IMG/VR virus record: IMGVR_UViG_3300021364_000016
Location: 1 to 64,000 of that record
Length of the DNA: 64,000 nucleotides
Reading direction: 5' to 3' (one strand)
Source: a virus
The notes beneath the pieces are model-generated. The model did no database searches. It had not been told where the DNA came from and saw only the letters and a list, made by a program, of their open reading frames with translations. Both the position numbers and the translations under genes were made by a program. Positions 1 to 64,000 of the stretch are shown one piece after another; the first letter of the stretch is position 1, and the number at the start of each line of letters is the position of its first letter.

Positions 1-6
1 TGTATC

Positions 7-14
7 TATTTATA
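7..14 (-). promoter_or_regulatory. T4-type late promoter
   Basis: Perfect TATAAATA on the minus strand. It contains the TAA stop codon of the fibre gene at 10-1206 and would fire leftward into a gene outside the window. Confidence 0.6.
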
Positions 15-1206
15 CTTGTTGTTCAGCACTATGTGATCTTCCTTGAGTTAAATCTCCTACCTCTGTAGCATCTGCGTCCGTTGCAAAAGGAAATTTTTGT
101 ATTCGTGGTCCTTCAGTAGAAGGAGGAGTTGAACCGCCAGAATCATATCCATTTGTTGTAGATGATTGGCCACTTCCTGAACCTACATTCATCGATAAAT
201 TAGCAATATCAGCGGCATTACCATCTGATGCAAAAGAAAATTTTTGTATCTTTAATTTAAAATTTGGAAAACCTCCAGTAGCATAACCATGAGTTGTAGA
301 ACTTTGCGCACTATGTGAAGAAGTTCCTTCAGTCAAATCTCCAACATCAGATAAAAGAGTATCCACTACCATAGAAAATTTTGTTATATCATCTATAGGC
401 ACTCTAGAGAACGGATTACCGCCAAAGCTTGGAAATACCCTACCTCCTGATGAATATCCGTGTGTATTTGAGGAATGTCCTCCCATGACCTCTGTTGTTC
501 TATCTTCGTGAAAGCTTACTTCTCTTGAATTCGCATCGGTCGCAAATGGAAACTTTTCAATATATCTAGCACCTATAGCAATCGGAGGCATTTTTCCGGG
601 TATAATATAACCATTCGTAGCGGATGATGTACCAGCAGCAAGTGCTGTTGGACCATCGCTTATATCTCCTACATCAGTAGCATTGCCGTCTGATGCAAAA
701 GAAAATTTATCAATAGTTTCTCTATGAGAAGGTTGTGTAGGTCCCGCGCCAGTTGGATCATTTCCACCAGCTGTATATCCATGAGTAGATGATGATGAAC
801 CAGCTGATGTATCTCTTCTTTGAGTTAGGTCTCCAACGTCAGTCGCATTAGCATCACTACTAAAAGGAAATTTGTCTATTGTATCTCGCCTTGTGCCGTT
901 TGAGTTTCCTCCTGAAGCATATCCAGAAGTACTTCCTTGAAATGAAAAAGTTTGTGATTGTTGATTAAACAATTTAGAAGTATTTAAAGTGTTAACTGTT
1001 AAAGTGTCGACATTTATACCTCTATTCGCAGTATTTCCGGTTGCTAATACAGAGTCAATATTAATACCACCATAAATTAATTCACCTGCTCCATCAGATA
1101 CTAGAGCTTTTCCTAAAGCTCCTGCTGAGTCCGGCAACGTATAGACAATATTATCGCTACTATCTATTAACGCTATTTTATTTCCTTTTATTTGTAAATC
1201 AGCCAT
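10..1206 (-). CDS. Propeller-repeat tail fibre-like protein 1
   Basis: 398 residues. After an N-terminal segment (MADLQIKGNKIAL) shared with the next two genes, the chain is six repeats of about 45-60 residues. Each begins with HGYxxGG or a close variant, followed by a variable loop, an IDKFPF-like strand, DxNATDVGDL and GxSSxT. The pattern is kelch-like, and six copies suggest a six-bladed beta-propeller. It sits downstream of the hub genes in the same orientation, so a receptor-binding or fibre role is the best inference. The variable loops between conserved strands would be the contact surface. Blades 3 and 4 are the most degenerate (NGYIIPG; DDITKFSMVVD). Enzymatic function is not indicated. 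Start ATG overlaps the upstream stop as TAAATG. Confidence 0.7.
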   Translation of the reverse strand: MADLQIKGNKIALIDSSDNIVYTLPDSAGALGKALVSDGAGELIYGGINIDSVLATGNTANRGINVDTLTVNTLNTSKLFNQQSQTFSFQGSTSGYASGGNSNGTRRDTIDKFPFSSDANATDVGDLTQRRDTSAGSSSSTHGYTAGGNDPTGAGPTQPSHRETIDKFSFASDGNATDVGDISDGPTALAAGTSSATNGYIIPGKMPPIAIGARYIEKFPFATDANSREVSFHEDRTTEVMGGHSSNTHGYSSGGRVFPSFGGNPFSRVPIDDITKFSMVVDTLLSDVGDLTEGTSSHSAQSSTTHGYATGGFPNFKLKIQKFSFASDGNAADIANLSMNVGSGSGQSSTTNGYDSGGSTPPSTEGPRIQKFPFATDADATEVGDLTQGRSHSAEQQV

Positions 1207-2424
1207 TTATGATTGGTGTCCTGTCGATTCGCCTCTACTTTTACTTATATCTCCTACGTCAGTAGCAGTACCATCACTACTAAAAGGAAATTTGTCAATA
1301 ACATTTGTGAAAACACTTTGAGGAAGTACATATCCACCAGATGTATATCCATGAGATATAGAGCTTTGACCGGCACTAAATCCTCTTGCTACACTTAGAT
1401 CTCCTACTTCTGTGGCGTTTGCATCTGAACTAAAAGGAAATTTTTCAATTGATGTTATGACAGTGGTAAATAAAGGTGAATCATTGTTACCACTTCCACC
1501 AGCTACATATCCATGTGCTGTTGATGATTGCCCGACACAGTGTGCTTTTTCTGCGGCTAAATCACCAACATCAGTTGCAGCAGAAGTATTAGAAAATGGA
1601 AACTTATCTATTATATTTTTACGGCTGAAAAAAGGAGGACTAAGACCTCCGGCTAAATAACCGTGAGTAGTAGATGAATGACCAGCACCTCTTTGTCTAG
1701 CCTGACCTAAACCCAAAAAGCTGTGTACAGCAGAATTTGTATCATGAGCAAATGGAAACTTAGCAATTGTAGGTGAACTTGGCGGAGTGTTCTGTGATGC
1801 AGCTCCACCAGAAGAATATCCAGTGTCAGTTGATGAATGTCCCATTGAACCGGCTTTTCCTGAACCTACAAGACCACCTACCTCAGTAGATTCTGCGTTG
1901 TTACTGAACGGAAATTTATGAATTATAGCTACTGAACTAACACCGCCAGTAGAATAGCCATGATCAGCAGAAGATTGGCCTGATGCTCTTTGGCCGGACT
2001 TATTAAGATAACCCGCATCAGTAGCATTAGCGTCAGAAGCAAATGGAAATTTGTCTATGGTGCGACCTCCATTGATTCCTTCCGGATCACCAGCAGGACT
2101 TGGAAAAACAGGATTAAAAGGCTGTTGCCCACCAACAGTATATCCTGAAAATACACCTTGAAAATTTAATAGTGCTCCACCTTCTACAATTGTATCCGCT
2201 TCAATAGTTTTAGCATTAATAACAGTGACTGTCATATCTCTATTCGAAGAATCTCCTGCAGCCAATACAGAATCAATATCTATTCCACCAAAAAATAATT
2301 TGCCTGTGCCATCTGTTACAAGCGCATTTCCTGCTGTACCAGCCGAATCAGGTAATGTATAAATTGTATTATCATTACTGTCGACAAATGCAATTTTATT
2401 TCCTTTTATTTGTAAATCAGTCAT
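1207..2424 (-). CDS. Propeller-repeat tail fibre-like protein 2
   Basis: 405 residues, a tandem paralogue of its two neighbours, with the same start (MTDLQIKGNKIAF), the same LPDSAG and GGIDIDSVLAAGDSSNR segments, and six HGYxxGG-type blades. It is closer to protein 3 in the N-terminal 60 residues and diverges mainly in the inter-strand loops, as expected for receptor-facing variation. It lies directly between its paralogues with only a few bases separating them, which implies one transcript. Function is inferred from position and repeat architecture. Confidence 0.7.
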   Translation of the reverse strand: MTDLQIKGNKIAFVDSNDNTIYTLPDSAGTAGNALVTDGTGKLFFGGIDIDSVLAAGDSSNRDMTVTVINAKTIEADTIVEGGALLNFQGVFSGYTVGGQQPFNPVFPSPAGDPEGINGGRTIDKFPFASDANATDAGYLNKSGQRASGQSSADHGYSTGGVSSVAIIHKFPFSNNAESTEVGGLVGSGKAGSMGHSSTDTGYSSGGAASQNTPPSSPTIAKFPFAHDTNSAVHSFLGLGQARQRGAGHSSTTHGYLAGGLSPPFFSRKNIIDKFPFSNTSAATDVGDLAAEKAHCVGQSSTAHGYVAGGSGNNDSPLFTTVITSIEKFPFSSDANATEVGDLSVARGFSAGQSSISHGYTSGGYVLPQSVFTNVIDKFPFSSDGTATDVGDISKSRGESTGHQS

Positions 2425-2426
2425 AC

Positions 2427-3650
2427 TTATCCTTGAGTTCCTGCCGCTACTCTTCGTGCTTGAGTTAAATTCATTCCGGTATCTGGTGCATCAGCATCTG
2501 TTGCAAAAGGAAATTTGTAAATATTACCCGCCCCGTCGGGGCTTCCGCCACAAGCATATCCGTGTGTAGCTGATGATACTCCAGCCATTCCATATCTACG
2601 ATCGTTATAAAATCCAGGAGAAGCAATCAAATCTCCTATTTTTGTAGCATTTGTGTCTGTCGCAAAAGGAAATTTTTGAACATCACTTCGATATAAAGGT
2701 GGAGGAGAGAAAGTAGATCCTGTTATTCCTCCAGTTACATATCCATGAGTGGACGATGATTGCCCAGAAGTATCAGAATTTTGTAGTATAAGATCTCCAA
2801 CATCGGTCGCATTAGCATCGGTACTAAAAGGAAATTTATCAATAGTATTTACGGCAGTAGGACTGCCTAGGCCAGTTTCACCACCTGAACTATATCCATG
2901 AGTACTAGAATTTGTTCCACTAGCTTCTTTTCTACTTTGACTTAGATCTCCTACATCGGTCGCATTGGCATCAACACTAAAAGGAAACTTATCGATAGGG
3001 TTAGCCCCAGTTTGAGATGTTCCTGGAAAAATAGTCGGCATGCCGCCAGCAGTATATCCATGAGTGGATGAAGATTGACCTGCGGTGCTAGCACGAGACT
3101 GTGTTAAATCACCAACATCAGTGGCATTACCATCAGTACTAAAAGAGTGCTTATCAATAATATTTGAACTAGTTACCGACGGACTGCCAGGTTGAGTACC
3201 GCCAGTTGTATATCCGTGAGTTGATGAAGATTTACCAGAAACTTTTCCTCTTGTCACTGTTAAATCGCCTACATCGAATGTAGCAGTATCATATCCAACT
3301 GCGGTATTGAATTTATCAATTGTATTTGTAAGACTCGGCGCCTCACCGCCAGAAACGTAACCATGAACTGGATAAGCAGGTGTTGGCGGTGCAGGACTTG
3401 GATTAGCAATATTGATAGTTTCACCTCTAGCAATATCGCTATTAAGAACATTAACAGTTATATTTCTATTCGAAGAATCTCCTGCTGCTAGTACAGATTC
3501 TATGTCAATACCGCCATAAAATAATTTACCAGCTCCATCAGTTACTACAGCCTCTCCAATAGAACCAGCAGAATCTGGAAGCGTGTAAATAATATTATCA
3601 TTACTATCTAGAAGTGCAACTTTGTTACCTCTAATTTGTAAGTCAGCCAT
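2427..3650 (-). CDS. Propeller-repeat tail fibre-like protein 3
   Basis: 407 residues, first of the three paralogues in transcription order. It carries the cleanest repeats: six units starting HGYVSGG, HGYTTGG, HGYTAGG, HGYSSGG, HGYVTGG and HGYACGG, with IDKFPF and NATDVGDL strands in most. An AAGGATAA ribosome site lies a few bases before ATG. The last unit has a Cys in the HGY motif (HGYACGG). It probably folds as a six-bladed propeller on a short N-terminal attachment domain. Assignment to the tail is by operon position after gp5. Confidence 0.7.
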   Translation of the reverse strand: MADLQIRGNKVALLDSNDNIIYTLPDSAGSIGEAVVTDGAGKLFYGGIDIESVLAAGDSSNRNITVNVLNSDIARGETINIANPSPAPPTPAYPVHGYVSGGEAPSLTNTIDKFNTAVGYDTATFDVGDLTVTRGKVSGKSSSTHGYTTGGTQPGSPSVTSSNIIDKHSFSTDGNATDVGDLTQSRASTAGQSSSTHGYTAGGMPTIFPGTSQTGANPIDKFPFSVDANATDVGDLSQSRKEASGTNSSTHGYSSGGETGLGSPTAVNTIDKFPFSTDANATDVGDLILQNSDTSGQSSSTHGYVTGGITGSTFSPPPLYRSDVQKFPFATDTNATKIGDLIASPGFYNDRRYGMAGVSSATHGYACGGSPDGAGNIYKFPFATDADAPDTGMNLTQARRVAAGTQG

Positions 3651-3652
3651 GA

Positions 3653-4423
3653 TTATCCTTTGTTAGGTTTCGCAGTATTTCTAGTTCCAGCACCAAGACC
3701 TGGCGTATCTGTATGAGAATGAGTATGGTTAACTAATGAAACGCCATCAACCACAACATCGCCAGTACCGCCATTTATATTTACTGTATTAGCATCGACT
3801 TTAACATTAGTTGCTAATACATTTGCATTTGTTCCTGCATCAATGTAAGTATTCGTTGTTTTTACAACTAAACTTCCATCTGGATGAAACTCCATAAACG
3901 CTCCTGACTTATGATGTATATGTATTCTTTCACCACTTGGAGTATCATCAATCTCGATGACATGACCACTTGTGGTTTGTATTACTTTATTGTGTGGATA
4001 TTCAGCTGCATAAGGATCACCCGGGGCCCCTGAAACGCTTACACTTTTTGTAAGAGTATTTGTTCCTCTTGCAAGTTGATTTGTAGATCTACCACCCGGA
4101 GAATTTTCTTCAAGTTTAGGTAAAGAACCTACAACAAGTGGAAGTTGTGAATTTGATCCATCTAAAAAGATTCCAAAGACTAACGAATCAATTTGAATTC
4201 CTAAATTATTACCGAGTCCGTTTGTTCCACCTTGTGTAAGTGGTATTACCACTTGAGCCCATGGTAAATCTGCATCTGGAATATCTGTTTTATTTTCAGA
4301 ATGAACTCCATAGATTCTCACTCGTATTCTTCCGAGTTCTTCTGGATCAATAATATCAACGACAGTTCCTAAAAACCATCGTGTTCTATCTCCATAATAA
4401 TCTATATATTTTTTAGGTATCAT
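3653..4423 (-). CDS. gp5: Baseplate central spike, gp5-like, without lysozyme
   Basis: 256 residues against 575 in T4. The N-terminal OB-fold domain is recognisable (RWFLGTVVDI, ELGRIRVRIYGVH, PWAQVV, GIFLDGSN). The T4 lysozyme domain is absent. The C-terminal part has GHVIEIDDTPSGERIHIHHKSG and a short beta-helix rich in D, N, V and T, ending with NHTHSHTDTPG. The HTHSH cluster could hold the tip metal ion seen in other phage spikes. The protein should form the trimeric membrane-piercing spike on gp27. Its start overlaps the gp27 stop by 11 bases, which indicates coupled translation. Confidence 0.85.
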   Translation of the reverse strand: MIPKKYIDYYGDRTRWFLGTVVDIIDPEELGRIRVRIYGVHSENKTDIPDADLPWAQVVIPLTQGGTNGLGNNLGIQIDSLVFGIFLDGSNSQLPLVVGSLPKLEENSPGGRSTNQLARGTNTLTKSVSVSGAPGDPYAAEYPHNKVIQTTSGHVIEIDDTPSGERIHIHHKSGAFMEFHPDGSLVVKTTNTYIDAGTNANVLATNVKVDANTVNINGGTGDVVVDGVSLVNHTHSHTDTPGLGAGTRNTAKPNKG

Positions 4424-5735
4424 AGTTAGCCATCTTTACACATTGAAGCGATACATCATATGTCTCTCTTTTAAACATATGACGAGCAGCAAAAACTAAA
4501 TAATCTCCTGATGCTTTAGTATCTATACCCTTGTTTTCTCTTGATTCAGGAGTTGAAGAAGGAAATTCAATTCGTAAATTATTACCAATTGTAGAATGTT
4601 TATCACCGTCGATAAAATCAACTCCTGGTACTACAATAGTTAAAGGTGCCTTTTTCAGTATTCCATCCATTGCTCTACATATAATATTTAGTTTGTAGTC
4701 AGAAGTAATATTACTTTCACCAAAACTTAAGATTTCATCTGGTCCTGTGTAAGCACTCGATCCACCAATCTGTGAGATAAGTCGTGATTTATACTTATTA
4801 AAAGAGATTCCATTGTGTTTATAATCTTCTGAAAACATATATTGATTTTGATCTCTTTTTAAAACACCTTTTGTGGAAATTGGTTTTAATAGATCTCTTA
4901 CGATATCAAATGAAAATTCGTTCTTTTTATTCTTTGTCGTATCGATATATTGGTATTGAGCTCCAATGAGACCAGCATATATTAGTGTCATTAAATCTTC
5001 TGAGTTATGAAACTTATAATTTTTAATTGTTCTTCGTCTGACATCTCGATTCGTTGCTTTTACAACTAAACTCGATCTTTTATATGAAACATCAGGATTG
5101 ATTACTTCATTTTCAATCATTGTTCCTAAATCAGTAAATTTTAAATTATCTTCTGTTAGAACAGAAAACATATAGAAAGGATATCCTTCCTTTGTTGACG
5201 CTCTATTTGATACCCATTGAATCGTTTCTAACGGATCTAAATTTGGAACAATCATTTTGAAAAATTGTTTATCAGTGTTTGATACGTCGACTGTTTTACC
5301 TAAAAAGTTTTGTGATACCTTTTTAATAATTTCAGAACATCGACCTTTGTACGATTTATTAATGTTTATCAAACATGCAGTATATCCAATATCTTCTATG
5401 ATATTAATTACTAATAATTGAGAATTATCGTTAACTCTTTTCTTTGAAATAAGTTTATCAATATAAAATGTTTTTACAATTGTTACTGAACCAGATCTAG
5501 AACTCTTTAATTTTACAGTAATCTTTTCTCCACCTAGGATATCTACTCTTTGCATGATATCAGCGTCATCAAGAATAACGGCAGTTCCGGTAAGATAAGG
5601 TTTTTCAATACTTTCAAAGATTTCTAAATCACTAAGTTGATTCTTTACTTCTAAAGGTTTATTCAACCTATCAGATTCTAAAAGAACCGACTCAAAAAGA
5701 TAATCTGATTGTTGTTCTGGTGCGCCTTTTAACAT
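4413..5735 (-). CDS. gp27: Baseplate hub protein, gp27-like
   Basis: 440 residues (T4 gp27 is about 390). It begins MLKGAPEQQSDYLFESVLLES and has the hub-type beta-barrel pattern (LEIFESIEKPYLTGTAVILD, ITVKLKSS). A second part contains VPNLDPLETIQWVSNRA, as in tail hub proteins of the gpD/gp27 group. It would form the trimeric ring that continues the tail tube and holds the gp5 spike. It lies between gp53 and gp5 with one-base or short overlaps. Identity rests on partial motif similarity plus synteny. Confidence 0.8.
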   Translation of the reverse strand: MLKGAPEQQSDYLFESVLLESDRLNKPLEVKNQLSDLEIFESIEKPYLTGTAVILDDADIMQRVDILGGEKITVKLKSSRSGSVTIVKTFYIDKLISKKRVNDNSQLLVINIIEDIGYTACLININKSYKGRCSEIIKKVSQNFLGKTVDVSNTDKQFFKMIVPNLDPLETIQWVSNRASTKEGYPFYMFSVLTEDNLKFTDLGTMIENEVINPDVSYKRSSLVVKATNRDVRRRTIKNYKFHNSEDLMTLIYAGLIGAQYQYIDTTKNKKNEFSFDIVRDLLKPISTKGVLKRDQNQYMFSEDYKHNGISFNKYKSRLISQIGGSSAYTGPDEILSFGESNITSDYKLNIICRAMDGILKKAPLTIVVPGVDFIDGDKHSTIGNNLRIEFPSSTPESRENKGIDTKASGDYLVFAARHMFKRETYDVSLQCVKMANYDT

Positions 5736-6481
5736 TATATCTTAATTGCCTGTTTGAATGCGTCTGCTATTTGATCGATATTGCCTGGTCTGAAAACTCT
5801 AATTTGTTTTAGACTATCATTAACTCTTACTAATTCTTCTAAATTTGTGACCGGTATGTCTCCAGTTCCTAAAACAAAATCGCCGTTTGAATCAATTAGA
5901 TCTATATGTTCACCTGAAGTATTTTCTATATGGTGTGTAGCATTAATTTGATCGACAATGCTTGATACATCACTAGCAGCAATAGTTGTAGTTGATCCAT
6001 CTGCATTTATCGTTTGATATCCTTGTGTTGATGTAATATTACCATTGACATCTGTCAAAACTAATTGTAATAAATCAGTGTCTCTATGAATAATTTTTGC
6101 GGTTGCTCCGTTATTCACCCCTGTAATTGTTTGTCCTACTTTGAGAATAGTAGAAATATCAATCGACAAATTCATCACTTTAAAAGGATATTTTCTAAGA
6201 GCAAATTCGTATAATTTTTTCTGTGTTAACGGCCAGCCTTTTTCTCTGATTTTATCATTCAACATATAAAAAGTCCAGTGATATTCTGGAGTATCGTAAA
6301 TCTTTTGAGAAACGTTATCTGGTCTCTCACCATCTAAAATATTATAATCTTCGTACATCGTAAGATTATCTTTTACTTGATCAATAACGTCAGTGTATAT
6401 TGAGATATTTCTAAATTTATCTTTTTGAGCGTGATCGCCAAACATGTAATCAATTGTAGGAAAATATTTAAAGTAATCCAT
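5735..6481 (-). CDS. gp53: Baseplate wedge protein, gp53-like
   Basis: 248 residues against about 196 in T4. The N-terminal half is typical: YFPTIDYMFGD, NISIYTDVIDQVKDN, YNILDGERPDNVSQKIYDTPEYHW, then REKGWPLTQKKLYEFA. The extra length comes from an inserted beta-rich module (GQTITGVNNGATAKII through LQLVLTDVNGNI) of a kind common in marine T4-like baseplate proteins. The C-terminus returns to wedge-like sequence (LKQIRVFRPGNIDQIADAF). Stop and start share one base with gp27 and gp48 respectively. Confidence 0.85.
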   Translation of the reverse strand: MDYFKYFPTIDYMFGDHAQKDKFRNISIYTDVIDQVKDNLTMYEDYNILDGERPDNVSQKIYDTPEYHWTFYMLNDKIREKGWPLTQKKLYEFALRKYPFKVMNLSIDISTILKVGQTITGVNNGATAKIIHRDTDLLQLVLTDVNGNITSTQGYQTINADGSTTTIAASDVSSIVDQINATHHIENTSGEHIDLIDSNGDFVLGTGDIPVTNLEELVRVNDSLKQIRVFRPGNIDQIADAFKQAIKI

Positions 6482-7485
6482 TAGAAATCTCCTACTGCAT
6501 TTGATGGTCTAGTTTCAGACTTTTGAAATTCGTGTTGATAATAAATATCGTTCTCTTCGTTTCGAATATCAATTTTACTAATAGTTTTATACTCAACAAA
6601 GCTCAGACTTAAATTAATATCAGTTGGAGAACCATCTTCATGTAACGCACCTGATTGATTATTATATGAAGTGCTAACAGATCTTAAATAACTTAGTTTG
6701 ATCGGAGTTCCTATATTTTTAAATGGTCCATCAACATTTGAAAGCAATTTAATTCTAAACATATTAGGATATTTAAATCCTAATGGAATATCAGCAGATC
6801 CGAGTTGGCCACTGATTTCTTCTGGATACATATGATACCTAAAATATTTTACGATGTCTTTAACTGCGATCGCTTCTTTTCTTGATTTTGGTTGAAACTG
6901 AAATTGGAATGTAAATTCTCTAATTGCAACTCCATTAAAAAGAGTTCGAACGTTTGGATTTAAAATTACTCTAGCTGAAAGAGTTGTTGCATTACTTAAT
7001 TTATCATTTGGAATAATTTGAGCAATACGAGCTGCACCGAGTCCAGTTACTCCTTCTCCACCAAGTAACTTAAACGCTTCAACAAAAGATTGTCCAGCTT
7101 GCTTGATTCCTTCAAACACAGAATTAGGAATACTTGCGCCGGCGTTCATCGCTGTTGCAGCAGCCATTCCAGTTGCCCCTAAAGATGCATTTCCATATTC
7201 AGCTCTATCATTTACTTGAAATGCAATTGGCAAATAGAGATCTGTCTTTTCTCCAGGTATTGGTTTAACATCAACAGCAGAAAGACTTGCAGATTCTTTA
7301 TTTAATTCAAATCCTCCATCACTTCCACCTTCAACTTTATTTGAACTAAATTGAACATTAAATCTGGGTGGAATCACCTTCATTACTTGAAAAGTGATTC
7401 TGCTTTTGTATTGATCAACTTCATCGATTGGATATCTTCGTTCTACGCCGGCATGAGGGGCGAAATCTTTATAGCTAAATGACAT
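6481..7485 (-). CDS. gp48: Baseplate tail-tube cap, gp48-like
   Basis: 334 residues (T4 gp48 is 364). The tail-tube fold signature is a helix-strand segment KDIVKYFRYHMYPEE preceded by REFTFQFQFQPKSRKEA, comparable to the same region of T4 gp48. The C-terminus has SLSFVEYKTISKIDIRNEEND. A central stretch from about residue 100 to 145 is rich in Gly and Ala. With gp54 it should start tube polymerisation on the hub. It is the first gene of the leftward late operon, with a perfect late promoter 36 bases upstream. Confidence 0.8.
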   Translation of the reverse strand: MSFSYKDFAPHAGVERRYPIDEVDQYKSRITFQVMKVIPPRFNVQFSSNKVEGGSDGGFELNKESASLSAVDVKPIPGEKTDLYLPIAFQVNDRAEYGNASLGATGMAAATAMNAGASIPNSVFEGIKQAGQSFVEAFKLLGGEGVTGLGAARIAQIIPNDKLSNATTLSARVILNPNVRTLFNGVAIREFTFQFQFQPKSRKEAIAVKDIVKYFRYHMYPEEISGQLGSADIPLGFKYPNMFRIKLLSNVDGPFKNIGTPIKLSYLRSVSTSYNNQSGALHEDGSPTDINLSLSFVEYKTISKIDIRNEENDIYYQHEFQKSETRPSNAVGDF

Positions 7486-7495
7486 CTATTTTTCC

Positions 7496-7503
7496 TATAA
7501 ATA
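7496..7503 (+). promoter_or_regulatory. T4-type late promoter for gp4 operon
   Basis: Perfect TATAAATA on the plus strand. By T4 spacing, transcription would start near 7509, which excludes an upstream in-frame ATG at 7479 and supports the gp4 start at 7536. Confidence 0.8.
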
Positions 7504-7520
7504 TAAAAGTAATTTTATCT

Positions 7521-7528
7521 TATTTATA
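7521..7528 (-). promoter_or_regulatory. T4-type late promoter for gp48-gp53-gp27-gp5 operon
   Basis: Perfect TATAAATA read on the minus strand, facing the plus-strand late promoter 17 bases away. Predicted start is near 7515, giving a leader of about 30 bases for gp48. Confidence 0.8.
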
Positions 7529-7535
7529 TAGAAAA

Positions 7536-8039
7536 ATGGCGTATTCTGGTTACTATAAAGTGAAGAACATAAAGAAGTATAAAGGTGACTATACAAAAGT
7601 CGTCTACCGATCGTTATGGGAAAAATCAGTTTTTTCTTGGTGTGATTCAAATCCAAATGTAAAAAATTGGTCTTCAGAAGAAGTTGTGATACCTTATTAT
7701 TATGAAGCAGATAAGAGATATCATAGGTATTTTCCAGATCTTAAAATTGTTTTTGAAGATAGAACACTTTTAGTTGAAATCAAACCTGAAAAAGAAACTG
7801 TACCACCAACCGGTCCTAAAAGAACTCGAAAATATATTAATGAAGGTTTTACTTACATTAAAAATATGAATAAATGGAAAGCTGCAAATGAATATTGTAA
7901 AGATCGTGGTTGGGAATTCCAAATATGGACTGAAAAGACTTTACAAGAAATGAAATTACTTACGAAACCTGTACCAGGTAAATTGAAGAAACTAAAACCT
8001 CTACAGCCATTTCGTAGAAAACGCAGAAAAAAGATATAA
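7536..8039 (+). CDS. gp4: Head completion protein, gp4-like
   Basis: 167 residues from ATG at 7536. It begins MAYSGYYKVKNIKKYKGDY and has RSLWEKSVFSWCDSNPNVKNW, ADKRYHRYFPDLKI, LLVEIKPEKE and a basic C-terminus. The YFPDL/VEIKP pair looks like the D and ExK of a PD-(D/E)XK nuclease-type fold, known for the T4 gp4 (gp50) family. The protein acts at head completion before tail joining. The ATG was preferred over one 57 bases upstream because the late promoter would start transcription between them. Confidence 0.85.
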   Translation: MAYSGYYKVKNIKKYKGDYTKVVYRSLWEKSVFSWCDSNPNVKNWSSEEVVIPYYYEADKRYHRYFPDLKIVFEDRTLLVEIKPEKETVPPTGPKRTRKYINEGFTYIKNMNKWKAANEYCKDRGWEFQIWTEKTLQEMKLLTKPVPGKLKKLKPLQPFRRKRRKKI

Positions 8040-8042
8040 ATA
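8035..8042 (+). promoter_or_regulatory. Candidate late promoter overlapping gp4 stop
   Basis: Perfect TATAAATA that includes the gp4 TAA stop. Five bases separate it from the next ATG (8048), so the expected start site falls on the A of that ATG. Confidence 0.5.
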
Positions 8043-8047
8043 CTGAT

Positions 8048-8608
8048 ATGGCAGGTGAAAGTTTATTTCAACAATTAGAATTCGAAGCATTTCGTGCAGG
8101 GATTACTCCACGAACGAAACAGTCTATTGAGTGGTTTCGTAATAAAGCAAGGCAAATGTTTCGAGGTAGAGTAATTAATCGTAAAAAAATATTAGATGAT
8201 GATCTAATTGATTTAAGAAATCGACCCGTGACACGCACAAGAGGGCCAGTAGGAAACATGTATATGTTTTTTTACGATCCTAAGTATAAAGAAACTTTAC
8301 CTTATTACGATGGATTTCCTTTAATTCTCATGATGGGTCCGGCAAAAGATGGATTTTATGGATTGAATTTACATTATCTTCCACCTGTTTTAAGAGCAAG
8401 AGTTTTAGATAGAGTACTAGCAGAAAAAGGCGGTGTGCCGAAAAGATTTATCGCTCCAGCTATGAAACACTATTTGTTTAAACATGTAAGAAGTAGATTT
8501 GCTTTGGTTGATAAACCAGAATGGGAGATTGCTACATTTCTTCCAGCTGCAGATTGGAATAAGGCTTCAGCAAATAAAGTATATAGAGATACAAGGAGAT
8601 CATTGTGA
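8048..8608 (+). CDS. Conserved T4-like virion-region protein of unknown function
   Basis: 186 residues, no function recognised. It is rich in Arg and aromatic residues: IEWFRNKARQMFRG, GNMYMFFYDPKYKETLPYYD, GLNLHYLPPVLRARVLD and a basic C-terminus. The MYxFxYDPKxKxTLPYYDxFP and NxHYLPP segments look like a family conserved between gp4 and gp54 in marine T4-like phages (recollection, not searched). Position suggests a head-completion, DNA-end or baseplate role. No good ribosome site is visible, and a late promoter lies five bases upstream. The stop overlaps the gp54 GTG-region start by four bases. Confidence 0.7.
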   Translation: MAGESLFQQLEFEAFRAGITPRTKQSIEWFRNKARQMFRGRVINRKKILDDDLIDLRNRPVTRTRGPVGNMYMFFYDPKYKETLPYYDGFPLILMMGPAKDGFYGLNLHYLPPVLRARVLDRVLAEKGGVPKRFIAPAMKHYLFKHVRSRFALVDKPEWEIATFLPAADWNKASANKVYRDTRRSL

Positions 8609-9267
8609 GAGTTGATAAATTAAAAAGTGTTATATCTCAAAAACAAGGTATCGCTCATCAAAATAAATTTTTTGTTGAATTGCCACAAATCGGAGGAATC
8701 AGTTTAGAAGATTTAAATCTACTATGCAGAAGTACGTCTCTACCTGGAAAACAGATTCTAACTCATGAAAGAAGAATTGGAATGAAGTTTGAAAAGGTTG
8801 CATATGGATATGCTGTTGATGATGTTACTCTTTCATTTCTTATTTTAAATGATTACGGTGTCAAAGAATATTTTGATAATTGGAGAGCAACTATATTAGA
8901 TGAAGAAGGAGGTACTGTAAGATATAAATCAGATTACCAACATCCTGTTAAAATTCACCAATTAAAAGTGGTACAGGATGATCCAAATAAAATGGATCCT
9001 AGAATTATGAATCTATTACCTACCGTCGCGGGTTTAGTCGGCGGAACAAAACTAAGCGGAATCACAAGTAAGATTATAAGTTTTATACCAGATCCTGAAA
9101 CTTTCTATGAATCTGCCTACTGCGTAGAATTGATCGATGCATTTCCTACGACAATATCAGCAGTAGAATTTAATAATGAGGAAACTCAAATGATGGAATT
9201 GAGCGTACAATTATCCTATACAAATTGGAGAAAGGTACAATCCTCGCAACAACTTTACAGAGGTTAA
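8605..9267 (+). CDS. gp54: Baseplate tail-tube initiator, gp54-like
   Basis: 220 residues, shorter than T4 gp54 (320). It carries the tail-tube fold pattern: HQNKFFVELPQIGG, CRSTSLPGKQI, VDDVTLSFLILNDYGVKEYFDNW and a C-terminal MMELSVQLSYTNWRKV. It would sit on gp48 and initiate gp19 tube assembly. A gp19-like tube protein is an alternative, but length and location next to gp26 and gp29 favour gp54. The reading frame starts at GTG 8605, with GGAG seven bases upstream and a short overlap with the preceding stop. Confidence 0.7.
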   Translation: MRVDKLKSVISQKQGIAHQNKFFVELPQIGGISLEDLNLLCRSTSLPGKQILTHERRIGMKFEKVAYGYAVDDVTLSFLILNDYGVKEYFDNWRATILDEEGGTVRYKSDYQHPVKIHQLKVVQDDPNKMDPRIMNLLPTVAGLVGGTKLSGITSKIISFIPDPETFYESAYCVELIDAFPTTISAVEFNNEETQMMELSVQLSYTNWRKVQSSQQLYRG

Positions 9268-9273
9268 ATTATT

Positions 9274-9978
9274 ATGGCGTTACCCAAACTTAATACACTA
9301 CCGTCTTATGAGATGACAATCCCGTCATCTGGTAAAAAGGTACACTACAGACCTTTTCTTGTCAAAGAAGAAAAGGCAATTATGATCGCATCTGAAAGTG
9401 GTAATAATTCAGATGTTTTTAGAGCATTAGTTCGAACAATTGCAGATTGTATTGAAGAACCAATTGTAGAACAAGCATTAACTTCTTTTGATATTGAATA
9501 TGCGTTTTTACAAATGAGAGCAAGAAGTGTTGGTGAGACCGCTAACATTGCTTTTAAATGCGAAAAGTGTGAAGCTTCAAATCCAGTTGAAATTAAACTT
9601 GATGAAGTTAAAATCGCAATTCCTGATATCGAAAAAACTATTAAACTGACTGATGAAATTTCTGTCGAAGTCGACTGGCCTAGTTTCGAAGATGTAGTTC
9701 GTGTAGGAGTTGATAAAGCTGCAGACGCTGAAAGTGCTTTTAAATTAATTGCAAGTTGTTTAAGAGCTGTAATTACAGAAGAAGAAAGAATTAATTTAAG
9801 AGACTCAACAGATGAAGAATTAAAAGACTTTATTGAATCGATGAATAGTAATCAGTTCGCTGCGATTAGAGATTTTATTGATCAAATTCCAGCGTTAAAT
9901 CATGATATAGACTTTACATGTAAGTCATGTAGTCATGAAAACAAATTAAAAATTGAAGGGTTGCAAAATTTTTTATAA
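9274..9978 (+). CDS. gp26: Baseplate hub assembly protein, gp26-like
   Basis: 234 residues with the T4 baseplate chaperone family pattern. It starts MALPKLNTLPSYEMTIPSSG, followed by YRPFLVKEEKAIMIA and DCIEEPI. Two CxxC pairs (Cys96/Cys99 and Cys216/Cys219) probably bind one zinc ion. It ends EGLQNFL followed by TAA, and the last sense codons form a canonical -1 slippery heptamer. The gene precedes a short gp51-like frame and the gp29 tape measure, the position of tail assembly chaperones in other long-tailed phages. Confidence 0.85.
   Translation: MALPKLNTLPSYEMTIPSSGKKVHYRPFLVKEEKAIMIASESGNNSDVFRALVRTIADCIEEPIVEQALTSFDIEYAFLQMRARSVGETANIAFKCEKCEASNPVEIKLDEVKIAIPDIEKTIKLTDEISVEVDWPSFEDVVRVGVDKAADAESAFKLIASCLRAVITEEERINLRDSTDEELKDFIESMNSNQFAAIRDFIDQIPALNHDIDFTCKSCSHENKLKIEGLQNFL
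9969..9975 (+). promoter_or_regulatory. Candidate -1 ribosomal frameshift site
   Basis: T TTT TTA heptamer in the gp26 frame, directly before its TAA stop. Slippage by one base continues into an open -1 frame of 59 codons. Six bases downstream, CTCTA at 9982 and TAGAG at 10000 can form a small hairpin. Confidence 0.65.
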
Positions 9979-10154
9979 TAGCTCTATCTCATGAAAATTT
10001 AGAGAATTTTTACCATATGAACTTTAATTTAATGACCCATTGGAATTGGAGTTTAACTGAGATAGAGAATATGTTACCATGGGAAAGAGAAATTTATATT
10101 AATCTTTTGATTAATCATTTAGAAGACGAAAAACAAAGGCAAAAAAATGGCTAA
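9975..10154 (+). CDS. gp51: gp51-like extension, probably made as a gp26-gp51 frameshift fusion
   Basis: In the -1 frame after the slippery site, 59 codons run without a stop: IIALSHENLENFYH, then a segment beginning MNFNLMTHWNWSLTEIENML, then PWEREIYINLL and a charged tail. The WxWSLTEIExMxPWERxIYxxLL pattern is typical of the small T-type component of tail assembly chaperones. The alternative is free initiation at ATG 10017 (45 residues), but no good ribosome site precedes it. The conserved-looking SHENLENFYH part lies upstream of that ATG, which favours the fusion (about 293 residues in all). The stop overlaps the gp29 ATG by eight bases. Confidence 0.7.
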   Translation: MIALSHENLENFYHMNFNLMTHWNWSLTEIENMLPWEREIYINLLINHLEDEKQRQKNG

Positions 10155-11907
10155 TTTAGAAATTGTTGCTCAACAGCTGAAAGTTAATAACGAACAAAAC
10201 ATGGCAGGACATGAACTTGTCGCTGAAAGTGTTGAACGTTTAACAAGAAGAGTTGATAAGTTTTTAAAGGCAGTTCAATTAGGTCAATTAGATCTACTTG
10301 AAATGTTAAGAGAGCGCAAGAGTCAAACTCAAGGTACTCAGCCAGGAAGTGACAAAGATCCGAAACAAGATCGATCTAAATTAGCAGCTATTCTTGCAGG
10401 AATTATCGCCGCAACCGCAGGATTTTTGACAGGAATATTAGATAGTATTAAAAGATTATCACAGTTAACGGGTCTCACTAAAAGATTAGAAGCAATTAGA
10501 GATGGCATGAGATTATTTGGTAGTGAATTAGTTAAAACAATTAAGATGACTTTTACCGGAGCTCTTAAAATACTTGATGATTTGCTACAACCATTCAAAG
10601 CTTTCTTTGGTCCAGAAGGTGGATTCATGAGATTTATTAAAGGTATAACAGGTGCCTTTAGATTAGCTTTTACTCAGGCTCTTGCAATTATAGATGATTT
10701 ATTACAACCGTTTAAAAATTTATTTGCTGGAGAAGGCTTTATTGGAAAGAAGATGAAATCATTCTTTAATACTCTTAAAAATATTTTTATGTTTCCTTTT
10801 GAGGATTTTGTCGATGATGTTGCAAAACCATTTAAACAAGTATTTCAGGCTGGTGAAGGACCAAGTTTATTAAGTAGAATTTTTAGCACAATTATGCGTC
10901 CGTTCAACGCAGCATTAACTTTTGTGTCAGATTTAGTAAAACCCATCAGAACATTTTTCTCAGCTGAAGGGCCAATTGCAAAGGCATTTTCAGTTATTAC
11001 AGACGCATTTAAAATATTTGCAGAAAATTCTAAATTTATGCAAATATTAGGTGGAATTGGTAAAACAATTGGTCGACTCTTCGCACCTCTCTTTGTAATC
11101 ATGACCGCTTATGACACTGTAAAAGGAGTTATTGAGGGATTTGTTGATGACGAAGGAAATATAGGATCTAAAGTAGTATCAGCAATTGCTGGAGGAATTA
11201 AAGGTCTAGTCAACTCGATAGTTGGTATGCCATTAGATCTATTAAAAAGCGTAGTCGCTTGGGTACTTGGCAAATTCGGATTCAATGAATCGGCCGATGC
11301 GTTAAAAAGTTTTAGTTTCGTAGATATTATTAACAAAGCTGTTGATACAATTTTTGATTTATTTAAGATGGTTCTTAACGGAGTTATTGAATTAGCTGCT
11401 AGTGCAATTGAAAAAATTCCATTTATTGGCGATGACGTAGGTGATATGATTCGAGGTGGAAAAATGAATTTGAGTACTGATGTTACTCAGAAAGATATTG
11501 ATGCTGCAAAAGCTGATGAAAGAAAAGCTGCAATAAGAGCTGACAGAGCTGATGAACAATTGCGTAAATCCAGAAGAGCTTTTGAACAAGGCAATATGTT
11601 TATTCAGGATGCAGATGGTAATAGAAGAAAAGCCACACCTGAAGAAGCTCGAGCTATGATGGACAGGCGTGAAAGAAGAGCTATGCTCGCAGACAAGCAG
11701 TTTATGGAAGCAGAAGCGAAAAGATTAGATTTAGAACAAGCTAGACGTGAACAACAAGAAGCTAAAGGTGTTAATGTTGTTGACTCAAGTACTACTCAAA
11801 ATGTAGATAATAGTAGTTCAAGTAGCTCAGCACTTGTCATGGGAGATCCACCAAGTGCTAAAAGTGATAATGCATCTATAAGAGATATGGCAGCTGCCAC
11901 TGGTTAA
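10147..11907 (+). CDS. gp29: Tape measure / tail length determinator, gp29-like
   Basis: 586 residues, almost the same as T4 gp29 (590). The N-terminal 80 residues are coiled-coil-like (SVERLTRRVDKFLKAVQLG). The middle has long alternating hydrophobic helices with repeated LDDLLQPFKAFF / IDDLLQPFKNLF / VDDVAKPFKQVF units between residues 140 and 270. A hydrophobic stretch around residue 310 (LFAPLFVIMTAYDTV) follows, then a highly charged helical region near residues 440-540. This is the expected make-up of a tail ruler that also contacts the hub. It is the last gene of the plus-strand hub operon. Confidence 0.8.
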   Translation: MANLEIVAQQLKVNNEQNMAGHELVAESVERLTRRVDKFLKAVQLGQLDLLEMLRERKSQTQGTQPGSDKDPKQDRSKLAAILAGIIAATAGFLTGILDSIKRLSQLTGLTKRLEAIRDGMRLFGSELVKTIKMTFTGALKILDDLLQPFKAFFGPEGGFMRFIKGITGAFRLAFTQALAIIDDLLQPFKNLFAGEGFIGKKMKSFFNTLKNIFMFPFEDFVDDVAKPFKQVFQAGEGPSLLSRIFSTIMRPFNAALTFVSDLVKPIRTFFSAEGPIAKAFSVITDAFKIFAENSKFMQILGGIGKTIGRLFAPLFVIMTAYDTVKGVIEGFVDDEGNIGSKVVSAIAGGIKGLVNSIVGMPLDLLKSVVAWVLGKFGFNESADALKSFSFVDIINKAVDTIFDLFKMVLNGVIELAASAIEKIPFIGDDVGDMIRGGKMNLSTDVTQKDIDAAKADERKAAIRADRADEQLRKSRRAFEQGNMFIQDADGNRRKATPEEARAMMDRRERRAMLADKQFMEAEAKRLDLEQARREQQEAKGVNVVDSSTTQNVDNSSSSSSALVMGDPPSAKSDNASIRDMAAATG

Positions 11908-11908
11908 T

Positions 11909-11983
11909 TGGAGCGGGTACGGGGAGTCGAACCCCGATCCTCAGCTTGGAAGGCTGCAGTAATGGCCATTATACTATACCCGC
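11909..11983 (-). tRNA. tRNA-Gly (anticodon TCC)
   Basis: Full cloverleaf on the minus strand. Acceptor GCGGGTA pairs with TACCCGC, anticodon loop is CTTCCAA, T arm is GGGGTTCGACTCCCC, and CCA is encoded. It lies two bases from the convergent gp29 stop. Confidence 0.95.
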
Positions 11984-12156
11984 AAGGTGGTAGTCTTTCT
12001 AATGAGGGCGCTACCATTCCCACCTGCGTCTTAAATTTTACTCCGTTACAGGCTTAACCGCGTTAACTTACCGCTCGGAATCTCCTTTCATTGTTGCACC
12101 AACTTTTGTCCGAATCTAATTCTGCGACTAGGCCGTATGGGTTGGCTGACCTATCT
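11984..12156 (-). ncRNA. Unassigned GC-rich structured region inside the tRNA cluster
   Basis: 173 bases between tRNA-Leu and tRNA-Gly, visibly richer in G and C than the surroundings and with stops in the frames read. On the minus strand several local helices can form: GTTG/CAAC, TTAAC/GTTAA, TTCGGA/TCCGAG, CCTG/CAGG, and GGTAG/CTACC enclosed by GCAGGT/ACCTTGC. No complete tRNA could be folded from it. It may be a stable phage RNA, a decayed tRNA, or a cis element processed with the tRNA transcript. Confidence 0.45.
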
Positions 12157-12244
12157 TGGTACTCGCGGCCGGACTCGAACCGGCACGGCTATTACAGCCT
12201 ACGGATTTTAAGTCCGTTATGTCTACCAATTCCATCACGCGAGC
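12157..12244 (-). tRNA. tRNA-Leu (anticodon TAA)
   Basis: Type II cloverleaf with long variable arm. Anticodon loop CTTAAAA within stem ACGGA/TCCGT, T arm GCCGGTTCGAGTCCGGC, discriminator A and encoded CCA. Confidence 0.95.
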
Positions 12245-12249
12245 GATGT

Positions 12250-12325
<76 letters not shown>

Positions 12326-12326
12326 A

Positions 12327-12788
12327 TTAGTTTTTCCTTTCGTAGAAGATGTGATTACCAATTTGAGCAACTTCTCTTTTACTTTCTGCCCATTCTGGTT
12401 TTACATAATCTGCATGATACCATAAAGCATCTCCTACCATAGGATGTAATCTTCCATAATATACTCCACCAGCAATTAGCTGAGCTTCTGACCAAGCTTT
12501 TTCCTCGTATGGAGTATCATCTTTTCCATCACAATACCAACTAAATTGACACCGGTGACGAATCGGATAATAAACTCGATCTTCTTCATCGATATCTATA
12601 TATTGACGAGTTTTCCAGCTCTCTCGCGTTGGACCTTGCTCAACAACATCACAAACATTATCTGGATATAGATCTGATTCCACTCTATTCATTACAACTT
12701 GTGATACCGCTATCATACCGCGAATGTCTTGGTTCCTCGCTTCGTGATAGGCATTAAGTGCTAAACAAAATAAAGCTTCTGCGATCAT
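12327..12788 (-). CDS. SleB-type cell wall hydrolase, likely endolysin
   Basis: 153 residues matching the Hydrolase_2 (SleB) family: ALNAYHEARNQDIRGMIAVSQVVMNRV, CQFSWYCDGK, and GDALWYHADYVKPEW near the C-terminus. The Glu in YHEAR is the expected catalytic acid. There is no signal peptide, so export would need a holin. It is the only obvious peptidoglycan-degrading enzyme in the window. The gp5 spike lacks a lysozyme domain and the spanins are at 35.5-36.2 kb. Last gene of the operon starting at 13655, followed by tRNAs. Confidence 0.85.
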   Translation of the reverse strand: MIAEALFCLALNAYHEARNQDIRGMIAVSQVVMNRVESDLYPDNVCDVVEQGPTRESWKTRQYIDIDEEDRVYYPIRHRCQFSWYCDGKDDTPYEEKAWSEAQLIAGGVYYGRLHPMVGDALWYHADYVKPEWAESKREVAQIGNHIFYERKN

Positions 12789-13162
12789 TAATTTCTCCTC
12801 ATTTTTGCGTATTCTTTTGGGTCTTGTCCTTTTCCGACTGGAACCATGTTTGATTTGTGCATTGTTGCGATACCGACGATGTAGTCTCCACTGTAGACTT
12901 GTGGCTTTCTTGTTGGTGCGATGTTGCAGATTGTGTCCGACGTCTTGACGCTTGGATAGTTCGCTGTTGGCCGGCGATAGACATTCTGTGGCGCATATTC
13001 CTTAAACTCCTTTTTCTTTTCTTTAATTTGAGTTGGATGAGCACCCATCTTTTTCAACCACTTTTCATGTTCAGCTTGAGCTGCTTCCCAACCGGGACTG
13101 CGTTTCACTTTACGCTTCTTTGTATTTAAAGAGGACATTCCTCTTACTAGATGCATTGTCAT
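12788..13162 (-). CDS. Conserved phage protein, unknown function
   Basis: 124 residues from the ATG at 13162, which overlaps the upstream stop as ATGA with a GAGG site upstream. A second ATG 24 bases on is possible. Basic N-terminus (KKRKVKRSPGWEAAQAEHEKW), then YRRPTANYPSVKTSDTICN, and a C-terminal GDYIVGIATMHKSNMVPV. The IATMHKSNxVPV ending is seen in many phages of this group (recollection). No function assigned. Confidence 0.75.
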   Translation of the reverse strand: MTMHLVRGMSSLNTKKRKVKRSPGWEAAQAEHEKWLKKMGAHPTQIKEKKKEFKEYAPQNVYRRPTANYPSVKTSDTICNIAPTRKPQVYSGDYIVGIATMHKSNMVPVGKGQDPKEYAKMRRN

Positions 13163-13410
13163 GATAAAATAAACCTCATTGTTGATACAGCAAGAATAAA
13201 ACAAAGTACAGAATTCAGTACAATCAATGCTCTATCCTTCCATAAAATTCCTACCCACCACCATAAACATGTACCAATAAGAGATAGAACTACATCATAT
13301 ATCTTTGGTACTTCTTCAACTGATCGACAAAGGACAGCAATGATAATAATTCCTGTTGCTATCCATTTGATCCACCAATCAAGACCTTTATCGCGATTCC
13401 AATGTGGCAT
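13159..13410 (-). CDS. Small three-helix membrane protein
   Basis: 83 residues from ATG 13410 (stop/start overlap TAATG). It contains predicted membrane segments around WIATGIIIIAVLC, VVLSLIGTCLWWWVGILW and ALIVLNSVLCFILAV. It is co-transcribed with the SleB-type lysin two genes downstream, so it is a holin candidate by context only. Confidence 0.65.
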   Translation of the reverse strand: MPHWNRDKGLDWWIKWIATGIIIIAVLCRSVEEVPKIYDVVLSLIGTCLWWWVGILWKDRALIVLNSVLCFILAVSTMRFILS

Positions 13411-13655
13411 TAGTTCCAATCAGCGTCAAAAGATTTTTGATCGGCAAGACGATCGCCATAATGTTCTTGAAGGTATTTAGAACCATCTGTCCAAGCATTA
13501 ATGTTGTGACTATCATACTTATCCATAAAGGATGTTTCAGTACGACGTACACGATTATTGCGTTGAATTTTTTTATTGAATTTTTTGGCATGACGCTTGA
13601 GTACTGCGATACGCTCTTCAGTAGTCATGTCTTTTGTGATTGCCATTTTAGCCAT
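13410..13655 (-). CDS. Small basic early protein, unknown function
   Basis: 81 residues, first gene after the promoter at 13686-13714, with GAGGAG seven bases before ATG. A helical basic stretch (ERIAVLKRHAKKFNKKIQRNNRVRR) suggests nucleic acid or protein binding. No family recognised. Confidence 0.7.
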   Translation of the reverse strand: MAKMAITKDMTTEERIAVLKRHAKKFNKKIQRNNRVRRTETSFMDKYDSHNINAWTDGSKYLQEHYGDRLADQKSFDADWN

Positions 13656-13685
13656 AATTATCTCCTCGTTTCATTTTATAGGTCT

Positions 13686-13714
13686 ATTATACAACAGTTT
13701 CTAGGGTTTGTAAA
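13686..13714 (-). promoter_or_regulatory. Early sigma70-type promoter
   Basis: -35 TTTACA, 17-base spacer, -10 TATAAT on the minus strand, preceded by the shared box TGCATTTTTTTG. Confidence 0.85.
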
Positions 13715-13745
13715 CAAAAAAATGCATTTAATTTAAAAAAAATGT

Positions 13746-13801
13746 GAAGTCATGAAACTCAAGCCAAAAAAGAGGAGGAGAAAGGCGAGTTTCATGACTT
13801 C
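13746..13801 (-). terminator. Long inverted-repeat terminator
   Basis: A perfect 15-base stem (arms 13746-13760 and 13787-13801) with a 26-base loop, followed on the minus strand by ACATTTTTTTT. It lies between the operon ending at 13819 and the next early promoter. Confidence 0.7.
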
Positions 13802-13818
13802 AACTCGGTTGAACAGGT

Positions 13819-13962
13819 TTAACTGTTCCAAACTTTAAAAAGTTCATCTTGTTCACTAGCAGGTAGTGGACCAGAATACTCGCTATAAGCATTCAAATAG
13901 AAGACTACAGCATCTTTATATACCATCATGTGACGGCCATCACGATAATCATACCTATACAT
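13819..13962 (-). CDS. Small early protein, unknown function
   Basis: 47 residues from ATG 13962 behind GGAGAG, overlapping the previous stop by eight bases. Sequence is MYRYDYRDGRHMM followed by a Tyr- and Ser-rich region. Last gene of its operon. No family recognised. Confidence 0.6.
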   Translation of the reverse strand: MYRYDYRDGRHMMVYKDAVVFYLNAYSEYSGPLPASEQDELFKVWNS

Positions 13963-14155
13963 TGACTTCTCTCCTGTACATTTCTGGTGCGTATTTATTC
14001 CATACTTCATAATTAGGATCTAGATCTTCTCGCATTCTGTAAAGAACTTTTCGTTGTTCACTACCAGCTGAAAAGACTCTAAAATCGTCAGAGTATTCGT
14101 AAGTCCAATCATGTGTTTGTAACCTACGAGTGTATTCTTCCATTGTTATTTCCAT
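13955..14155 (-). CDS. Small early protein, unknown function
   Basis: 66 acidic and aromatic residues starting MEITMEEYTRRLQTHDW. A second in-frame ATG four codons in is possible. Lies in the four-gene operon 14975-13819 with short overlaps on both sides. Confidence 0.65.
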   Translation of the reverse strand: MEITMEEYTRRLQTHDWTYEYSDDFRVFSAGSEQRKVLYRMREDLDPNYEVWNKYAPEMYRREVNV

Positions 14156-14430
14156 AGTGGATTCCTCGTGTAAAGATAAACATCTGCGTGTGTAGCATAT
14201 TTCAAAGGAAGAGACTGATCAAAAGCACGTCTACGACCTTTACCATAAACCATTTCTGAGAAGATCGCTCTTGGACCACGACCTTGAAGTTTTACGTATT
14301 TCTGTTCTTGCCAAATTTCATTTGCAAGAGAAACACCTTTACGAAACTCTTGAAGACGATAAGCGTTAGATCCAACTGGCTTACCATCTTTCATATCAAC
14401 TGTAAAGCGATAACACTTAGAACGTTCCAT
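14146..14430 (-). CDS. Small early protein, unknown function
   Basis: 94 residues from ATG 14430 (TAATG overlap, GGAGG upstream). Basic, with FTVDMKDGKPVGSNAYRLQEF and GRGPRAIFSEMVYGKGRR. No recognised domain. Confidence 0.65.
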   Translation of the reverse strand: MERSKCYRFTVDMKDGKPVGSNAYRLQEFRKGVSLANEIWQEQKYVKLQGRGPRAIFSEMVYGKGRRRAFDQSLPLKYATHADVYLYTRNPLWK

Positions 14431-14975
14431 TATGCAGCCTCCGTCCATGGTTCATAAGTTACAATACCATCGAGCTTTTTGACAAGCTCTTTACCGTAAT
14501 CGGTAAACAGTATACCTTTATCCCAAACCCAAGATTCAACATCTTGACTGTGGAAGAACTTCTCATCTGAAGTTAACCAGCGAAGAGCTGTCTCTTCGTC
14601 ACCTGCACCAAGATCAATGGTCTTTTGAACCAATGCTTTGAACTCAGCAAGGTCTCTAGCTTCAGCAGCTTTTTCAGCTTCGAAAGCCTCATTAGCAGCT
14701 TTGCTAATGTAGTCTGCTTCTTTTTGAAGCTCTTCCAATGACATGGATTTAAAGTCGTAATGACGACCTTTACAACCGAAGGCATTTTTATGGCCTTCGT
14801 AAATGTACATTTCGAGCTGATACCTTTCGTAATCAGCGACAGTATAGACACCATAATCAGCCCAGTGATCTAGGTCAGTGGTGATCATACCAGCCCAACG
14901 ATTACCTGGATCTTCGTCAATCCAAGCTTGCGTCTTAGCGTTGATAGCTTCGATATGCTTAACCAATGAATTCAT
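14430..14975 (-). CDS. Early protein, unknown function
   Basis: 181 residues, first gene of its operon with a strong GAGGAG site. Mixed alpha-helical: a Tyr-rich segment near residues 40-60, then an Ala/Glu-rich helix (AANEAFEAEKAAEARDLAEF). No motif recognised. Confidence 0.7.
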   Translation of the reverse strand: MNSLVKHIEAINAKTQAWIDEDPGNRWAGMITTDLDHWADYGVYTVADYERYQLEMYIYEGHKNAFGCKGRHYDFKSMSLEELQKEADYISKAANEAFEAEKAAEARDLAEFKALVQKTIDLGAGDEETALRWLTSDEKFFHSQDVESWVWDKGILFTDYGKELVKKLDGIVTYEPWTEAA

Positions 14976-15005
14976 AATCTTCTCCTCTTTTCATTTTATA
15001 AGTAT

Positions 15006-15034
15006 ATTATATCATGCTTTTTTGGTAATGTAAA
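15006..15034 (-). promoter_or_regulatory. Early sigma70-type promoter
   Basis: TTTACA, 17-base spacer, TATAAT, then ATACTTATAAAATGA in the leader, nearly identical to the promoters at 54615 and 56749. Confidence 0.88.
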
Positions 15035-15035
15035 C

Positions 15036-15064
15036 AAAAAAATGCATTTTATTTGCATTTTTTT
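15036..15064 (-). terminator. Terminator abutting the early promoter
   Basis: AAAAAAATGCA and TGCATTTTTTT form an 11-base stem. Its T tract runs straight into the -35 box of the promoter at 15006-15034. It ends the glutaredoxin operon. Confidence 0.7.
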
Positions 15065-15079
15065 CGTTATACTTTAGTA

Positions 15080-15340
15080 TCATCCTATCTTGCCACATTC
15101 TACTGGATTGTCAGGCCAATGTATTCTACTTCTTAGATCATGAAATCCACCGATGTATTTTCCTTTGTCATCGAAAATTTGTGGAACAGTACGAAACTTT
15201 CTTTCTTTAAAAAGTTTTTGTGCTTCTTCATTTTCTAAAACTTTAACTTCTTCATACTCAATTTTTTCTTCTTTCAAAAGCTCCATTGCCGCATCACAAA
15301 AGATACAGCCGGCTTTTGAATAAATCTTATATTTTGCCAT
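15080..15340 (-). CDS. grx: Glutaredoxin
   Basis: 86 residues with the thioredoxin-fold glutaredoxin layout: YKIYSKAGCIFCDAAMELL with a CxxC (CIFC) active site near residues 12-15, TVPQIF cis-Pro motif, and GGFHDLR. It probably reduces protein disulfides or a reductase at the expense of glutathione. The class II reductase at 32-34 kb could be a client, but that is inference. Last gene of a four-gene early operon. Confidence 0.9.
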   Translation of the reverse strand: MAKYKIYSKAGCIFCDAAMELLKEEKIEYEEVKVLENEEAQKLFKERKFRTVPQIFDDKGKYIGGFHDLRSRIHWPDNPVECGKIG

Positions 15341-15521
15341 TCTTTTTCTTCTCCATTAAAATCAACGATCGCCAATGTTTTTCATATTCTTCTTGAGATA
15401 GAATAGGTTCACCAAATGCTTCTCTTTCTCTGCAGTTGGCGTAGTACATTTGACTAAAATTAGTAATATCCAATTCTTCTTCTTGATCTACTAAAGGGAT
15501 TCCGAACGAGTGTTTTTCCAT
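15327..15521 (-). CDS. Small acidic protein, unknown function
   Basis: 64 residues from ATG 15521 with GGAG upstream, overlapping the zincin gene by 31 bases. MEKHSFGIPLVDQEEELD, then an aromatic and charged helix. Overlaps the glutaredoxin start by 14 bases. Confidence 0.6.
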   Translation of the reverse strand: MEKHSFGIPLVDQEEELDITNFSQMYYANCREREAFGEPILSQEEYEKHWRSLILMEKKKNGKI

Positions 15522-15925
15522 TTTTGTAAAAGCTCCTCTTGCATTGCATAAGCCTCTTTTTCCCAAGGCAGGTTAATGTATTCATCAACTGTACTGTATG
15601 CGCTAAGATACTCAGTACCTTTCCATTTCTTAGTAAAAATATTTATATCTTGTGTTTCACCTCTAGCAAATTGCTTGACGTGTACCATTTCATGGCATAC
15701 AGCAGTAATAAAATCTTCTTCATCAAGAGTCTTTTCTATTTCAAGATTAAACTCTCGATCAGTAACAGCTAAACAATATCCATCTGCTTGAGGTAATTTA
15801 TCAAGATGAATACAAATATCTAATGTCTTCATTCGTGGCATCATTTGATCGATACAAAAGTATGCTACATCTTCAGCAAGTTTTCTTTTCGATTTGATTG
15901 AACCAAATGCTTGCACATCATTCAT
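15491..15925 (-). CDS. SprT-like zinc metallopeptidase-like protein A
   Basis: 144 residues with a zincin signature VCHEMVHVKQF (HExxH). A later Glu-containing helix (WEKEAYAMQEELLQKW) could provide the third ligand. There is no signal peptide, so it acts in the cytoplasm. Family resembles SprT-like minimal zincins, some of which act on DNA-protein crosslinks; the phage substrate is unknown. Directly follows a second HExxH protein (15922-16395), with a four-base overlap. Confidence 0.7.
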   Translation of the reverse strand: MNDVQAFGSIKSKRKLAEDVAYFCIDQMMPRMKTLDICIHLDKLPQADGYCLAVTDREFNLEIEKTLDEEDFITAVCHEMVHVKQFARGETQDINIFTKKWKGTEYLSAYSTVDEYINLPWEKEAYAMQEELLQKWKNTRSESL

Positions 15926-16395
15926 GCTGCAACCTCCATCTTCTTTGCTTCAATCATTGGATTAACAAGTTCACGTCTTAGATTTCTATATACGTACTGA
16001 AATCCTTCACCATGACCACGATCATTTCTGAATTTCTTTCTCATAAATTCAGGCATCTTACCTTTACATGTGTACTGAACAAAGTGTGATACTTCATGAG
16101 CAACAAGAAGTAGTAGAATATCGTAATCATCTGTGACGTCGATCTGACCGATTACTTTATCTTTATTAAAGCGCTTGTACTCTGTCCAACGCTTGTTGCC
16201 AAACTGCCAACATTCAAGATTGATACTGATCTTACAGAATCCACCCCAAGAACGACCATTTGCCCTACGATATGTCTTAAGGTAATGTAGTGCTTTTCTT
16301 GAATCTTCAACTGTGAGATTCATCTCATATTTCTTCTTACGAAGTTCTTTCATGCAAAGCTTGACTGCTTTGATGACGTCTTTTTCTGTTACCAT
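15922..16395 (-). CDS. SprT-like zinc metallopeptidase-like protein B
   Basis: 157 residues from the second ATG (16395), which has better spacing from GAGAGGAG than the ATG two codons upstream. Contains LLVAHEVSHFVQY (HExxH), then a basic segment and GHGEGFQYVYRNLR, where the second His could be the third zinc ligand as in SprT. First gene of the leftward early operon. It differs in sequence from protein A, so an old duplication or two separate recruitments are both possible. Confidence 0.72.
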   Translation of the reverse strand: MVTEKDVIKAVKLCMKELRKKKYEMNLTVEDSRKALHYLKTYRRANGRSWGGFCKISINLECWQFGNKRWTEYKRFNKDKVIGQIDVTDDYDILLLLVAHEVSHFVQYTCKGKMPEFMRKKFRNDRGHGEGFQYVYRNLRRELVNPMIEAKKMEVAA

Positions 16396-16423
16396 AATCA
16401 TCTCCTCTCTTGATTATAATTAT

Positions 16424-16452
16424 ATTCTACACTATTTTTAAGCAAATGTACA
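16424..16452 (-). promoter_or_regulatory. Early sigma70-type promoter (divergent pair, left)
   Basis: TGTACA, 17-base spacer, TAGAAT on the minus strand, with the shared TGCATTTTTTTG box upstream. Confidence 0.82.
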
Positions 16453-16484
16453 CAAAAAAATGCACTTTATTTAAATTTTTTTTA

Positions 16485-16538
16485 TTGAGCCTGGGAACAA
16501 TGGTTGATAGACTATACACCATCATTTGACGAGCTCAA
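16485..16538. other. Nested inverted repeat between divergent early promoters
   Basis: TTGAGC at 16485 pairs with GCTCAA at 16533. Inside, ATGGT at 16500 pairs with ACCAT at 16518, enclosing ATAG/CTAT. The stretch is non-coding and more GC-rich than its flanks. It could be an operator, a cruciform or an origin-like site. Confidence 0.4.
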
Positions 16539-16581
16539 CCTGAGTGCACAAAACTTTTTTTCATAATAATGCATTTTTTTG

Positions 16582-16610
16582 TGTACATTTACTGAAAAGT
16601 GTTGTAGAAT
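16582..16610 (+). promoter_or_regulatory. Early sigma70-type promoter (divergent pair, right)
   Basis: TGTACA, 17-base spacer, TAGAAT, then ATACATATAATTG. Mirrors the promoter at 16424-16452 and drives the gp33/gp32 region. Confidence 0.82.
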
Positions 16611-16638
16611 ATACATATAATTGAAAAAGAGGAAATAT

Positions 16639-16860
16639 ATGATACAAAGTGAAATAGGAAATATACCATTTAAATTAAAAGATCTATTCGACAATTTTAA
16701 TTCTTTGCCTACACAAAATCAAAGAATTCTATTTTTCGATGATCCTAAAAATATCGATGACATGTCTGAATTCGATATCAACATCGAAAATTGTAAAAAA
16801 GCTCAGATCGAAATCTGGAACAAAGCTTTTCCAAAAAAGAAATGGCCAATTAAGGAGTAG
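16639..16860 (+). CDS. Small acidic early protein, unknown function
   Basis: 73 residues from ATG 16639 behind AGAGGAAA. MIQSEIGNIPFKLKDLF, acidic middle, basic C-terminus (KKKWPIKE). First gene of the plus-strand early operon that leads to gp33. Confidence 0.65.
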   Translation: MIQSEIGNIPFKLKDLFDNFNSLPTQNQRILFFDDPKNIDDMSEFDINIENCKKAQIEIWNKAFPKKKWPIKE

Positions 16861-16863
16861 CAA

Positions 16864-17997
16864 ATGCCTTTACAAAAACGTAAAAAGAAAGTACCACCAT
16901 CTCGTCGTAGAATTGGTGTAACTCAGATTCCAATTGAAAAAGGTTGGGAATCAGTAAAATATTATTTTCATAATGAGATTGATAAAAAAGCAAATGCCGA
17001 GTTCATTCGAACTTTTATCAAGAATCATTATACAAAAGATCAATACAAGAAGATCAACGCGAATCCTGAATATAAGTTCACAATGTTCAGTCATTATGGT
17101 TGTACAGCATTCTGGGTAAATAGCGATCTTCCAATTGATGGTGATAAAAAGATACTTAGCCACATAGAATATCTTAAAAAGTTCTGTGATGAGTTACTTG
17201 AATCTGGTACAGTATTATATAAAGAAAAATTACTTGAACAAAAGCAAAAAGCAAACGTAATTGTTCTTTCACCTCAACAACGTCTTGAACGTAAGATCAA
17301 TAGTACTATTATGATCGATCTCGATGATCTAGAAGATGCTTGGATTGAGGGCGAAAAAGCTGATATTGATGTCTATACACTTTTTCGTAAACATGGTTTG
17401 ACAGGGTCTGCTACTCTTCCTGTCAAAAAGGTGGTTGAGGGATGGCTACTTGATTATGAAGATGCCTACCATAAACGATGTGAACAAGCTGTTGAAGGGT
17501 ATTCTCACTTGAAACGGCCTGAACTCAACCGCCGCATTAAAGTTTGTAAACAAATTCTTGATGATCTTGAACGAGTAAAGCTTGCATCAAAAGCAAAACG
17601 TGTTGGTCGTATTAAAAAACCTGTTACAGCAGACAAACAGATATCAAGAATGAAATACGCAAAAGATAACAAAGATTTTAAGATTGTATCGATTCCACCG
17701 GTAACAATCGTCGGTCAAACAAGACTCTATACATTTAATTGTAAGACTCGAGTCTTAGCTGAGTATGTTACTGGTGATCCAAAAGGATTTATCATTAGTG
17801 GATCTACAATCAAGAATTTTGATAAAGAGCTAAGTAGACAAGTACGACTTCGTAAACCAGAAGAATTTCTGACAGAAGTATCTAAAAAGTCTCCGAATCA
17901 AATTAACAACGCTTGGAAAAATCTGACAACTAAAACGTCTGTTCCAAACGGTCGTATCAATCAAGATACAGTTTTATTAAGGGTAGTGAATAAATGA
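16864..17997 (+). CDS. Conserved early protein upstream of gp33, unknown function
   Basis: 377 residues. The basic N-terminus (KRKKKVPPSRRR) is followed by a soluble alpha/beta domain with FMFSHYGCTAFW-like and HKRCEQAVEGYSHLKRPELN segments. The C-terminal half has ISGSTIKNFDKELSRQVRLRKP. A homologue next to gp32/gp33 is common in marine T4-like phages as far as I recall, but no activity is known to me. Stop overlaps the gp33 start by four bases. Confidence 0.7.
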   Translation: MPLQKRKKKVPPSRRRIGVTQIPIEKGWESVKYYFHNEIDKKANAEFIRTFIKNHYTKDQYKKINANPEYKFTMFSHYGCTAFWVNSDLPIDGDKKILSHIEYLKKFCDELLESGTVLYKEKLLEQKQKANVIVLSPQQRLERKINSTIMIDLDDLEDAWIEGEKADIDVYTLFRKHGLTGSATLPVKKVVEGWLLDYEDAYHKRCEQAVEGYSHLKRPELNRRIKVCKQILDDLERVKLASKAKRVGRIKKPVTADKQISRMKYAKDNKDFKIVSIPPVTIVGQTRLYTFNCKTRVLAEYVTGDPKGFIISGSTIKNFDKELSRQVRLRKPEEFLTEVSKKSPNQINNAWKNLTTKTSVPNGRINQDTVLLRVVNK

Positions 17998-18233
17998 TAG
18001 AACAACAATTTTTAACTAAGAGTAAATTTACTAAACTCGTTGAGAGTACAGTAAGTGAGCTCAAAGTTCCTTACATGGAAGCAATTCTGCATCTGTGTGA
18101 GAAAAATAGCATCGAACCTGAAGATGTCAAGAAATTCATATCGCCTATTATAAAAGATAAGGTCGAGGCAGAAGCAATGAATCTAAACTTTTTGCCAAAA
18201 ACTGCATCTTTAGATAGTGCTTTTATTGAATAG
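17994..18233 (+). CDS. gp33: Late promoter transcription accessory protein, gp33-like
   Basis: 79 residues, close to the short marine forms of gp33 (T4 gp33 is 112). Key pattern: TVSELKVPYMEAILHLCEKN, then IKDKVEAEAMNLNFLP. The C-terminal SLDSAFIE resembles the hydrophobic tail by which gp33 binds the sliding clamp. It should bridge RNA polymerase and the clamp for transcription from the TATAAATA promoters in this window. Confidence 0.75.
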   Translation: MIEQQFLTKSKFTKLVESTVSELKVPYMEAILHLCEKNSIEPEDVKKFISPIIKDKVEAEAMNLNFLPKTASLDSAFIE

Positions 18234-18257
18234 TTGTATATATAATATACGTATCAG

Positions 18258-18286
18258 TGTACATCTGTGCGCGGGTATGATATAAT
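18258..18286 (+). promoter_or_regulatory. Early sigma70-type promoter of gp32
   Basis: TGTACA, 17-base spacer, TATAAT, then ATACATATTACAG. It lacks the TGCATTTTTTTG box, and the spacer is unusually GC-rich. Confidence 0.8.
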
Positions 18287-18331
18287 ATACATATTACAGT
18301 TAATATTACAGCAATACAAGGAAACATACAT

Positions 18332-19219
18332 ATGTCATTCGAAAATCTAAAACGCAATCGCGATCAAATCTCAAAATTAGTTCAAGCAGCCGAATCAGTC
18401 GGCGGTGGAGAAACCAAATCTTACGTAGATGATAGAATCTGGAAACCAACAGTTGATAAAGCTGGTAATGGTTATGCTGTTCTACGATTTCTTCCTGCAG
18501 CTGAAGGCCAAGAACTTCCATGGGTAAGGTACTGGGATCATGGCTTTAAAGGACCAACCGGTCTGTGGTATATCGAAAACTCACTTACATCTATTGGTCA
18601 GACTGATCCAGTTGGTGAACTTAACTCAAGACTATGGAATTCTGGGATTGAATCGGATAAAGAAAGAGCAAGAACACAAAAACGTAGACTTCACTACGTA
18701 ACCAATGTTCTTGTTGTTCAAGATCCTTCTGCACCTCAAAACGAAGGCAAGGTATTCATCTATAAGTTTGGTAAAAAGATCTTTGATAAAATCATGGATC
18801 AAATGCAACCTTCTTTCCAAGATGAAAAAGCCGTCAATCCTTTTGATTTCTGGGAAGGTGCTGATTTCAAATTAAAAATTCGTCAAGTAGAAGGTTATCG
18901 TAATTACGATAAATCTGAATTTGCATCGCCAACAGCTCTATATGAGTCAGATGATACAAAGCTTGAAGGTGTATATAATCAACTTTATGATCTTGGTGAA
19001 TTCACCGATCCTAAGAATTATAAAACCTACGATGAATTGAAGACTAAGTTGGCTAGAGTTCTCGGTGAAGAAGCCGCTGGTGGAGCTCCTACCATGGCTC
19101 AAGAAGCTCAAATGAATGAGCCTAAACCTTTTGAACCAGCTACAGCTGAGTCAGTAGAAACTACTAATGATGATGAAGATACAATGTCTTATTTTGCTCG
19201 ATTGGCAAATGAAGACTAA
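18332..19219 (+). CDS. gp32: Single-stranded DNA-binding protein, gp32-like
   Basis: 295 residues (T4 gp32 is 301). N-terminal cooperativity segment MSFENLKRNRDQISKL, core with AVLRFLPAAEG and GPTGLWYIENSLTSIGQ, and VNPFDFWEGADFKLKI. Acidic C-terminal tail ends DEDTMSYFARLANED. The zinc-binding Cys/His pattern of T4 gp32 is not apparent. The protein coats single-stranded DNA and organises the replisome with gp41 and UvsX. It has its own promoter and a strong terminator. Confidence 0.95.
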   Translation: MSFENLKRNRDQISKLVQAAESVGGGETKSYVDDRIWKPTVDKAGNGYAVLRFLPAAEGQELPWVRYWDHGFKGPTGLWYIENSLTSIGQTDPVGELNSRLWNSGIESDKERARTQKRRLHYVTNVLVVQDPSAPQNEGKVFIYKFGKKIFDKIMDQMQPSFQDEKAVNPFDFWEGADFKLKIRQVEGYRNYDKSEFASPTALYESDDTKLEGVYNQLYDLGEFTDPKNYKTYDELKTKLARVLGEEAAGGAPTMAQEAQMNEPKPFEPATAESVETTNDDEDTMSYFARLANED

Positions 19220-19224
19220 AAAAG

Positions 19225-19249
19225 AAAGGGAGCTTCGGCTCCCTTTTTT
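19225..19249 (+). terminator. Intrinsic terminator after gp32
   Basis: AAAGGGAGC-TTCG-GCTCCCTTT with a T run, a classical UUCG tetraloop hairpin. It may also serve the convergent glycan operon ending at 19248. Confidence 0.92.
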
Positions 19250-19889
19250 ATTTACTATAAATTGTCGTTGTTACGTTATCAGGAACATCTTCCTTTGAAT
19301 TATAGATTTTATAATTATCATGCGTGTGATGTAAGATAAATTGAGTTTTAGGAAACTCGTTAAATATTCCTCTAAAAACCGGTCTCCAGTTATTTGCTAA
19401 TCTATTCGTATTCATATTATCTCTATCCGAATTAATAATAAAATCAGAAGTACTTCTTAGATTAAAATCAAAAATAGAGTCAAATCCAAATATATTGACT
19501 TGATCTGCTTTCATTTTGCGCGCAGCATAATGTATAGCCATATGACCACAACTCCAATTAGTATAACCTTGGCCTGGACCTTCGCCTGGCATCATAGAAT
19601 ATTTTGGAAGATCTAAATAAAATTCTTTTACCTGTTGAGCTCTTTGCATATAGAATCCCGGGTTTTTGTCCATCCACATTTTTGGTCTAAAGCCAAGTAC
19701 CCACTCTCCGGCGACGTCTACTTCGCCTTTAGTTAAAGCTCTCATAAATTTAAAATCTACAATACATGTAGCATAATGATTTTCTACCGTAAAAGGTGCA
19801 ACATTACAAGTTAAATTCAGGCCGGGTCTTTTTTCTCTTTCATAAAGAGCGTGATTATCTCCGTTTCCTATAACATTAACAACTTTCAT
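19248..19889 (-). CDS. Glycosyltransferase-like protein of the glycan cassette
   Basis: 213 residues from ATG 19889 (GGAGATAATT upstream). It begins MKVVNVIGNGDNHALYE, has NWSCGHMAIHYAARK and VNIFGFDSIFDFN, and contains several His and Asp. The VIGNG start and GxDS region resemble small sialyltransferase- or GT-A-type folds, but no family is certain. Last gene of the ten-gene minus-strand cassette. Confidence 0.55.
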   Translation of the reverse strand: MKVVNVIGNGDNHALYEREKRPGLNLTCNVAPFTVENHYATCIVDFKFMRALTKGEVDVAGEWVLGFRPKMWMDKNPGFYMQRAQQVKEFYLDLPKYSMMPGEGPGQGYTNWSCGHMAIHYAARKMKADQVNIFGFDSIFDFNLRSTSDFIINSDRDNMNTNRLANNWRPVFRGIFNEFPKTQFILHHTHDNYKIYNSKEDVPDNVTTTIYSK

Positions 19890-19891
19890 AA

Positions 19892-20569
19892 TTATCTCCA
19901 ATACTCCTTTACCCAACTTTGAGGATGATATGTTGTCATTGGTGTAGTTACACTTTCATTCATCGCTTGTATAATACTTGGTCGACCATGAAAACACACA
20001 ATAGATGTTTTATCATCTAATTTGTCTGGATATATTTGATACTTATATGATTTTAATCTGCCCGGATAGAGATGCTGAATTAGATCTCTTTGCATTGGAT
20101 TGAGAACAGCATGTAAATATTCACCATCACCTCTATAAATGTCCATGTAACCTGGATCAAAGCTTTTCCATAAATTAGCTACCATAAGAGGATTCCATGA
20201 CATCACACCAGTTTGAAATACATTTTTTAAATGCGGTTGATGAGCATTAACAGAACCAACATCTTCAATTCCTAATAAATTTCCTTGATATTCAAATAAC
20301 CAATCAATATCATTTACGATTAAAGTGTCTAAATCAAAATAGATTGCTCTTTGTCCTAATGAATGAATAGGATCAAATAATTGTAATTTATTCCACCAGC
20401 CAGGATATCCTGGTTTCAAAATCTTAGTGCTATATCCTGCAACTTGATGAGTTGAAAAAACGTGAAATTTAAAATCATGTGTGGTATTTCTTTTTACCAT
20501 TGATTTTAAATTTTCTACATAGGAAAATGGAAACTTATCTCCCCACCAAACACATACTACATTAATCAT
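19892..20569 (-). CDS. GT8-like glycosyltransferase
   Basis: 225 residues: INVVCVWWGDKFP, a WWNKLQLF helix, then IYFDLDTLIVNDIDWLF with the DxD motif that binds a nucleotide-sugar metal ion, and TGVMSWNP. The C-terminal CFHGRPSI fits the second metal-binding His of GT-A enzymes. Donor and acceptor are unknown. Confidence 0.72.
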   Translation of the reverse strand: MINVVCVWWGDKFPFSYVENLKSMVKRNTTHDFKFHVFSTHQVAGYSTKILKPGYPGWWNKLQLFDPIHSLGQRAIYFDLDTLIVNDIDWLFEYQGNLLGIEDVGSVNAHQPHLKNVFQTGVMSWNPLMVANLWKSFDPGYMDIYRGDGEYLHAVLNPMQRDLIQHLYPGRLKSYKYQIYPDKLDDKTSIVCFHGRPSIIQAMNESVTTPMTTYHPQSWVKEYWR

Positions 20570-21213
20570 TTCAAATATTCATATCCATCTTTATAATTAT
20601 GTTTTGCTAAACAACCATTTTCTCTTTGAATAGTTGAAAATGTATCGTCTGCTCTGCAACTCCAAGGATAACTTTCTTGAAGCCACGGAAATAAATTCAT
20701 ATTGAGATACACATCTGTAGGTGCTGCGTATTTCTTGGCAGCTTCAACTATCATCTTAGCGCCTTTTGGTGTAACTATATAACCGTGTGCTCCACCAAAA
20801 TAATTTTTTTGTGTTAATGGTCCTACACCTATAAACATAGGAGTATTATATTTTCCGTATGAAGGTTGAGAAAATGTTATTGCTCCGGAATAACCAATTG
20901 TAGGAATATTGCTGTCTACAACGGCGTCATGCTCGAAAATGATATAGTCCTCATTATTTTCTACTGCCATAGTCCATAGAGTGTAATGAGACAAAAATGC
21001 TGCCATGGCATTTTGCGACTTAGAATATTTTTCATCAAAGTTCTTAGTTGTTAAACCAAGATCTTTAAATCTTTTTTGAGGATCATGTTTAGGTGTAATT
21101 GCTTTAAACATCTGAACGTCAAGACCGGCATTTCTTTTTGCCGTTGATATACAACGTTCGGCAGCCTCAACGGATTTTTGATTATCCATAATAGTTATAA
21201 CGTATGATTTCAT
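20566..21213 (-). CDS. GT25-like glycosyltransferase A
   Basis: 215 residues in the LPS-type GT25 pattern: MKSYVITIMDNQKSVEAAERC, AMAAFLSHYTLWTMAVEN, YIIFEHDAVVD, and GAHGYIVTPKGAKMIVEAA. The EHDAV acidic motif replaces DxD. Adjacent gene 21210-21908 is a paralogue. It probably adds a hexose to a surface or virion glycan. Confidence 0.8.
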   Translation of the reverse strand: MKSYVITIMDNQKSVEAAERCISTAKRNAGLDVQMFKAITPKHDPQKRFKDLGLTTKNFDEKYSKSQNAMAAFLSHYTLWTMAVENNEDYIIFEHDAVVDSNIPTIGYSGAITFSQPSYGKYNTPMFIGVGPLTQKNYFGGAHGYIVTPKGAKMIVEAAKKYAAPTDVYLNMNLFPWLQESYPWSCRADDTFSTIQRENGCLAKHNYKDGYEYLK

Positions 21214-21908
21214 AATGTAGTTGTTGACCTTATTCCTTGAATTTTAGTGTAAAATGTTTTTGTGACACCTAATGAACGAACTAATTGTCTACACATTAAT
21301 GCATCGTTTGGCCATGCTCCGTATTCTTTGGCCAATTCAATCATAGTATTAGCTCCATTAGGTTTTATTATATATGCGCTGTTTCCTGCTAGTCCTTGTG
21401 GTATCGATACGTAATCAACTTCAGGTGCCCGCTGATACTCTTGAGAGGTAGACATAATAATATCATGATAGTCTTTAGATTTACGTGTTGCCATTAAAGG
21501 ATTATTGATTCCTAAAATGTCAAATGGAGAATCCCATAAAACTTGTTCTAAATCTAAATTTCGAATAAAAACTGCGTCGTGTTCTAAAACTAATATAGGT
21601 TGATCTTCTTCTCTACATCGATGCCATAATCTATAATGACTCATAAAACATGCAATACGTTTTCTCGGATCTGCTGTTGTATAAGCGTTCTTAATTAATC
21701 CACTTTTAAAATCATTTTCTGATCCTGACCAAGGATAATTCCATTCTAAACCTGCTGCTTTAAGAGAAACTTCAGCTAATTTGGCAGTGGTAGCATTGAC
21801 TGTTTCGATCTCAAAAGTATTTTCGAATTCTTTGTGAGAAGCTTTACAGACTCGTGCAGCCCTAACAGAATCTTCATTATCTTCTAATGTAATAATATAA
21901 GCTTTCAT
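21210..21908 (-). CDS. GT25-like glycosyltransferase B
   Basis: 232 residues: MKAYIITLEDNEDSVRAARVC, RIACFMSHYRLWHRCREED, ILVLEHDAVFI, and AGNSAYIIKPNGANTMIELA. Same layout as the neighbouring GT25-like gene and overlapping it by four bases, so the pair probably arose by tandem duplication. May act in sequence on one glycan. Confidence 0.8.
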   Translation of the reverse strand: MKAYIITLEDNEDSVRAARVCKASHKEFENTFEIETVNATTAKLAEVSLKAAGLEWNYPWSGSENDFKSGLIKNAYTTADPRKRIACFMSHYRLWHRCREEDQPILVLEHDAVFIRNLDLEQVLWDSPFDILGINNPLMATRKSKDYHDIIMSTSQEYQRAPEVDYVSIPQGLAGNSAYIIKPNGANTMIELAKEYGAWPNDALMCRQLVRSLGVTKTFYTKIQGIRSTTTL

Positions 21909-22516
21909 TAGATCATCATCATAAATTGTGTTTCACCACGACGTTCGATTTTGAAATTATAATACTCTATAAAATGATCGACCGCTTGTGTAACACCTTC
22001 TTTTGCTTTCCATTTTGTATTCGGCCAACCATAGTCGTCACCCATAATTAATCCGTATTTTCTTACTACATTAAGAGAATTTTCTAAATCAAATAATGTT
22101 CCTTCATAGCTGTGATCACCATCGATATAAATCCAATCTAATTTTTCTCCTTTGAAATTTTCAAACCATTCCTTCGAAGTCATTCGATGAATATGAACAC
22201 GAGAGTCTAACATAAATTTATCTTCTACAGATTTAAAAACATCATTATAATATTTAGTAAATGCCTTTTCACTTTTTTCTACTTTTAAAAGTCTAGCATA
22301 TTTACTTAAATATTCGTCATAGCTTTTATATTCTTCACTTTGTTTGTAAGGTTCGCAGCTCCAAGAATCGACTAAATGAATTTTTCTAATACCTCTATTC
22401 AAGAATGCAGCAGAAGTGTTTCCTCTCCAAACACCAATTTCAGCTCCAACGCTATGAGGTTTTACTTCTTTTACGATGTTATTAACTGCATCTTGATTTG
22501 TATGTGTTGCCATCAT
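21908..22516 (-). CDS. Class I SAM methyltransferase (Methyltransf_24-like)
   Basis: 202 residues: GAEIGVWRGNTSAAFL is the SAM-binding glycine motif, followed by KIHLVDSW and LDWIYIDGDHSYEGTLFDL. The IDGDHxYE signature is typical of sugar or nucleotide-sugar O-methyltransferases. Located among glycosyltransferases, so a sugar hydroxyl is the likely acceptor. Confidence 0.78.
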   Translation of the reverse strand: MMATHTNQDAVNNIVKEVKPHSVGAEIGVWRGNTSAAFLNRGIRKIHLVDSWSCEPYKQSEEYKSYDEYLSKYARLLKVEKSEKAFTKYYNDVFKSVEDKFMLDSRVHIHRMTSKEWFENFKGEKLDWIYIDGDHSYEGTLFDLENSLNVVRKYGLIMGDDYGWPNTKWKAKEGVTQAVDHFIEYYNFKIERRGETQFMMMI

Positions 22517-23325
22517 CTGTCCATCTCCATAATTGCCACGTTATTATCTATAGCTCTTAAAACGTGATGAGATTTAGCAAAACCTTTATTACAATATAAT
22601 CTAATTTGAGTAGGTTCCATATATAAATTGGCTAAATGAAAGAATCCAGAATCTGTTCCAATATGATAGGACGCTTTGCTCATCGCATAACCTGCTTCTT
22701 TTATTCCAGTAAAGGGTGATCCTTTTGCTTCTCCACCTACAATAACCATATCATAGCCTCGATGCGCATAATATCCTTTGATTTGTTCAATTTTCATAGG
22801 AGATATTTTTCTAATATCTGCAGGGTTATCTTGCCATGAAGGAACACCATTTGAATCAAATTGAAATGTCACGAATCTTTCTGGCAATCTTAAATCGCTG
22901 ACAATAGGTTTTAAACAAGGATAATTTGTTAAATATTCAGAAGCGTCAAATAAATCTAATCCTTCTACTAAATCTCGAGGTCCTGTATAATCGCTATAAT
23001 AATATGTTTGAGCTTCAATACCTTTTCTCTGTAAATATTTTATCCAATTGACTTCTTGTAAATTAGATACTTTATGAGCTTCTATCTGTAAGGAACCTTT
23101 TGGAAAAAGAGATAATATTTCGGTCCATGAATTAATTTTAAAATCACTTTCCTGATCTCTGTAAATACCCCATTTATCCCAAGTCAAATGTAATGTTACT
23201 GGTGTGTTGTGTTTTAGATGATAGTTATAACCTATCATACAAGCTTGTATTCTATCACCTAATCCAGGTGTAGTATATGGAGCAATTTTTCTATTGCTCA
23301 GAGATCTAAGTGCTATGTGTTTCAT
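22513..23325 (-). CDS. GT9-like (heptosyltransferase-type) glycosyltransferase
   Basis: 270 residues of GT-B type. GLGDRIQACMIGYNY at the N-terminus resembles the glycine loop, and YHIGTDSGFFHLANL near residue 220 is the C-terminal donor-binding motif of ADP-heptose transferases. A heptose-type nucleotidyltransferase is encoded three genes upstream, which fits. True GT9 enzymes are longer (about 320-350). Confidence 0.65.
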   Translation of the reverse strand: MKHIALRSLSNRKIAPYTTPGLGDRIQACMIGYNYHLKHNTPVTLHLTWDKWGIYRDQESDFKINSWTEILSLFPKGSLQIEAHKVSNLQEVNWIKYLQRKGIEAQTYYYSDYTGPRDLVEGLDLFDASEYLTNYPCLKPIVSDLRLPERFVTFQFDSNGVPSWQDNPADIRKISPMKIEQIKGYYAHRGYDMVIVGGEAKGSPFTGIKEAGYAMSKASYHIGTDSGFFHLANLYMEPTQIRLYCNKGFAKSHHVLRAIDNNVAIMEMDR

Positions 23326-24025
23326 AAAAAATCTTTGTTATATAATCTATTTGATCTTTTGAAAAGTGATTATGATAATTATTCACTTTTCCTTCTCTAA
23401 CTTTAAAAGCTCTATCTTCATTTTTTTTACATAAGTTGTCAGGGCTTATTTTAAATTTATTCTTTCTTTCAGCCTTTGCCATATTTTCAAATGTGCAAAA
23501 TTCAATAGCATTTTTTAAAATCTCTTTATCAACATCCTCACCCATTAATTCTAAAATTTTTGAGCATTCTTTTTCAGGTGTTTTATGTAAGTCTTCATAT
23601 GTAGTTTTATATAAAAAATTTATATTTGAAATTTCTTCATAATAACTTTTCAATCTTTCTATACCATGCTTGCTTTTTAAAAAAGAACCTTTAGATTCTA
23701 AATCCGCGCCAGCGCGCCGGGCGGTGTTGTGAAGTCTGTATTTACAATGATAATAATAAGATACCATGGTGTCATAAATATTTCTTTCTAATAAAATTAC
23801 ATCTTTATCTTTTAAAGATTTAATATTTGTTGCTTCACCGGAGACTGCAAATCCACCATGAGTGTGCTGTAGTATTTTAACGTTTTTTATACTATGCTCA
23901 GAAGAATAAACAAGTATTTTGTCTTGATTTAATTCATATTTATCTGCGAAGTATTTACCGATAATTAATCTTACCCAAGTTCTACCTGATTTAGGAAATG
24001 AAAGTAAATATATTCTATTGCTCAT
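23306..24025 (-). CDS. PAPS-dependent sulfotransferase 1
   Basis: 239 residues from ATG 24025. LLSFPKSGRTWVRLIIG is the 5'-phosphosulfate loop (PKSGxTW), and LLERNIYDTMVSYYYH is the 3'-phosphate motif of the Sulfotransfer_1 family. A catalytic His candidate lies in LQHTHGG. It would transfer sulfate from PAPS to a glycan hydroxyl or other acceptor. Overlaps sulfotransferase 2 by 11 bases. Confidence 0.85.
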   Translation of the reverse strand: MSNRIYLLSFPKSGRTWVRLIIGKYFADKYELNQDKILVYSSEHSIKNVKILQHTHGGFAVSGEATNIKSLKDKDVILLERNIYDTMVSYYYHCKYRLHNTARRAGADLESKGSFLKSKHGIERLKSYYEEISNINFLYKTTYEDLHKTPEKECSKILELMGEDVDKEILKNAIEFCTFENMAKAERKNKFKISPDNLCKKNEDRAFKVREGKVNNYHNHFSKDQIDYITKIFYETHST

Positions 24026-24713
24026 TTTGATTCCACAAGTTTTTAGTTGCCCCAGTATCGAAATCAAATCCAAAATAATCGATATCTTTTTTATACCAAT
24101 CTGCAATTATTTGAATTGTTTCTTTTGTATAAAAATCTCTATAATCCTTTTTAGATTTATTACTGACGTTTCTTTCTGGTATCTTTTGTTTTAATTTGAA
24201 ATATTTATTAGTGTCTTCTTCGTAGTTTTCAAAAGATAAAACATCGACTTTTAAATTGCCATCGGCATCAGTAACATAATCAGATTGTGGATACCAGCCA
24301 ACAGTGGTTCTATGCCAGAAATAAGGTGCTTTTCCCCAAATATGTCTTAACTGTAAAAACTCTTCGAATGAAGCACCTGGTCTTAATGAAGTAGGATTAA
24401 CATTCATAGGATTTTCTTCCATAATCTGCTTTGCAAAAGTATATTGTGATACAGTTCGAGACCACGGATTTCTTACAATTGCAACAGTTTTTCCAATATA
24501 CTTAAATTGAATATCAGGATGTAAGTCTCTCCATCTACAATGGCCGAATTGATAATTTAATTTAAGAGAATCCATTTTTTGTTTTACTGCTAAAACATAT
24601 TCTCTACTATGCATTGCTTGTGCAGTAATATAGAACAATTTATTTTTTAGTAGATCAGATTTAGATAAAGCAAATCCACCGTTTTTAGGTATATGTACAA
24701 ATAAGTATTCCAT
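24015..24713 (-). CDS. Sulfotransferase 2 (Sulfotransfer_2-like)
   Basis: 232 residues. FVHIPKNGGFAL is the PAPS 5' motif and IVRNPWSRTVSQYTFA the 3' motif, typical of carbohydrate sulfotransferases. The C-terminal YRDFYTKETIQIIADWYKKD is common in this group. It belongs to a different sulfotransferase branch from its neighbour, which suggests two acceptors. No membrane anchor, unlike eukaryotic relatives. Confidence 0.82.
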   Translation of the reverse strand: MEYLFVHIPKNGGFALSKSDLLKNKLFYITAQAMHSREYVLAVKQKMDSLKLNYQFGHCRWRDLHPDIQFKYIGKTVAIVRNPWSRTVSQYTFAKQIMEENPMNVNPTSLRPGASFEEFLQLRHIWGKAPYFWHRTTVGWYPQSDYVTDADGNLKVDVLSFENYEEDTNKYFKLKQKIPERNVSNKSKKDYRDFYTKETIQIIADWYKKDIDYFGFDFDTGATKNLWNQNEQ

Positions 24714-25459
24714 TATTTTCTCTCAATATCATTTTCATCACACGTGCCTCGTTGAATTTCAATTACGTGTGCATTATCAGATCCAGGATTAAATGCTCTA
24801 TGCCACACACCAATAGGTATTTCATAGTTATCTTCATATGTACCGGCGGTTGAATCTGAATCTTCAGTAATAATACCTACAGTGCCAGATAATATAGTCC
24901 AGCTTTCTGATCTTTTGAAATGTCTTTGATTGCTTAAACTTTTACCAGGATAAATTACTAATTCTTTTACTTTATAACCTTTATCTGGTTTATCATCTAG
25001 CACTCTCCAATAACCCCAATCTCTTTCAGTCTTTTGAGTTTTCCATTCATCTAAAATCCAGCTACTACTATTCTTTTTATCTCCACCTACGCCGAATTCA
25101 AATGAAACTCTTGGATGCATAAGATTAGTTTCCGGAATGTTTTTATTATCTCTATCACCACCATTTGCAAAAATAATTTCACTGTTCTGTGGAAAATATT
25201 CTAGACAATTGTCAATTGCTGCAAGGGCAGTATCATCTTCATCATCAAATTGAAATACCCGACCAACAACTTTTAATTCATGGATAACAGCACTTCTTTC
25301 TTTAAATGGCATAAATGGTCTACCTTTTTTACGAGACAACCATTCATCGCTATTAAGTCCTACAACTAAAATGTCTCCTAATTCTTTAGCGGCATGAAAA
25401 TATTCGATATGACCACTATGTAGAGGATCAAACCCTCCTGTTACTAACACAACTTTCAT
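24713..25459 (-). CDS. Heptose-type nucleotidyltransferase fused to a cupin domain
   Basis: 248 residues from ATG 25459, which overlaps the upstream stop as ATGA. Residues 1-130: VLVTGGFDPLHSGHIEYFHAAK with the HxGH motif and RKKGRPFMPFKERSAVI, as in the adenylyltransferase half of HldE. Residues 150-245: cupin (YPGKSLSNQRHFKRSESWTILSG, PIGVWHRAFNPG) as in mannose-6-phosphate isomerase type II. The fusion suggests one protein that activates and processes a sugar phosphate. Confidence 0.75.
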   Translation of the reverse strand: MKVVLVTGGFDPLHSGHIEYFHAAKELGDILVVGLNSDEWLSRKKGRPFMPFKERSAVIHELKVVGRVFQFDDEDDTALAAIDNCLEYFPQNSEIIFANGGDRDNKNIPETNLMHPRVSFEFGVGGDKKNSSSWILDEWKTQKTERDWGYWRVLDDKPDKGYKVKELVIYPGKSLSNQRHFKRSESWTILSGTVGIITEDSDSTAGTYEDNYEIPIGVWHRAFNPGSDNAHVIEIQRGTCDENDIERK

Positions 25460-26247
25460 GTCACCATCCACATTAATTCTTCAACATCTTCACCTTTATT
25501 TGGAAGATGATCTTTTAAGAAGAAGTGAACAAAATATGATTCCTTTAGATGTTCATCACTTACTGTTTTATATAAACAATTCCATTTCCAATCAAGTTTT
25601 TGAATATTCATTCGTTCTTTACGAATCCAATAATTAAGTAGTGTTTGATCTGTTGACCATTTCCAAGGACCTAAACCATCAACAAACATTTTAAACTCTT
25701 GCCTTTCAAGGAATTCTTTTGCGGTTTGTCCTTCTAAATATTTAGCAATTGATTTGTTCATTAACATCATTCCCATATTCATAAATGGAAAACCTACGTC
25801 ATCGAGATATCTTGGATCCCAATCGATTTTAAGAGATCCATATTGCATTCTAGAATAATTTGCAATTTTTTGTTTATACCATGGAAGAATTGGAAGATCA
25901 GCTTCTACTACGCCAGCAAAATCTGTTTCTGGATCTAAGCTTTCGAAGATGTTAGGAGAACCTGGTCGAATCCAAATATCGGCGTCAATAATAGCAATTT
26001 GATCGTATTGATCCCAAAGATCAAATGCATTTTCTTTTTCGTAAATAGGAAGAAACCCGCCGTATTTTCCATAAGATTCAGGACTACGATTTGTAGCAAA
26101 TACGTCGGGTTTTATTTTTAACTTAGGTACACGTTGTACGATATGTTCGATATCATGTGCTACACAATACTCTTCTACAGACTTAACACACGCATCGTAT
26201 AGTCGCAATCGCTTGCCAGTATATACTTGATATATCAATCTCTTCAT
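25456..26247 (-). CDS. GT8-like glycosyltransferase, first gene of cassette
   Basis: 263 residues. LIYQVYTGKRLRLYDACVKS at the N-terminus, IAIIDADIWIRPG with the DxD metal motif near residue 90, and FMNMGMMLMNKS. C-terminal KWNCLYKTVSDEHLKESYFVHFF supplies the late His. No promoter of the TATAAT or TATAAATA kind was recognised immediately upstream; transcription may run on from the 27.8 kb early promoter. Confidence 0.72.
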   Translation of the reverse strand: MKRLIYQVYTGKRLRLYDACVKSVEEYCVAHDIEHIVQRVPKLKIKPDVFATNRSPESYGKYGGFLPIYEKENAFDLWDQYDQIAIIDADIWIRPGSPNIFESLDPETDFAGVVEADLPILPWYKQKIANYSRMQYGSLKIDWDPRYLDDVGFPFMNMGMMLMNKSIAKYLEGQTAKEFLERQEFKMFVDGLGPWKWSTDQTLLNYWIRKERMNIQKLDWKWNCLYKTVSDEHLKESYFVHFFLKDHLPNKGEDVEELMWMVT

Positions 26248-26271
26248 AACAAACCCTCAATTTATTTAGTA

Positions 26272-26607
26272 TTATTTATTCTTTACCTTAGTATAAGCTT
26301 GTGCTCCAAAGAATGAAGCAACTAAGGCAGAAATGGCTACGAAATATGTAGGTGCAATATCAGCGAGTAGTTGACCTGTTGTTTCATATCCAATTATATC
26401 AGCAACTACAATACCAATTGGATAGACTAACATACCCCAAAGAGCAAACCAAGCCATGCGCCTAATTTGATCTTCTTTTGCATCTTCATTTTCGGCGCGC
26501 ATCATTTCTCGTTCCAATGCAAACTCCTCATCAGTTACGACGCCGTCACCGTCTTTATCAAAATGTTCGTACTTGCTTCCCTGTTCCAGTTGTTTTTGTG
26601 CATTCAT
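26272..26607 (-). CDS. EF-hand plus two-helix membrane protein
   Basis: 111 residues. Residues 17-28 (DKDGDGVVTDEE) form a complete EF-hand calcium loop. Two hydrophobic segments follow (ALWGMLVYPIGIVVADII; FVAISALVASFFGA). Calcium-responsive membrane function is a reasonable inference; holin activity is possible because of the two-helix layout but untested. The short lysine-rich tail faces the cytoplasm if both helices span. Confidence 0.72.
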   Translation of the reverse strand: MNAQKQLEQGSKYEHFDKDGDGVVTDEEFALEREMMRAENEDAKEDQIRRMAWFALWGMLVYPIGIVVADIIGYETTGQLLADIAPTYFVAISALVASFFGAQAYTKVKNK

Positions 26608-26794
26608 CAGCTAACTCCTTAATTCTAATAGCTAATTTCATTGCATCACCAAAAGTACTACGAAGAGAATTTGATCTATGACCATTCTCAACGAACCAAT
26701 TAATAGTATTTATATCAGAACCTTCTGGCATATTATAACCACGTGTAAGTTCTTCAAAATCACTTCGGGTATTTAAAATTTCCGCTAGCAACAT
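26558..26794 (-). CDS. Small conserved-looking protein, unknown function
   Basis: 78 residues: MLLAEILNTRSDFEELTRGY, WFVENGHRSNSLRSTFGDA, then a helical C-terminus. Overlaps the genes on both sides by 35-50 bases, so expression depends on coupling. Confidence 0.6.
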   Translation of the reverse strand: MLLAEILNTRSDFEELTRGYNMPEGSDINTINWFVENGHRSNSLRSTFGDAMKLAIRIKELADECTKTTGTGKQVRTF

Positions 26795-27296
26795 ATTGTA
26801 CAGCCTCCTTGATTTTTGGGATTAAATATTCTAGATCGTCTTCGTTGGCTTGATATCTAATACCAATACCACCTTTGGCGATCCACCGTGTAATATTTGT
26901 AGGTTTATCATCGATTAGAATATTCGGTGAACCATCTATTTTATTAGTAGCATAATTTTCTTTCTGCCCTGTAAAAATAAGATTTTCAACCTTTGGCATA
27001 AAGTCATACCATTCTAACCACCTACGTTTATGATATGCAGAATTCATCATATCACCTCGTAATGGAGAAGAGTTAATTCCCCAATCCATATTATTCTCTT
27101 TAGCAATTTGCTGTACTTGATCAACTAGTTCGTGACTGGTTGGAAAAACATCTAGATCATAGAAGAAGTCGGTACCTTTCAGTCCGTATATTTTTTCTTC
27201 TTTAACCATCTTCCAATGATCAACACCGTAATATTTGGCAATACCACCGAAGAAGTCGGCAATAACACCATCCATATCTAGATAGATTTTACTCAT
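26760..27296 (-). CDS. HAD-family 5'(3')-deoxyribonucleotidase-like protein
   Basis: 178 residues. IYLDMDGVIADFF is HAD motif I (DMDGV), INSSPLRGD provides motif II, and ILIDDKPTNITRW motif IV (DD). This matches small NT5C-type nucleotidases that dephosphorylate deoxynucleoside monophosphates. It could adjust dNMP pools together with NrdJ and ThyX. Substrate not determinable from sequence. Confidence 0.8.
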   Translation of the reverse strand: MSKIYLDMDGVIADFFGGIAKYYGVDHWKMVKEEKIYGLKGTDFFYDLDVFPTSHELVDQVQQIAKENNMDWGINSSPLRGDMMNSAYHKRRWLEWYDFMPKVENLIFTGQKENYATNKIDGSPNILIDDKPTNITRWIAKGGIGIRYQANEDDLEYLIPKIKEAVQYVASGNFKYPK

Positions 27297-27481
27297 TTTA
27301 GACCTCCTTGCATGACTTGCTTTCTTGTCATATTCTTATATACACCTAAAGCCATAGTAGCTCTTTCAGTATGAGCATATGGATTACGCTCAATGAATGT
27401 GCATACTTCTTCAAAAGTTAATCCAAAGAACTCAGCCTGACGCTTGAGTTCGCTGATTGCACCTTTCATACCCATAGCCAT
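27293..27481 (-). CDS. Small helical early protein, unknown function
   Basis: 62 residues: GAISELKRQAEFFGLTFEEV, YAHTERATMALGVYKNMTR. Looks like a compact helical, possibly DNA-binding, domain. Overlaps its neighbours by one to four bases. Confidence 0.6.
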   Translation of the reverse strand: MAMGMKGAISELKRQAEFFGLTFEEVCTFIERNPYAHTERATMALGVYKNMTRKQVMQGGLK

Positions 27482-27759
27482 TATGAAGCCCTCCTTGCAA
27501 GAACATCTTTAACATCAAAAACTGCGAAGTAGATTGGCTTCGGCTTTGACTTACCGTTTTCATCTTCTTCAGTTTGATTTTTTGAGAATCGAACTAAGGT
27601 AGCAGCTTTCTTCAAACCAGAAAGGCTTTTACCTGAGATTCCGTCAAGCTTGATAGCTTGTTTGAATGTTACAAAGGCATCATTTTCATCGTAGCCCATA
27701 GCAGCTAGAGCGTTGAAGTTTTGACCTGTGTACTCATTTCCAGTTACGTAGTTAATCAT
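27481..27759 (-). CDS. ArdC N-terminal-domain-like protein
   Basis: 92 residues from ATG 27759, which is better placed after GAGGAG than the upstream ATG. NYVTGNEYTGQNFNALAAMG and DAFVTFKQAIKLDG match the NPvTGxxYxGxN...TfkQA pattern of the ssDNA-binding N-terminal domain of ArdC antirestriction proteins. The metallopeptidase half is missing. First gene after an early promoter, consistent with protecting incoming DNA. Confidence 0.58.
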   Translation of the reverse strand: MINYVTGNEYTGQNFNALAAMGYDENDAFVTFKQAIKLDGISGKSLSGLKKAATLVRFSKNQTEEDENGKSKPKPIYFAVFDVKDVLARRAS

Positions 27760-27797
27760 GATAATATTCTCCTCATCTTTTATCATTTTATAGGTAT

Positions 27798-27826
27798 ATT
27801 ATACTACAAAAATGAGCAGTTGTAAA
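27798..27826 (-). promoter_or_regulatory. Early sigma70-type promoter
   Basis: TTTACA, 17-base spacer, TATAAT, preceded by GTGCATTTTTTTG. Confidence 0.88.
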
Positions 27827-27866
27827 CAAAAAAATGCACTTAAATGGAAAAAAATGCATTTTTTTT
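27827..27866 (-). terminator. Terminator abutting the early promoter
   Basis: AAAAAAATGCA and TGCATTTTTTT arms form a hairpin whose T tract touches the -35 box of the next operon. It closes the operon ending at 27876. Confidence 0.7.
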
Positions 27867-27875
27867 ATCAATAAC

Positions 27876-28229
27876 TTAGTGACTTTTCTTTTCAGTAATG
27901 TCACAATTGAAATAAGCGTCTAATCTTTTCTTCGTCTCGTGCCTAAGATCGTTAAGTTGAGTAATCATATACGCAGTATCACTCTCATCAGTACTGTATC
28001 TAGATACGTATTTACGTTTCTTATCTTCTAGATCCCACAATTGAGAATTAATTGCTTTCAAGATTTCAAAGTAATGCATGTAATTAATATCTTGAGGTTT
28101 ACCAGTTTCGTATTGTTGCAGCTCTTGATCAACCTTTAGACCATTACTTCTTTTAATATCTAAAATAGAATGCCTATCACAGAAATCACCTACACTAACT
28201 TGAATCTGTAGACTATCAACCTTATCCAT
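27876..28229 (-). CDS. DUF6165-like protein
   Basis: 117 residues from ATG 28229. VSVGDFCDRHSILDIKRSNGL and LKAINSQLWDLEDKKRKYV resemble a family with SxGELxDKxxILEIK and NxxLWxxED, seen next to sugar or surface genes in bacteria. Function unknown. It overlaps the nuclease gene by eight bases. Last gene of its operon. Confidence 0.6.
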   Translation of the reverse strand: MDKVDSLQIQVSVGDFCDRHSILDIKRSNGLKVDQELQQYETGKPQDINYMHYFEILKAINSQLWDLEDKKRKYVSRYSTDESDTAYMITQLNDLRHETKKRLDAYFNCDITEKKSH

Positions 28230-28893
28230 GAAACATCTTTCTTTTATTATATTCATCACGCCAATAGATGAATTGATCGATCCAATCGTCGCGTTTTTCA
28301 ATGTACATAACTGGATGAAAATCATCAACATCCATTACAATACGAATACGATCAATAGGCATACCGGTACGTTCTTCCCACATTACGGCGTATGCAGAAC
28401 CTTGCATAAAATAAGTAGGAATATCTTTCTTTTTCTTAGGTCTACGTGATGTTTTCCAATCAATAATTGTTGGAACACCTGCCCATTCAAGTACAGCATC
28501 ACAGGTGCCGGCAGCTTTTAGATGGTCACTATAAAGGGCGACTTCAGTTGCATATACTTTAGTTACATTCTTATCAATCAAAGGTTTTAGATTTTCGAGT
28601 GATTGCCTGATATGAGGTAAAAATTCTGTAGTATCTTCACCATGTAAATATTTTTCTATAATACTATGTACAGCAGTACCGCGATTAGCAGCTCGAGTGC
28701 CAATCTTATTCGCTTCATCTTCACCGACTCGCTTACGCCATGCTGCGATTTTTTCTTCATTTACTATGCCTAGAATTGTAGTAACACTAGGATAAGCATT
28801 ACCATCAAGAGTGACATAGCGCCTGCCATCTGAATGTTCAGCACGATCCAGGCTGTCATATCCGAGATCAATTTTTTCATGTATAAACTCCAT
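28222..28893 (-). CDS. RecB-like PD-(D/E)XK exonuclease
   Basis: 223 residues. GTAVHSIIEKYL carries the early His (residue 76). AGTCDAVLEW supplies Asp132 and TIIDWKTSR is the D-x-K core (Asp145, Lys147). MQGSAYA is the QxxxY helix. This is the RecB/lambda-exo-like nuclease layout. It could process DNA ends in recombination or degrade host DNA. Located next to PhoH and a small membrane protein. Confidence 0.85.
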   Translation of the reverse strand: MEFIHEKIDLGYDSLDRAEHSDGRRYVTLDGNAYPSVTTILGIVNEEKIAAWRKRVGEDEANKIGTRAANRGTAVHSIIEKYLHGEDTTEFLPHIRQSLENLKPLIDKNVTKVYATEVALYSDHLKAAGTCDAVLEWAGVPTIIDWKTSRRPKKKKDIPTYFMQGSAYAVMWEERTGMPIDRIRIVMDVDDFHPVMYIEKRDDWIDQFIYWRDEYNKRKMFHG

Positions 28894-29126
28894 TATTTTT
28901 TCCTAACTGTAATATAAGTTTTATCTAAAAAGTAATACCAAAAGCCGTTGATGATTGGTTCGATAAGTGCATCAATTCCTGCTAATGTCCAATCTGCTCC
29001 AGTAATAATTCTGTTACAAGTCATTGCAATTAAAATATGTCCTATTGTGTATATAACTGCACGTGCCATACTTGAATGGCCTACAATTTTTTTTAATAAA
29101 TTAAATATTCCTTTTTTAAATTCCAT
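28893..29126 (-). CDS. DUF2061-like small membrane protein
   Basis: 77 residues. SMARAVIYTIGHILIAMTCNRIITG and IEPIINGFWYYFLDKTY give two membrane segments, as in DUF2061 proteins. Function unknown. One-base overlap with the nuclease start. Confidence 0.65.
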   Translation of the reverse strand: MEFKKGIFNLLKKIVGHSSMARAVIYTIGHILIAMTCNRIITGADWTLAGIDALIEPIINGFWYYFLDKTYITVRKK

Positions 29127-29806
29127 TAATGAATCCCTAACATTTCTTTTGTCATTATATAATCACGAACAATATCGGATCTCACAATATCGTCCCAACC
29201 AAATTGTACAGTAGTAAAGTTTTTCATTCTGTACATAATATTTAGAAATTTAGCTAATCCATTTTTTTCACCTTCATTTGTAAAGTCTGACTGCGCATGA
29301 TCACCACAGAAAATAAGTTTACAGTTTTCACCTGCACGAGTCATAATAGAGTCTAATTCATGAAAATTTAAATTTTGCATTTCATCGACTATAATAATAC
29401 ATCTATCAAAAGTTCTACCTCGAATAAAAGAAGTAGTTTCAAATTGAAGCTGATGACTGTTAATTAATTTATTATAAACAGCTTTGTCATGAAAAAGTTC
29501 TTCTGATATTGCCTTATATGGAGATTGAAAGATATCTGTTTTTTCTTCTAACTTTCCAGGCAAATAACCTATTTCTCTGACAGGTACAGCCGATCTCAAA
29601 ACAATTACCTTATCATAACATCCTGATCTTTCTAGCACTGACTCAAGTGCCAAGTACATTGCAATGTAGGTTTTACCAGTACCTGCTGTACCTGTTAAGA
29701 TCAAGTGTTCACCATCGTCCCAAGCTTCAAAACTTTCTTTTTGAGCTTTTGTAATAGGATCAATTTGATTAAGATCTTCAAATCTAACTTTACTGCTATT
29801 ACTCAT
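29126..29806 (-). CDS. phoH: PhoH-like P-loop ATPase
   Basis: 226 residues. Walker A GTAGTGKT at 39-46, VIVLRSAVPVREIGYLPG, SFIRGRTFD, Walker B IIIVDEMQN (residues 137-145) and FCGDHAQSDF. This is the short PhoH typical of marine phages. It is an ATPase with a probable RNA helicase or nuclease-associated role; it is not proven to be phosphate-regulated in phages. Confidence 0.93.
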   Translation of the reverse strand: MSNSSKVRFEDLNQIDPITKAQKESFEAWDDGEHLILTGTAGTGKTYIAMYLALESVLERSGCYDKVIVLRSAVPVREIGYLPGKLEEKTDIFQSPYKAISEELFHDKAVYNKLINSHQLQFETTSFIRGRTFDRCIIIVDEMQNLNFHELDSIMTRAGENCKLIFCGDHAQSDFTNEGEKNGLAKFLNIMYRMKNFTTVQFGWDDIVRSDIVRDYIMTKEMLGIH

Positions 29807-30039
29807 GTCTTAATTGTATTTCCTCTACCAGCACCTTTTTTAATTTTACCAAGAACATCTCTCCATTCAGAACCTGCTCTACTTAATGTTCCACCATGCA
29901 TTGTAATAAATCCAACGGGTTTTAGAACTTTTTCTAAACCATATTCTTCGCAAATCTGATTTAACTCTTCATAAGAACATGTGATATCCCATTCTTTCTG
30001 ATCTGGATCGTCTAGTTTCCTAACTGTATATCTAGGCAT
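29803..30039 (-). CDS. Conserved small phage protein (FmdB-like position, no cysteines)
   Basis: 78 residues from ATG 30039, overlapping the upstream stop by eight bases. MPRYTVRKLDDPDQKEWDI, LEKVLKPVGFITMHGG, SEWRDVLGKIKKGAG. Resembles small T4-like marine proteins with a C-terminal WxxVLxKI segment. Zinc-ribbon cysteines of true FmdB proteins are missing. Confidence 0.6.
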   Translation of the reverse strand: MPRYTVRKLDDPDQKEWDITCSYEELNQICEEYGLEKVLKPVGFITMHGGTLSRAGSEWRDVLGKIKKGAGRGNTIKT

Positions 30040-30619
30040 ATTTGAACCACTCCGGTTTATTTCTTTTAGTCCACACCATTTTGAAACGGTGCTGTTTTGT
30101 TTGATAAAAGTTTCGATAAGACTGAACTGGATCGTTTTGTACAATACATTCTGGAAAATCTTTCATTGCCAACTTGAAAGGAGTCAATGGACCTTTCGGA
30201 ATATTTCGTGGCACTGATTGTATTTGCCACAACAATTCACGTTGAGTTTTATGTGTCTTATGCGGTTCTTTATCTGTACTATATCTATATGTATATTCGT
30301 CTGCAAGTGCTTTCATGTGTTCCCAATGCCAACGATAATTTGAGTCTGATTCCATAGTCCATTTCGTACAAGGATGACCTACGTGTACCGCTTTGTAGTA
30401 TAGTAATTCTGCTTCAAGATCATCGGCACCTTCGTAAAGATCCCAATACTTGACCATCGTTTTACCTGATTTAGATGGACGTTTAGTGAGCTTGCCGTCA
30501 AGTACTCGGTGGACTGTCGATAGCATTTGGCCAGATTCAACAAGCATTTTAGGCACGTGCTTGTCACATTGCATTTGAGCGGCTTCGACAGGATCTGTGG
30601 ATAAAATAAATAAATTCAT
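30032..30619 (-). CDS. Conserved phage protein, unknown function
   Basis: 195 residues. MNLFILSTDPVEAAQMQCDKHVPKM, ESGQMLSTVHRVLDG, GHPCTKWTMESDSNYRW, LTPFKLAM and DPVQSYRNFYQTK. The CDKHVxKMxxESxQMLSTxHR pattern is widespread in phages. Invariant Cys, His and Glu suggest an enzyme, but I know no activity. First gene after the promoter at 30651. Confidence 0.72.
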   Translation of the reverse strand: MNLFILSTDPVEAAQMQCDKHVPKMLVESGQMLSTVHRVLDGKLTKRPSKSGKTMVKYWDLYEGADDLEAELLYYKAVHVGHPCTKWTMESDSNYRWHWEHMKALADEYTYRYSTDKEPHKTHKTQRELLWQIQSVPRNIPKGPLTPFKLAMKDFPECIVQNDPVQSYRNFYQTKQHRFKMVWTKRNKPEWFKYA

Positions 30620-30625
30620 AATAAA

Positions 30626-30676
30626 AAAGCCTTTGTCAATTGATAGTTATATTATATCAAAAAACAAAGGCTTTGT
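30626..30676 (-). terminator. Terminator hairpin interleaved with a promoter
   Basis: ACAAAG-C-CTTTGT followed by TTTTTTG sits in the spacer of the promoter at 30651-30679. A second copy of the arm (30626-30636) lies in the leader before the gene start and also ends in a T run. Confidence 0.6.
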
Positions 30677-30679
30677 ACA
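30651..30679 (-). promoter_or_regulatory. Early sigma70-type promoter
   Basis: TGTACA, 17-base spacer, TATAAT. The spacer holds one arm of an inverted repeat, whose other copy is in the leader. Confidence 0.8.
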
Positions 30680-30696
30680 CAACTTTTTTATATTTT

Positions 30697-30849
30697 TTAC
30701 GATGCTTCAGCTATTCGTTTTTCTAAGAAAGCTTGTTTTTCTAAAATCATTCTCATCCTTTCCATTAGTCCTCGTTTTTCAAGCTTCTTCGCGTAGATCT
30801 TGAGATCAGATGAATCTTTCTTAAGTGTTGCTAGCTGAGTTTGTGTCAT
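30697..30849 (-). CDS. Small basic coiled-coil protein
   Basis: 50 residues with GGAG 11 bases before ATG. MTQTQLATLKKDSSDLKIY, then a Lys/Arg/Glu helix through RIAEAS. Followed directly by a terminator. No family recognised. Confidence 0.6.
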   Translation of the reverse strand: MTQTQLATLKKDSSDLKIYAKKLEKRGLMERMRMILEKQAFLEKRIAEAS

Positions 30850-30864
30850 GTTAGATTTCTCCGG

Positions 30865-31281
30865 TTAAGACCGGGCATCGAGCAATAGTCCAGGAAATGC
30901 CTCCTCAATTACGGCTCTTGAAATGCCGGTCGGTTTTTCTTTGTTAATCATTGCAATAACCAATTCAGCATCCTTTGGATGAATGCTTTCTATCAAACCT
31001 ATAAACATACGTTCGCGCTTGATTTGGTTCATCTTAACCCCACCTTTTGCGAAGTATCTAAACTGAGTATTTTTTCTGATAAGATTTGAAGGTGCGTTAT
31101 GTTCCTCACATGCTCTATATGGAGGAGCTCCTTCTGGCAGATTCCATGCGACAGTTGAATCGTATGTCCCTCTTAAAACATCTTTGAGAGCCCACGTCTC
31201 ATTTTGTTTTAAGACTTTAATTTTATCTGCTTTAGTTTTTGCTTTTTTAGTATCTTCAATAACTTCATATATGTACTTCAT
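30865..31281 (-). CDS. DUF6433-like conserved phage protein
   Basis: 138 residues. LKQNETWALKDVLRGTYDS, NLPEGAPPYRACEEHNAPS, FRYFAKGGVKMNQIKRERMF, SIHPKDAELVIAM. The WLPEGAPPYKP and KRExxFIxLLExxHPxDA patterns are a widespread phage family. Often near late genes; here a late promoter lies just upstream. Function unknown. Confidence 0.72.
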   Translation of the reverse strand: MKYIYEVIEDTKKAKTKADKIKVLKQNETWALKDVLRGTYDSTVAWNLPEGAPPYRACEEHNAPSNLIRKNTQFRYFAKGGVKMNQIKRERMFIGLIESIHPKDAELVIAMINKEKPTGISRAVIEEAFPGLLLDARS

Positions 31282-31286
31282 AATTT

Positions 31287-31294
31287 TATTTATA
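31287..31294 (-). promoter_or_regulatory. Late promoter overlapping a stop codon
   Basis: Perfect TATAAATA on the minus strand that includes the TAA of the GIY-YIG gene. Five bases separate it from the ATG of 30865-31281, as at 8035-8042. Confidence 0.55.
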
Positions 31295-31691
31295 CCTTTA
31301 AATGTTTCGAATGTATCTTACAACCAATAAATTCGTTATAATATTCGTCGCTTAATAATACATCTTTTTCAAATTGCAACTTTGCTTCATAATAAGACAT
31401 CTCACCTTTCGTCTTACATAACTTTAAAATATCACGTCTAAAAGCTTTTTCACCGTTCTCTTCAACGAGAAGTTGGACTTCTTTGGAACTTCCAAAGTAC
31501 TCTCTCCAATCAGATTCGACACGCGTTCGTACTCTTCTCTTACGTGTTTTAGTGATCGGTAAGGTTTTTGGTTTCCAAAAGTTCTTCTTTCCAATATATT
31601 TTTTGTTAGTTGAGTTTTCGGTAATGATGTATATAAACCCTTGATATTCATCGGGTGTTGTGTCAAATTCTTTTCCATTGTAGTACCACAT
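31290..31691 (-). CDS. GIY-YIG-type nuclease-like protein
   Basis: 133 residues. GFIYIITENSTNKKYIGKKNF fits the GIY...YIG core, followed by a basic stretch (KTRKRRVRTRVESDWREYFG) and YYEAKLQFEKDVL containing the late Glu. Known relatives in T4-like phages are standalone and not homing enzymes with a separate DNA-binding domain. A role in DNA processing is inferred. Confidence 0.72.
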   Translation of the reverse strand: MWYYNGKEFDTTPDEYQGFIYIITENSTNKKYIGKKNFWKPKTLPITKTRKRRVRTRVESDWREYFGSSKEVQLLVEENGEKAFRRDILKLCKTKGEMSYYEAKLQFEKDVLLSDEYYNEFIGCKIHSKHLKV

Positions 31692-31702
31692 ACAAATATA
31701 TA

Positions 31703-31849
31703 TTATTCATCTTCGTACCAATCCTCGGTCTCTTCAATTCGCTTTGCTTCAGTTCTTCTACCGCATAAAGGACAAAAGTCGGGAGGATCATAAGCGTGTA
31801 TTACACTTTCAACTCCGCATTCTTCGCAATCTATTTCGAATTCATCCAT
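31703..31849 (-). CDS. Small zinc-ribbon protein
   Basis: 48 residues with two Cys pairs: CEEC near residue 8 and CPLC near residue 29, followed by an acidic tail ending DWYEDE. Likely binds zinc. Overlaps the upstream DUF1289-like start by a few bases. Confidence 0.6.
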   Translation of the reverse strand: MDEFEIDCEECGVESVIHAYDPPDFCPLCGRRTEAKRIEETEDWYEDE

Positions 31850-32045
31850 TTGATATCCTCTTTATTATTTCTTTTTTTCTTGTATCATCGCAATAAAACC
31901 ACTCACGAATTTCGTCAGCGGTTCTATTACATCCAACACATTGATTATCTATAATGGTACAAATCTTAACACACGGCGAAGGGACACTAGAAGTCGATTT
32001 CACAGGCGCCACCAACACACGCTGCTGATGCGATTGTATCGACAT
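31842..32045 (-). CDS. DUF1289-like small Cys protein
   Basis: 67 residues. PSPCVKICTIIDNQCVGCNRTADEI matches the PCxxxCxxxxxxxxCxGCxRtxdEI pattern. Its first 20 codons overlap the nrdJ 3' end in another frame, with GGAG upstream of ATG. Function unknown; the Cys cluster suggests zinc binding. Confidence 0.65.
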   Translation of the reverse strand: MSIQSHQQRVLVAPVKSTSSVPSPCVKICTIIDNQCVGCNRTADEIREWFYCDDTRKKEIIKRISNG

Positions 32046-34203
32046 CTGTATATTTTTTCTCCGTTACATCTTCAGCCCAATTGATTTCTTTTAGGTTTGA
32101 TTGAATTTTATTCCACTTATGAAGTAAGAAGGAATCTTTCAAACAGTGCTCTGCTAATTTAACATCACCTTTAAGATAGTTATTAGCAAAGTTTTCAAAT
32201 CTTCTTACCCAATCAGCTCTTGCAGAATTTTCAGATGATTCTAACGAGATATCTAATCCAAATCCTTGAGCAGTTGAACATGCATCCCATAAATTAGGAA
32301 ATACTTTCAACGCGTCAACAACAAGACCCGAAGCAAATATCGAAGCAGTATCATATTTCTTTACCATATCTTTTGCAGTAATTACTGCAGTATTAGGTGC
32401 TTGATTATAATCTTTATCACCACTCATAGATAAGAAAGAAATACCAGCAAATGAACCTCTATTTTCGAAAACATACTTTTCTACTTCATCCCAATCATCT
32501 ACAATAATTGTATTTGATACGTTATGTCTTACACCTTTATCCGCGCAAAGTTCTTCATTTGTTCCAGCATTTACCCAATGCTGTTGAACTAATTTTACCT
32601 TTTCAAGGTGCGTAATTCCTAATAGATCATCTTTAAAGATAGAACCTTTTTGTGGAAGAATAGGAAACGACACTACGACATCAGTTCCACCTGCAGACCA
32701 TACACTTTCTTCTACCATGTACGGATTTGTTTTAATAATAGCCTGAGTAATCTCAGATTCTTTATTCATTTGAACATTACGTATATACATACCAGAATGC
32801 TCAGCATGAATACCACTAGCAGTTTGTAATAATACCGAAGCATTTCCGCTTGGCTTGACACACGTTGTTCTAGCAGCTGCGTTAATTCCAATAATTTCTG
32901 CAACTTCTTTATTGACTTCTTTGACAATCTTTGCTCCTTTTTCTAGAATTTTCTTATTAAAAAGAATATCAGGATTATTCATCCATCCAGTAACAGAAAC
33001 ACCTAGTAAAGCTTCTCTATCAAAGATCTTTTTAGATGTAGGAGACAAAAACTTAAAGTCAGTATAGCCGGCTTGTAGGGTACCGAGGATAGACGCTGCC
33101 CGGCATGCCTTATAGAAGTCTTCCTCGGTATTACACATGCCTCCGTTGATTTCTGTAAGGTTACAGCCTTGCCATCCTGACTGTTTATTAATTTGAGGAT
33201 ACATACCAATCTCTACACAGGGATTAGTTGTATGTTCAGTTGATTCAACAAAGACAAATCCAGGTTCTCCAAACTGTTTCACAGATTGCATGATCTTTGA
33301 AAAATCTTCGATTGAAGTTTTATCACGAACGATTACTGCTGAGTTATTAGATCTACCACGTTGTGGATTTTCCATAAACCAGTTACCAGTTTTTGCATTC
33401 ATCATTTCTTCATCATCTGGAGAAAATAAACAAATAGTCGCTGATCTTCTAACACCACCTGAAAGTACTGCGTCTGCTGCATGCATTGTAATATCATACA
33501 CATCGATTGGACGAAGTGATACAGGATCTTTGGCATCAATAACCAACGTCTGTAATAAGTGTTCTACTTTATCTAAAGATCTTCGAAGACCTTCAGGACC
33601 TGGAGCTTTGAATCCACCTGAAATCTTAGCACCTTTTGGTCTAATTTGAGTTAAATCGAAAAATACTCTTCTACCTGCAAATTCTGGATATTTACCACCA
33701 TCAACAAAATACGAAGCCATTAGAACATCAAGTGCTGATGCCCAACCTTCAATTGAGTCTTCTACAACATATCCTTTTGCTTGTTTAGTACGAGTAGTAA
33801 TTTTAGGTAATTTTTTAACATGATGTTTTTGAACGGAGAATCCTGCGCCTGCTCCACATAACAAAATATAAAATACTTCACCAAAAAATTCAGGTCTATC
33901 TACATAAGAAGAAGTACAATTATACATTCTCATTTGGTGTTTCATCAATTGTTCACCACCAAATTGTAATGCTCTTTGTGCTCCTAATACTCTTTGCTCT
34001 TTATAAGCTTGTCTTGCTTCCTCTAAATAATTAGTTAGTTCATTTGATTTATTGATATAATTTTTTTCGTGCATATCAATTACACGATCTACTGCTTCAT
34101 CCCAAGATTCGTATCTCTCATCTTCTTCTAAATATCTGGAATATCCTTCATAGAACTTAGTTTGAGACAAAAATCTTCTTGTGTCAACATTTGCTGTTGC
34201 CAT
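31987..34203 (-). CDS. nrdJ: Class II (B12-dependent) ribonucleotide reductase
   Basis: 738 residues, the monomeric NrdJ type. Cys96 (MYNC), LLCGAGAGFSVQ, SGGVRRSA, and NPCVEI with Cys329 and Glu331 for the radical site, then GCNLTEI. The C-terminus CVGGAC provides the re-reduction cysteines. It makes deoxynucleotides without oxygen or a separate radical subunit but needs host adenosylcobalamin. It has its own promoter-terminator element. Glutaredoxin at 15 kb may be a reductant. Confidence 0.95.
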   Translation of the reverse strand: MATANVDTRRFLSQTKFYEGYSRYLEEDERYESWDEAVDRVIDMHEKNYINKSNELTNYLEEARQAYKEQRVLGAQRALQFGGEQLMKHQMRMYNCTSSYVDRPEFFGEVFYILLCGAGAGFSVQKHHVKKLPKITTRTKQAKGYVVEDSIEGWASALDVLMASYFVDGGKYPEFAGRRVFFDLTQIRPKGAKISGGFKAPGPEGLRRSLDKVEHLLQTLVIDAKDPVSLRPIDVYDITMHAADAVLSGGVRRSATICLFSPDDEEMMNAKTGNWFMENPQRGRSNNSAVIVRDKTSIEDFSKIMQSVKQFGEPGFVFVESTEHTTNPCVEIGMYPQINKQSGWQGCNLTEINGGMCNTEEDFYKACRAASILGTLQAGYTDFKFLSPTSKKIFDREALLGVSVTGWMNNPDILFNKKILEKGAKIVKEVNKEVAEIIGINAAARTTCVKPSGNASVLLQTASGIHAEHSGMYIRNVQMNKESEITQAIIKTNPYMVEESVWSAGGTDVVVSFPILPQKGSIFKDDLLGITHLEKVKLVQQHWVNAGTNEELCADKGVRHNVSNTIIVDDWDEVEKYVFENRGSFAGISFLSMSGDKDYNQAPNTAVITAKDMVKKYDTASIFASGLVVDALKVFPNLWDACSTAQGFGLDISLESSENSARADWVRRFENFANNYLKGDVKLAEHCLKDSFLLHKWNKIQSNLKEINWAEDVTEKKYTDVDTIASAACVGGACEIDF

Positions 34204-34237
34204 TGACTTCTCCGTTTTTGCTAATTTATATGGTAGT

Positions 34238-34266
34238 ATTATATATCAAAAAATCGGTTTTGTAAA
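34238..34266 (-). promoter_or_regulatory. Early sigma70-type promoter of nrdJ
   Basis: TTTACA, 17-base spacer, TATAAT. The -35 box lies in the loop and right arm of a CGGTTT-TGT-AAACCG hairpin. Confidence 0.8.
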
Positions 34267-34269
34267 CCG
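34250..34269 (-). terminator. Terminator hairpin overlapping the nrdJ promoter
   Basis: CGGTTT (34255-34260) and AAACCG (34264-34269) form a stem followed on the minus strand by ATTTTTTG. Confidence 0.6.
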
Positions 34270-34282
34270 TTATTTTTACGAT

Positions 34283-34489
34283 TTATGAGAAATATTTTTC
34301 AATCATATCTAAACGATCTTGTGCTGCAGCCATTTTATCTAATTCTGCAATAACCGCTTCTGTGACGTCAGAATGTTCTCCAATACCTGCCGGCATTGTT
34401 TTATATACTTCAATATTTGCTTTATGTACAGCAAGTTCACCTTCTGCTTGCTTCTTTGCTGCTTCAATTAATAATTCTCCGGTCTTCAT
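34283..34489 (-). CDS. Small conserved-looking helical protein
   Basis: 68 residues, helical and acidic: MKTGELLIEAAKKQAEGELA, EAVIAELDKMAAAQDRLDMI. Stop and start overlap the nuclease gene by four bases. Function unknown. Confidence 0.6.
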   Translation of the reverse strand: MKTGELLIEAAKKQAEGELAVHKANIEVYKTMPAGIGEHSDVTEAVIAELDKMAAAQDRLDMIEKYFS

Positions 34490-34881
34490 AATTTCACCTT
34501 TTTTCTGTTAGCTAGATGTTGTTCTTCAATTTCTTCTTTAGATTGCCCGTGATAAGGTACTGCATGATGTTCATATACCATTTTATCATTAATATTCGTA
34601 TCAAACGTCCATATCTCTCCGAGTATTCTACCAAATTTTCCTCTTTCATCCTTATGTGTTTTTATCTTAAGCTCTCCAGCACCTGTCCATTTAATTAAAA
34701 AATCTTTCGCTGCTAAACCATATTTCTTTTCTTCTAAATCTCTTGTGCGAGATTCTGGTGTATCAATTCCGTGAAGTCTTACTCTTTGGTTGCGTAACCA
34801 TACACCAAATCCTAAATCAATATCAACATCAATAGTATCTCCATCGACTACTTTGATTAATTTACATCTATATTCAAACAT
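34486..34881 (-). CDS. Staphylococcal-nuclease-like (SNase) protein
   Basis: 131 residues. VVDGDTIDVDIDLGF, RVRLHGIDTPESRT, KDERGKFGRILGEIW are the core SNase motifs (DGDT, R-x-GIDTPE, GR-LG). No signal peptide. It would be a calcium-dependent nuclease acting in the cell or virion. Located between small proteins and a DUF1353-like gene. Confidence 0.87.
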   Translation of the reverse strand: MFEYRCKLIKVVDGDTIDVDIDLGFGVWLRNQRVRLHGIDTPESRTRDLEEKKYGLAAKDFLIKWTGAGELKIKTHKDERGKFGRILGEIWTFDTNINDKMVYEHHAVPYHGQSKEEIEEQHLANRKKVKL

Positions 34882-35474
34882 TATTTAATACCTTCTATTT
34901 TTGCGTTTACTTTACGATGACCATTCCATGCTACCCAACCACCGACACGTAATGCCCAATATGCAAGGTAATTTAAGAAATGAAAACCATTTTGTTCAAT
35001 ATTAATATCTCTAAAAATTTGATCTGCTCTTTTTTGATCAATAGTTCCCATTGTTTCCTTTTGACCTGATTTTAGTAATGTAGCATATTTGTATGCATAA
35101 TCATGAACTAAACCTCCCATCAATAAAACGCCTGTTGGAGATAACCATGTGTGTAAAAATTTAGGTATCGATGCTCCGTCAAACTTAAATCCTGCTGGAA
35201 TAATATACCAATCACCTTCGATTTTAAATGCCCAATCATCAGCAACTTCCCAATGTCGAGTACCTGTCAACCACATCCAAATAGCACCCCAAAATCCTTT
35301 TCCTGCAGTAGGTATCTTGATTGGTCTTAACTGAGGCATTACTCTATATTCGAATCCAATAATTTCTTCATCACAATCAACTCCTAATCTATTAGCAATC
35401 CAACCAATAATAATTAAAATACCTACAATTGTAAATTGCCACCAGGTGACAAGTAGATCCGTAATGATATCCAT
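34881..35474 (-). CDS. DUF1353-like protein with N-terminal membrane helix
   Basis: 197 residues. One hydrophobic segment at residues 10-30, then IIPAGFKFDGASIPKFLHTW and GGLVHDYAYKYA, the DUF1353 signature with a HD pair. Family members are often phage encoded near lysis or tail genes. Enzymatic activity unknown. Confidence 0.75.
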   Translation of the reverse strand: MDIITDLLVTWWQFTIVGILIIIGWIANRLGVDCDEEIIGFEYRVMPQLRPIKIPTAGKGFWGAIWMWLTGTRHWEVADDWAFKIEGDWYIIPAGFKFDGASIPKFLHTWLSPTGVLLMGGLVHDYAYKYATLLKSGQKETMGTIDQKRADQIFRDINIEQNGFHFLNYLAYWALRVGGWVAWNGHRKVNAKIEGIK

Positions 35475-35872
35475 TATTCTTCCTCCTTTTTAGGTTCTTC
35501 TTTCACCGCTTTTTCATAATAAACTATAATTTCTGTTTGTTGATTTATATATCTACGAATTTCAGCAATATTCAAGGCCAATAATTCATAGTCTTTCATA
35601 CTTAACGCGACAAAAGCTAAGTCACCATATATGTCGGTGAATTCTTTTTCGAATGCTTCAAAATTTTCTTTTGTAACTACAAAGACTCGTGTGTCATTGA
35701 GTTGCAGCGGTTTCGGACGAGCTACTACCGGTATCTGAACCTTCTCTATTTTGGTTACTACTTTGATCTCCGGTTCCGGCATCAGGCGACTGCAACCACT
35801 GAGGAAGATCGCGCTGGCCGTTGCCACCAGTATCATCCATGAAACCGCGCCATAGTTTCGCTGTAGCGCCAT
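35474..35872 (-). CDS. Outer membrane spanin-like lipoprotein (o-spanin)
   Basis: 132 residues. SWMILVATASAIFLSGC is a signal peptide with lipobox (LSGC). A Pro-containing linker follows, then a helical domain to the charged C-terminus. Its first 60 codons overlap the 3' end of the i-spanin in another frame, the classic Rz/Rz1 layout. An internal ATG at residue 13 is an alternative start. Confidence 0.72.
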   Translation of the reverse strand: MALQRNYGAVSWMILVATASAIFLSGCSRLMPEPEIKVVTKIEKVQIPVVARPKPLQLNDTRVFVVTKENFEAFEKEFTDIYGDLAFVALSMKDYELLALNIAEIRRYINQQTEIIVYYEKAVKEEPKKEEE

Positions 35873-36197
35873 TCATTTTTCCTTCTAAAACTTTTGAATC
35901 TTTTAGTGCTTCGACTACTAAATTTAATTTACTTAATTTTGTTCTTAATTCATCTCCATAAGCTTCTGCTTTTTGAAGAGACGTTTGTAATTCGTTATTT
36001 AATTTACCTAATTTCTGAATATCGCCTTTGAGAGTCTCTACGCTTTCATTTGCAGTATTAACTGCTACTTCTAATTTTGAATTGTTTTCTCGTAAAGTTG
36101 CGATAGTATTTTGTGTAGTGTCATAATAATATTTAGCACCATAACCTATGGCGCCTAATATTGCTACTATAAAAATAAGAGCATAAATTCTAATCAT
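35694..36197 (-). CDS. Inner membrane spanin-like protein (i-spanin)
   Basis: 167 residues. N-terminal membrane segment IYALIFIVAILGAIGYGAKY, then a long periplasmic coiled coil (about residues 30-105), and a Ser/Gly/Asp-rich C-terminus that coincides with the overlapping lipoprotein frame. It would join the o-spanin across the periplasm to fuse membranes at lysis. Confidence 0.72.
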   Translation of the reverse strand: MIRIYALIFIVAILGAIGYGAKYYYDTTQNTIATLRENNSKLEVAVNTANESVETLKGDIQKLGKLNNELQTSLQKAEAYGDELRTKLSKLNLVVEALKDSKVLEGKMNGATAKLWRGFMDDTGGNGQRDLPQWLQSPDAGTGDQSSNQNREGSDTGSSSSETAATQ

Positions 36198-36426
36198 CTG
36201 CTATAAATTTCGAAAATCTTTTCAGTAGTGCAGGTCTCTTTTTCTTTCTACGGTCAACTACATTAGTAGATGTAAATCGAGGACCCATTTGTGTTTGAGC
36301 TGGATTAGGTATAGATGCAGTTGTAGTATCATTAACATCTAATGTCTTAGGATAATTTTTATCTCCTGGCTTGAGTTTTCTCTTGCCAGCAGCTCTACGT
36401 TTTCTAATGTTGTCCCATAAACTCAT
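36190..36426 (-). CDS. Small basic conserved phage protein
   Basis: 78 residues. MSLWDNIRKRRAAGKRKLKPGDKNYP, then MGPRFTSTNVVDRRKKKRPALL. Strongly basic. The SLWxNIRxKR start is common in phages (recollection). Overlaps the i-spanin start by eight bases. Confidence 0.65.
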   Translation of the reverse strand: MSLWDNIRKRRAAGKRKLKPGDKNYPKTLDVNDTTTASIPNPAQTQMGPRFTSTNVVDRRKKKRPALLKRFSKFIADD

Positions 36427-37010
36427 TTGTAAATTTCCGATGCTGTAACGTATACTTTTTGATTTGTATTCATATGAACTGCCTCATATATATCTATACC
36501 AAAAACATCTCCGACTGGATAACAATTATCAAAAATTTTTATCTTATCATTAATATTAACGTGTTGTTCAAAAAATTTGTTTACTAATTTTTCATCGTTT
36601 ACTTTGTAGATACCTGGAGATAATTGCCTGTCTTTAAGTATAAACCAGTTGTTTTGTTCGTTGAGGAAATCGAAAGAATCAAGGTCGACTTTTTGCAAGA
36701 TGGATCGTAAGTCATCGTCGTTGAGTCCATATTGTTCTTTGATAAGGAACAATGCTGAAGCGAAAGATCCAAGTTTTGATCCTCCACCAGGAATTTTAGA
36801 AACGAGACGCTTAATATTAGCAGCAAGACGAATGAAAGGAGTATAGGAATTTTTCTTTGCGTCAGTATCAAGTTTGACAGATTTAATCCTTTTACCGTTT
36901 TCATCGATCACACCTTCTTTATATGCATCCCAACTTTTCCAATCCATTACCATCATTCTGATGAATCGGAATGTATATACTAGGTCTGTACCTCTTTTTA
37001 ATATTCCCAT
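36423..37010 (-). CDS. Conserved marine T4-like protein, unknown function
   Basis: 195 residues. TFRFIRMMVMDWKSWDAYKEGVIDENGKRIK, NIKRLVSKIPGGG, FASALFLIKEQYGL. The DWxxWDAYKxGVIDxxGK pattern appears conserved in marine T4-like phages and suggests a structural role. No enzymatic motif. Confidence 0.7.
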   Translation of the reverse strand: MGILKRGTDLVYTFRFIRMMVMDWKSWDAYKEGVIDENGKRIKSVKLDTDAKKNSYTPFIRLAANIKRLVSKIPGGGSKLGSFASALFLIKEQYGLNDDDLRSILQKVDLDSFDFLNEQNNWFILKDRQLSPGIYKVNDEKLVNKFFEQHVNINDKIKIFDNCYPVGDVFGIDIYEAVHMNTNQKVYVTASEIYK

Positions 37011-37375
37011 TGTTTTCTTAAGACCTCAACTACCTTTTTATCCATATCGATGCCTATTAAATCATTATGTTGAATATACTTCTGATGAATTAAAAAAGGC
37101 TTTAATACCGAAAGTTGCTTTTCATTAAATTTAAATTCACACATTCGTAGCGCAGGTTTAAATTCAAAAACATTAAAGATGATAATTAAATGATTTAATA
37201 TCAATCTTTCAGCTAATTCACCTGTTTCAAAATAACGATTAATTAATCTTTTGAGATATTTAAATCTCTTTAGATCCTCATAAAATTCATCAACATCTGA
37301 AAATTTTGGCCTGTAATAATTTTTGGCCGCATACATTAAGAAATTTTTGCTTGTCAGCTCATTAAAGTTCATCAT
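36998..37375 (-). CDS. Conserved marine T4-like protein, unknown function
   Basis: 125 residues. NFLMYAAKNYYRPKFSDVDEFYEDLKRFKYLKRLINRY, LNHLIIIFNVFEFKPALRM. Fully helical and charged. Pattern appears conserved in cyanophage-like genomes. Start MMNF; the second Met is possible. Confidence 0.7.
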   Translation of the reverse strand: MMNFNELTSKNFLMYAAKNYYRPKFSDVDEFYEDLKRFKYLKRLINRYFETGELAERLILNHLIIIFNVFEFKPALRMCEFKFNEKQLSVLKPFLIHQKYIQHNDLIGIDMDKKVVEVLRKQWEY

Positions 37376-37394
37376 GTAATTATATATTCAGATG

Positions 37395-38171
37395 TTATGA
37401 ATTCATTTTCGCATAAGCTGCCTTAATTCCTGCTAATTTATCTGTTGATTCTGTTTTAGCACCTGCTGCTGGATTTACGATTTTTTTATCACCTTGATCT
37501 TTGTCATTTTCTCTTTTTTTACTTTGATTAGTCTTTTTACCAGCATCTGCTGTCGCTTTTGCAGCAACATTACCATCAAACTTAGGATCAACTGATGCAG
37601 GTGGCTTATGATCGTCGATCATCTTCTTTGCACCTGGTCCGGTACCAAGAATTTCTTCATAATCCTGTGGCTTCGTTGCACCTTTGTAATGAGCAGCTCT
37701 ATCACCTTCAAGCACAGCAATTAGTTTGTTTCTAATTGACATAGTTGACTCCTTTTGTTCTGCTTTATCGTCTTTACCATTATCTAATTTTGGATTCATT
37801 TCAGCGGTATCTTCTTTACCCTTTTTCTTCTTCTTTTTATTTCGAAGAGCCTCAAAATCTTTACCATCAATATCACCATCTTTATCGTGATCAAGTTTAT
37901 GTTGATCGCCTTTTAATGCTTCATCTAGATCTTCTTTTTTCATTAGATCTTTTCTGAGATCTCTTTGAAGTTTTGGTAATATTTGCGCTAATGTTTTCAT
38001 TTGTGGTTCCGTAAGTTGTATATATTTTTGATATCCAGTACTAACTTGTACTCCTAATTTACCTTTGCCGGCAGAATATCTTGTAATTTGAATTCCACCT
38101 CTGTTATAAAGGTCAGTTGCTTCTTGGACCGTTTCACGAGTGGCCCTAACCTCGTCGATTGTTTTAGCCAT
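37395..38171 (-). CDS. Lys-rich protein with EF-hand loop
   Basis: 258 residues from ATG 38171. The N-terminal half is ordered (TIDEVRATRETVQEATDLY, YQKYIQLTEPQMKTLAQIL). DHDKDGDIDGKD near residue 105 is an EF-hand loop, followed by a poly-Lys stretch. The rest is Lys/Asp/Ala-rich and disordered. Could be a capsid-internal or DNA-associated protein. A TATAAATA lies 75 bases upstream, inside the previous gene. Confidence 0.6.
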   Translation of the reverse strand: MAKTIDEVRATRETVQEATDLYNRGGIQITRYSAGKGKLGVQVSTGYQKYIQLTEPQMKTLAQILPKLQRDLRKDLMKKEDLDEALKGDQHKLDHDKDGDIDGKDFEALRNKKKKKKGKEDTAEMNPKLDNGKDDKAEQKESTMSIRNKLIAVLEGDRAAHYKGATKPQDYEEILGTGPGAKKMIDDHKPPASVDPKFDGNVAAKATADAGKKTNQSKKRENDKDQGDKKIVNPAAGAKTESTDKLAGIKAAYAKMNS

Positions 38172-38182
38172 TTTTGTCTCCT

Positions 38183-38470
38183 TTAAATCATCCATTGAGC
38201 CACCAATGAACCTACTCCCGCAACAACTGCGGCAATTACTATCTTATTTATAATACTTACAGTTCTTGAATTATCATCAACTGCTTTCTGTATTTCATCG
38301 AGTTTGACTGACAGTTTGTTTAGTCTTTCTCGCATATTCTCATGATCGTCTTGTAATGCTATAATTTTCTCCTCTGCGCGAGCCATCGCCACCATCGCGT
38401 CAGTTAGTCTATCTAACTTCTCCTCAATTCTATCTAATCTTTTAGCGTTTGAATCTGATGTCTCAGCCAT
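38183..38470 (-). CDS. Coiled-coil protein with C-terminal membrane anchor (XhlA-like)
   Basis: 95 residues. A coiled coil from residue 10 to 70 (RLDRIEEKLDRLTDAM, LNKLSVKLDEIQKAV) ends in IVIAAVVAGVGSLVAQW. This resembles XhlA-type phage proteins associated with lysis. The start overlaps the preceding stop as TAATG. Confidence 0.62.
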   Translation of the reverse strand: MAETSDSNAKRLDRIEEKLDRLTDAMVAMARAEEKIIALQDDHENMRERLNKLSVKLDEIQKAVDDNSRTVSIINKIVIAAVVAGVGSLVAQWMI

Positions 38471-38610
38471 TATCTTTTTCCTTGACCTCTGTATTTCTTA
38501 AAACTTCTTCTCTTACTCTTATTCATAGTAGAGAATATAGGCTTACGTCCAATTGTTGTACCATGTTTTTTTGGTTCATGCACTGATACTGTACGAAATC
38601 TCATTGCCAT
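38470..38610 (-). CDS. Small basic protein
   Basis: 46 residues, about one third Lys/Arg: MAMRFRTVSVHEPKKHG, RKPIFSTMNKSKRRSF. Probably nucleic-acid binding or capsid associated. Overlaps both neighbours at TAATG-type junctions. Confidence 0.55.
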   Translation of the reverse strand: MAMRFRTVSVHEPKKHGTTIGRKPIFSTMNKSKRRSFKKYRGQGKR

Positions 38611-38966
38611 TAGTTATCTACCTTTGAACTTGCTCTCCACTGATAACAAGACCAGTATTTTGCTTTCCATTTAGGACCTGGATTATCACATCCGTGGCGA
38701 GCTCTGAAACTTGCTCTACGCTTTGGATCATCCCTTTTAATTTCCATATTAGGATCTCCAAATCTTACAACTACAACATTACCTTTTGGTCCTTTTACGT
38801 AAACTTTAAACTTCTTACCAGGATTCTCTGAAGTCCTAATTGGATCATTTAAGTTTACTTTTTTGCCTTTATATTCAGCTTCAGTGATCTGTAAATCTTC
38901 ATAGATATCACACTGCTCGCAAACTTGATCAATTAATTCTTCTCTATAAGTTGTAAATTTTTTCAT
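38610..38966 (-). CDS. Conserved capsid-region protein with CTS-like N-terminus
   Basis: 118 residues from ATG 38966. The start MKKFTTYREEL resembles a capsid targeting sequence. The core FKVYVKGPKGNVVVVRFGD, MEIKRDDPKRRASFRARHGCD and PGPKWKAKYWSCYQW is a widely conserved phage pattern with three Cys. It may be an internal head protein. No enzyme motif. Confidence 0.68.
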   Translation of the reverse strand: MKKFTTYREELIDQVCEQCDIYEDLQITEAEYKGKKVNLNDPIRTSENPGKKFKVYVKGPKGNVVVVRFGDPNMEIKRDDPKRRASFRARHGCDNPGPKWKAKYWSCYQWRASSKVDN

Positions 38967-38967
38967 G

Positions 38968-39195
38968 TTACCCACCAAACTCGTGACCTGCTACTCTTCG
39001 CATTTGTTTATTGAATTCAGCCTGTGAAGGCTTTTCTTTATATAATTTAATAGAGATCTCAGGTCGGTCTTTTCCTTTGATTCTCCAGTTATAACCTTTT
39101 TTCTTATGCTCTGGCTTTGACGTTTTGACTACACGTCTCTTATAGCCGGCGGCCCATGATTCTGATCCTTCATGAAATTCTTTAAATGTTTTCAT
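38968..39195 (-). CDS. Small CTS-bearing internal protein candidate
   Basis: 75 residues from ATG 39195, which overlaps the upstream stop as ATGA. MKTFKEFHEGSES is very close to the T4 capsid targeting consensus MKTYQEFIAE. The rest is basic (YKRRVVKTSKPEHKKKGYNW). If cleaved after Glu9, the basic part would be packaged with DNA. Confidence 0.62.
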   Translation of the reverse strand: MKTFKEFHEGSESWAAGYKRRVVKTSKPEHKKKGYNWRIKGKDRPEISIKLYKEKPSQAEFNKQMRRVAGHEFGG

Positions 39196-39368
39196 TTGCA
39201 TTTCTCTTCTGTTGCACTTAATTCTGTGTCTGCATCATGAATCCAAATATAACTCCAATGACCATTATCATTACACTTCCTTCCAAAAGAAAATTGTGGA
39301 TTATCCATAGGAGGTATTGCTGTACATCCAACTAAACCAAATATCATTAGTCCTAATAGTATTCTCAC
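39192..39368 (-). CDS. Small lipoprotein with GTG start
   Basis: 58 residues beginning at GTG 39368, with AAAAGGAG upstream and a GTGA overlap with the preceding stop. LLGLMIFGLVGC is a signal peptide with lipobox. The mature part has CNDNGHWSYIWIHDADTE. An internal ATG at residue 8 would truncate the signal, so GTG is preferred. Confidence 0.6.
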   Translation of the reverse strand: MRILLGLMIFGLVGCTAIPPMDNPQFSFGRKCNDNGHWSYIWIHDADTELSATEEKCK

Positions 39369-39619
39369 TTATTTTCTCCTTTTGTATCAGATCGTAGTGA
39401 TGTTTTATTAGAAGATGAGTATGGTTCATTACCCATTTTTCTTCTCATATACTTTGATACGCCTTTTGGTCCTTTTACAGGAACTTTTAAATTAGGAAGC
39501 TTTTTATCTGACTTCATTGAAAGCTCACTAACACTTTGACCCGGTGTTATTTTTTTCATTAGTCTTACCGATTCTGGTGTGCCATAATCCAATGGCCTTA
39601 TGTCTTTAAATTTTTTCAT
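39365..39619 (-). CDS. Small basic protein, possible internal protein
   Basis: 84 residues from ATG 39619 (GGAAG upstream). MKKFKDIRPLDYG is a weak capsid-targeting match without the Glu. Middle LPNLKVPVKGPKGVSKYMRRK is similar to the VKGPKG segment of 38610-38966, hinting at a shared domain. C-terminus Ser/Lys-rich. Confidence 0.55.
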   Translation of the reverse strand: MKKFKDIRPLDYGTPESVRLMKKITPGQSVSELSMKSDKKLPNLKVPVKGPKGVSKYMRRKMGNEPYSSSNKTSLRSDTKGENK

Positions 39620-40137
39620 TTTCTTCCTATAAAGGTATGATCTTTCCACCTTTGTGATCTTTCATCAGGTGCATTTAGATCTACCCAATCGTCTACAACT
39701 TTTAGTCCTACTTCATCAGCAATTGCTTTAAAAGAATCATCCATGAATCTCCAACAATCTGGATTATCATGGTATTTTCCTTGTGAAGGTGCAATTAAAA
39801 TCATACATGAACCTTCTTTTAAAACTCTTTTCATTTCTGCAACACTTCGAAAAGGATTGCGAACATGTTCTAATGTCTGACCGCTAACAATCAAATCAAT
39901 TGAATTATCCTCAAAAGGTAATTCATATTCTCCAGGCATAAGGTGAGTAACATTACCACCTCCGTTAATATCTGCTACATAATAAGTAGGATTTAAATTT
40001 TTAAATAATCCTTTGTAAGATCGATCTTGAACATTAATGTTTCGACCTCCTACATCTAAAATAGTCATACCATCTTTTAATTCATCAGCAATTTTACCAA
40101 TTGCTTTCTTCATATTAGTCACTGAACTTGGGTGCAT
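39616..40137 (-). CDS. Class I SAM-dependent methyltransferase
   Basis: 173 residues. MTILDVGGRNINVQDRSY is motif I, YYVADINGGGNV motif II, and ELPFEDNSIDLIVSGQTLEHV the Methyltransf_11 pattern. Target unknown. Lies among capsid-region genes rather than in the glycan cassette. No CTS-like N-terminus. Confidence 0.75.
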   Translation of the reverse strand: MHPSSVTNMKKAIGKIADELKDGMTILDVGGRNINVQDRSYKGLFKNLNPTYYVADINGGGNVTHLMPGEYELPFEDNSIDLIVSGQTLEHVRNPFRSVAEMKRVLKEGSCMILIAPSQGKYHDNPDCWRFMDDSFKAIADEVGLKVVDDWVDLNAPDERSQRWKDHTFIGRK

Positions 40138-41021
40138 TAATCAATTTCCTTCATTGCCTGTTTTAGTGTTTTGATTGCTTTATTTGCTTTCATTTTTGTT
40201 GATCTATCTGAGTGCTTACCAGCAACTGCAGTTAAACCTTTAATTGCATTTTTTATACCATCTTTTGCTAGTGCCATATTAGCCCTAATGATACCAGGAA
40301 CTTCTTCATTTAAATATGATTCATTGGTTTCTTCTTTACCTTGAGCCATATCGCGATATCTTTTCTTCACTTCGGCAGTAGTCATACGACTTACAGAAGT
40401 AATCATTGAAGGCTGTTTCACAATTTTTCTTAATCTAGCTTTTACTTCGCCTGGACTTGAACCACCGATAATCATATCTGGTAAACCTTCAACTCCAACT
40501 TTGAACATAAAGTCTTCATTCATATGATTGTAACTTTCACTCGTATCTTTATCAAGATGTTTACCTCTATTTCTTATATTATATTTAGTACCAGTGCCTT
40601 TTGCCAACATGCCTTTGATTCCTGAACCAGGATCATCTTTACCATGATAACCAGCTGCTTTACCTGGTGGAAGCTTAGTAATCTTACCACCGCGCTTTTT
40701 AAAATCTGCTACAGCTTTATCATGAGCAGCCTTTTGTGCGGGTGTCATTGCTTCTTTTTTAACAGGTTTCTTTTCTTTATCAAGCATTTGTCTAACTTTT
40801 AAAAGTTTATCCTTGTCTGAAGGTGTCATCATTTTCTTTTTCATCTTATCAGCGTAGTTAGGCATAAAACCTTCTTTTTTATCTCCACCTTTTGCGGAAA
40901 GATAAGCTGCAACCGCCTGATCTCTGCGTTCCTCTTTTGATTTACCTTTAAACTGCGGAGCATCAGACTTTTGAAAGTCTTTTATCCAAGCTCCAATTCC
41001 ATCTGATACTTTAAGTGGCAT
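40137..41021 (-). CDS. Lys/Gly-rich conserved protein of the capsid cluster
   Basis: 294 residues. N-terminal VSDGIGAWIKDFQKSDAPQF and RRDQAVAAYLSAKGG are a conserved marine-phage start. Several short Lys-rich blocks (KKKMMTPSDKDKLL, KKEAMTPAQKAAHD) resemble repeated core-protein segments. Probably prohead core or internal scaffold; two ExLNEE-like sites could be protease targets. Confidence 0.58.
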   Translation of the reverse strand: MPLKVSDGIGAWIKDFQKSDAPQFKGKSKEERRDQAVAAYLSAKGGDKKEGFMPNYADKMKKKMMTPSDKDKLLKVRQMLDKEKKPVKKEAMTPAQKAAHDKAVADFKKRGGKITKLPPGKAAGYHGKDDPGSGIKGMLAKGTGTKYNIRNRGKHLDKDTSESYNHMNEDFMFKVGVEGLPDMIIGGSSPGEVKARLRKIVKQPSMITSVSRMTTAEVKKRYRDMAQGKEETNESYLNEEVPGIIRANMALAKDGIKNAIKGLTAVAGKHSDRSTKMKANKAIKTLKQAMKEID

Positions 41022-41023
41022 AT

Positions 41024-41269
41024 TTATCTCCTAGACTCTTTATTAACTTTTTCTTTTTTAACTTTACCGTCAGCGCCTACAGTAGTAGGTTGACCATATG
41101 GATCTTTTTTCTTTTTACCAGCATTTCCTGCCTGTTGAACTTTATGGCCTAGATACGCGCCGGCTGCTGCACCTACTGGACCGCCTGCTAATCCGCCAGC
41201 GACACCACCGGCTACTGCGCCAGCAATACCTTCTTCTAATTCTTCTTTTAATTCCCAATAAGTTTTCAT
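41024..41269 (-). CDS. CTS-like N-terminus plus glycine-zipper protein
   Basis: 81 residues. MKTYWELKEELEE closely resembles T4 MKTYQEFIAE. It is followed by a glycine zipper (AGAVAGGVAGGLAGGPVGAAAG) that could insert into membrane, then a Lys-rich tail. A packaged peptide that enters the host membrane on ejection is conceivable. Confidence 0.62.
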   Translation of the reverse strand: MKTYWELKEELEEGIAGAVAGGVAGGLAGGPVGAAAGAYLGHKVQQAGNAGKKKKDPYGQPTTVGADGKVKKEKVNKESRR

Positions 41270-41270
41270 T

Positions 41271-41519
41271 TTATCCTCTTACCTTTGCTGCCAAGTCTTT
41301 ATCAGCTTTACCCCAAGTACCTGACGATTTTGTTACGAACGAATTGACTCTTGCTAATCCCCATTGTTGTGGTGTAGTACCTGGCCTATGGCCAGTTCTC
41401 CAAGCGGCAACTCCTCTGTTATAAACCTTTCGAAGAATACCAGCCGGCATTCCTGATTTTTCGGCTTTCTTTTTAATAGCAGCATCTGCTTTTTCGTTAA
41501 TGTATTCTTTGAATCTCAT
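41271..41519 (-). CDS. DUF5824-like protein with CTS
   Basis: 82 residues. MRFKEYINEKAD matches the capsid targeting pattern (xxxKEFIxE). The rest, EKSGMPAGILRKVYNRGVAA and RTGHRPGTTPQQW, fits a small phage family (DUF5824-like) that is usually fused or standalone. Basic and probably DNA-associated. Confidence 0.65.
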   Translation of the reverse strand: MRFKEYINEKADAAIKKKAEKSGMPAGILRKVYNRGVAAWRTGHRPGTTPQQWGLARVNSFVTKSSGTWGKADKDLAAKVRG

Positions 41520-42526
41520 TAGTCATCTCCAAACATTTGTTTAAATCTTTTTGTGTGTTTACTCGGTTTTGTTTTTGCTCGAGCATCTCCGGGTGCTTTT
41601 TTATAAGCGGCAGGATTATCATCGTCGTACTTACTATATTTCTTAAAATGTGCCTTTCTTTTATCTTTAGTTCCTTTTGAAAGACCTTTAAAATAAGCAG
41701 ACCGATCCTCTAATTGCTCAACAGCATCTAACCATTTTCTGTACGTACCATTTTTATTTTCAACAATTACATAATTACTTCCTAACTGTGTAACTGTAAC
41801 AATTTCGTTATTTTCTTTAATAACTACTTTATCTCCTACAGCATACAAGTTACCTTTAATATAATTTTCACGTACTTCAGAAACAGATTCTAATTGTACA
41901 TGATTCTTAAATTCTTTTTGTTCTTTTAATCCCATGCTTTTACGAACTTCATTATATAATTTTTTAGCATCAGCATTAGATAATGTTTTAGGTAGACCTT
42001 GAGAAAAAGATGTAAAGTCATTCTTCGAAGCAGCTGCTCTCATTTTAGATGCAGACATTCCTTCTGCTCCATCAGCATCTGGATCTCTTTCGCCTGCAGA
42101 GATAATAGTGATCTTAGAAAAATTATATAATCCGTGTCTAGCTTTTTCACCATTATACTTATTGAGAAGAACTTCAAATTCGTTTACACGATCTGATCCA
42201 ACGACCATCGCGACATTTTTAAAACCTTCTTTATATAATTTTACAAGGGCATCAAAGACAGTTTTAACTTTTTTATCTGCCATAATTTGTCTTGCATGTT
42301 TTGGAAACATCTTACGAGCGTGTTTTACTTTACTTGCAAAATTAAGTGGATTCTTTTTCTTATCAGTTGATTGTGATAAGTAAACTCTATATGGATTTTG
42401 GCGAGAAGAAGATGCTAATTTATTTAGTAACTTTTCATGACCAATAGTAGGAGGGTTCATTCTACCAAATGTAAAATAAACGGTCTTCTCCTCTTCAACT
42501 AAGTAATTTTTAAACGAATTAATCAT
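41519..42526 (-). CDS. Nucleotidyltransferase-like enzyme with CTS
   Basis: 335 residues. MINSFKNYLVEEEK looks like a capsid targeting sequence. Then VYFTFGRMNPPTIGHEKLL carries the TIGH motif (27-30) of the HIGH nucleotidyltransferase superfamily, VAMVVGSDRVNEF, and EGMSASKMRAAA as the ISxTxIR equivalent. The C-terminal 120 residues hold a small beta domain (YAVGDKVVIKENNEIVTV) and a Lys-rich tail. May transfer a nucleotide to an unknown acceptor after injection. Confidence 0.72.
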   Translation of the reverse strand: MINSFKNYLVEEEKTVYFTFGRMNPPTIGHEKLLNKLASSSRQNPYRVYLSQSTDKKKNPLNFASKVKHARKMFPKHARQIMADKKVKTVFDALVKLYKEGFKNVAMVVGSDRVNEFEVLLNKYNGEKARHGLYNFSKITIISAGERDPDADGAEGMSASKMRAAASKNDFTSFSQGLPKTLSNADAKKLYNEVRKSMGLKEQKEFKNHVQLESVSEVRENYIKGNLYAVGDKVVIKENNEIVTVTQLGSNYVIVENKNGTYRKWLDAVEQLEDRSAYFKGLSKGTKDKRKAHFKKYSKYDDDNPAAYKKAPGDARAKTKPSKHTKRFKQMFGDD

Positions 42527-42897
42527 TGTTTCTTTCTTGCGAATTCTTGTCTACGTTTTGCAGGGAGCATTCTTTTTTGCATGTAACCAATTCTAGTTTG
42601 CCAGGTATCGGTTGAAAGTCTTCTTTCAATCTCTTTTTTCTTTGCAACTGAGAGTTCTGATTTATTCTTACCTTGAGCTAATTTTTTGGCCATCATTGCG
42701 CGAGATCCTCTACGTGCTCTTTTAGTAAGAACCTGTTTATTTGCGAGTCTGCGTCTTGCCCGAGCTCTTGCAAGCTTGAGTCTAGACTTTCGTCTTTTCA
42801 TACTTCTGGCTAATTTACGTCTTCCTTGGATAGAAAGAACTTCGTCGAGATCTGACGACTCGAGTATAAATGTTGAGAAGCGAATAATATCCGCCAT
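42523..42897 (-). CDS. Very basic internal protein candidate
   Basis: 124 residues, more than a third Lys or Arg. IIRFSTFILESSDLDEVL resembles an offset capsid targeting sequence. The body (RRKLARSMKRRKSRLKLARA, RARRGSRAMMAKKLAQ) is ideal for binding packaged DNA. Overlaps its neighbours by one to four bases. Confidence 0.65.
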   Translation of the reverse strand: MADIIRFSTFILESSDLDEVLSIQGRRKLARSMKRRKSRLKLARARARRRLANKQVLTKRARRGSRAMMAKKLAQGKNKSELSVAKKKEIERRLSTDTWQTRIGYMQKRMLPAKRRQEFARKKQ

Positions 42898-44123
42898 TAA
42901 TTTCTCCCTGGTTTATCCCATCCTTTTAATATATTTGGTGAAAAGTTGGCATAGGAAAATTCTAACCTATCAACAATTTTCACCGCATCACCACCAAGTC
43001 TATCGATAGCTACATATCCTTCTTGGCCTGTAACTTGATAGCCTCTTTTAGTTTTCAAAAAAGTCTTTGCATTATTAAGTTTGTTTAGTATATTTATAAG
43101 TTTTAATTTCGCAAGAACAATTGTCTTTTGTAATTCAAACATCCTTTCTAAAGAATTTTTATTTTCTTTTGAAAAGAATTTTAGTAATTCATCTAACTTT
43201 TTTTGCTGGACCGCTTTGCCTTTTTCGGTGCTCCTTTTTTGGATTTCTTTTTTGTACTTACCTTCGATATAACGAATGAGCCCAACCACATGGCGACGCG
43301 TATCTTTAATAACTTCACCTTTACGTACAAAGGTATTATTATATGTCTCAATGGTTTGAGCAAGAGCTTTATTAGATTCCAAAGTGCGTAAGGTACTACC
43401 ACTAATTTGGTTAAATATTTTCCCAGCTTTGCTAAGTAACTCATTAACTTCCTCCGTGTCTGTTTTAGTCATAGTAAATGCTGTCATGTCTCTTAACATT
43501 GCATCTTGAGACCAAACATTACTTGATTTTTTAAGTTTTGAAACATTAACTCCATAAGAAGCTTTCATTGTTTCAAAAGAATTTCCTTTATAAGTTGTAT
43601 GCCAAACTATACCGATCTTGGTACTCTTAATTTCTTTGGCCGCTTGACTATTTGCAGGTACTGCATATACAATTGTATTAGGGTGAAAGGTAACATAAGA
43701 TTGTCCTTTAATCTTAGAGGTTTTAACATCTCCTGGACCATATAAAAAATCTCCTTGTATTACACCTTTTATCCCAAGATCGGGTAGATACTGTAAAGCG
43801 AGTTTAAGCTTTGTAGCAAGATCACCACTAGTATCAGCGTCGATATCTGCATTACTCTTGTATACCTTGGGCTCCTTATTGAAGATTCCTTTTTTAGCCA
43901 CGAAGAATCTGCCATCACGTGGATCAGTCCCAGCAAACACAGCAGGAGCACCATCCCATTTAACACTAACATTACCATCTTTCACTCCTCCTAACATATC
44001 TCTTAAGGATCTGAGAGCCATTATTGCCTGTCGAGTTCCGTCAACTCCACCGTAGATTACTTTATCCTCGATGTGAGTCATGTGCGTATTCTTTTGTTCG
44101 GTTATAAACTCTTTAAAATTCAT
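42897..44123 (-). CDS. DUF6267-like KxDG nucleotidyltransferase/ligase-like protein with CTS
   Basis: 408 residues. MNFKEFITEQKN is a near-perfect capsid targeting sequence. NVSVKWDGAPAVF holds a KxDG motif (Lys55-Gly58) as in ATP-dependent ligases and capping enzymes. FFVAKKGIFN and GVIQGDFLYG match later ligase motifs, and YVTFHPNTIVYAV is beta-rich. The C-terminal half is helical and Lys-rich. It may seal or modify nucleic acid inside the capsid or after ejection. Known only as an uncharacterised family to me. Confidence 0.7.
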   Translation of the reverse strand: MNFKEFITEQKNTHMTHIEDKVIYGGVDGTRQAIMALRSLRDMLGGVKDGNVSVKWDGAPAVFAGTDPRDGRFFVAKKGIFNKEPKVYKSNADIDADTSGDLATKLKLALQYLPDLGIKGVIQGDFLYGPGDVKTSKIKGQSYVTFHPNTIVYAVPANSQAAKEIKSTKIGIVWHTTYKGNSFETMKASYGVNVSKLKKSSNVWSQDAMLRDMTAFTMTKTDTEEVNELLSKAGKIFNQISGSTLRTLESNKALAQTIETYNNTFVRKGEVIKDTRRHVVGLIRYIEGKYKKEIQKRSTEKGKAVQQKKLDELLKFFSKENKNSLERMFELQKTIVLAKLKLINILNKLNNAKTFLKTKRGYQVTGQEGYVAIDRLGGDAVKIVDRLEFSYANFSPNILKGWDKPGRN

Positions 44124-44941
44124 TATATTTTCACTCTAGGTTTAATTGTTCCTTGTGTTACTACATCAATTGAGATATCTGATAATGAAGGAGTCTTAAT
44201 TGCAGCGACTTCTCCTGATCTCGCAGCTGGTGTAGTATTCACCATAAAGATAATTGGATTTTTTCCTAAATATTTACTAGCAGCTTTTGCATATGGAGTT
44301 TCAACTTCTTTCTTCCATCTTGCTGCTAATTTACGATCAGCCATAATTGCTTTAATTTGAGCTCCATTAACACCAGTCTTTTCTTTACCTTTAGCAGCAA
44401 TTTTTGGATCGGCATCTCTTATTTCTAAAGCAGCTTTTACCATATTTGCAAGTGGTACAGTACCACCTAACTTAAATCCAATAATTTCTTTTCCGCCAAA
44501 TTCGCCAGGTAAATTACCAGCTTTTACTTCATAATTTTTTCCATCAACTACAATGTCAACTCCAGCACTTGAACCTCCACCTAAATGCGCTTTATCTAAT
44601 AAAAAGAATAAGGTTGCTTCTGCCGGGCCAACGCCTTTTAGATTGTAGGTATGTAGATTTTTAAAATTCTTAGCATTAATACTTTTCAGTTTCTTTATCA
44701 AGTTGTTTAATTTGTTAGGTGTAGGTTGACCTGAAATAGTAGTATCTAAATCAAATGACGGAAACATATGTGTTCTAAATAAATGTTGTATTTCTTTTTT
44801 ATACTTCAAAGAAGTAAAGTCATTAGATGATAGATTGAAAGATGTTACCTTTTGAGCTCGTTTTAAAAAATCAGCATCTAAATCTGATACGTTTGCTGCA
44901 GCCATTTCTTCAAGCTTAAAAAATGTTTTAAATTTCTGCAT
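44123..44941 (-). CDS. PD-(D/E)XK nuclease-like protein with CTS
   Basis: 272 residues. MQKFKTFFKLEEMA resembles a capsid targeting sequence. GPAEATLFFLLD, GVDIVVDGKNYEVKAG with Asp129, Glu138 and Lys140 is a typical PD-(D/E)XK active site. The rest is mixed and Lys-rich. First gene of the late operon that runs through the capsid cluster, with GGAG and a late promoter upstream. Confidence 0.7.
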   Translation of the reverse strand: MQKFKTFFKLEEMAAANVSDLDADFLKRAQKVTSFNLSSNDFTSLKYKKEIQHLFRTHMFPSFDLDTTISGQPTPNKLNNLIKKLKSINAKNFKNLHTYNLKGVGPAEATLFFLLDKAHLGGGSSAGVDIVVDGKNYEVKAGNLPGEFGGKEIIGFKLGGTVPLANMVKAALEIRDADPKIAAKGKEKTGVNGAQIKAIMADRKLAARWKKEVETPYAKAASKYLGKNPIIFMVNTTPAARSGEVAAIKTPSLSDISIDVVTQGTIKPRVKI

Positions 44942-44975
44942 AAGAAAAACTCCAGTCTATAAGTTTATATTAATC

Positions 44976-44983
44976 TATTTATA
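44976..44983 (-). promoter_or_regulatory. T4-type late promoter of the capsid cluster
   Basis: Perfect TATAAATA on the minus strand, 35 bases before the ATG at 44941, with CTGGAG in the leader. Confidence 0.82.
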
Positions 44984-44996
44984 AGTTTTTGTAAAC

Positions 44997-45027
44997 AAAA
45001 AAAGCGCCGAAAAGACGCTTTTTTTAT
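44997..45027 (-). terminator. Bidirectional intrinsic terminator
   Basis: AAAAAAAGCG and CGCTTTTTTT form a 10-base stem around CCGAAAAGA. It follows the odd tRNA and precedes the capsid operon promoter. Confidence 0.8.
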
Positions 45028-45038
45028 AAATACATATT

Positions 45039-45127
45039 TGGCTCTGGAGGGTGGACTCGAACCACCACGTCTCGCTCAAGACAATAGGGAAACAACCTAT
45101 CGCGTCTACCTTTTCCGCCACTCCAGA
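45039..45127 (-). tRNA. Atypical type II tRNA with GUU anticodon
   Basis: 89 bases with encoded CCA. Acceptor TCTGGAG/CTCCAGA, discriminator G, D arm GGCGGAAAAGGTAGACGC like tRNA-Leu, anticodon stem ATAGG/CCTAT around loop TTGTTTC, long variable arm (GTCTTGAGCGAGAC), T arm GGTGGTTCGAGTCCACC. The anticodon GUU would read Asn codons, but the long arm belongs to Leu/Ser/Tyr tRNAs, and U at position 37 is unusual. It follows the synthetase-like gene by four bases. Confidence 0.8.
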
Positions 45128-45131
45128 TTAA

Positions 45132-45947
45132 TTATTTTTTGTCTAAAGCAGCAATCATTCTTGTCATGCCGATTCCACCGCCGACCCGTGGAAAGAAATC
45201 AAATTTTAAGAATTCTTCGAGCTCTGCTTCTACTCTTTCTTTACCGAATAAATCAAATAATAATTTAGAATATGCTCCATCAGTAATCGTGTGAAACGTA
45301 TCTCTCATTTGTTCTACGTCTGTAGATCTTTCTGCTGAACCAATTGTTTCCATACCACCGAGTATTACATCAATTTTCTTCGAAGTATCTACGGTTGGAT
45401 TTCTACTCATATTCCAGAATGGACTTGTAAATTCAGGAAAATCTGTAATCATACAACTTCCAAATTTATCATACATAGCATTTTCATGTTCAGCTGTTAA
45501 TTCACCTTCAACATTAAAATGTACTTGCCATCCACCATATGTCATTTCTGTAATTACACCAAATCCTAAATATTCGCATAATTCATATTCCATTGCTTTG
45601 AGATCTTCGATAGTTCCAGGAAACTCAAACTCAAACATTGGAAATATAATATCATGTCTTCCAGGTATTGCATTCGGTTCTTGTCTATACGAGGTTGAGA
45701 CACAAAAAAAGCCCTTTGATTCGGGCGCTGAAAGTAATTCGTGTTCTAACCACATCTGACCTGTTTGAGGTAATGGCCAAACTTGACCTGCATAATTGTA
45801 TGTTGCCACATTAAAAGGATCTTCACAAGCAGCTAATATACTCAATCTATTTTGAGTATGAACTTCTAGAAAGCCTTTGTCTAAAAAAAATGACCTTAAA
45901 AGGCCAACTGTATCTGTAAATTTTTTGGGTGGTATTAGTTGCGTCAT
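45132..45947 (-). CDS. Class II aminoacyl-tRNA synthetase catalytic core (AsnRS/AspRS-like)
   Basis: 271 residues, only the catalytic domain. Motif 1 region FFLDKGFLEVHT; motif 2 SYRQEPNAIPGRHDIIFPMFEFE with Arg88, Glu90 and His98 as in AsnRS/AspRS (FRxE...RHxxEF); motif 3 GGGIGMTRMIAAL at 256-268. The N-terminal OB-fold anticodon-binding domain is missing. It may charge the adjacent tRNA, or be an asparagine synthetase-like or protein-modifying paralogue. Late promoter at 45978-45985. Confidence 0.78.
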   Translation of the reverse strand: MTQLIPPKKFTDTVGLLRSFFLDKGFLEVHTQNRLSILAACEDPFNVATYNYAGQVWPLPQTGQMWLEHELLSAPESKGFFCVSTSYRQEPNAIPGRHDIIFPMFEFEFPGTIEDLKAMEYELCEYLGFGVITEMTYGGWQVHFNVEGELTAEHENAMYDKFGSCMITDFPEFTSPFWNMSRNPTVDTSKKIDVILGGMETIGSAERSTDVEQMRDTFHTITDGAYSKLLFDLFGKERVEAELEEFLKFDFFPRVGGGIGMTRMIAALDKK

Positions 45948-45977
45948 GATAACTCCAAGTAAACGTTTAAATCCTTT

Positions 45978-45985
45978 TATTTATA
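45978..45985 (-). promoter_or_regulatory. T4-type late promoter of the synthetase/tRNA unit
   Basis: Perfect TATAAATA on the minus strand, directly touching the hairpin at 45986-46013. TTGGAG precedes the ATG at 45947. Confidence 0.82.
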
Positions 45986-46013
45986 CAAGAAGAGAGCCGA
46001 AACTCTCTTCTTG
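45986..46013 (-). terminator. Strong hairpin between pstS and the late promoter
   Basis: CAAGAAGAGAG and CTCTCTTCTTG form a perfect 11-base stem around CCGAAA. No T run follows; the next bases are the late promoter. It may end or stabilise the pstS transcript. Confidence 0.6.
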
Positions 46014-46024
46014 ATAAAATTATT

Positions 46025-47050
46025 TTACTTTAAATCAGCAGCAGTTAATTTTGGAAGATTTTCCATTCTGGAAATCATTTCTGCTTTTTCAGCATCTGGT
46101 AATGGAATCATACCGGCGTCAGATAACGCACCTTCATCGTCCCAATGCTTTGTCCATTCTTTCATGTAACCTTCAATGCCAGGTACTACACCAATATGAT
46201 TATGTTTAACATAAAAATAAAGTGCTCTTGAAACAGAATATGAACCATCTGCAATAGATTCGAATTTTGGTTCTGTACCATCAATCACAGCTCCACTTAA
46301 AATATCTGAATTTTGATCCAGATATGAAAAGCCAAAGATGCCATATGATTCAGGATCATCTTGCAGCTTTTGAACAATCAAATTATCTTGTTCACCTGCC
46401 TCAATATAGGCTCCATCTGTACGCATTGCACGACAAACTTTTGACTTTGCTCCAGCGGCTTTCAGTGCTGCCTTTGCTGCAGGATCCTTTTTACAGTATC
46501 CTTTTTCATTTACCATTTCAACGAAGGACGCTCTAGTACCAGAAGTGGTTGGAGGACCCATGACTCTAATTTTAAGATTTGGAAGACTTGGATCAATCTG
46601 ATTCCAATGTGTATATGGGTTATCAATCCAATTTCCGTTTTCATCTGGAACTTTAGCAGTTAATGCTTTACCGAGATTTAATTTTGAAATATTAAGTGGT
46701 GTACCTTTTTTGGAATAGGCAACCACAATGCCATCGTATCCAACTTTAATTTCTGTAATATCAACTTGATTTTTATTGCAGTATTCTAGTTCTTTTACTT
46801 TCATTCTTGATGATGCATTTCCGATGTCAATAAATTGTACACCGGTACCATCACATACACCTTTTTTACCAACCGAAGAACCACCAGATTCTACGATAGG
46901 AGTTTTATTACTTGGTAGTCTACCAAACTGTTCTGCCACAATTGTAGCAAATGGTAGTACTGTTGACGATCCTGCGATCGACATATAATCTCTTGCCTGT
47001 GCAGTTGAGGCCACGACAACAAGAGCAGCGGTTAAAATTAATTTTTTCAT
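46025..47050 (-). CDS. pstS: Periplasmic phosphate-binding protein
   Basis: 341 residues from ATG 47050, chosen because AGGACGTAAG precedes it and a signal peptide follows (MKKLILTAALVVVASTAQA). SIAGSSTVLPFA, VESGGSSVGKKGVC, GNASSRMK and TTSGTRASFVE are the phosphate-binding loops of PstS. It probably boosts host phosphate capture during infection, as proposed for other marine phages. It sits under its own late promoter. Confidence 0.95.
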   Translation of the reverse strand: MKKLILTAALVVVASTAQARDYMSIAGSSTVLPFATIVAEQFGRLPSNKTPIVESGGSSVGKKGVCDGTGVQFIDIGNASSRMKVKELEYCNKNQVDITEIKVGYDGIVVAYSKKGTPLNISKLNLGKALTAKVPDENGNWIDNPYTHWNQIDPSLPNLKIRVMGPPTTSGTRASFVEMVNEKGYCKKDPAAKAALKAAGAKSKVCRAMRTDGAYIEAGEQDNLIVQKLQDDPESYGIFGFSYLDQNSDILSGAVIDGTEPKFESIADGSYSVSRALYFYVKHNHIGVVPGIEGYMKEWTKHWDDEGALSDAGMIPLPDAEKAEMISRMENLPKLTAADLK

Positions 47051-47107
47051 CTTACGTCCTTTTCTAAAATGGTTAACGAGAACTCGTCTCAACATAAGTT
47101 CTCGTTT

Positions 47108-47115
47108 TATTTATA
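47108..47115 (-). promoter_or_regulatory. T4-type late promoter of pstS
   Basis: Perfect TATAAATA on the minus strand. The predicted start lies in the 5' arm of an AACGAGAAC/GTTCTCGTT hairpin (about 47075-47106) between promoter and ribosome site. Confidence 0.82.
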
Positions 47116-47147
47116 GTTTACAGTGTAAAAGAAATGTTACGGTTTTA

Positions 47148-47321
47148 TTAAGAATATTTTCTTGATTGGGAATTTTTCCTGTTGTAATCTCTTAAAGCTC
47201 GTTGACGCCTTTTAGCTACTTCAGTAGGATGATAAGCTCTCCAAAAATGTTCCCATCCTTTTACTTTATTTTCTTTTGCCCATTCGGCGAGCATATCTGG
47301 TTTATGTTTTCTCAATTTCAT
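47148..47321 (-). CDS. Small basic protein
   Basis: 57 residues: MKLRKHKPDMLAEWAKENK, GWEHFWRAYHPTEVAKRRQ. Basic and aromatic. Overlaps the upstream gene by 20 bases. Function unknown. Confidence 0.6.
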   Translation of the reverse strand: MKLRKHKPDMLAEWAKENKVKGWEHFWRAYHPTEVAKRRQRALRDYNRKNSQSRKYS

Positions 47322-47571
47322 ATCCTTTCACATTTTCCCAACGAAAACTTCTCCATCCACCATCATCAATACTCCAAACAGCTTGATGCGGTTTTGTTTT
47401 AGTAGTCGCTAGTTCTTTTTTCATTTGACTTGGATCAATCTCACCTGGAACGATGTCGTTAATCAAAGTGCATTTCATTACTCTTTCTTCACCATTAACT
47501 TTTTCAAAAGTAATAGTTACTACGTTCTCAGTAAGTAGATCAATCATCAATTCTTTATCTAATACTACCAT
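47302..47571 (-). CDS. DUF2693-like SH3-fold protein
   Basis: 89 residues. ENVVTITFEKVNGEERVMKCTL and WRSFRWENVKGYE match a small phage beta-barrel family (VTVTFTKxDGxERxMxCTL...GWRSFRWD). Function unknown. One-base overlap with the glycine-zipper gene upstream. Confidence 0.68.
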   Translation of the reverse strand: MVVLDKELMIDLLTENVVTITFEKVNGEERVMKCTLINDIVPGEIDPSQMKKELATTKTKPHQAVWSIDDGGWRSFRWENVKGYEIEKT

Positions 47572-48020
47572 TATTTTTTAAACCTCACAGTGTATGATTT
47601 ACCTTCATAGGTAAAAGTAATTATTGAATGAGAATAAACAGTTTGTTCAGTTTCTTTGTAGCGAGTTTCTTGTGTGCAAACTGTACGAGTTCCACCTTGA
47701 GCATCACTGTTAGAATGACCTAACATTCCTCCAATAAGTGCGCCGATGGTTCCACCGTTCTCTTCGCCTTTAATATTATTACCAATCACTCCGCCGATAA
47801 TAGCACCTTTTAAGGTATCGGCTGTTTTATCTCCTGATGTTGTTTGATTTCTACAAACTTCAACTCGATAAGGTGATGAGTTAATTACTGTTTTATAATG
47901 ATCTTTTACAACAGCAGTATGAGGTTGAGTCGCATTTGCATCAGTAGCATTCACTACGCTTAAAACTAATGCAGATGCTAACATACCCCAGAAAAGAAAG
48001 TCTTTTGTCTTTTCATTCAT
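47571..48020 (-). CDS. Glycine-zipper envelope protein
   Basis: 149 residues. N-terminal hydrophobic signal or anchor (FWGMLASALVLSVVNA). Mature part: VEVCRNQTTSGDKTADTLKG followed by GGVIGNNIKGEENGGTIGAL, then HSNSD. This is the 17-kDa-antigen/SlyB-like glycine-zipper pattern. May sit in the outer membrane during infection. Confidence 0.72.
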   Translation of the reverse strand: MNEKTKDFLFWGMLASALVLSVVNATDANATQPHTAVVKDHYKTVINSSPYRVEVCRNQTTSGDKTADTLKGAIIGGVIGNNIKGEENGGTIGALIGGMLGHSNSDAQGGTRTVCTQETRYKETEQTVYSHSIITFTYEGKSYTVRFKK

Positions 48021-48229
48021 GTATTGATCTCCTTTAATTGATCTACTAAACTCTTTGCGTCCTTCGGACTATTTATCAAATGCTTCCTTGCTTCATAAAG
48101 CCGTTCAAGCCTGTTCTTTACAGATTTAGCTTTTTTAGGAACTCTTTCAAGGTTTTTGATTTCTCTTTCAACCTGTTCGAGACCAAGGCCCATGGCCTTG
48201 GTATCTCTGTGTACGGACCTTGGATACAT
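48017..48229 (-). CDS. Small basic helical protein
   Basis: 70 residues. LEQVEREIKNLERVPKKAKSV and RLERLYEARKHL are helical and basic. Overlaps both neighbours. No family recognised. Confidence 0.6.
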   Translation of the reverse strand: MYPRSVHRDTKAMGLGLEQVEREIKNLERVPKKAKSVKNRLERLYEARKHLINSPKDAKSLVDQLKEINT

Positions 48230-49185
48230 TATGCAGCCTCCGCAAATTCCACCGCAGTCTTAAGAGCATCTCTCTTACGTACTTGATTTCCACCGAACCA
48301 AGAAGAATAAAGACGATTATCTTCGTTTCTACCTTGCATGTGGTCAGTAACATAAGTCACTGAGTTAAATGCCTGCCACCAAGAACCTTCAGCGAACTTA
48401 GCACCGGGTTGTTGCTCAAGTGCGTCGTATGCAGCTTTTGCGTTACGTGATAGAGTATCAACACCAAGAGCTTGGTTTTGTACACGCTTATCTGAAGTAC
48501 GTGGCCAAACTGTGTTGTAGTACTCAATCAACTTATCCATAGAGAACCTCTTAGAACCAAGAAATTCTGCCATTTCTTTATAAGTATTGAGCTTTTCAGC
48601 GGCGATACCAAGAGCTTGCTTTACTTCACTTGGATCGAACGGTACACGGTGGCCAACTTTGACCGCACGATTTGCGTTTTGTCCGAGTGACAATGTGAGC
48701 GTATTATTACATACAACTCGAATTGGCGTAAAGCGCACATCAATCGATTTACCGTATTGATGTGGGTTTGAAAAGAGGAGATACGACTCAACGGTATCGC
48801 CACCGAAAAGATCAAAGGCTTCGGAAACTTTTGCCAAAGCCCAAACCATTTGTCCATCTTTTAGAGAACCAGCAGTATGCATTTCCATATTGCCAGATAG
48901 AACGAATTCGTTAAAGAATTCAAATGCTGTTTCGTTCTGTACAGGATTCCAATCTGCACCAACATTTGTAAGAATTTTTGCATCAGTATTTCTAACTAAT
49001 GACTTTTGACCAGTAGGAATTTGCTTTCCATCGAAGTTAATGTAAGATTCAACTTCTTTGACTTCCCAATCCAAACCAGCTTTTTGCATCATCTGAACAG
49101 GCGTCAGATCATTCGATACAGGTACTCCAAGGCCATGCCAAGGAACTTCACCTGCATAAGCCATTGTTTCAACCATATGTGCCAT
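48229..49185 (-). CDS. DUF932 protein
   Basis: 318 residues. MAHMVETMAYAGEVPWHGLG, NPVQNETAFEFFNEF, RFTPIRVVCNNTLTLSL are diagnostic for the DUF932 phage/plasmid family (TIGR03299-like). Function unknown. First gene after the promoter at 49225-49253. Confidence 0.85.
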   Translation of the reverse strand: MAHMVETMAYAGEVPWHGLGVPVSNDLTPVQMMQKAGLDWEVKEVESYINFDGKQIPTGQKSLVRNTDAKILTNVGADWNPVQNETAFEFFNEFVLSGNMEMHTAGSLKDGQMVWALAKVSEAFDLFGGDTVESYLLFSNPHQYGKSIDVRFTPIRVVCNNTLTLSLGQNANRAVKVGHRVPFDPSEVKQALGIAAEKLNTYKEMAEFLGSKRFSMDKLIEYYNTVWPRTSDKRVQNQALGVDTLSRNAKAAYDALEQQPGAKFAEGSWWQAFNSVTYVTDHMQGRNEDNRLYSSWFGGNQVRKRDALKTAVEFAEAA

Positions 49186-49224
49186 AATGTATTACCTCTC
49201 TGTCTGTTTTCATTTTATAAGTAT

Positions 49225-49253
49225 ATTATACATCAACTCTATTCATTTGTAAA
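49225..49253 (-). promoter_or_regulatory. Early sigma70-type promoter of DUF932 operon
   Basis: TTTACA, 17-base spacer, TATAAT, then ATACTTATAAAATGA. The TGCATTTTTTTG box overlaps the 3' end of the small gene at 49272. Confidence 0.87.
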
Positions 49254-49271
49254 CAAAAAAATGCATTTAAT

Positions 49272-49400
49272 TTAAAAAAATTTGTCAATCAATGCTATGA
49301 TAACTTCATAAGTACCATATGCAAATAAACAAAACAGAACGAATTTTAGGAACTTATTCATTCCATCGTCAGCCATGACTTCCCAATGTGGTCTACTCAT
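49272..49400 (-). CDS. Small membrane protein
   Basis: 42 residues: MSRPHWEVMADDGMNKFLKF then FVLFCLFAYGTYEVIIALI. One membrane segment. Overlaps the end of the upstream gene. Confidence 0.55.
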   Translation of the reverse strand: MSRPHWEVMADDGMNKFLKFVLFCLFAYGTYEVIIALIDKFF

Positions 49401-49755
49401 GTTCACCTCCAGGATCATTCTTATCTAAAACTACCTTCTCACCATTAATCCACATATGTTGTCTAGCTCTTGGAAAGCTATGATAACCATTGTCTTTAAG
49501 AAAAAAATTAGGATTTCTTTTTGCCGTTTCAAACGTTGCAACAGTAATTACAACCGCAGTTAAAAACAAAGCATGCGCAATCATTGAAGCTCCCATTACC
49601 CAGAAACTTCCGACATACATTGAAAATACAATACACCACATCCATGCTAGAACCTGTAATACCATATGCCTAACATGTAAATCCGGAATGTGCCTTAAAG
49701 GATTGATGTCAGCATTCATAACACCATTCCACGAATCATAAATAAAACTTCTCAT
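49393..49755 (-). CDS. Conserved membrane protein downstream of tmRNA
   Basis: 120 residues from ATG 49755 behind GGAGATATAT. DSWNGVMNADINPLRHIPDLHVRH, then two or three membrane segments (VLQVLAWMWCIVFSMYVGSF; MIAHALFLTAVVIT). The NPLRHIPDxxxRH pattern appears conserved in cyanophages. Could be co-transcribed with the tmRNA. Confidence 0.68.
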   Translation of the reverse strand: MRSFIYDSWNGVMNADINPLRHIPDLHVRHMVLQVLAWMWCIVFSMYVGSFWVMGASMIAHALFLTAVVITVATFETAKRNPNFFLKDNGYHSFPRARQHMWINGEKVVLDKNDPGGEHE

Positions 49756-49767
49756 ATATATCTCCAT

Positions 49768-49992
49768 AAAAAATTAGGTGCCACTTTTCTGTTCCAAGGT
49801 AAGTGGCCAACCCGTCAAACTATGCCGCTAAGGCGTAATCTGAAGGAGCAAAGTTATCGTTTGCATTTACTTTTTTGAAGACTCAAACATCTGTCGATCC
49901 TAGTTCGCCCCCATAAAAAGACTCTCGTCTAAAGTATTTTGGTGGAGGCGCCGGGTACCGCCCCCGGGTCCAGTCTGCCCTCTAACATCTTC
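49768..49992 (-). ncRNA. ssrA: Permuted two-piece tmRNA
   Basis: Acceptor piece comes first: T arm CCGGG-GGCGGTA-CCCGG, then CGCCTCC, A and CCA ending at 49940. After a 27-base intervening segment, the coding piece starts GGGGGCG (49912), which pairs with CGCCTCC and includes the G3-U70 pair that AlaRS reads. P2 pairs GTTTG with CAGAC and TCTTC with GAAGA. The tag is ANDNFAPSDYALAA (codons 49864-49823, then TAG). A GCCACTT/AAGTGGC hairpin and T run end the locus. The ANDN start is alphaproteobacterial. It rescues stalled ribosomes. Confidence 0.93.
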
Positions 49993-49997
49993 AATCT

Positions 49998-50005
49998 TAT
50001 TTATA
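49998..50005 (-). promoter_or_regulatory. T4-type late promoter of tmRNA
   Basis: Perfect TATAAATA on the minus strand. The expected start (49992) coincides with the GAAGA that begins the P2 strand of the acceptor piece. Confidence 0.85.
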
Positions 50006-50033
50006 TTATAACACAACTAAAAGCAAAAGTACA

Positions 50034-50041
50034 TATAAATA
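50034..50041 (+). promoter_or_regulatory. T4-type late promoter of the 50.1-53.3 kb operon
   Basis: Perfect TATAAATA on the plus strand, divergent from the tmRNA promoter 28 bases away. Leader of about 70 bases before ATG 50119. Confidence 0.8.
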
Positions 50042-50118
50042 ATCATGAAAACTTGATTTTTATCATTTCCGAATATCTTTGATTATCATTATGTTTAACT
50101 CAAAATAGAGAAGACTAT

Positions 50119-50598
50119 ATGATAGAAATAGCAGCAGCCTTATCAGCAGCAAACGCAGCATTTAGCGCGATTAAGAAAGGCGTGTCGGTAGGACAAGATA
50201 TTGAAAATATGGCTGGTACTCTCGGCAAATGGATGGGAGCTGTCAGTGATATCAAAAAAGCTGAAGAGCTAAATAAAAACCCTCCGCTATTTAAAAAATT
50301 GTTTGCATCAGGTTCTGTAGAAGAAGAGGCGATGCAAATCTTTATGGCAAAGAAAAAAGCCGAAGATATGCGAGAGCAACTGAAACAAATTATAATTTAT
50401 TCTAGAGGTATGAATGCTTGGCAAGAATTATTAAGAACAGAAGCCGATGTACGAAAAAGAAGACAAGCAACAATTTATGCACAGAAGGAAAGACAAAAGA
50501 AGTTAATTGATGGAATATTAATTTTTGCTCTTATTCTCGTACTAGGTGGAGCAGTTATAGGGTTTATCATGTTATTACAATCTACAGGTAAAATTTAA
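50119..50598 (+). CDS. Virion-associated-like protein with C-terminal membrane helix
   Basis: 159 residues. MIEIAAALSAANAAFSAIKKG, a charged helical middle, and a C-terminal LIFALILVLGGAVIGFIMLL. Gene start appears conserved in marine T4-like phages (recollection). First gene of the late plus-strand operon. Confidence 0.65.
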   Translation: MIEIAAALSAANAAFSAIKKGVSVGQDIENMAGTLGKWMGAVSDIKKAEELNKNPPLFKKLFASGSVEEEAMQIFMAKKKAEDMREQLKQIIIYSRGMNAWQELLRTEADVRKRRQATIYAQKERQKKLIDGILIFALILVLGGAVIGFIMLLQSTGKI

Positions 50599-50610
50599 AG
50601 GAACAGTCAA

Positions 50611-51150
50611 ATGCGTTTATGGCAAATATTATTTGCTAGTTTAATCTTATTGAGTTCAGCCAGTTATGCTGAACCAATAGTAACAGAATCAACATCTAAT
50701 AGCACAGTTACTACAAAAGGCAAAACAGAAACTACGGTGAAATCACCACCAGCTTCTGCAATATCACCAGCAATTAGTGGATCTAATAGTGATCTATGTA
50801 CAACTGGCGTAAGTGGTGCAGTACAAACTCAAATACTCGGCATCTCTAGTGGAGCTACAATTCGAGATTTAAATTGTGAAAGATTAAAACTTGCGAAAAC
50901 AATTTATGATATGGGTATGAAAGTTGCTGCAGTTTCTATTATGTGTCAAGATGCTAGAGTATTTAATGCTATGGAAATGGCAGGAACTCCGTGTCCTTAT
51001 CTTGGTAAGATAGGAAAAGAAGCACAAAAGGGTTGGGATGAAAATCCAGATTTAAAACCTATGCCAGAACAGGAGCAAAGAAGAAATGATACAGCTAAAG
51101 GCGCTGCTATGGGTGCTGCTGGTTTGGGTCTCCTTCTCCTCTTACTCTAA
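50611..51150 (+). CDS. Secreted protein with C-terminal hydrophobic tail
   Basis: 179 residues. Signal peptide MRLWQILFASLILLSSASYA, then a Ser/Thr-rich region, a Cys-containing helical domain (LCTTGVSGAVQTQILGISSG; SIMCQDARVFNAMEM), and GAAMGAAGLGLLLLLL. May anchor in the inner or outer membrane. Its last 20 codons overlap the next gene. Confidence 0.65.
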   Translation: MRLWQILFASLILLSSASYAEPIVTESTSNSTVTTKGKTETTVKSPPASAISPAISGSNSDLCTTGVSGAVQTQILGISSGATIRDLNCERLKLAKTIYDMGMKVAAVSIMCQDARVFNAMEMAGTPCPYLGKIGKEAQKGWDENPDLKPMPEQEQRRNDTAKGAAMGAAGLGLLLLLL

Positions 51151-52480
51151 GGCAGACACAACATCTGATTTATTAGAACCAAGCGCACAAAACTGGAGTG
51201 GAAACTATGGAACAGGATATTGGGGTGGCACGTCTGGCGGGCCAGATCCAAATAGACTTCCGACTGATTCGGGATTTATATGGAGTTATGGCCAAAGCGC
51301 TATCAGTACTACCATTGCTATTAATAATGCATTACAAGAACAAGGCGTCCAAGTTGAAGGATATCAATATAAATGGAAAGTAAAGAATGGTAATGCAAAT
51401 GAGTACACAAACCAGCCTGGTATTGATCCATTTGATATAACTGTAGAAATTTATAAAGCAGACGGTAGTTTATATCGAACATACAGTTATGATTACGGCT
51501 TTTCTCATGACTGGACTCTTCATCAAGGTACAGAATTATTTCCAGATAGTTTCTTACCACCATCTTTTTTCGGCAACATCGATGTAACAGCAGAAGGAGT
51601 TGATAACGGTAATTGGGCAGGTTGGTACGGACCAGAGTTTAATGTTGATCAATCTGAATTTAGTCTAATTTATTCTGCAAATCCTTGTTATAATAATCCA
51701 TTATATGATCCAGCTTGTATTGGATATGCAGAAGCATATGCACAGCAATTATATGATCAGCAATGTCAAGCAAATGCTTTATATGATACTGGATGCCCAG
51801 GTTATGCCGCTGCTAATTTTACTCAACAATGTACTATTGATCCTTTATACGACGCAAATTGCCCGGGATATGCTGATCAAATTTTAGCATTAACTCAAGA
51901 AGAAGATCACCACCACGAGGAGGAAGAATGGACTGGACAACCTGATATTATAGAGCCAGAAGATGTATATGAACCTGCAATCACTGGCGATATTACTGTA
52001 GATTCTATATTAGGAGATTTCAATGAATTACCTATTACAGTGGTTGAGGTGGAAGTGGATGAGATTCAACCAGAACAAATTACACAAGAAGTTGAAACAA
52101 CAGAGTACCCTGAAACCATTACAACCACAAGTTCATCAGAAGAAACTGTAACAAATAATCCGTTTGAAAAGAATAGAGAAAAAGATGAGAGTAAAGAAAA
52201 AATAAAAGAACTTGTTACAGAAAAAGCTATGAATTTAGCTAACACAATGAGTAATGCTGCAAGTTTAGATCAACAAAAACTTATGCAAGCAGAAATTTTA
52301 GTCTTAATGGATTTTACACCAGGTTTTTACAAGTATGGTTATACACTTGCTGGTGGTGCTATTCCTGACGGACAATTATATAAACCTAAATCATTACCTG
52401 AATCACGTCGTGGATTAAGGAATGGACTGGCACAACAAATACTGCATGAAAAAATGGTAGACATGCAATGGGAGAACTAA
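51086..52480 (+). CDS. Secreted protein with Cys-LYD-CPGY repeats
   Basis: 464 residues. N-terminal LLWVLLVWVSFSSYSKA is a signal peptide that lies in the overlap with the previous gene. Residues 30-180 are beta-rich with Trp, Gly and Tyr. Residues 190-265 hold three repeats of C-x-x-N/D-P/A-LYD-x-x-CPGYA. Then an acidic Glu/Thr-rich linker and a helical C-terminus. Probably exported and adhesive or envelope-associated. No enzyme signature. Confidence 0.7.
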   Translation: MIQLKALLWVLLVWVSFSSYSKADTTSDLLEPSAQNWSGNYGTGYWGGTSGGPDPNRLPTDSGFIWSYGQSAISTTIAINNALQEQGVQVEGYQYKWKVKNGNANEYTNQPGIDPFDITVEIYKADGSLYRTYSYDYGFSHDWTLHQGTELFPDSFLPPSFFGNIDVTAEGVDNGNWAGWYGPEFNVDQSEFSLIYSANPCYNNPLYDPACIGYAEAYAQQLYDQQCQANALYDTGCPGYAAANFTQQCTIDPLYDANCPGYADQILALTQEEDHHHEEEEWTGQPDIIEPEDVYEPAITGDITVDSILGDFNELPITVVEVEVDEIQPEQITQEVETTEYPETITTTSSSEETVTNNPFEKNREKDESKEKIKELVTEKAMNLANTMSNAASLDQQKLMQAEILVLMDFTPGFYKYGYTLAGGAIPDGQLYKPKSLPESRRGLRNGLAQQILHEKMVDMQWEN

Positions 52481-53107
52481 ATGGCTGAACAAACAGAAAT
52501 GGAAATTGCTGGAGTAAAATTTAAAGGTGGTAAAATATTCTTAGTACTTACTGCTTTATCTACTCTCGGTGGTGGCGCTTGGGCCACGTTTGAATTCTAT
52601 AAAGACTATATGGATATGAAGGAACAAATTCAAAACTATGTTGCTCCGGATTTATCTGGATTAAATACCAAATTAGAAGTATTATTAGAACATCAGAAAA
52701 CTGTAGAAGAGCATATGAACTTTGTAAGTAAAGAAATTGATTTATTTAAAGAAGAAATAGTTTATATTAAAGAGGCTTCTGATGAGCAAGTTGAATATGT
52801 AAAGGACATGAAAAATGGTATCCGAGAAGACATTCAAAGAGTCGAAAAGATTATGGATCAAGTTGAGGACGACATCAAAGAAGTAGAATCTGACGTTCGT
52901 AAAATGATTACTAATGCAGAAGAAAGATTTGAAAATAAGAGAAATGCCTTACAGAATGATTATGATAATTCAAAAGAAAGATTATCACAGCAAAATAGAA
53001 ATGACAGTAAGGATTTAAAAGATAAAGTAGAAAGGGATATGGAAGATCTAGAAGCTCGTATCACGAAAAAATTACAAAGAGCTTTGGATAATCCTTTAGC
53101 GAACTAA
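52481..53107 (+). CDS. Membrane-anchored coiled-coil protein
   Basis: 208 residues. Hydrophobic segment at 20-40 (KIFLVLTALSTLGGGAWAT), then a long coiled coil (residues 60-200) rich in Lys and Glu, ending ITKKLQRALDNPLAN. Spans about 20 nm if extended. Might link membrane and another envelope protein, spanin-like but without a partner frame. Confidence 0.68.
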   Translation: MAEQTEMEIAGVKFKGGKIFLVLTALSTLGGGAWATFEFYKDYMDMKEQIQNYVAPDLSGLNTKLEVLLEHQKTVEEHMNFVSKEIDLFKEEIVYIKEASDEQVEYVKDMKNGIREDIQRVEKIMDQVEDDIKEVESDVRKMITNAEERFENKRNALQNDYDNSKERLSQQNRNDSKDLKDKVERDMEDLEARITKKLQRALDNPLAN

Positions 53108-53328
53108 TGATACATGCTTTTTTATTAGTGATATTACTTGGCGACGTTGAACAAAGAAATGCGCCAATGTACTTTAGGAATATTAATGATTGCCATTATT
53201 TTGCGGAAAGAGTTGTAAAAAGATACGGTAATTATAAGTACAGTAGCCTTGTACCCGATAAGCACAAGGCTACTGCATATTGTAAAGTTATTTACCTTGA
53301 TCCTAAAAAGACACCTAATCTTTATTAG
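53107..53328 (+). CDS. Small protein with short hydrophobic N-terminus
   Basis: 73 residues. MIHAFLLVILLGDVEQ is a short hydrophobic start. CHYFAERVVKRYGN and a Lys-rich C-terminus resemble the 59051-59308 protein in having a Cys-aromatic motif. Its end overlaps a convergent gene. Confidence 0.58.
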   Translation: MIHAFLLVILLGDVEQRNAPMYFRNINDCHYFAERVVKRYGNYKYSSLVPDKHKATAYCKVIYLDPKKTPNLY

Positions 53329-53632
53329 ATCGATCATGGCAGGATAATGCTATAATCCCGTAATGAATTACTTTGAGGAGATCTGCGCGATTATAGCCTT
53401 CTTTCTTGCCATAACGCTGCACGTACTTCAATACGTTACCTAAAGCAAAACCCATGCCATGACCCATTGATTCGATTATTTCAGTGGCTTGATAGCCATT
53501 TTGAGCATAATGTGCAGAATAAGTCGAATCAATGTATTCCTTCATTTCTTTGAGAGTTCGATCCTCATGAAATGCATATTTTATCTTACTCACTTCTTCA
53601 GCCTTCTTTTCTTCTTTCTTAAAGAAACCCAT
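53315..53632 (-). CDS. DUF3310-like protein
   Basis: 105 residues. HYAQNGYQATEIIESMGHGMGF and GNVLKYVQRYGKK match the DUF3310 pattern HYxxxxxExIExM...GNxxKYxxRxxxK. T7 gene 1.7 belongs to this family and acts in nucleotide metabolism. Last gene of the operon 54579-53315. Confidence 0.78.
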   Translation of the reverse strand: MGFFKKEEKKAEEVSKIKYAFHEDRTLKEMKEYIDSTYSAHYAQNGYQATEIIESMGHGMGFALGNVLKYVQRYGKKEGYNRADLLKVIHYGIIALSCHDRSNKD

Positions 53633-53837
53633 TATTAGGATCTCCTGATATATATCGATCGTAGTTATCTAGATCATTTTGAATAGTTTCCCATTCTTCT
53701 ACAGCAGCTTGATGCTGAATAGTCGCTGAGCTTTTAAATGCAGTATCTGCAAGTTTAATAAACTCATCGCGCGAAACGTTATAGTTTTCTTGTGCGAACT
53801 CTTGTCCTTCAAAGACAGCTTGACCCATTTTAGACAT
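53619..53837 (-). CDS. Small helical protein
   Basis: 72 residues from ATG 53837 (GGAG upstream; eight-base overlap with preceding stop). EGQEFAQENYNVSRDEFIKLA then an acidic tail. Function unknown. Confidence 0.55.
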   Translation of the reverse strand: MSKMGQAVFEGQEFAQENYNVSRDEFIKLADTAFKSSATIQHQAAVEEWETIQNDLDNYDRYISGDPNNGFL

Positions 53838-54036
53838 CTCTTTCAACTCCATACATAAACATGTGATATCCAATCCATCCACCAATTAATGCCATCGCGA
53901 AATTAAAAAGTGTTTCGCCAATTGATAGAGCATTTTCCATACACTTACCATCACAATCAGAACCAGCAGTACCCATTACTACTAGCGCTGAAAGCACCAT
54001 AATTGTTACACCGACGATTTTAAACAACATTCCCAT
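53830..54036 (-). CDS. Small two-helix membrane protein
   Basis: 68 residues from ATG 54036 behind GAGGAGG. KIVGVTIMVLSALVVMG and LFNFAMALIGGWIGYHMFM are membrane segments flanking a Cys-containing loop (DCDGKC). Function unknown; holin-like layout. Confidence 0.62.
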   Translation of the reverse strand: MGMLFKIVGVTIMVLSALVVMGTAGSDCDGKCMENALSIGETLFNFAMALIGGWIGYHMFMYGVERDV

Positions 54037-54037
54037 A

Positions 54038-54232
54038 TCAAACCTCCTCAATGGTAATTTTATATTTCTTTCCATTCTCATCAGCTACTTCGATAAACTT
54101 AGTAGTTGATTGCATGTAACCTTTATCAGCAAGGTCAAACTGAACTGGACCGCTTTTAAAGAAACCATCTGTATTCTTCTCAAGATTTTCTTTGATTGAA
54201 TACGCCATCATGTCACAATATGCTAAGTTCAT
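54038..54232 (-). CDS. Small early protein, unknown function
   Basis: 64 residues: MAYSIKENLEKNTDGFFKSG, GPVQFDLADKGY. Adjacent start/stop with both neighbours. No family recognised. Confidence 0.58.
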   Translation of the reverse strand: MNLAYCDMMAYSIKENLEKNTDGFFKSGPVQFDLADKGYMQSTTKFIEVADENGKKYKITIEEV

Positions 54233-54579
54233 TATTTGATTCCTTGTTCTTTAGCCGCAGCTATGATCATTGGAGTTAACATTTCTTCTACTCTGTCTTC
54301 CCACTGTTCCCAGCTAACTTTAGTAAAAGTGTTAACACTCCTTTGAGTTGGAGCATCTCCGAACACGCTTACAAATAAGCCTCTTTTGTTACCAAGACCA
54401 TTGTTGAAAAGATCATAAGCTGCATTCTGAGCTCTCCTGAACTTTTCCAAATGCTTGTTCTTTGACATTGGACTTTCACATCTACCTTGCATTGGTAGAA
54501 GTTCTGTTAGTTGATTAGCCAAATTCTCATAACCTGAGTTAAGACCCCAACTATTTGTAAATAATTCTAACTGTTTCAT
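54232..54579 (-). CDS. Early protein, unknown function
   Basis: 115 residues from ATG 54579, preferred over the upstream ATG because of its GAGGAG spacing. ELFTNSWGLNSGYENLANQL, GLGNKRGLFVSVFGDAPT, and a helical C-terminus. First gene after its promoter. Confidence 0.62.
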   Translation of the reverse strand: MKQLELFTNSWGLNSGYENLANQLTELLPMQGRCESPMSKNKHLEKFRRAQNAAYDLFNNGLGNKRGLFVSVFGDAPTQRSVNTFTKVSWEQWEDRVEEMLTPMIIAAAKEQGIK

Positions 54580-54614
54580 AATATTCTCCTCATCTTTTTT
54601 CATTTTATAAGTAT

Positions 54615-54643
54615 ATTATACCATACTTTTCTGACAATGTAAA
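54615..54643 (-). promoter_or_regulatory. Early sigma70-type promoter
   Basis: TTTACA, 17-base spacer, TATAAT, then ATACTTATAAAATGA. Confidence 0.88.
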
Positions 54644-54645
54644 CA

Positions 54646-54681
54646 AAAAAATGCACTTTTTTCAAATAAAATGCATTTTTT
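54646..54681 (-). terminator. Terminator abutting the early promoter
   Basis: AAAAAAATGCA and TGCATTTTTTT arms form a hairpin with a T tract that abuts the -35 box. It lies one base after the stop of the small lipoprotein. Confidence 0.68.
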
Positions 54682-54682
54682 T

Positions 54683-54811
54683 TCATTTAAATCTGTCCAG
54701 TATGGGACATTGATCCCTATATGTGCATTTTTGATAGAGTTCTATAGCAAGTTCAGCTGTAGAGACACAACCAGATAATAAGAATAAGATAGCTATTAAC
54801 CTAATAACCAT
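54683..54811 (-). CDS. Small lipoprotein
   Basis: 42 residues. MVIRLIAILFLLSGC is a signal peptide with lipobox (LSGC). The mature part has a Cys pair (KCTYRDQC). Part of the lipoprotein operon that continues to 56718. Confidence 0.58.
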   Translation of the reverse strand: MVIRLIAILFLLSGCVSTAELAIELYQKCTYRDQCPILDRFK

Positions 54812-54873
54812 GGCGAACCAGTCATTGTAATATGAGTAAGTTCAGCCGCTACTAAAAGTGCTACAAAAATCAT
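54796..54873 (-). CDS. Very small membrane peptide
   Basis: 25 residues: MIFVALLVAAELTHITMTG then SPWLLG. Hydrophobic; starts in an ATGA overlap. Could be a real small protein or a coupling leader. Confidence 0.45.
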   Translation of the reverse strand: MIFVALLVAAELTHITMTGSPWLLG

Positions 54874-55013
54874 TTTGTCGCCTCTTGAATTACTGTAGCA
54901 CCTTTATGGATTCCTTGTTTTCCGATATCAACCATACCGTCAACATCGCCAGGGTTTAGATACAGATACGCAAATGCTGCACCTATAATCATGAAAAAGA
55001 TTGCTTTAATCAT
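54870..55013 (-). CDS. Small membrane protein
   Basis: 47 residues: MIKAIFFMIIGAAFAYLYL, then GMVDIGKQGIHKGATVI. One membrane segment. Start overlaps the LPP20-like stop. Confidence 0.55.
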   Translation of the reverse strand: MIKAIFFMIIGAAFAYLYLNPGDVDGMVDIGKQGIHKGATVIQEATK

Positions 55014-55668
55014 TCTTATCACCTATGATTCCAAGTTCAATTTTAGTATTATTTTCAGACATAATACTATCTGCTTCATGTTTATCGTTAACTGACTTAT
55101 CTAGATCTTGAAAAGCTTTAGTTGAACGAATCTTTGAGAGAAGAATACGATCTTTACGAAGTCTATTCATAATGATCTTATTTGCTTCATCGTCAGAATA
55201 TTCAAGAAGAACATATGATCTGTAATTTGTACCATTGACTAGCACAGTAGACTTATCTACTCTGTAACCAGCGACATCAACATCTGCAATTAGATTAGTT
55301 GTTGCTTTTTGTACTTCTTGAAGAATTGCTGCATCAACGTCATCACCAATTCTAGAAATAAAAGACTTTGTTTTAGATCTAACTCTGCCGTTAATTCTAT
55401 CAGCCAAAGTCGTTTTAGCATTTAGAATAGCAATGTCCATAGACAATTGAAGATCAGGTGAAGCTGAAGTACCAGAAGAATAAATAGCATCTTCATCCTT
55501 TGGCGGTGTTAGATACCATTCAGGAATAATAGCAACTTGCTCTTTGACTACCTCAACTTTTTCAGCATACGTTTCTGGAATGTTCTTTTCCAAAACCGAT
55601 ACTGATTTGGTTTGACTACATGCGCTCAGTGCCGCACATGCTGTCGCTAACATAATATAATTTTTCAT
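55006..55668 (-). CDS. LPP20-like lipoprotein
   Basis: 220 residues. Signal and lipobox MLATACAALSAC, then IPEWYLTPPKDEDAIYSSGT and ILNAKTTLADRINGRVRSKT match LPP20-family lipoproteins. A C-terminal helical region is charged. Its role in a phage is unknown; host-derived envelope modification is the natural guess. Confidence 0.75.
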   Translation of the reverse strand: MKNYIMLATACAALSACSQTKSVSVLEKNIPETYAEKVEVVKEQVAIIPEWYLTPPKDEDAIYSSGTSASPDLQLSMDIAILNAKTTLADRINGRVRSKTKSFISRIGDDVDAAILQEVQKATTNLIADVDVAGYRVDKSTVLVNGTNYRSYVLLEYSDDEANKIIMNRLRKDRILLSKIRSTKAFQDLDKSVNDKHEADSIMSENNTKIELGIIGDKND

Positions 55669-55677
55669 GACGTTCCT

Positions 55678-56250
55678 TTATCTGTTCATGTAGTTAAAAA
55701 TAGAAAAAGCAGAAACTACCGAATCAATTAGATCTGGCGACCTCCTGTTTCTATCACTGTAAGTTGGTTCAGTGTATATAATACGTTCTGTCACAACTGG
55801 TTCGCTGTAGATAACTCGCCTAGTAATCACTGGTTCATCATATACAATTTTTTTAACCGGTTCTATTTTTACCGGTGTCGTTATAGTTTGTTTTTGTTCA
55901 CAAGACATATCTGTTTTAGCATTCAATATTTCTGGAGAAACTGATTGAATAACTTGTTGCTTTGCTTTTTGCATAGCATTTGTGCATGCTAAATTTTCAG
56001 ATATATCTGGACCAAAAACAAATTCTCCTTCTGCAGGATACGAAACACCGTCAATAAAAATATCCATTGTCATAATACATTTACGAGTATCGTCAACATA
56101 TGGAAATACTTTTCTATCTACGTTTTCTGTTTTATCGATTTGTTTCGTAAATTGAGAATTTACTTTATGTGCATAATCACAAGGAGTTTCGGCAATCGCC
56201 GGTGAGCACATGTGCAAACTAGCTAAAATGCCTGCTGAAATAAATCTCAT
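55678..56250 (-). CDS. Secreted protein with EPVxTxRxIY repeats
   Basis: 190 residues from ATG 56250. Signal peptide MRFISAGILASLHMCSPAIA. A Cys-containing domain is followed by IVYDEPVITRRVIYSEPVVT and ERIIYTEP, a triple repeat. Partner of the LPP20-like lipoprotein by operon. Function unknown. Confidence 0.68.
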   Translation of the reverse strand: MRFISAGILASLHMCSPAIAETPCDYAHKVNSQFTKQIDKTENVDRKVFPYVDDTRKCIMTMDIFIDGVSYPAEGEFVFGPDISENLACTNAMQKAKQQVIQSVSPEILNAKTDMSCEQKQTITTPVKIEPVKKIVYDEPVITRRVIYSEPVVTERIIYTEPTYSDRNRRSPDLIDSVVSAFSIFNYMNR

Positions 56251-56251
56251 C

Positions 56252-56404
56252 TTAATTTCTCTCTTCAACAGAAAACTTTTTAACATCTTTATCTTTCAAA
56301 AGATCTTTTACGACAGAATCCATTCCTTTGAATGTTTCACGTCTAGTTTCCCATCTATCACCATTTCTCATAGTGGCAGAAATAATAAAGTATTGTGGTA
56401 ACAT
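56252..56404 (-). CDS. Small charged protein
   Basis: 50 residues: MLPQYFIISATMRNGDRW, then a Lys-rich helix ending FSVEERN. Sits between the secreted protein and 56404-56718. Confidence 0.52.
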   Translation of the reverse strand: MLPQYFIISATMRNGDRWETRRETFKGMDSVVKDLLKDKDVKKFSVEERN

Positions 56405-56718
56405 TATACTAACTCCTCATCATGATCTAGTTCATCAAATCCTGCAGGAGCTACAACAAATGGCTTGTTGTTTTCATCTACAAGAATATCGCCAACTGAA
56501 ATTGAATGCATTGGCTTATGTCTTGTGTACTTACTTTCAGGACCGATATTGCCAACTTCAAAAGCATCATCTAGAGTATCAACCGCAAGATCAGCAACAT
56601 GAACATACTTGTTGATATGCTCGTTGATGTTAAATGATGGACCCATACCATACATGAATGGTGATGCTGGGTACATATTCTTCATTTCAGCTGAAGGAAT
56701 CTGGTAAACTTTAATCAT
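56404..56718 (-). CDS. Conserved phage protein, unknown function
   Basis: 104 residues. YVHVADLAVDTLDDAFEVGN, SISVGDILVDENNKPFVVAP resemble a widespread phage/plasmid family with VDDVFExxNxxxxS...SVGDV. Acidic C-terminus. First gene after the promoter at 56749. Confidence 0.65.
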   Translation of the reverse strand: MIKVYQIPSAEMKNMYPASPFMYGMGPSFNINEHINKYVHVADLAVDTLDDAFEVGNIGPESKYTRHKPMHSISVGDILVDENNKPFVVAPAGFDELDHDEELV

Positions 56719-56748
56719 AATTATCTCCTCGTTTCATTTTATAAGTAT

Positions 56749-56777
56749 ATTATACTATAAAAAAATACGTTTGTAAA
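56749..56777 (-). promoter_or_regulatory. Early sigma70-type promoter
   Basis: TTTACA, 17-base spacer, TATAAT, then ATACTTATAAAATGA. Confidence 0.88.
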
Positions 56778-56778
56778 C

Positions 56779-56820
56779 AAAAAAATGCACTTAATTTAAA
56801 AAAAAGTGCATTTTTTTTTT
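56779..56820 (-). terminator. Terminator abutting the early promoter
   Basis: AAAAAAATGCACTT and AAGTGCATTTTTTT form a 14-base stem with a T tract touching the -35 box. Ends the riboswitch operon. Confidence 0.78.
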
Positions 56821-56823
56821 CTA

Positions 56824-56925
56824 TTATACAGCTCTAAGTCTAGGCCGTGATAGCAAAATTTTTATTTTCTGCTCTCGAGCATATAGTTTAGCATTTTTTA
56901 TTAATTGGAAAACTATCGTATTCAT
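56824..56925 (-). CDS. Short ORF downstream of the riboswitch
   Basis: 33 residues, MNTIVFQLIKNAKLYAREQK and a basic tail, behind an AGGGAGGG ribosome site. An in-frame ATG 45 bases upstream lies inside the riboswitch core. The only gene directly under the aptamer, matching the downstream-peptide arrangement. Confidence 0.6.
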   Translation of the reverse strand: MNTIVFQLIKNAKLYAREQKIKILLSRPRLRAV

Positions 56926-56954
56926 AACACCCTCCCTAGTTTTACCAGTTTGAG

Positions 56955-57008
56955 TGCGTTCCTTCAGCATTATGCCTACTTCCGTCTATATGAATAGATG
57001 AACGATAC
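56955..57008 (-). promoter_or_regulatory. Glutamine-type riboswitch (glnA / downstream-peptide class)
   Basis: On the minus strand CGTTC...GACGGAAGTAGG...GAAGGAACGC forms the expected core. P1 pairs CGTTC with GAACG. The conserved GACGGAAGUAGG and GAAGGAACGC blocks match the L-glutamine riboswitch family known from cyanobacteria, cyanophages and marine DNA. The late promoter TATAAATA at 57012-57019 would start transcription at the first aptamer base. Confidence 0.85.
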
Positions 57009-57010
57009 TA

Positions 57011-57217
57011 TTATTTATATGAATTAACAAGTTTTTGCCAAGCTTCTTCAAATCCTTTTTCATATTCATGGAGAGGAGCTCCGTCTGAGCCCGCTCTCCA
57101 TAATCTTGTGAAGTAACCGTCATAAGACTCTAAAGCAGATTGAGGAGAAACATTGAGATGGCCTTTAACCATCCAATATTGTCTATAAGCTGCCTTATGC
57201 TTATCGGTTAGCTTCAT
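57011..57217 (-). CDS. Small protein, unknown function
   Basis: 68 residues. MKLTDKHKAAYRQYWMVKGH, YDGYFTRLWRAGSDG, HEYEKGFEEAWQKLV. Aromatic-rich. Its stop codon lies within the late promoter of the riboswitch. Confidence 0.6.
   Translation of the reverse strand: MKLTDKHKAAYRQYWMVKGHLNVSPQSALESYDGYFTRLWRAGSDGAPLHEYEKGFEEAWQKLVNSYK
57012..57019 (-). promoter_or_regulatory. T4-type late promoter of the riboswitch
   Basis: Perfect TATAAATA on the minus strand. It overlaps the stop codon of 57011-57217. Confidence 0.75.
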
Positions 57218-57365
57218 CCTTTTTTCTCTCTTGCCTTAATTTCCATAACATCCAATCATAATATCTTTCTGGTTCAGGATCATTAATCTCCAGTGGTTTA
57301 GGTTCATCTGGTAGTTCAACGTACTTTCCTGTACCTGTGATATCTTGAGTATATTTATTTGTCAT
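57201..57365 (-). CDS. Small acidic protein
   Basis: 54 residues from ATG 57365, overlapping the BMP gene stop as ATGA. YVELPDEPKPLEINDPEPER, then a basic C-terminus. Function unknown. Confidence 0.58.
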   Translation of the reverse strand: MTNKYTQDITGTGKYVELPDEPKPLEINDPEPERYYDWMLWKLRQERKKDEANR

Positions 57366-58372
57366 GGTTTAATTGCGTCAATTCCAGGTAAATATTCACT
57401 CATACCGAGTAATTCACCATCTGTAAATTGACCACCAAAAGGATCAAATTCACCTTTAGTAATTTTCATTTGAAGAGTTTCGGCAAGTTCTGCTAATTCA
57501 GGAGGCATGTTAGAATATTCTGCCATGTCTACCATACCAGTATCCATACCACCCCAAGTATCTTTTGACTTCCATGTTCCATCAATTACAGCTCTTACTC
57601 TTTCTACATAGTAAGGTCCCCAAACATCAAGAATAGAAGTCAATTGAGTATTTGGAGCAAATTGAATCATATCGGATGCTTGTCCAAAACCCATTACTCC
57701 TGCCTTATATGCTGTCTGTAAAGGCGCAGGTGAATCTGTATGCTGTGTAATGATATCAGCGCCTTGACTGATTAAAACTTTTGTAGCATCGGATTCTTTA
57801 ATTGGATCATACCATGTATTTACCCAAATCACATCGATATCAAAATCTTTATTTACGCTTGTAGCTCCAAGATAAAATGCATTAATACCTCTAATGACTT
57901 CTGGAATTGGAAAGGAAGCAATGTAACCTGCTTTACCGTTTTTACTCATATGACCAGCAATAACACCTTGGATATATCTACCTTGATAAAATTTAGAAGA
58001 ATATACAGATAGATTGTCTGCTGTCTTATATCCAGTGGCGTGTTCGAATTTTACATTAGGAAATTCTTTTGCAACTTTAACCATTGGTTCCATATAACCG
58101 AATGATGTAGCAAAAACAATATCCATTTCTTGAGCCATGGATCTGATAACTTGTTCAGCTTCTGGCCCATATTTTACACTTTCAATATAGGAAGTTTCGA
58201 CTTGATCTCCGAACTCTTGTTCGATAGCGAGTCTACCTTTATCATGCATGTAAGTCCAACCGTGGTCGCCAATTGGGCCGACGTATACAAATCCAACTTT
58301 TACAGGATCAGCATGCGCCGCTGAAAATAAGAATAATGACAAAAATGCCATTGCTTTAAAAAATAGTTTCAT
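57362..58372 (-). CDS. BMP/PnrA-family periplasmic substrate-binding protein
   Basis: 336 residues from ATG 58372 with AAAGGA upstream. Signal peptide FKAMAFLSLFLFSAAHA. VKVGFVYVGPIGDHGWTYMH, DIVFATSFGYMEPMVKVA, YQGRYIQGVIAGHM and FPIPEVIRGINAF are typical of the basic membrane protein/PnrA group, which binds nucleosides for ABC import. No lipobox Cys. Likely scavenges nucleosides for the host transporter during infection, but the ligand is inferred. Confidence 0.87.
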   Translation of the reverse strand: MKLFFKAMAFLSLFLFSAAHADPVKVGFVYVGPIGDHGWTYMHDKGRLAIEQEFGDQVETSYIESVKYGPEAEQVIRSMAQEMDIVFATSFGYMEPMVKVAKEFPNVKFEHATGYKTADNLSVYSSKFYQGRYIQGVIAGHMSKNGKAGYIASFPIPEVIRGINAFYLGATSVNKDFDIDVIWVNTWYDPIKESDATKVLISQGADIITQHTDSPAPLQTAYKAGVMGFGQASDMIQFAPNTQLTSILDVWGPYYVERVRAVIDGTWKSKDTWGGMDTGMVDMAEYSNMPPELAELAETLQMKITKGEFDPFGGQFTDGELLGMSEYLPGIDAIKP

Positions 58373-58388
58373 TATTGAGTCCTTTCTT

Positions 58389-59051
58389 TTAATGAACAAA
58401 TTCTTTGATAATTGGAAAAACAGGTTCTAACACTTTAGCACACTCTTTCGCAACATCCATATGCTCTTTTTGAGTGCCATGTCCTGACCTTAATTCAATG
58501 TAGTGAATCCATGAACGAAGTGTTCCATTCATATATATACGAGAAGTTGTGAGACCTTCTGGTAATACAGCTCTACGAACTTCTTTTGCAATATTGTTTT
58601 CTGCTGCCCATTCGTAGGCTTTTCTTGCAGCAACCATTACTTCGGATTGTTTTTTTAGCCATTCCATTTTAAGATCTATATCTTGTGTAGGAATACTATT
58701 CTGTCTATTTTTAGTATCTTGTAAACGTGGTTCAGACGATAAATGCATATCTAGTTCTGATGTAGGATCTGCATATCGTTGAGAAAATTCTTGAAACGAA
58801 AATGATCGATGTCTTAAAATTTGTCTAGCAATATCTCGGGTTGTTTCAATTTCTAAGCAAGCAGATACCATTTCGAACGGTGACCAGTGCCCTTCTTTTC
58901 TGAGATAGGCAAGTAACCTTTCTGACGTTTGAGTGTTGTTTTGGTTCGAGGGATTCGAGACACGGGCGCAATAAGCGACGACATCTTGTAACGATTCACC
59001 AGCATTTAAATCCTCCACAGGTTGTGAATAACTAATCAATTTTACTTTCAT
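58389..59051 (-). CDS. thyX: Flavin-dependent thymidylate synthase
   Basis: 220 residues with the ThyX motif RHRSFSFQEFSQRY at 80-93. Also FEMVSACLEIETTRDIARQ and LRSWIHYIELRSGHGTQKE. It makes dTMP from dUMP using FAD and methylenetetrahydrofolate. Together with nrdJ it supports phage DNA synthesis. Start overlaps the next upstream gene by one base. Confidence 0.95.
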   Translation of the reverse strand: MKVKLISYSQPVEDLNAGESLQDVVAYCARVSNPSNQNNTQTSERLLAYLRKEGHWSPFEMVSACLEIETTRDIARQILRHRSFSFQEFSQRYADPTSELDMHLSSEPRLQDTKNRQNSIPTQDIDLKMEWLKKQSEVMVAARKAYEWAAENNIAKEVRRAVLPEGLTTSRIYMNGTLRSWIHYIELRSGHGTQKEHMDVAKECAKVLEPVFPIIKEFVH

Positions 59052-59308
59052 TATAAACGTAGTCCTTCTTGTTCTTCTTTAAATCTCTTATTTTCTTCTA
59101 AAAAATCTTTTAAATTTTCTTCATCAATACAGGCAACTCTCTCGACTGGTTGTGGGCTGCCATATTCCTTTAAAAGTCTTTCACCATAAACGGCAATGTG
59201 AGGTGGATAAGTTGCCGACCACAAACATTCATCTACAGAATCAAAATTAGGCTTATAGAAGACGAACTGATGTCCAGCCGTAAAGAATATTATTAAAAAC
59301 CATTTCAT
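59051..59308 (-). CDS. Small protein with hydrophobic N-terminus
   Basis: 85 residues. MKWFLIIFFTAGHQFVFYKP may be a membrane anchor or signal. FDSVDECLWSATYPP, then a Cys and acidic helix. Similar in shape to 53107-53328. Behind a late promoter. Confidence 0.58.
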   Translation of the reverse strand: MKWFLIIFFTAGHQFVFYKPNFDSVDECLWSATYPPHIAVYGERLLKEYGSPQPVERVACIDEENLKDFLEENKRFKEEQEGLRL

Positions 59309-59340
59309 TATATTTCCTAACCATTATATTATCCTACTTT

Positions 59341-59348
59341 TATTTATA
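59341..59348 (-). promoter_or_regulatory. T4-type late promoter
   Basis: Perfect TATAAATA on the minus strand, 33 bases before ATG 59308 and just after the gp41 stop. Confidence 0.75.
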
Positions 59349-59349
59349 A

Positions 59350-60717
59350 TCACAATTTAAAATCTTCGAATCGTTTGCCAGTAGTAGTGTTATCAAAAAC
59401 TGGAGTATCATCAGTTAAAGTTTGTTCGCTTTCTTCAACATCATATAATCTCATTTTAGATCGGTCAATACCTACCACGAATCTACGATGATTCGTGGGA
59501 TCATTGTAGCGATTCTTAAGTTGTTTAACCATGATTTGTCCTTCTTTGTCAAGCTCTTCTGTTGAGATAAGGGCAAACATGAGGTCTGCAGTAGCGGGTA
59601 ATCCAAAAGACTCGGACGTATCTTCAAGCCCAACATCCGAGTTACTATAACCTGAGCGAGTCGTTTGCGTTGCAGAGAATATCGGTACTTCGAACTCAAC
59701 CGCAAGACCTCGTAGTTCCTCAGCAATTGCTTTAATGTAAGTGTATGAATTGATTGCACCACCCATTCCTTTCATTCTTGATGAGGCACAGATATTTAAG
59801 TAATCAATAAAGATAATATCTGGCTCAAATTGTTTCTTTAATTTTAATTCATTTAGTAATCCACGGAAATGACCGGTATGAGCTGAACCGGTAGGATATT
59901 CTTTTACGATTAACTTACCAGTTGTCTTACGAGCAAGATCAGCGACTTTAGTAGTAAACTGATCTTTTGACATATTTTCAAGTTGATCAATAGGTACATT
60001 TAGTAAGTTAGCATCGATACGTTCAGCAATTCGTTCTTCAGCCATTTCCATTGTAATATAGAGAACATTTTTACCTTCAACTAAAGCCGCAGCAGCAACG
60101 TGACACATAAACAAAGATTTACCGACACCAGTGCCAGCAAGAGCAATGTTGAGAGTTTTATTGGGAACGCCGCCTTTTGTGATTTTGTTGAAGTACTCGA
60201 GATCAAAAGGTATCCTGTCTTCTTCGGTGTGGTAGAATTCATATCTTTCCTCTACATTTTCAATATAATCATGACCAACATTACGATCGAATCCTACACC
60301 AAGAGCTTTCGATAAAAGATCTGGTAAAGCGCCTTTTGTAAGTGAGTCATGTTTTCCATCAATAATTGATATTGATTCCATTACAGCATTATAGATTGCT
60401 CTATCTTGACACCACTTTTCAGTAGAGTCAAGGAGCCACTGTTCATCAACTCTTTCATCAGAAAAGAGATGCGGAAGAATATCAATTGCCATCGAATACT
60501 TTTCACCAGATAAAGTTTCTGAATTATCTAGTTCTACTTTAAAAGCTTCTTTCGCTGGCAGTTTATTATATTTTGCCACGTATTTACCAGCTTCTTTAAA
60601 TAGAATTCTATAGATTCCTTCAAAGTAATCTGGTTTAATAAATGGCAAAACTTTTCGCATGTACTTCTCATCAGTGAGAAGATTACGTAAAATAATTTGT
60701 TCAAGATTTGTCTGCAA
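59350..60717 (-). CDS. gp41: Replicative DNA helicase, gp41-like (DnaB family)
   Basis: 455 residues (T4 gp41 is 475). N-terminal DnaB-like helical domain, then ALAGTGVGKSLF Walker A (195-201), VLYITMEMAEERIAERIDA, IIFIDYLNIC Walker B, and ATQTTRSGYSNSDVGLEDTS. It unwinds DNA ahead of the fork and works with gp32 and UvsX encoded nearby. Stop region contains a late promoter for the next gene. Confidence 0.95.
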   Translation of the reverse strand: MQTNLEQIILRNLLTDEKYMRKVLPFIKPDYFEGIYRILFKEAGKYVAKYNKLPAKEAFKVELDNSETLSGEKYSMAIDILPHLFSDERVDEQWLLDSTEKWCQDRAIYNAVMESISIIDGKHDSLTKGALPDLLSKALGVGFDRNVGHDYIENVEERYEFYHTEEDRIPFDLEYFNKITKGGVPNKTLNIALAGTGVGKSLFMCHVAAAALVEGKNVLYITMEMAEERIAERIDANLLNVPIDQLENMSKDQFTTKVADLARKTTGKLIVKEYPTGSAHTGHFRGLLNELKLKKQFEPDIIFIDYLNICASSRMKGMGGAINSYTYIKAIAEELRGLAVEFEVPIFSATQTTRSGYSNSDVGLEDTSESFGLPATADLMFALISTEELDKEGQIMVKQLKNRYNDPTNHRRFVVGIDRSKMRLYDVEESEQTLTDDTPVFDNTTTGKRFEDFKL

Positions 60718-61117
60718 GTTTACCTTCTTTCCTCATTTGTGCACGGATCTTAGTAGCAGATATATCGTGTATCTCTTTTCCAAGATCATGTTCTGTAAAT
60801 GTATAACCAACACCTCGACCGTAACTGATGTCAACAATGTTTGGTACTACTATTATAACATAATCTTCGTCGAATGTAAACCCTTCTTTTGATAAGTTCT
60901 GAATAATATTAGTCATCACAGTTTCTTTATCAAAAGGATTATCATCTTGTCCAGGCACTCTTGCATTTGCTTCAGTGTTAGACGGTACGCGTCTGACCAT
61001 AATACAAACTTGTCCTGTCATTGCATGAATTCTTTTAAATAGTTCAGTATGACCGTCATGCCACGGTTGCCACCTACCTAGCATCTGCACAGTAGGTTTT
61101 TCCCAATCGAATTTCAT
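60701..61117 (-). CDS. HIGH-superfamily nucleotidyltransferase (NMNAT-like)
   Basis: 138 residues. MLGRWQPWHDGHTELFKRI carries the HxGH motif and HDISATKIRAQM the ISxTxIR motif, the layout of archaeal-type NMN adenylyltransferases and related cytidylyltransferases. Adjacent to an APS-kinase-like gene. Overlaps gp41 by 17 bases. Substrate could be NMN, a sugar phosphate, or sulfate activation; sequence alone does not decide. Confidence 0.75.
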   Translation of the reverse strand: MKFDWEKPTVQMLGRWQPWHDGHTELFKRIHAMTGQVCIMVRRVPSNTEANARVPGQDDNPFDKETVMTNIIQNLSKEGFTFDEDYVIIVVPNIVDISYGRGVGYTFTEHDLGKEIHDISATKIRAQMRKEGKLADKS

Positions 61118-61531
61118 TTATTCTCCTCGTAATATATCTTTACTTATATCTTCTATTTCTTCATCGCTAAGAAATTTATCGACTTTATAATCAATTAGTG
61201 AAGGTATCTCAAACATAGCATTTGTATCTTCAAATCTACCTTCTGAAATAGTATCAAGCCAAATCACAATGTCTGGATTAAATGCATCTCTTGTTTTACG
61301 AGTAGGACAGACAAAATCGCAGATAACATATCTATTATTTTGTTTTTCAAAATCAGCAAATGTTTTCATACGATTTGCCTGCCTTACTCTGCCTTCAGGA
61401 GAGAAGTCCCAATCGTTCGCCATCTGACGAACTTTGTCTGCATTATACCAAGCACATTCTAAATGCTTTTGTAATCTTTCTGATAGCCAGGTTTTACCTG
61501 CTCCGGGTAATCCCATTACTAATATTTTCAT
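61118..61531 (-). CDS. APS-kinase-like P-loop kinase
   Basis: 137 residues. ILVMGLPGAGKTWLSERL is Walker A, YNADKVRQMANDWDFSPEGR and VRQANRMKTFADF match the APS kinase (CysC) substrate region, and CDFVCPTRKTRDAFNPD and GRFEDTNAMFE fit. It may phosphorylate APS to PAPS, the donor for the two sulfotransferases at 23-25 kb. Shorter than bacterial CysC (about 200). Confidence 0.7.
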   Translation of the reverse strand: MKILVMGLPGAGKTWLSERLQKHLECAWYNADKVRQMANDWDFSPEGRVRQANRMKTFADFEKQNNRYVICDFVCPTRKTRDAFNPDIVIWLDTISEGRFEDTNAMFEIPSLIDYKVDKFLSDEEIEDISKDILRGE

Positions 61532-61827
61532 TGTATTAGTTTCTCCTTAAAATCTATATAACCTCCTTCAATACCTTTTTCAAGAATATCATTGAGTATT
61601 TCACCAGCAATTTTTTGTAATTCTGGATTATTTTCAGTTACGATTTCTTCTGATTCTACATTATGAAGAACTGAGAAATTAAAACTTAAATGACCAGCTT
61701 TTTCATTGGCAGCAATTGCGTCGAATCTAATAATAGTTTCGACGAAATCACCTGTTAAAATTCTTACTGCCCAATGATCTGAAGACTCTTCAAAAGGAAC
61801 AAGTTCGTAATCTACATTTTCCTTCAT
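61528..61827 (-). CDS. Conserved T4-like protein beside uvsX
   Basis: 99 residues. MKENVDYELVPFEESSDHWA, VRILTGDFVETIIRFDAI, LSFNFSVLHNVESEE. Small alpha/beta. Location next to uvsX is conserved in marine T4-like phages (recollection). Function unknown. Confidence 0.68.
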   Translation of the reverse strand: MKENVDYELVPFEESSDHWAVRILTGDFVETIIRFDAIAANEKAGHLSFNFSVLHNVESEEIVTENNPELQKIAGEILNDILEKGIEGGYIDFKEKLIQ

Positions 61828-62825
61828 ATCTTATATTTTTCTTTCAGATGTTCTGCAAATCCTTGATCAAAAATAGGAGTCCAAAAGCTTTCTTCTAAAG
61901 TATCTTTTTCTCTTACTTTCGGATCAACTAATTCTCCAGTTTCTTGATCAACTCGTTGATACCAACCATTCGAAGGTTTTGTAACATAACCACTTTCAAG
62001 CGCTACATCAAGTAGACCACTATACTTTTGTACGCCACCTTCCCAAGAAACAGAAATAGGAATTTTAGATTTTTCTTTTACGTAACGAGACTTTTCAATA
62101 TTTACTACAAAATGGTAACCTTTAATTTCTGTACCTTGTTTGTCTTGCTGACGACCAAGAATCCAGATGTGATCGGCTGAATAGTAAATACCTGTTCCGC
62201 CAGAGACAATAGCTTTTGGAAACAAACCAATTTCTTGATATGTGTGATTGACTGCAATCAAAGGAATATCTTTCATATTCAGATATGGAGTTGTCATTCT
62301 GAAGAGACCTTTAAGAGCTTTTGCTCTTGACATATCTGCTACTGATTTTTCGTTAATAGCATCTTCAAGTTCTTTTTTAGATGCAAGGTTACCAACAGAA
62401 TCGATCATTACAACTACTTTATCGCCACGATCTAGAGCTTCAAGTTGACCAATCAGATCGAACTTTAGTTCTTCTACATTTGTAATTGGCGTATGTAGAA
62501 CTCTACTTGTATCGATATCAAAATTTTCAAAGTAAGATTGAGGTGAACCAAACTCTGAATCATAAAAAAGTAATACAGATTCAGGATATTTTTTCAAATA
62601 TGCTGAAGCCATAATAAGACCAAAAGAAGTCTTGAAGTGTTTTGAAGGACCAGCAAGGACTGTAAGACCAGGCGCAAGGCCTCCATCAACAGAACCAGAT
62701 AGAGCGACGTTAATCATCGGAACATCTGTTGCTACCATATCCTTTTCATTAAAAAATTTAGAATCAGCAAGGATTGCAGTTTCTTTTACCTTACTATTCT
62801 TTTTCAATTTATCCATTATTGACAT
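61824..62825 (-). CDS. uvsX: RecA-like recombinase UvsX
   Basis: 333 residues (T4 UvsX is 391). Walker A in variant form GPSKHFKTS (59-67), VVVMIDSVGNLASKKE Walker B, IPLIAVNHTYQEI, and VSGGTGIYYSADHIWILGR. It forms filaments on ssDNA for strand exchange and recombination-dependent replication. Adjacent to gp41 and near gp32. Confidence 0.95.
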   Translation of the reverse strand: MSIMDKLKKNSKVKETAILADSKFFNEKDMVATDVPMINVALSGSVDGGLAPGLTVLAGPSKHFKTSFGLIMASAYLKKYPESVLLFYDSEFGSPQSYFENFDIDTSRVLHTPITNVEELKFDLIGQLEALDRGDKVVVMIDSVGNLASKKELEDAINEKSVADMSRAKALKGLFRMTTPYLNMKDIPLIAVNHTYQEIGLFPKAIVSGGTGIYYSADHIWILGRQQDKQGTEIKGYHFVVNIEKSRYVKEKSKIPISVSWEGGVQKYSGLLDVALESGYVTKPSNGWYQRVDQETGELVDPKVREKDTLEESFWTPIFDQGFAEHLKEKYKI

Positions 62826-62837
62826 ATATTTTCTCTC

Positions 62838-63647
62838 CTATCCAAAAAACTCGTCTAAAGAATTTTGTTGGCTTGATTGATAAGCCTTCTTGTGTTGAAT
62901 TGTTGTTTGTAATTTAGTAAGACCTTTCCATGGTCCGTTAGGTACAACTTTTTCTTTTGTTTTGACGAAATCAGGCCAAAGCTTTTGTAATTCTAATTGA
63001 GCTTGATTATGGACTTCTACTGTTCTCCAAGTAGAACATCCACCCGGTGCGTTTGTTTCTGCGCATGATACTATATATCTACCACTAATACGATTCTTAA
63101 AACCTCGAGTTAAAAGTTGTAGATTAATATCGAAATCTTCAGCAGCTTCTACTCGACACCATTCAAGATCTCGTGGAATATTAGGACCGTCAAAGAACCA
63201 ATTAGTCATCATACGACCATTTTCGCTGTATGGCCAACTATCAAGACTTGGAATTACCCAAGTAGTAGAAAGACCGCCGTAACGAATACCTTCATCCATC
63301 CAAGTATTCAGTGTCTCAAACATATCTTCAAAATCTTTTTCATCAAAAGCTTTTGTTTTCCATTTAGTATCACCACCGGTATTTGGTTCACGTACTACAA
63401 AATTAAGATCATCATCATATACAACATGACGTTCATCTTTAAACTGATTAAAAATATATTCTCGAGTAGCAGCAATTTTATTAATACTACCTGGAAGACG
63501 CATTACTTGACTAGGATATCTTGAAGACATCTCATCAAACTCATGTTCTTGTACTACAAATGTAGTTTTGTCTTGATATTGCTTAGGCAGATTTTTGTAT
63601 GTAATCTGCTTGTCCATTCTTCCAAGAGTTGGAATTAGAATTTTCAT
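62838..63647 (-). CDS. DNA glycosyltransferase-like (TAGT-type) with clamp-binding tail
   Basis: 269 residues from ATG 63647 behind AGGAGA. MKILIPTLGRMDKQITYKNL, REYIF, HVVYDDDLNFVVR (DDD at 78-80), and a GGLSTTW segment match the GT-A-like family that glycosylates modified bases in phages with TET/JBP-type hydroxylases. The last residues NSLDEFFG after QQ fit a sliding-clamp peptide (QxxLxxFF). No hydroxylase is in this window. Confidence 0.65.
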   Translation of the reverse strand: MKILIPTLGRMDKQITYKNLPKQYQDKTTFVVQEHEFDEMSSRYPSQVMRLPGSINKIAATREYIFNQFKDERHVVYDDDLNFVVREPNTGGDTKWKTKAFDEKDFEDMFETLNTWMDEGIRYGGLSTTWVIPSLDSWPYSENGRMMTNWFFDGPNIPRDLEWCRVEAAEDFDINLQLLTRGFKNRISGRYIVSCAETNAPGGCSTWRTVEVHNQAQLELQKLWPDFVKTKEKVVPNGPWKGLTKLQTTIQHKKAYQSSQQNSLDEFFG

Positions 63648-64000
63648 CGATATATCTCCTGCATTCACTTAATTTCATACTAATAAATTTATCGTCATTG
63701 ATCTGTCTATTTAGAGGAGAAGGATGTGGTAGAACAAAATGTTCTTTATATCCTAATCTTTTTAAATAATCAGATACCATTTTACCTAATGTTATAATTA
63801 TATCACAATCTTCAACAGATGTACATACAAAATCTTTATCAATTGTATCAAATTTACGATCCCAATTGATATCATTTGATAGATTTATAAATGTAAAAAA
63901 TTGTAGATCTAGTTCTGCTGTCCATTTTCTTAAACGAGCGAGAGCCGAGCCGCTGTAAACGGCTCGGCTTTTAGAAGGGTTCATCCCTACTATTAGTACT
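63583..64000 (-). CDS. Uracil-DNA-glycosylase-like protein, cut by right edge
   Basis: Partial; the reading frame continues beyond 64000. Visible start VLIVGMNPSKS, middle LRKWTAELDLQFFTFINL, then IIITLGKMVSDYL and HFVLPHPSPLNRQ. GMNPS and LPHPSPLN are uracil-DNA-glycosylase superfamily motifs. Ends inside the glycosyltransferase gene by 65 bases. May remove uracil or a modified base. Confidence 0.65.
   Translation of the reverse strand, partial: VLIVGMNPSKSRAVYSGSALARLRKWTAELDLQFFTFINLSNDINWDRKFDTIDKDFVCTSVEDCDIIITLGKMVSDYLKRLGYKEHFVLPHPSPLNRQINDDKFISMKLSECRRYIDENSNSNSWKNGQADYIQKSA

What the first reader, a model, noticed from the sequence alone, without database searches (positions are those of the whole stretch)
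38610..44941. Cluster of enzymes with T4-like capsid targeting sequences
Seen: neighbouring proteins start MKTFKEFHEG, MKTYWELKEE, MRFKEYINEK, MINSFKNYLVEE, IIRFSTFILES, MNFKEFITEQ and MQKFKTFFKLEE. Known: T4 internal proteins carry an N-terminal capsid targeting sequence (MKTYQEFIAE type), cleaved after Glu by the gp21 protease. Several proteins have enzyme motifs: PD-(D/E)XK (44123), KxDG ligase-like (42897) and TIGH nucleotidyltransferase (41519). Others are very basic or glycine-zipper peptides. Inference: a packaged, co-injected enzyme set, possibly for host takeover or counter-defence.
Basis: partly seen in the sequence, partly recalled or inferred. Interest (0 to 1): 0.85.

Follow-up and report, generated by a model that had tools for sequence, protein, structure and literature searches.

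The report
Phage cargo enzymes with head-packaging tags
A marine T4-like phage carries a block of mostly unrelated genes, several of them putative enzymes, whose proteins begin with the same short tag that phage T4 uses to load proteins into its head; this can explain why enzymes keep turning up inside related virus particles, and suggests they are injected into the host with the DNA.

Summary
Four proteins (42897-44123, 41519-42526, 41271-41519, 42523-42897) start with a near-perfect F-x-x-[FY]-[ILV]-x-E tag. Four more (44123, 41024, 38968, 38610) carry weaker versions, three of them backed by relatives. The conserved positions are those that mutagenesis showed to matter in T4's capsid targeting sequence.

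Support: the tag is kept across about 80 related loci while neighbouring residues and codons vary. In the nearest isolate genome the six best-tagged ORFs of 657 all lie in this cluster or just beside it. An L-x-E site of the same kind ends the major-capsid propeptide. Close relatives carrying the cluster encode the gp21-type protease. The slot upstream of DUF6267 holds unrelated proteins, many tagged, often behind a T4-type late promoter. A tag profile trained on these loci picks out all four non-structural enzymes reported by mass spectrometry in S-CREM2 virions.

So this is a T4 internal-protein-like packaging system whose cargo includes putative enzymes: a PD-(D/E)XK-like nuclease, a KxDG protein (DUF6267) and an NMNAT-like nucleotidyltransferase. 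Packaging is well supported. Cleavage, ejection and counter-defence function are inferred. I found no earlier report for this phage family.

The parts
44976..44983 (-). T4-type late promoter TATAAATA, 35 nt upstream of the first gene of the block, after a tRNA gene and a terminator-like hairpin (about 44995-45021)
   Evidence: TATAAATA lies within 130 nt upstream of 45 of 131 slot genes in related loci against 1.6% of random stretches
44123..44941 (-). Slot protein, PD-(D/E)XK-like nuclease, 272 aa; tag MQKFKTFFKLEE (44906-44941), weak in this copy
   Evidence: invariant D129, E138, K140 in 16 relatives, tag clean in most relatives; no Pfam match; fold search not significant
42897..44123 (-). 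DUF6267 protein, 408 aa, invariant KWDG; tag MNFKEFITE (44097-44123)
   Evidence: Pfam DUF6267 4.5e-103; tag score 21.0; 78 of 78 scored relatives tagged
42523..42897 (-). Very basic 124-aa protein; tag MADIIRFSTFILE (42859-42897)
   Evidence: tag score 14.3, family not used in training; only 18 of 72 relatives score 6 or more
41519..42526 (-). NMNAT/cytidylyltransferase-like nucleotidyltransferase, 335 aa; tag MINSFKNYLVE (42494-42526)
   Evidence: phrog_3041 7.6e-82, phrog_395 2.8e-71; Pfam CTP_transf_like 9.3e-4, just below its cut-off; 74 of 74 relatives tagged
41271..41519 (-). DUF5824 protein, 82 aa; tag MRFKEYINE (41493-41519)
   Evidence: Pfam DUF5824 1.6e-18; tag score 17.4, family not used in training; 41 of 60 relatives tagged
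41024..41269 (-). Glycine-zipper peptide, 81 aa; possible tag MKTYWELKEELEE (41231-41269), unproven
   Evidence: score 1.6, not significant; only two relatives, MKTFFELREELDEG
38968..39195 (-). Basic 75-aa protein; possible tag MKTFKEFHE (39169-39195), same first seven residues as T4 IPI
   Evidence: some relatives MISLKNFIRE, MIKFRDFVEG
38610..38966 (-). 118-aa protein; F4 and Y7 near the start and a second [IL]xE-A site, LQITE-AEYKGKK, at residues 25-36
   Evidence: 11 of 22 relatives score 8 or more; C48C1 MKKFKQYIDE...ELTE-AEYQGKK; second site in some relatives
40137..41021 (-). Untagged 294-aa protein within the block
   Evidence: 0 of 33 relatives tagged
39616..40137 (-). Untagged class I methyltransferase within the block
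   Evidence: Pfam Methyltransf_11 9e-11

Best explanation
This is the cargo locus of a T4-type head-packaging system. Shown from sequence: several unrelated proteins, in a unit that begins with a T4-like late promoter, share a short N-terminal peptide with aromatic anchors three residues apart followed by an [ILV]-x-E site. Shown in relatives: gp21-type protease in the same contig, an L-x-E site of the same kind at the end of the MCP propeptide, and published virion mass spectrometry of tagged homologues. Inferred from T4 biology: the aromatic half docks the protein on the prohead core, gp21 cuts after Glu and frees the mature protein, DNA is packaged around it, and the protein is ejected with the genome. 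Most likely role (inferred): a set of nucleic-acid and nucleotide enzymes (variable PD-(D/E)XK-like nuclease, KxDG protein DUF6267, NMNAT-like nucleotidyltransferase, basic binding proteins) acting in the first minutes of infection to process DNA or RNA and blunt host defence, with the nuclease slot swapped between phages in the way T4 internal proteins are.
For: Anchor columns F, F/Y/H, I/L/V, E with free columns between match T4 CTS residues 4, 7, 8, 10; several synonymous codons at most anchors. Top six of 657 ORFs in C48C1 and top four in contig G004 are in or beside the cluster; control families in the same loci never tagged. gp21 in close relatives; MCP propeptides end FLTE and similar, T4 gp23 FLTE-A. 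Unrelated slot proteins behind one tag and late promoters in 45/131 slots. S-CREM2: 4 of 4 non-structural, non-lysis enzymes in virions tagged against 3 of 215 other ORFs, p=4e-7. S-CRM01 virion kinase MISFDQFLSE. S-SZBM1 virion nucleotidyltransferase MRFRQFIIE tagged, its DUF6267 untagged and not listed.
Against: No virion data exist for the window's own lineage, and the window record is a fragment without gp21 or MCP. Over all S-CREM2 virion proteins the enrichment is modest (5/52 against 2/167, p=0.009; rank test p=0.08; first regex p 0.04-0.06), and the threshold was chosen from a few. The residue after Glu is mostly E, Q, D or M here, not A as in T4. Four of the eight tags are weak alone, and 42523 is untagged in most relatives. 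S-CREM2's authors considered contamination possible. Function of the cargo is untested.
Confidence: 0.8

Rival explanations
1. The shared N-terminal peptide is a docking motif for an intracellular complex (for example the replisome, as the cluster in relatives follows the gp41 helicase), not a packaging tag.
For: Genome position next to replication genes in relatives; putative enzymes on nucleic acids and nucleotides.
Against: Tagged homologues are reported in virions; the Glu in register with a prohead-protease site has no reason in this reading; late promoters; the tag matches the residues that mutagenesis defined in T4.
Confidence: 0.1
2. The tag is real and packages the proteins, but as structural or core components (internal scaffold, DNA condensation, head completion) that stay in the head; they are not injected effectors.
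For: Several cargo proteins are small and very basic; PD-(D/E)XK-type nucleases also serve in head completion in T4-like phages (general knowledge).
Against: The slot proteins are unrelated between close phages, unusual for structural parts; SAM lyase and kinases behind the same tag in S-CREM2 and S-CRM01 act on host substrates; T4 IPs are injected.
Confidence: 0.12
3. Chance or start-site bias: AT-rich phage genes often begin MKxF, and the similarity is not functional.
For: Weak members (44123, 38610, 38968, 41024) are not significant alone.
Against: Strong members are far outside shuffles and cluster in single loci in three genomes; the pattern is kept over about 80 loci with synonymous codon change; control families in the same loci score zero.
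Confidence: 0.03

Closest known systems
Phage T4 internal proteins IPI, IPII, IPIII with the capsid targeting sequence (CTS)
   Same: Short N-terminal tag with the same four anchor positions, L/I-x-E site, hypervariable bodies behind a constant tag, prohead protease; 38968 shares MKTFKEF with IPI.
   Different: Cargo here includes several putative enzymes, clustered in one locus with an exchangeable nuclease slot; T4 IPs are small non-enzymatic proteins at other loci; bodies are not homologous by the searches made.
T4 Alt ADP-ribosyltransferase
   Same: A head-packaged, gp21-processed enzyme injected with DNA.
   Different: No ADP-ribosyltransferase domain was found among the proteins of this block; Alt uses a different N-terminal sequence (general knowledge).
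Virion-associated enzymes of cyanophages (NMNAT-like/cytidylyltransferase, kinases, SAM hydrolase in S-CREM2, S-SZBM1, S-SM1, S-SCSM1, S-CRM01)
   Same: Homologous nucleotidyltransferase; tagged in the same way where I could read the sequence.
   Different: Previously listed as unexplained virion proteins or possible contaminants, with no targeting signal proposed in the passages read.
Phage P1 Dar proteins and other polyvalent proteins
   Same: Head-packaged counter-defence cargo (PMC5512222).
   Different: Large multidomain proteins without a short shared N-terminal tag; not homologous as far as searched.
SPN3US and phiKZ inner-body/ejection proteins
   Same: Propeptides cut after Glu by a gp21-related protease.
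   Different: Propeptides mostly over 100 residues and S/A-x-E type sites.

Membership tests
T4-type capsid targeting sequence | Aromatic residues at positions 4 and 7 of a short N-terminal peptide (targeting) | tested here: met
   Invariant F and F/Y/H three residues apart in DUF6267 and F and F/Y in nucleotidyltransferase N-termini; absolute position shifts by -1 to +3 in some proteins
T4-type capsid targeting sequence | L/I-x-E cleavage site directly after the anchors | tested here: met
   Columns 5 and 7 are I/L/V and E; displaced by two residues in window 44123
T4-type capsid targeting sequence | Cleavage after Glu by gp21 in the prohead | not testable with these tools
   No peptide-level virion data available; gp21 present in relatives carrying the cluster
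T4-type capsid targeting sequence | Same tag on unrelated proteins | tested here: met
   DUF6267, nucleotidyltransferase, DUF5824, basic protein and several unrelated slot families
T4 internal proteins | Presence in the virion | tested here: inconclusive
   Shown for tagged homologues in other phages by published mass spectrometry, not for this phage
T4 internal proteins | Late expression | tested here: met
   TATAAATA 35 nt upstream of the block and in 45 of 131 related slots; sequence evidence only
T4 internal proteins | Injection into the host and anti-defence action | not testable with these tools
   Inferred from T4 IPI and IPIII
RNA/DNA ligase-type covalent nucleotidyltransferases (DUF6267 protein) | Motif I KxDG and motif IV EGxV with a following conserved Lys | tested here: met
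   Invariant K55, D57, G58; E368, G369, V371; K382 in 38 relatives; reading by eye
RNA/DNA ligase-type covalent nucleotidyltransferases (DUF6267 protein) | Detectable profile or fold similarity | tested here: not met
   hhalign with T4 RnlB negative; fold search shows some ligases only at E about 1-2 on a model of pLDDT 73; not filed as a ligase
PD-(D/E)XK nucleases (44123 protein) | Conserved D...(D/E)xK in beta strands | tested here: met
   D129, E138, K140 invariant in 16 relatives, on predicted strands 128-132 and 135-143, mean pLDDT 85
PD-(D/E)XK nucleases (44123 protein) | Fold match to a solved member | tested here: inconclusive
   Only insignificant matches, including restriction enzymes 3ndh and 1pvi at E 2.4-8.1
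NMNAT/cytidylyltransferase-like nucleotidyltransferases (41519 protein) | Family profile match with (T/H)xGH signature | tested here: met
   phrog_395 2.8e-71, phrog_3041 7.6e-82; Pfam just below cut-off; substrate unknown

The most novel reading that the evidence does not exclude
Phages of the Kyanoviridae share a dedicated, swappable cargo locus that loads an enzyme module (variable PD-(D/E)XK-like nuclease, KxDG protein, NMNAT-like enzyme) into the head by a T4-type tag, and the prohead protease carries the targeting half of the same motif, without the cleavable Glu, at its own C-terminus. The module acts as an injected first-strike kit, for example nuclease and ligase chemistry supported by local NAD+ regeneration.
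Probability: 0.35. Interest if true: 0.87.

Novelty: new variant of a known kind. Interest (0 to 1): 0.74.

Why it matters
T4-like phages are abundant in the sea, and enzymes have repeatedly been found in their particles without an explanation of how they get there. A short readable tag would let anyone list likely injected proteins of such phages from sequence alone, turn many genes of unknown function into candidates for immediate-early effectors or anti-defence proteins, and make the question testable with existing spectra. It also gives natural examples of sizeable enzymes apparently loaded into T4-type heads.

Tried and rejected
Megablast of 36-48 kb against phages: no match. First regular expression for the tag in S-CREM2: only weak enrichment, p 0.04-0.06, so a profile trained on independent sequences was used. 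Rank test over all non-structural virion proteins: p 0.08, as many are tail or unknown proteins. DUF6267 as RNA ligase: hhalign with T4 RnlB and with Va1_166 negative, PDB sequence and fold searches not significant; kept as a motif-level lead only. PD-(D/E)XK: PDB and fold searches not significant. PADLOC: nothing for the window proteins beyond one weak hit at 0.0075. NCBIfam: nothing informative besides the methyltransferase. gp21 and MCP in the window record: not found, but the record is a fragment. 'Cas9' annotation of S-CREM2 gp12: no Pfam support, only phrog_3561 of unknown function, so not used as a Cas9. RNA_ligase family elsewhere in related records: none. Relatives of Va1_166 in viral contigs: none. 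An automatic search for conserved D..[ES]xK columns across the large mixed slot clusters failed; the nuclease reading of the other slot proteins rests on inspection. No paper of the library mentions DUF6267 or DUF5824, and none of the 15 papers with the phrase 'capsid targeting sequence' is about cyanophages or pelagiphages by title. One call (106, ligase family) and one viral scan (125) led nowhere.
Full report
WHAT IS THERE. The window lies in a 68,493-base viral record. Its nearest isolate is phage C48C1 of the Kyanoviridae. The region 38610-44941 is a nearly contiguous minus-strand block. Its first gene (44123-44941) follows a tRNA gene, a terminator-like hairpin and a T4-type late promoter TATAAATA at 44976-44983. 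Identified families are DUF6267 (42897), DUF5824 (41271), phage cytidyltransferase/NMNAT-like (41519) and a methyltransferase (39616). The same order, slot gene - DUF6267 - nucleotidyltransferase - further small genes, occurs in C48C1, HTVC008M, Melnitz, DLP_6, Syn9 and S-SZBM1, downstream of the gp41 helicase in several of them. N-termini there are of the same type: MQGFKTFLSE, MLSFKQFVSE, MITFKKYLEE, MKKFKQYIDE, MKKFSAFLSE.

IS THE MOTIF MORE THAN CHANCE. I took 7-mers at a fixed distance from conserved enzyme residues, not by looking for the motif, from DUF6267 and nucleotidyltransferase orthologues in related IMG/VR loci. Columns 1, 4, 5, 7 are F, F/Y (some H, T), I/L/V, E with little variation; columns 2, 3, 6 vary more. 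Several synonymous codons occur at most anchors. A profile from these two families gives 17.4 and 14.3 for 41271 and 42523, which were not used in training, and at most 5.6 for any other window ORF outside the training families. In C48C1 the six best of 657 ORFs all lie in 57.3-68.1 kb, probability 4e-7. In the 99-kb contig G004 the four best are again cluster genes. Neighbouring control families in the same loci never reach score 6. The weaker members were judged by relatives: the 44123 family has a clean tag in most members and the window copy a two-residue insertion; 38610 relatives are often tagged and some keep a second [IL]xE-A site further on, an arrangement also seen in T4 IPI (MKTFKEFTSTTTPVSTITE-A); 38968 begins with the same MKTFKEF; 41024 remains unproven.

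WHY A CAPSID TARGETING SEQUENCE. In T4 a 10-residue tag (MKTYQEFIAE) targets IPIII to the prohead core. Mutagenesis put targeting at residues 4 and 7 and processing at 8 and 10, and gp21 cuts after L/I-x-E (PMC9026906). The conserved columns here have the same kinds of residue and the same spacing. C48C1 and relatives encode gp21 (Peptidase_S77), including two contigs whose slot protein is 82% identical to that of the window. MCP propeptides of this lineage carry FLTE, GLTE or MLQE at the expected maturation position; T4 gp23 has FLTE-A. The gp21 of this lineage ends REFKNFLSLIKSKL, or nearly so, in almost all of about 80 loci, which repeats the F-x-x-F-L half without the Glu. I propose, as inference, that tail and tags bind the same core site.

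SLOT DIVERSITY. The gene directly upstream of DUF6267 differs between phages. Clustering 158 loci gives several unrelated families; many members start with the tag. On inspection most long members show a D...[ES]xK stretch, suggesting exchangeable PD-(D/E)XK-type nucleases; for the window family D129, E138 and K140 are invariant. TATAAATA precedes 45 of 131 slot genes, mostly at 30-47 nt, against 1.6% of random stretches.

VIRION DATA FROM RELATIVES. In S-CREM2, 52 virion proteins were listed by mass spectrometry (PMC10665884). All four non-structural, non-lysis enzymes are tagged: SAM hydrolase MKDFDSFLEE (a Pfam S-AdoMet lyase), kinase MKRFDAFLTE, 'Cas9-like' gp12 with FASFMAE within its first 27 residues, nucleotidyltransferase MKNFSSFLTE; only 3 of 215 other ORFs score as high (p=4e-7). 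Over all virion proteins the enrichment is modest (5/52 against 2/167, p=0.009). The S-CRM01 kinase, reported in virions, begins MISFDQFLSE and lies close behind DUF6267. S-SZBM1 virions contain the tagged nucleotidyltransferase (PMC9146016). DUF6267 of S-SZBM1 and S-CREM2 lacks the tag and is not in the lists, which is consistent but weak, since absence from a list proves little. S-SM1 virions contain the cytidylyltransferase T4-GC190 (PMC3037559). No targeting signal was proposed in the passages of these papers that I read, and S-CREM2's authors considered contamination possible.

MECHANISM. Shown: shared tag, protease and cleavage-site consistency, late-type promoter, virion presence of tagged homologues. 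Inferred: docking on the core, cleavage, ejection, early action. For function I favour an injected nucleic-acid and nucleotide processing set with counter-defence as the selective reason, because T4 IPI and IPIII act against host barriers, the nuclease slot is hypervariable, and S-CREM2 carries a SAM lyase behind the same tag. The trio nuclease, KxDG protein, NMNAT-like enzyme also recurs in Vibrio phage Va1, where a homologue of 44123 follows a single protein containing a KTDG stretch and an NMNAT-like domain, without tags. This suggests that the three act together whether packaged or not. A possible link, untested: a ligase that uses NAD+ would release NMN, which an NMNAT turns back into NAD+.

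MEMBERSHIP AND NOVELTY. Sequence-level features of the T4 CTS and internal-protein system are met; cleavage and injection could not be tested. It works like the T4 internal-protein system; its cargo (putative enzymes, clustered, with a swappable nuclease slot) makes it a variant. In the paper library no publication was found that reports this tag in cyanophages or their relatives, though most subscription papers are not held.

LIMITS. Enzyme assignments of 42897 and 44123 rest on motifs; fold and profile searches were not significant. Orthologue sets are related to one another, and in some scans one search pattern covered the tag itself, which favours tagged copies.

Noticed in passing
L200:14633-15292 and loci L296-L375: The prohead protease gp21 of this lineage ends ..REFKNFLSLIKSKL, repeating the targeting half (F-x-x-F-L) of the cargo tag without the cleavable Glu; other lineages end with FAKFL or FDKFM.
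   Followed up: partly
L378:1496-3759 (Vibrio phage Va1): A homologue of the window's nuclease-like protein follows a 484-aa protein with a KTDG stretch and an NMNAT-like domain: the same trio of functions as in the window, without tags.
   Followed up: partly
window 45039-45127 (-) and 45132-45947 (-): A tRNA predicted as Asn (anticodon GTT) is 89 nt long with a long variable arm, and its only phage match is a tRNA-Leu; it lies next to a 271-aa class II (D, K, N) aminoacyl-tRNA synthetase-like protein.
   Followed up: no
S-CREM2 gp160 (L009:28342-29235) and Syn9 gp190 (L003:24458-24982): Near their starts these proteins share a G-[FY]-T-G...GP-x-AG-[YF]-DP stretch with the N-terminal region of the S-CREM2 major capsid protein; gp160 was listed in virions.
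   Followed up: no
L002:17294-17911 (C48C1 CDS81): A further tagged gene (MKFKTYLNEGF) of unknown function, about 4 kb before the main cluster.
   Followed up: no
L007:7704-10313 (S-CREM2 gp12), L282:10243-13161, L283:10216-13137, L284:10138-11889: Large virion or virion-candidate proteins share an N-terminal SRWSxW...GFSxF[LI]xEA peptide ending in the tag; the 'Cas9' annotation of gp12 has no Pfam support.
   Followed up: partly
window 46025-47095 (-) and 57362-58399 (-): Two phage-encoded substrate-binding proteins, PBP-like/PstS-type (8e-43) and PnrA/Bmp-like (2e-51).
   Followed up: no
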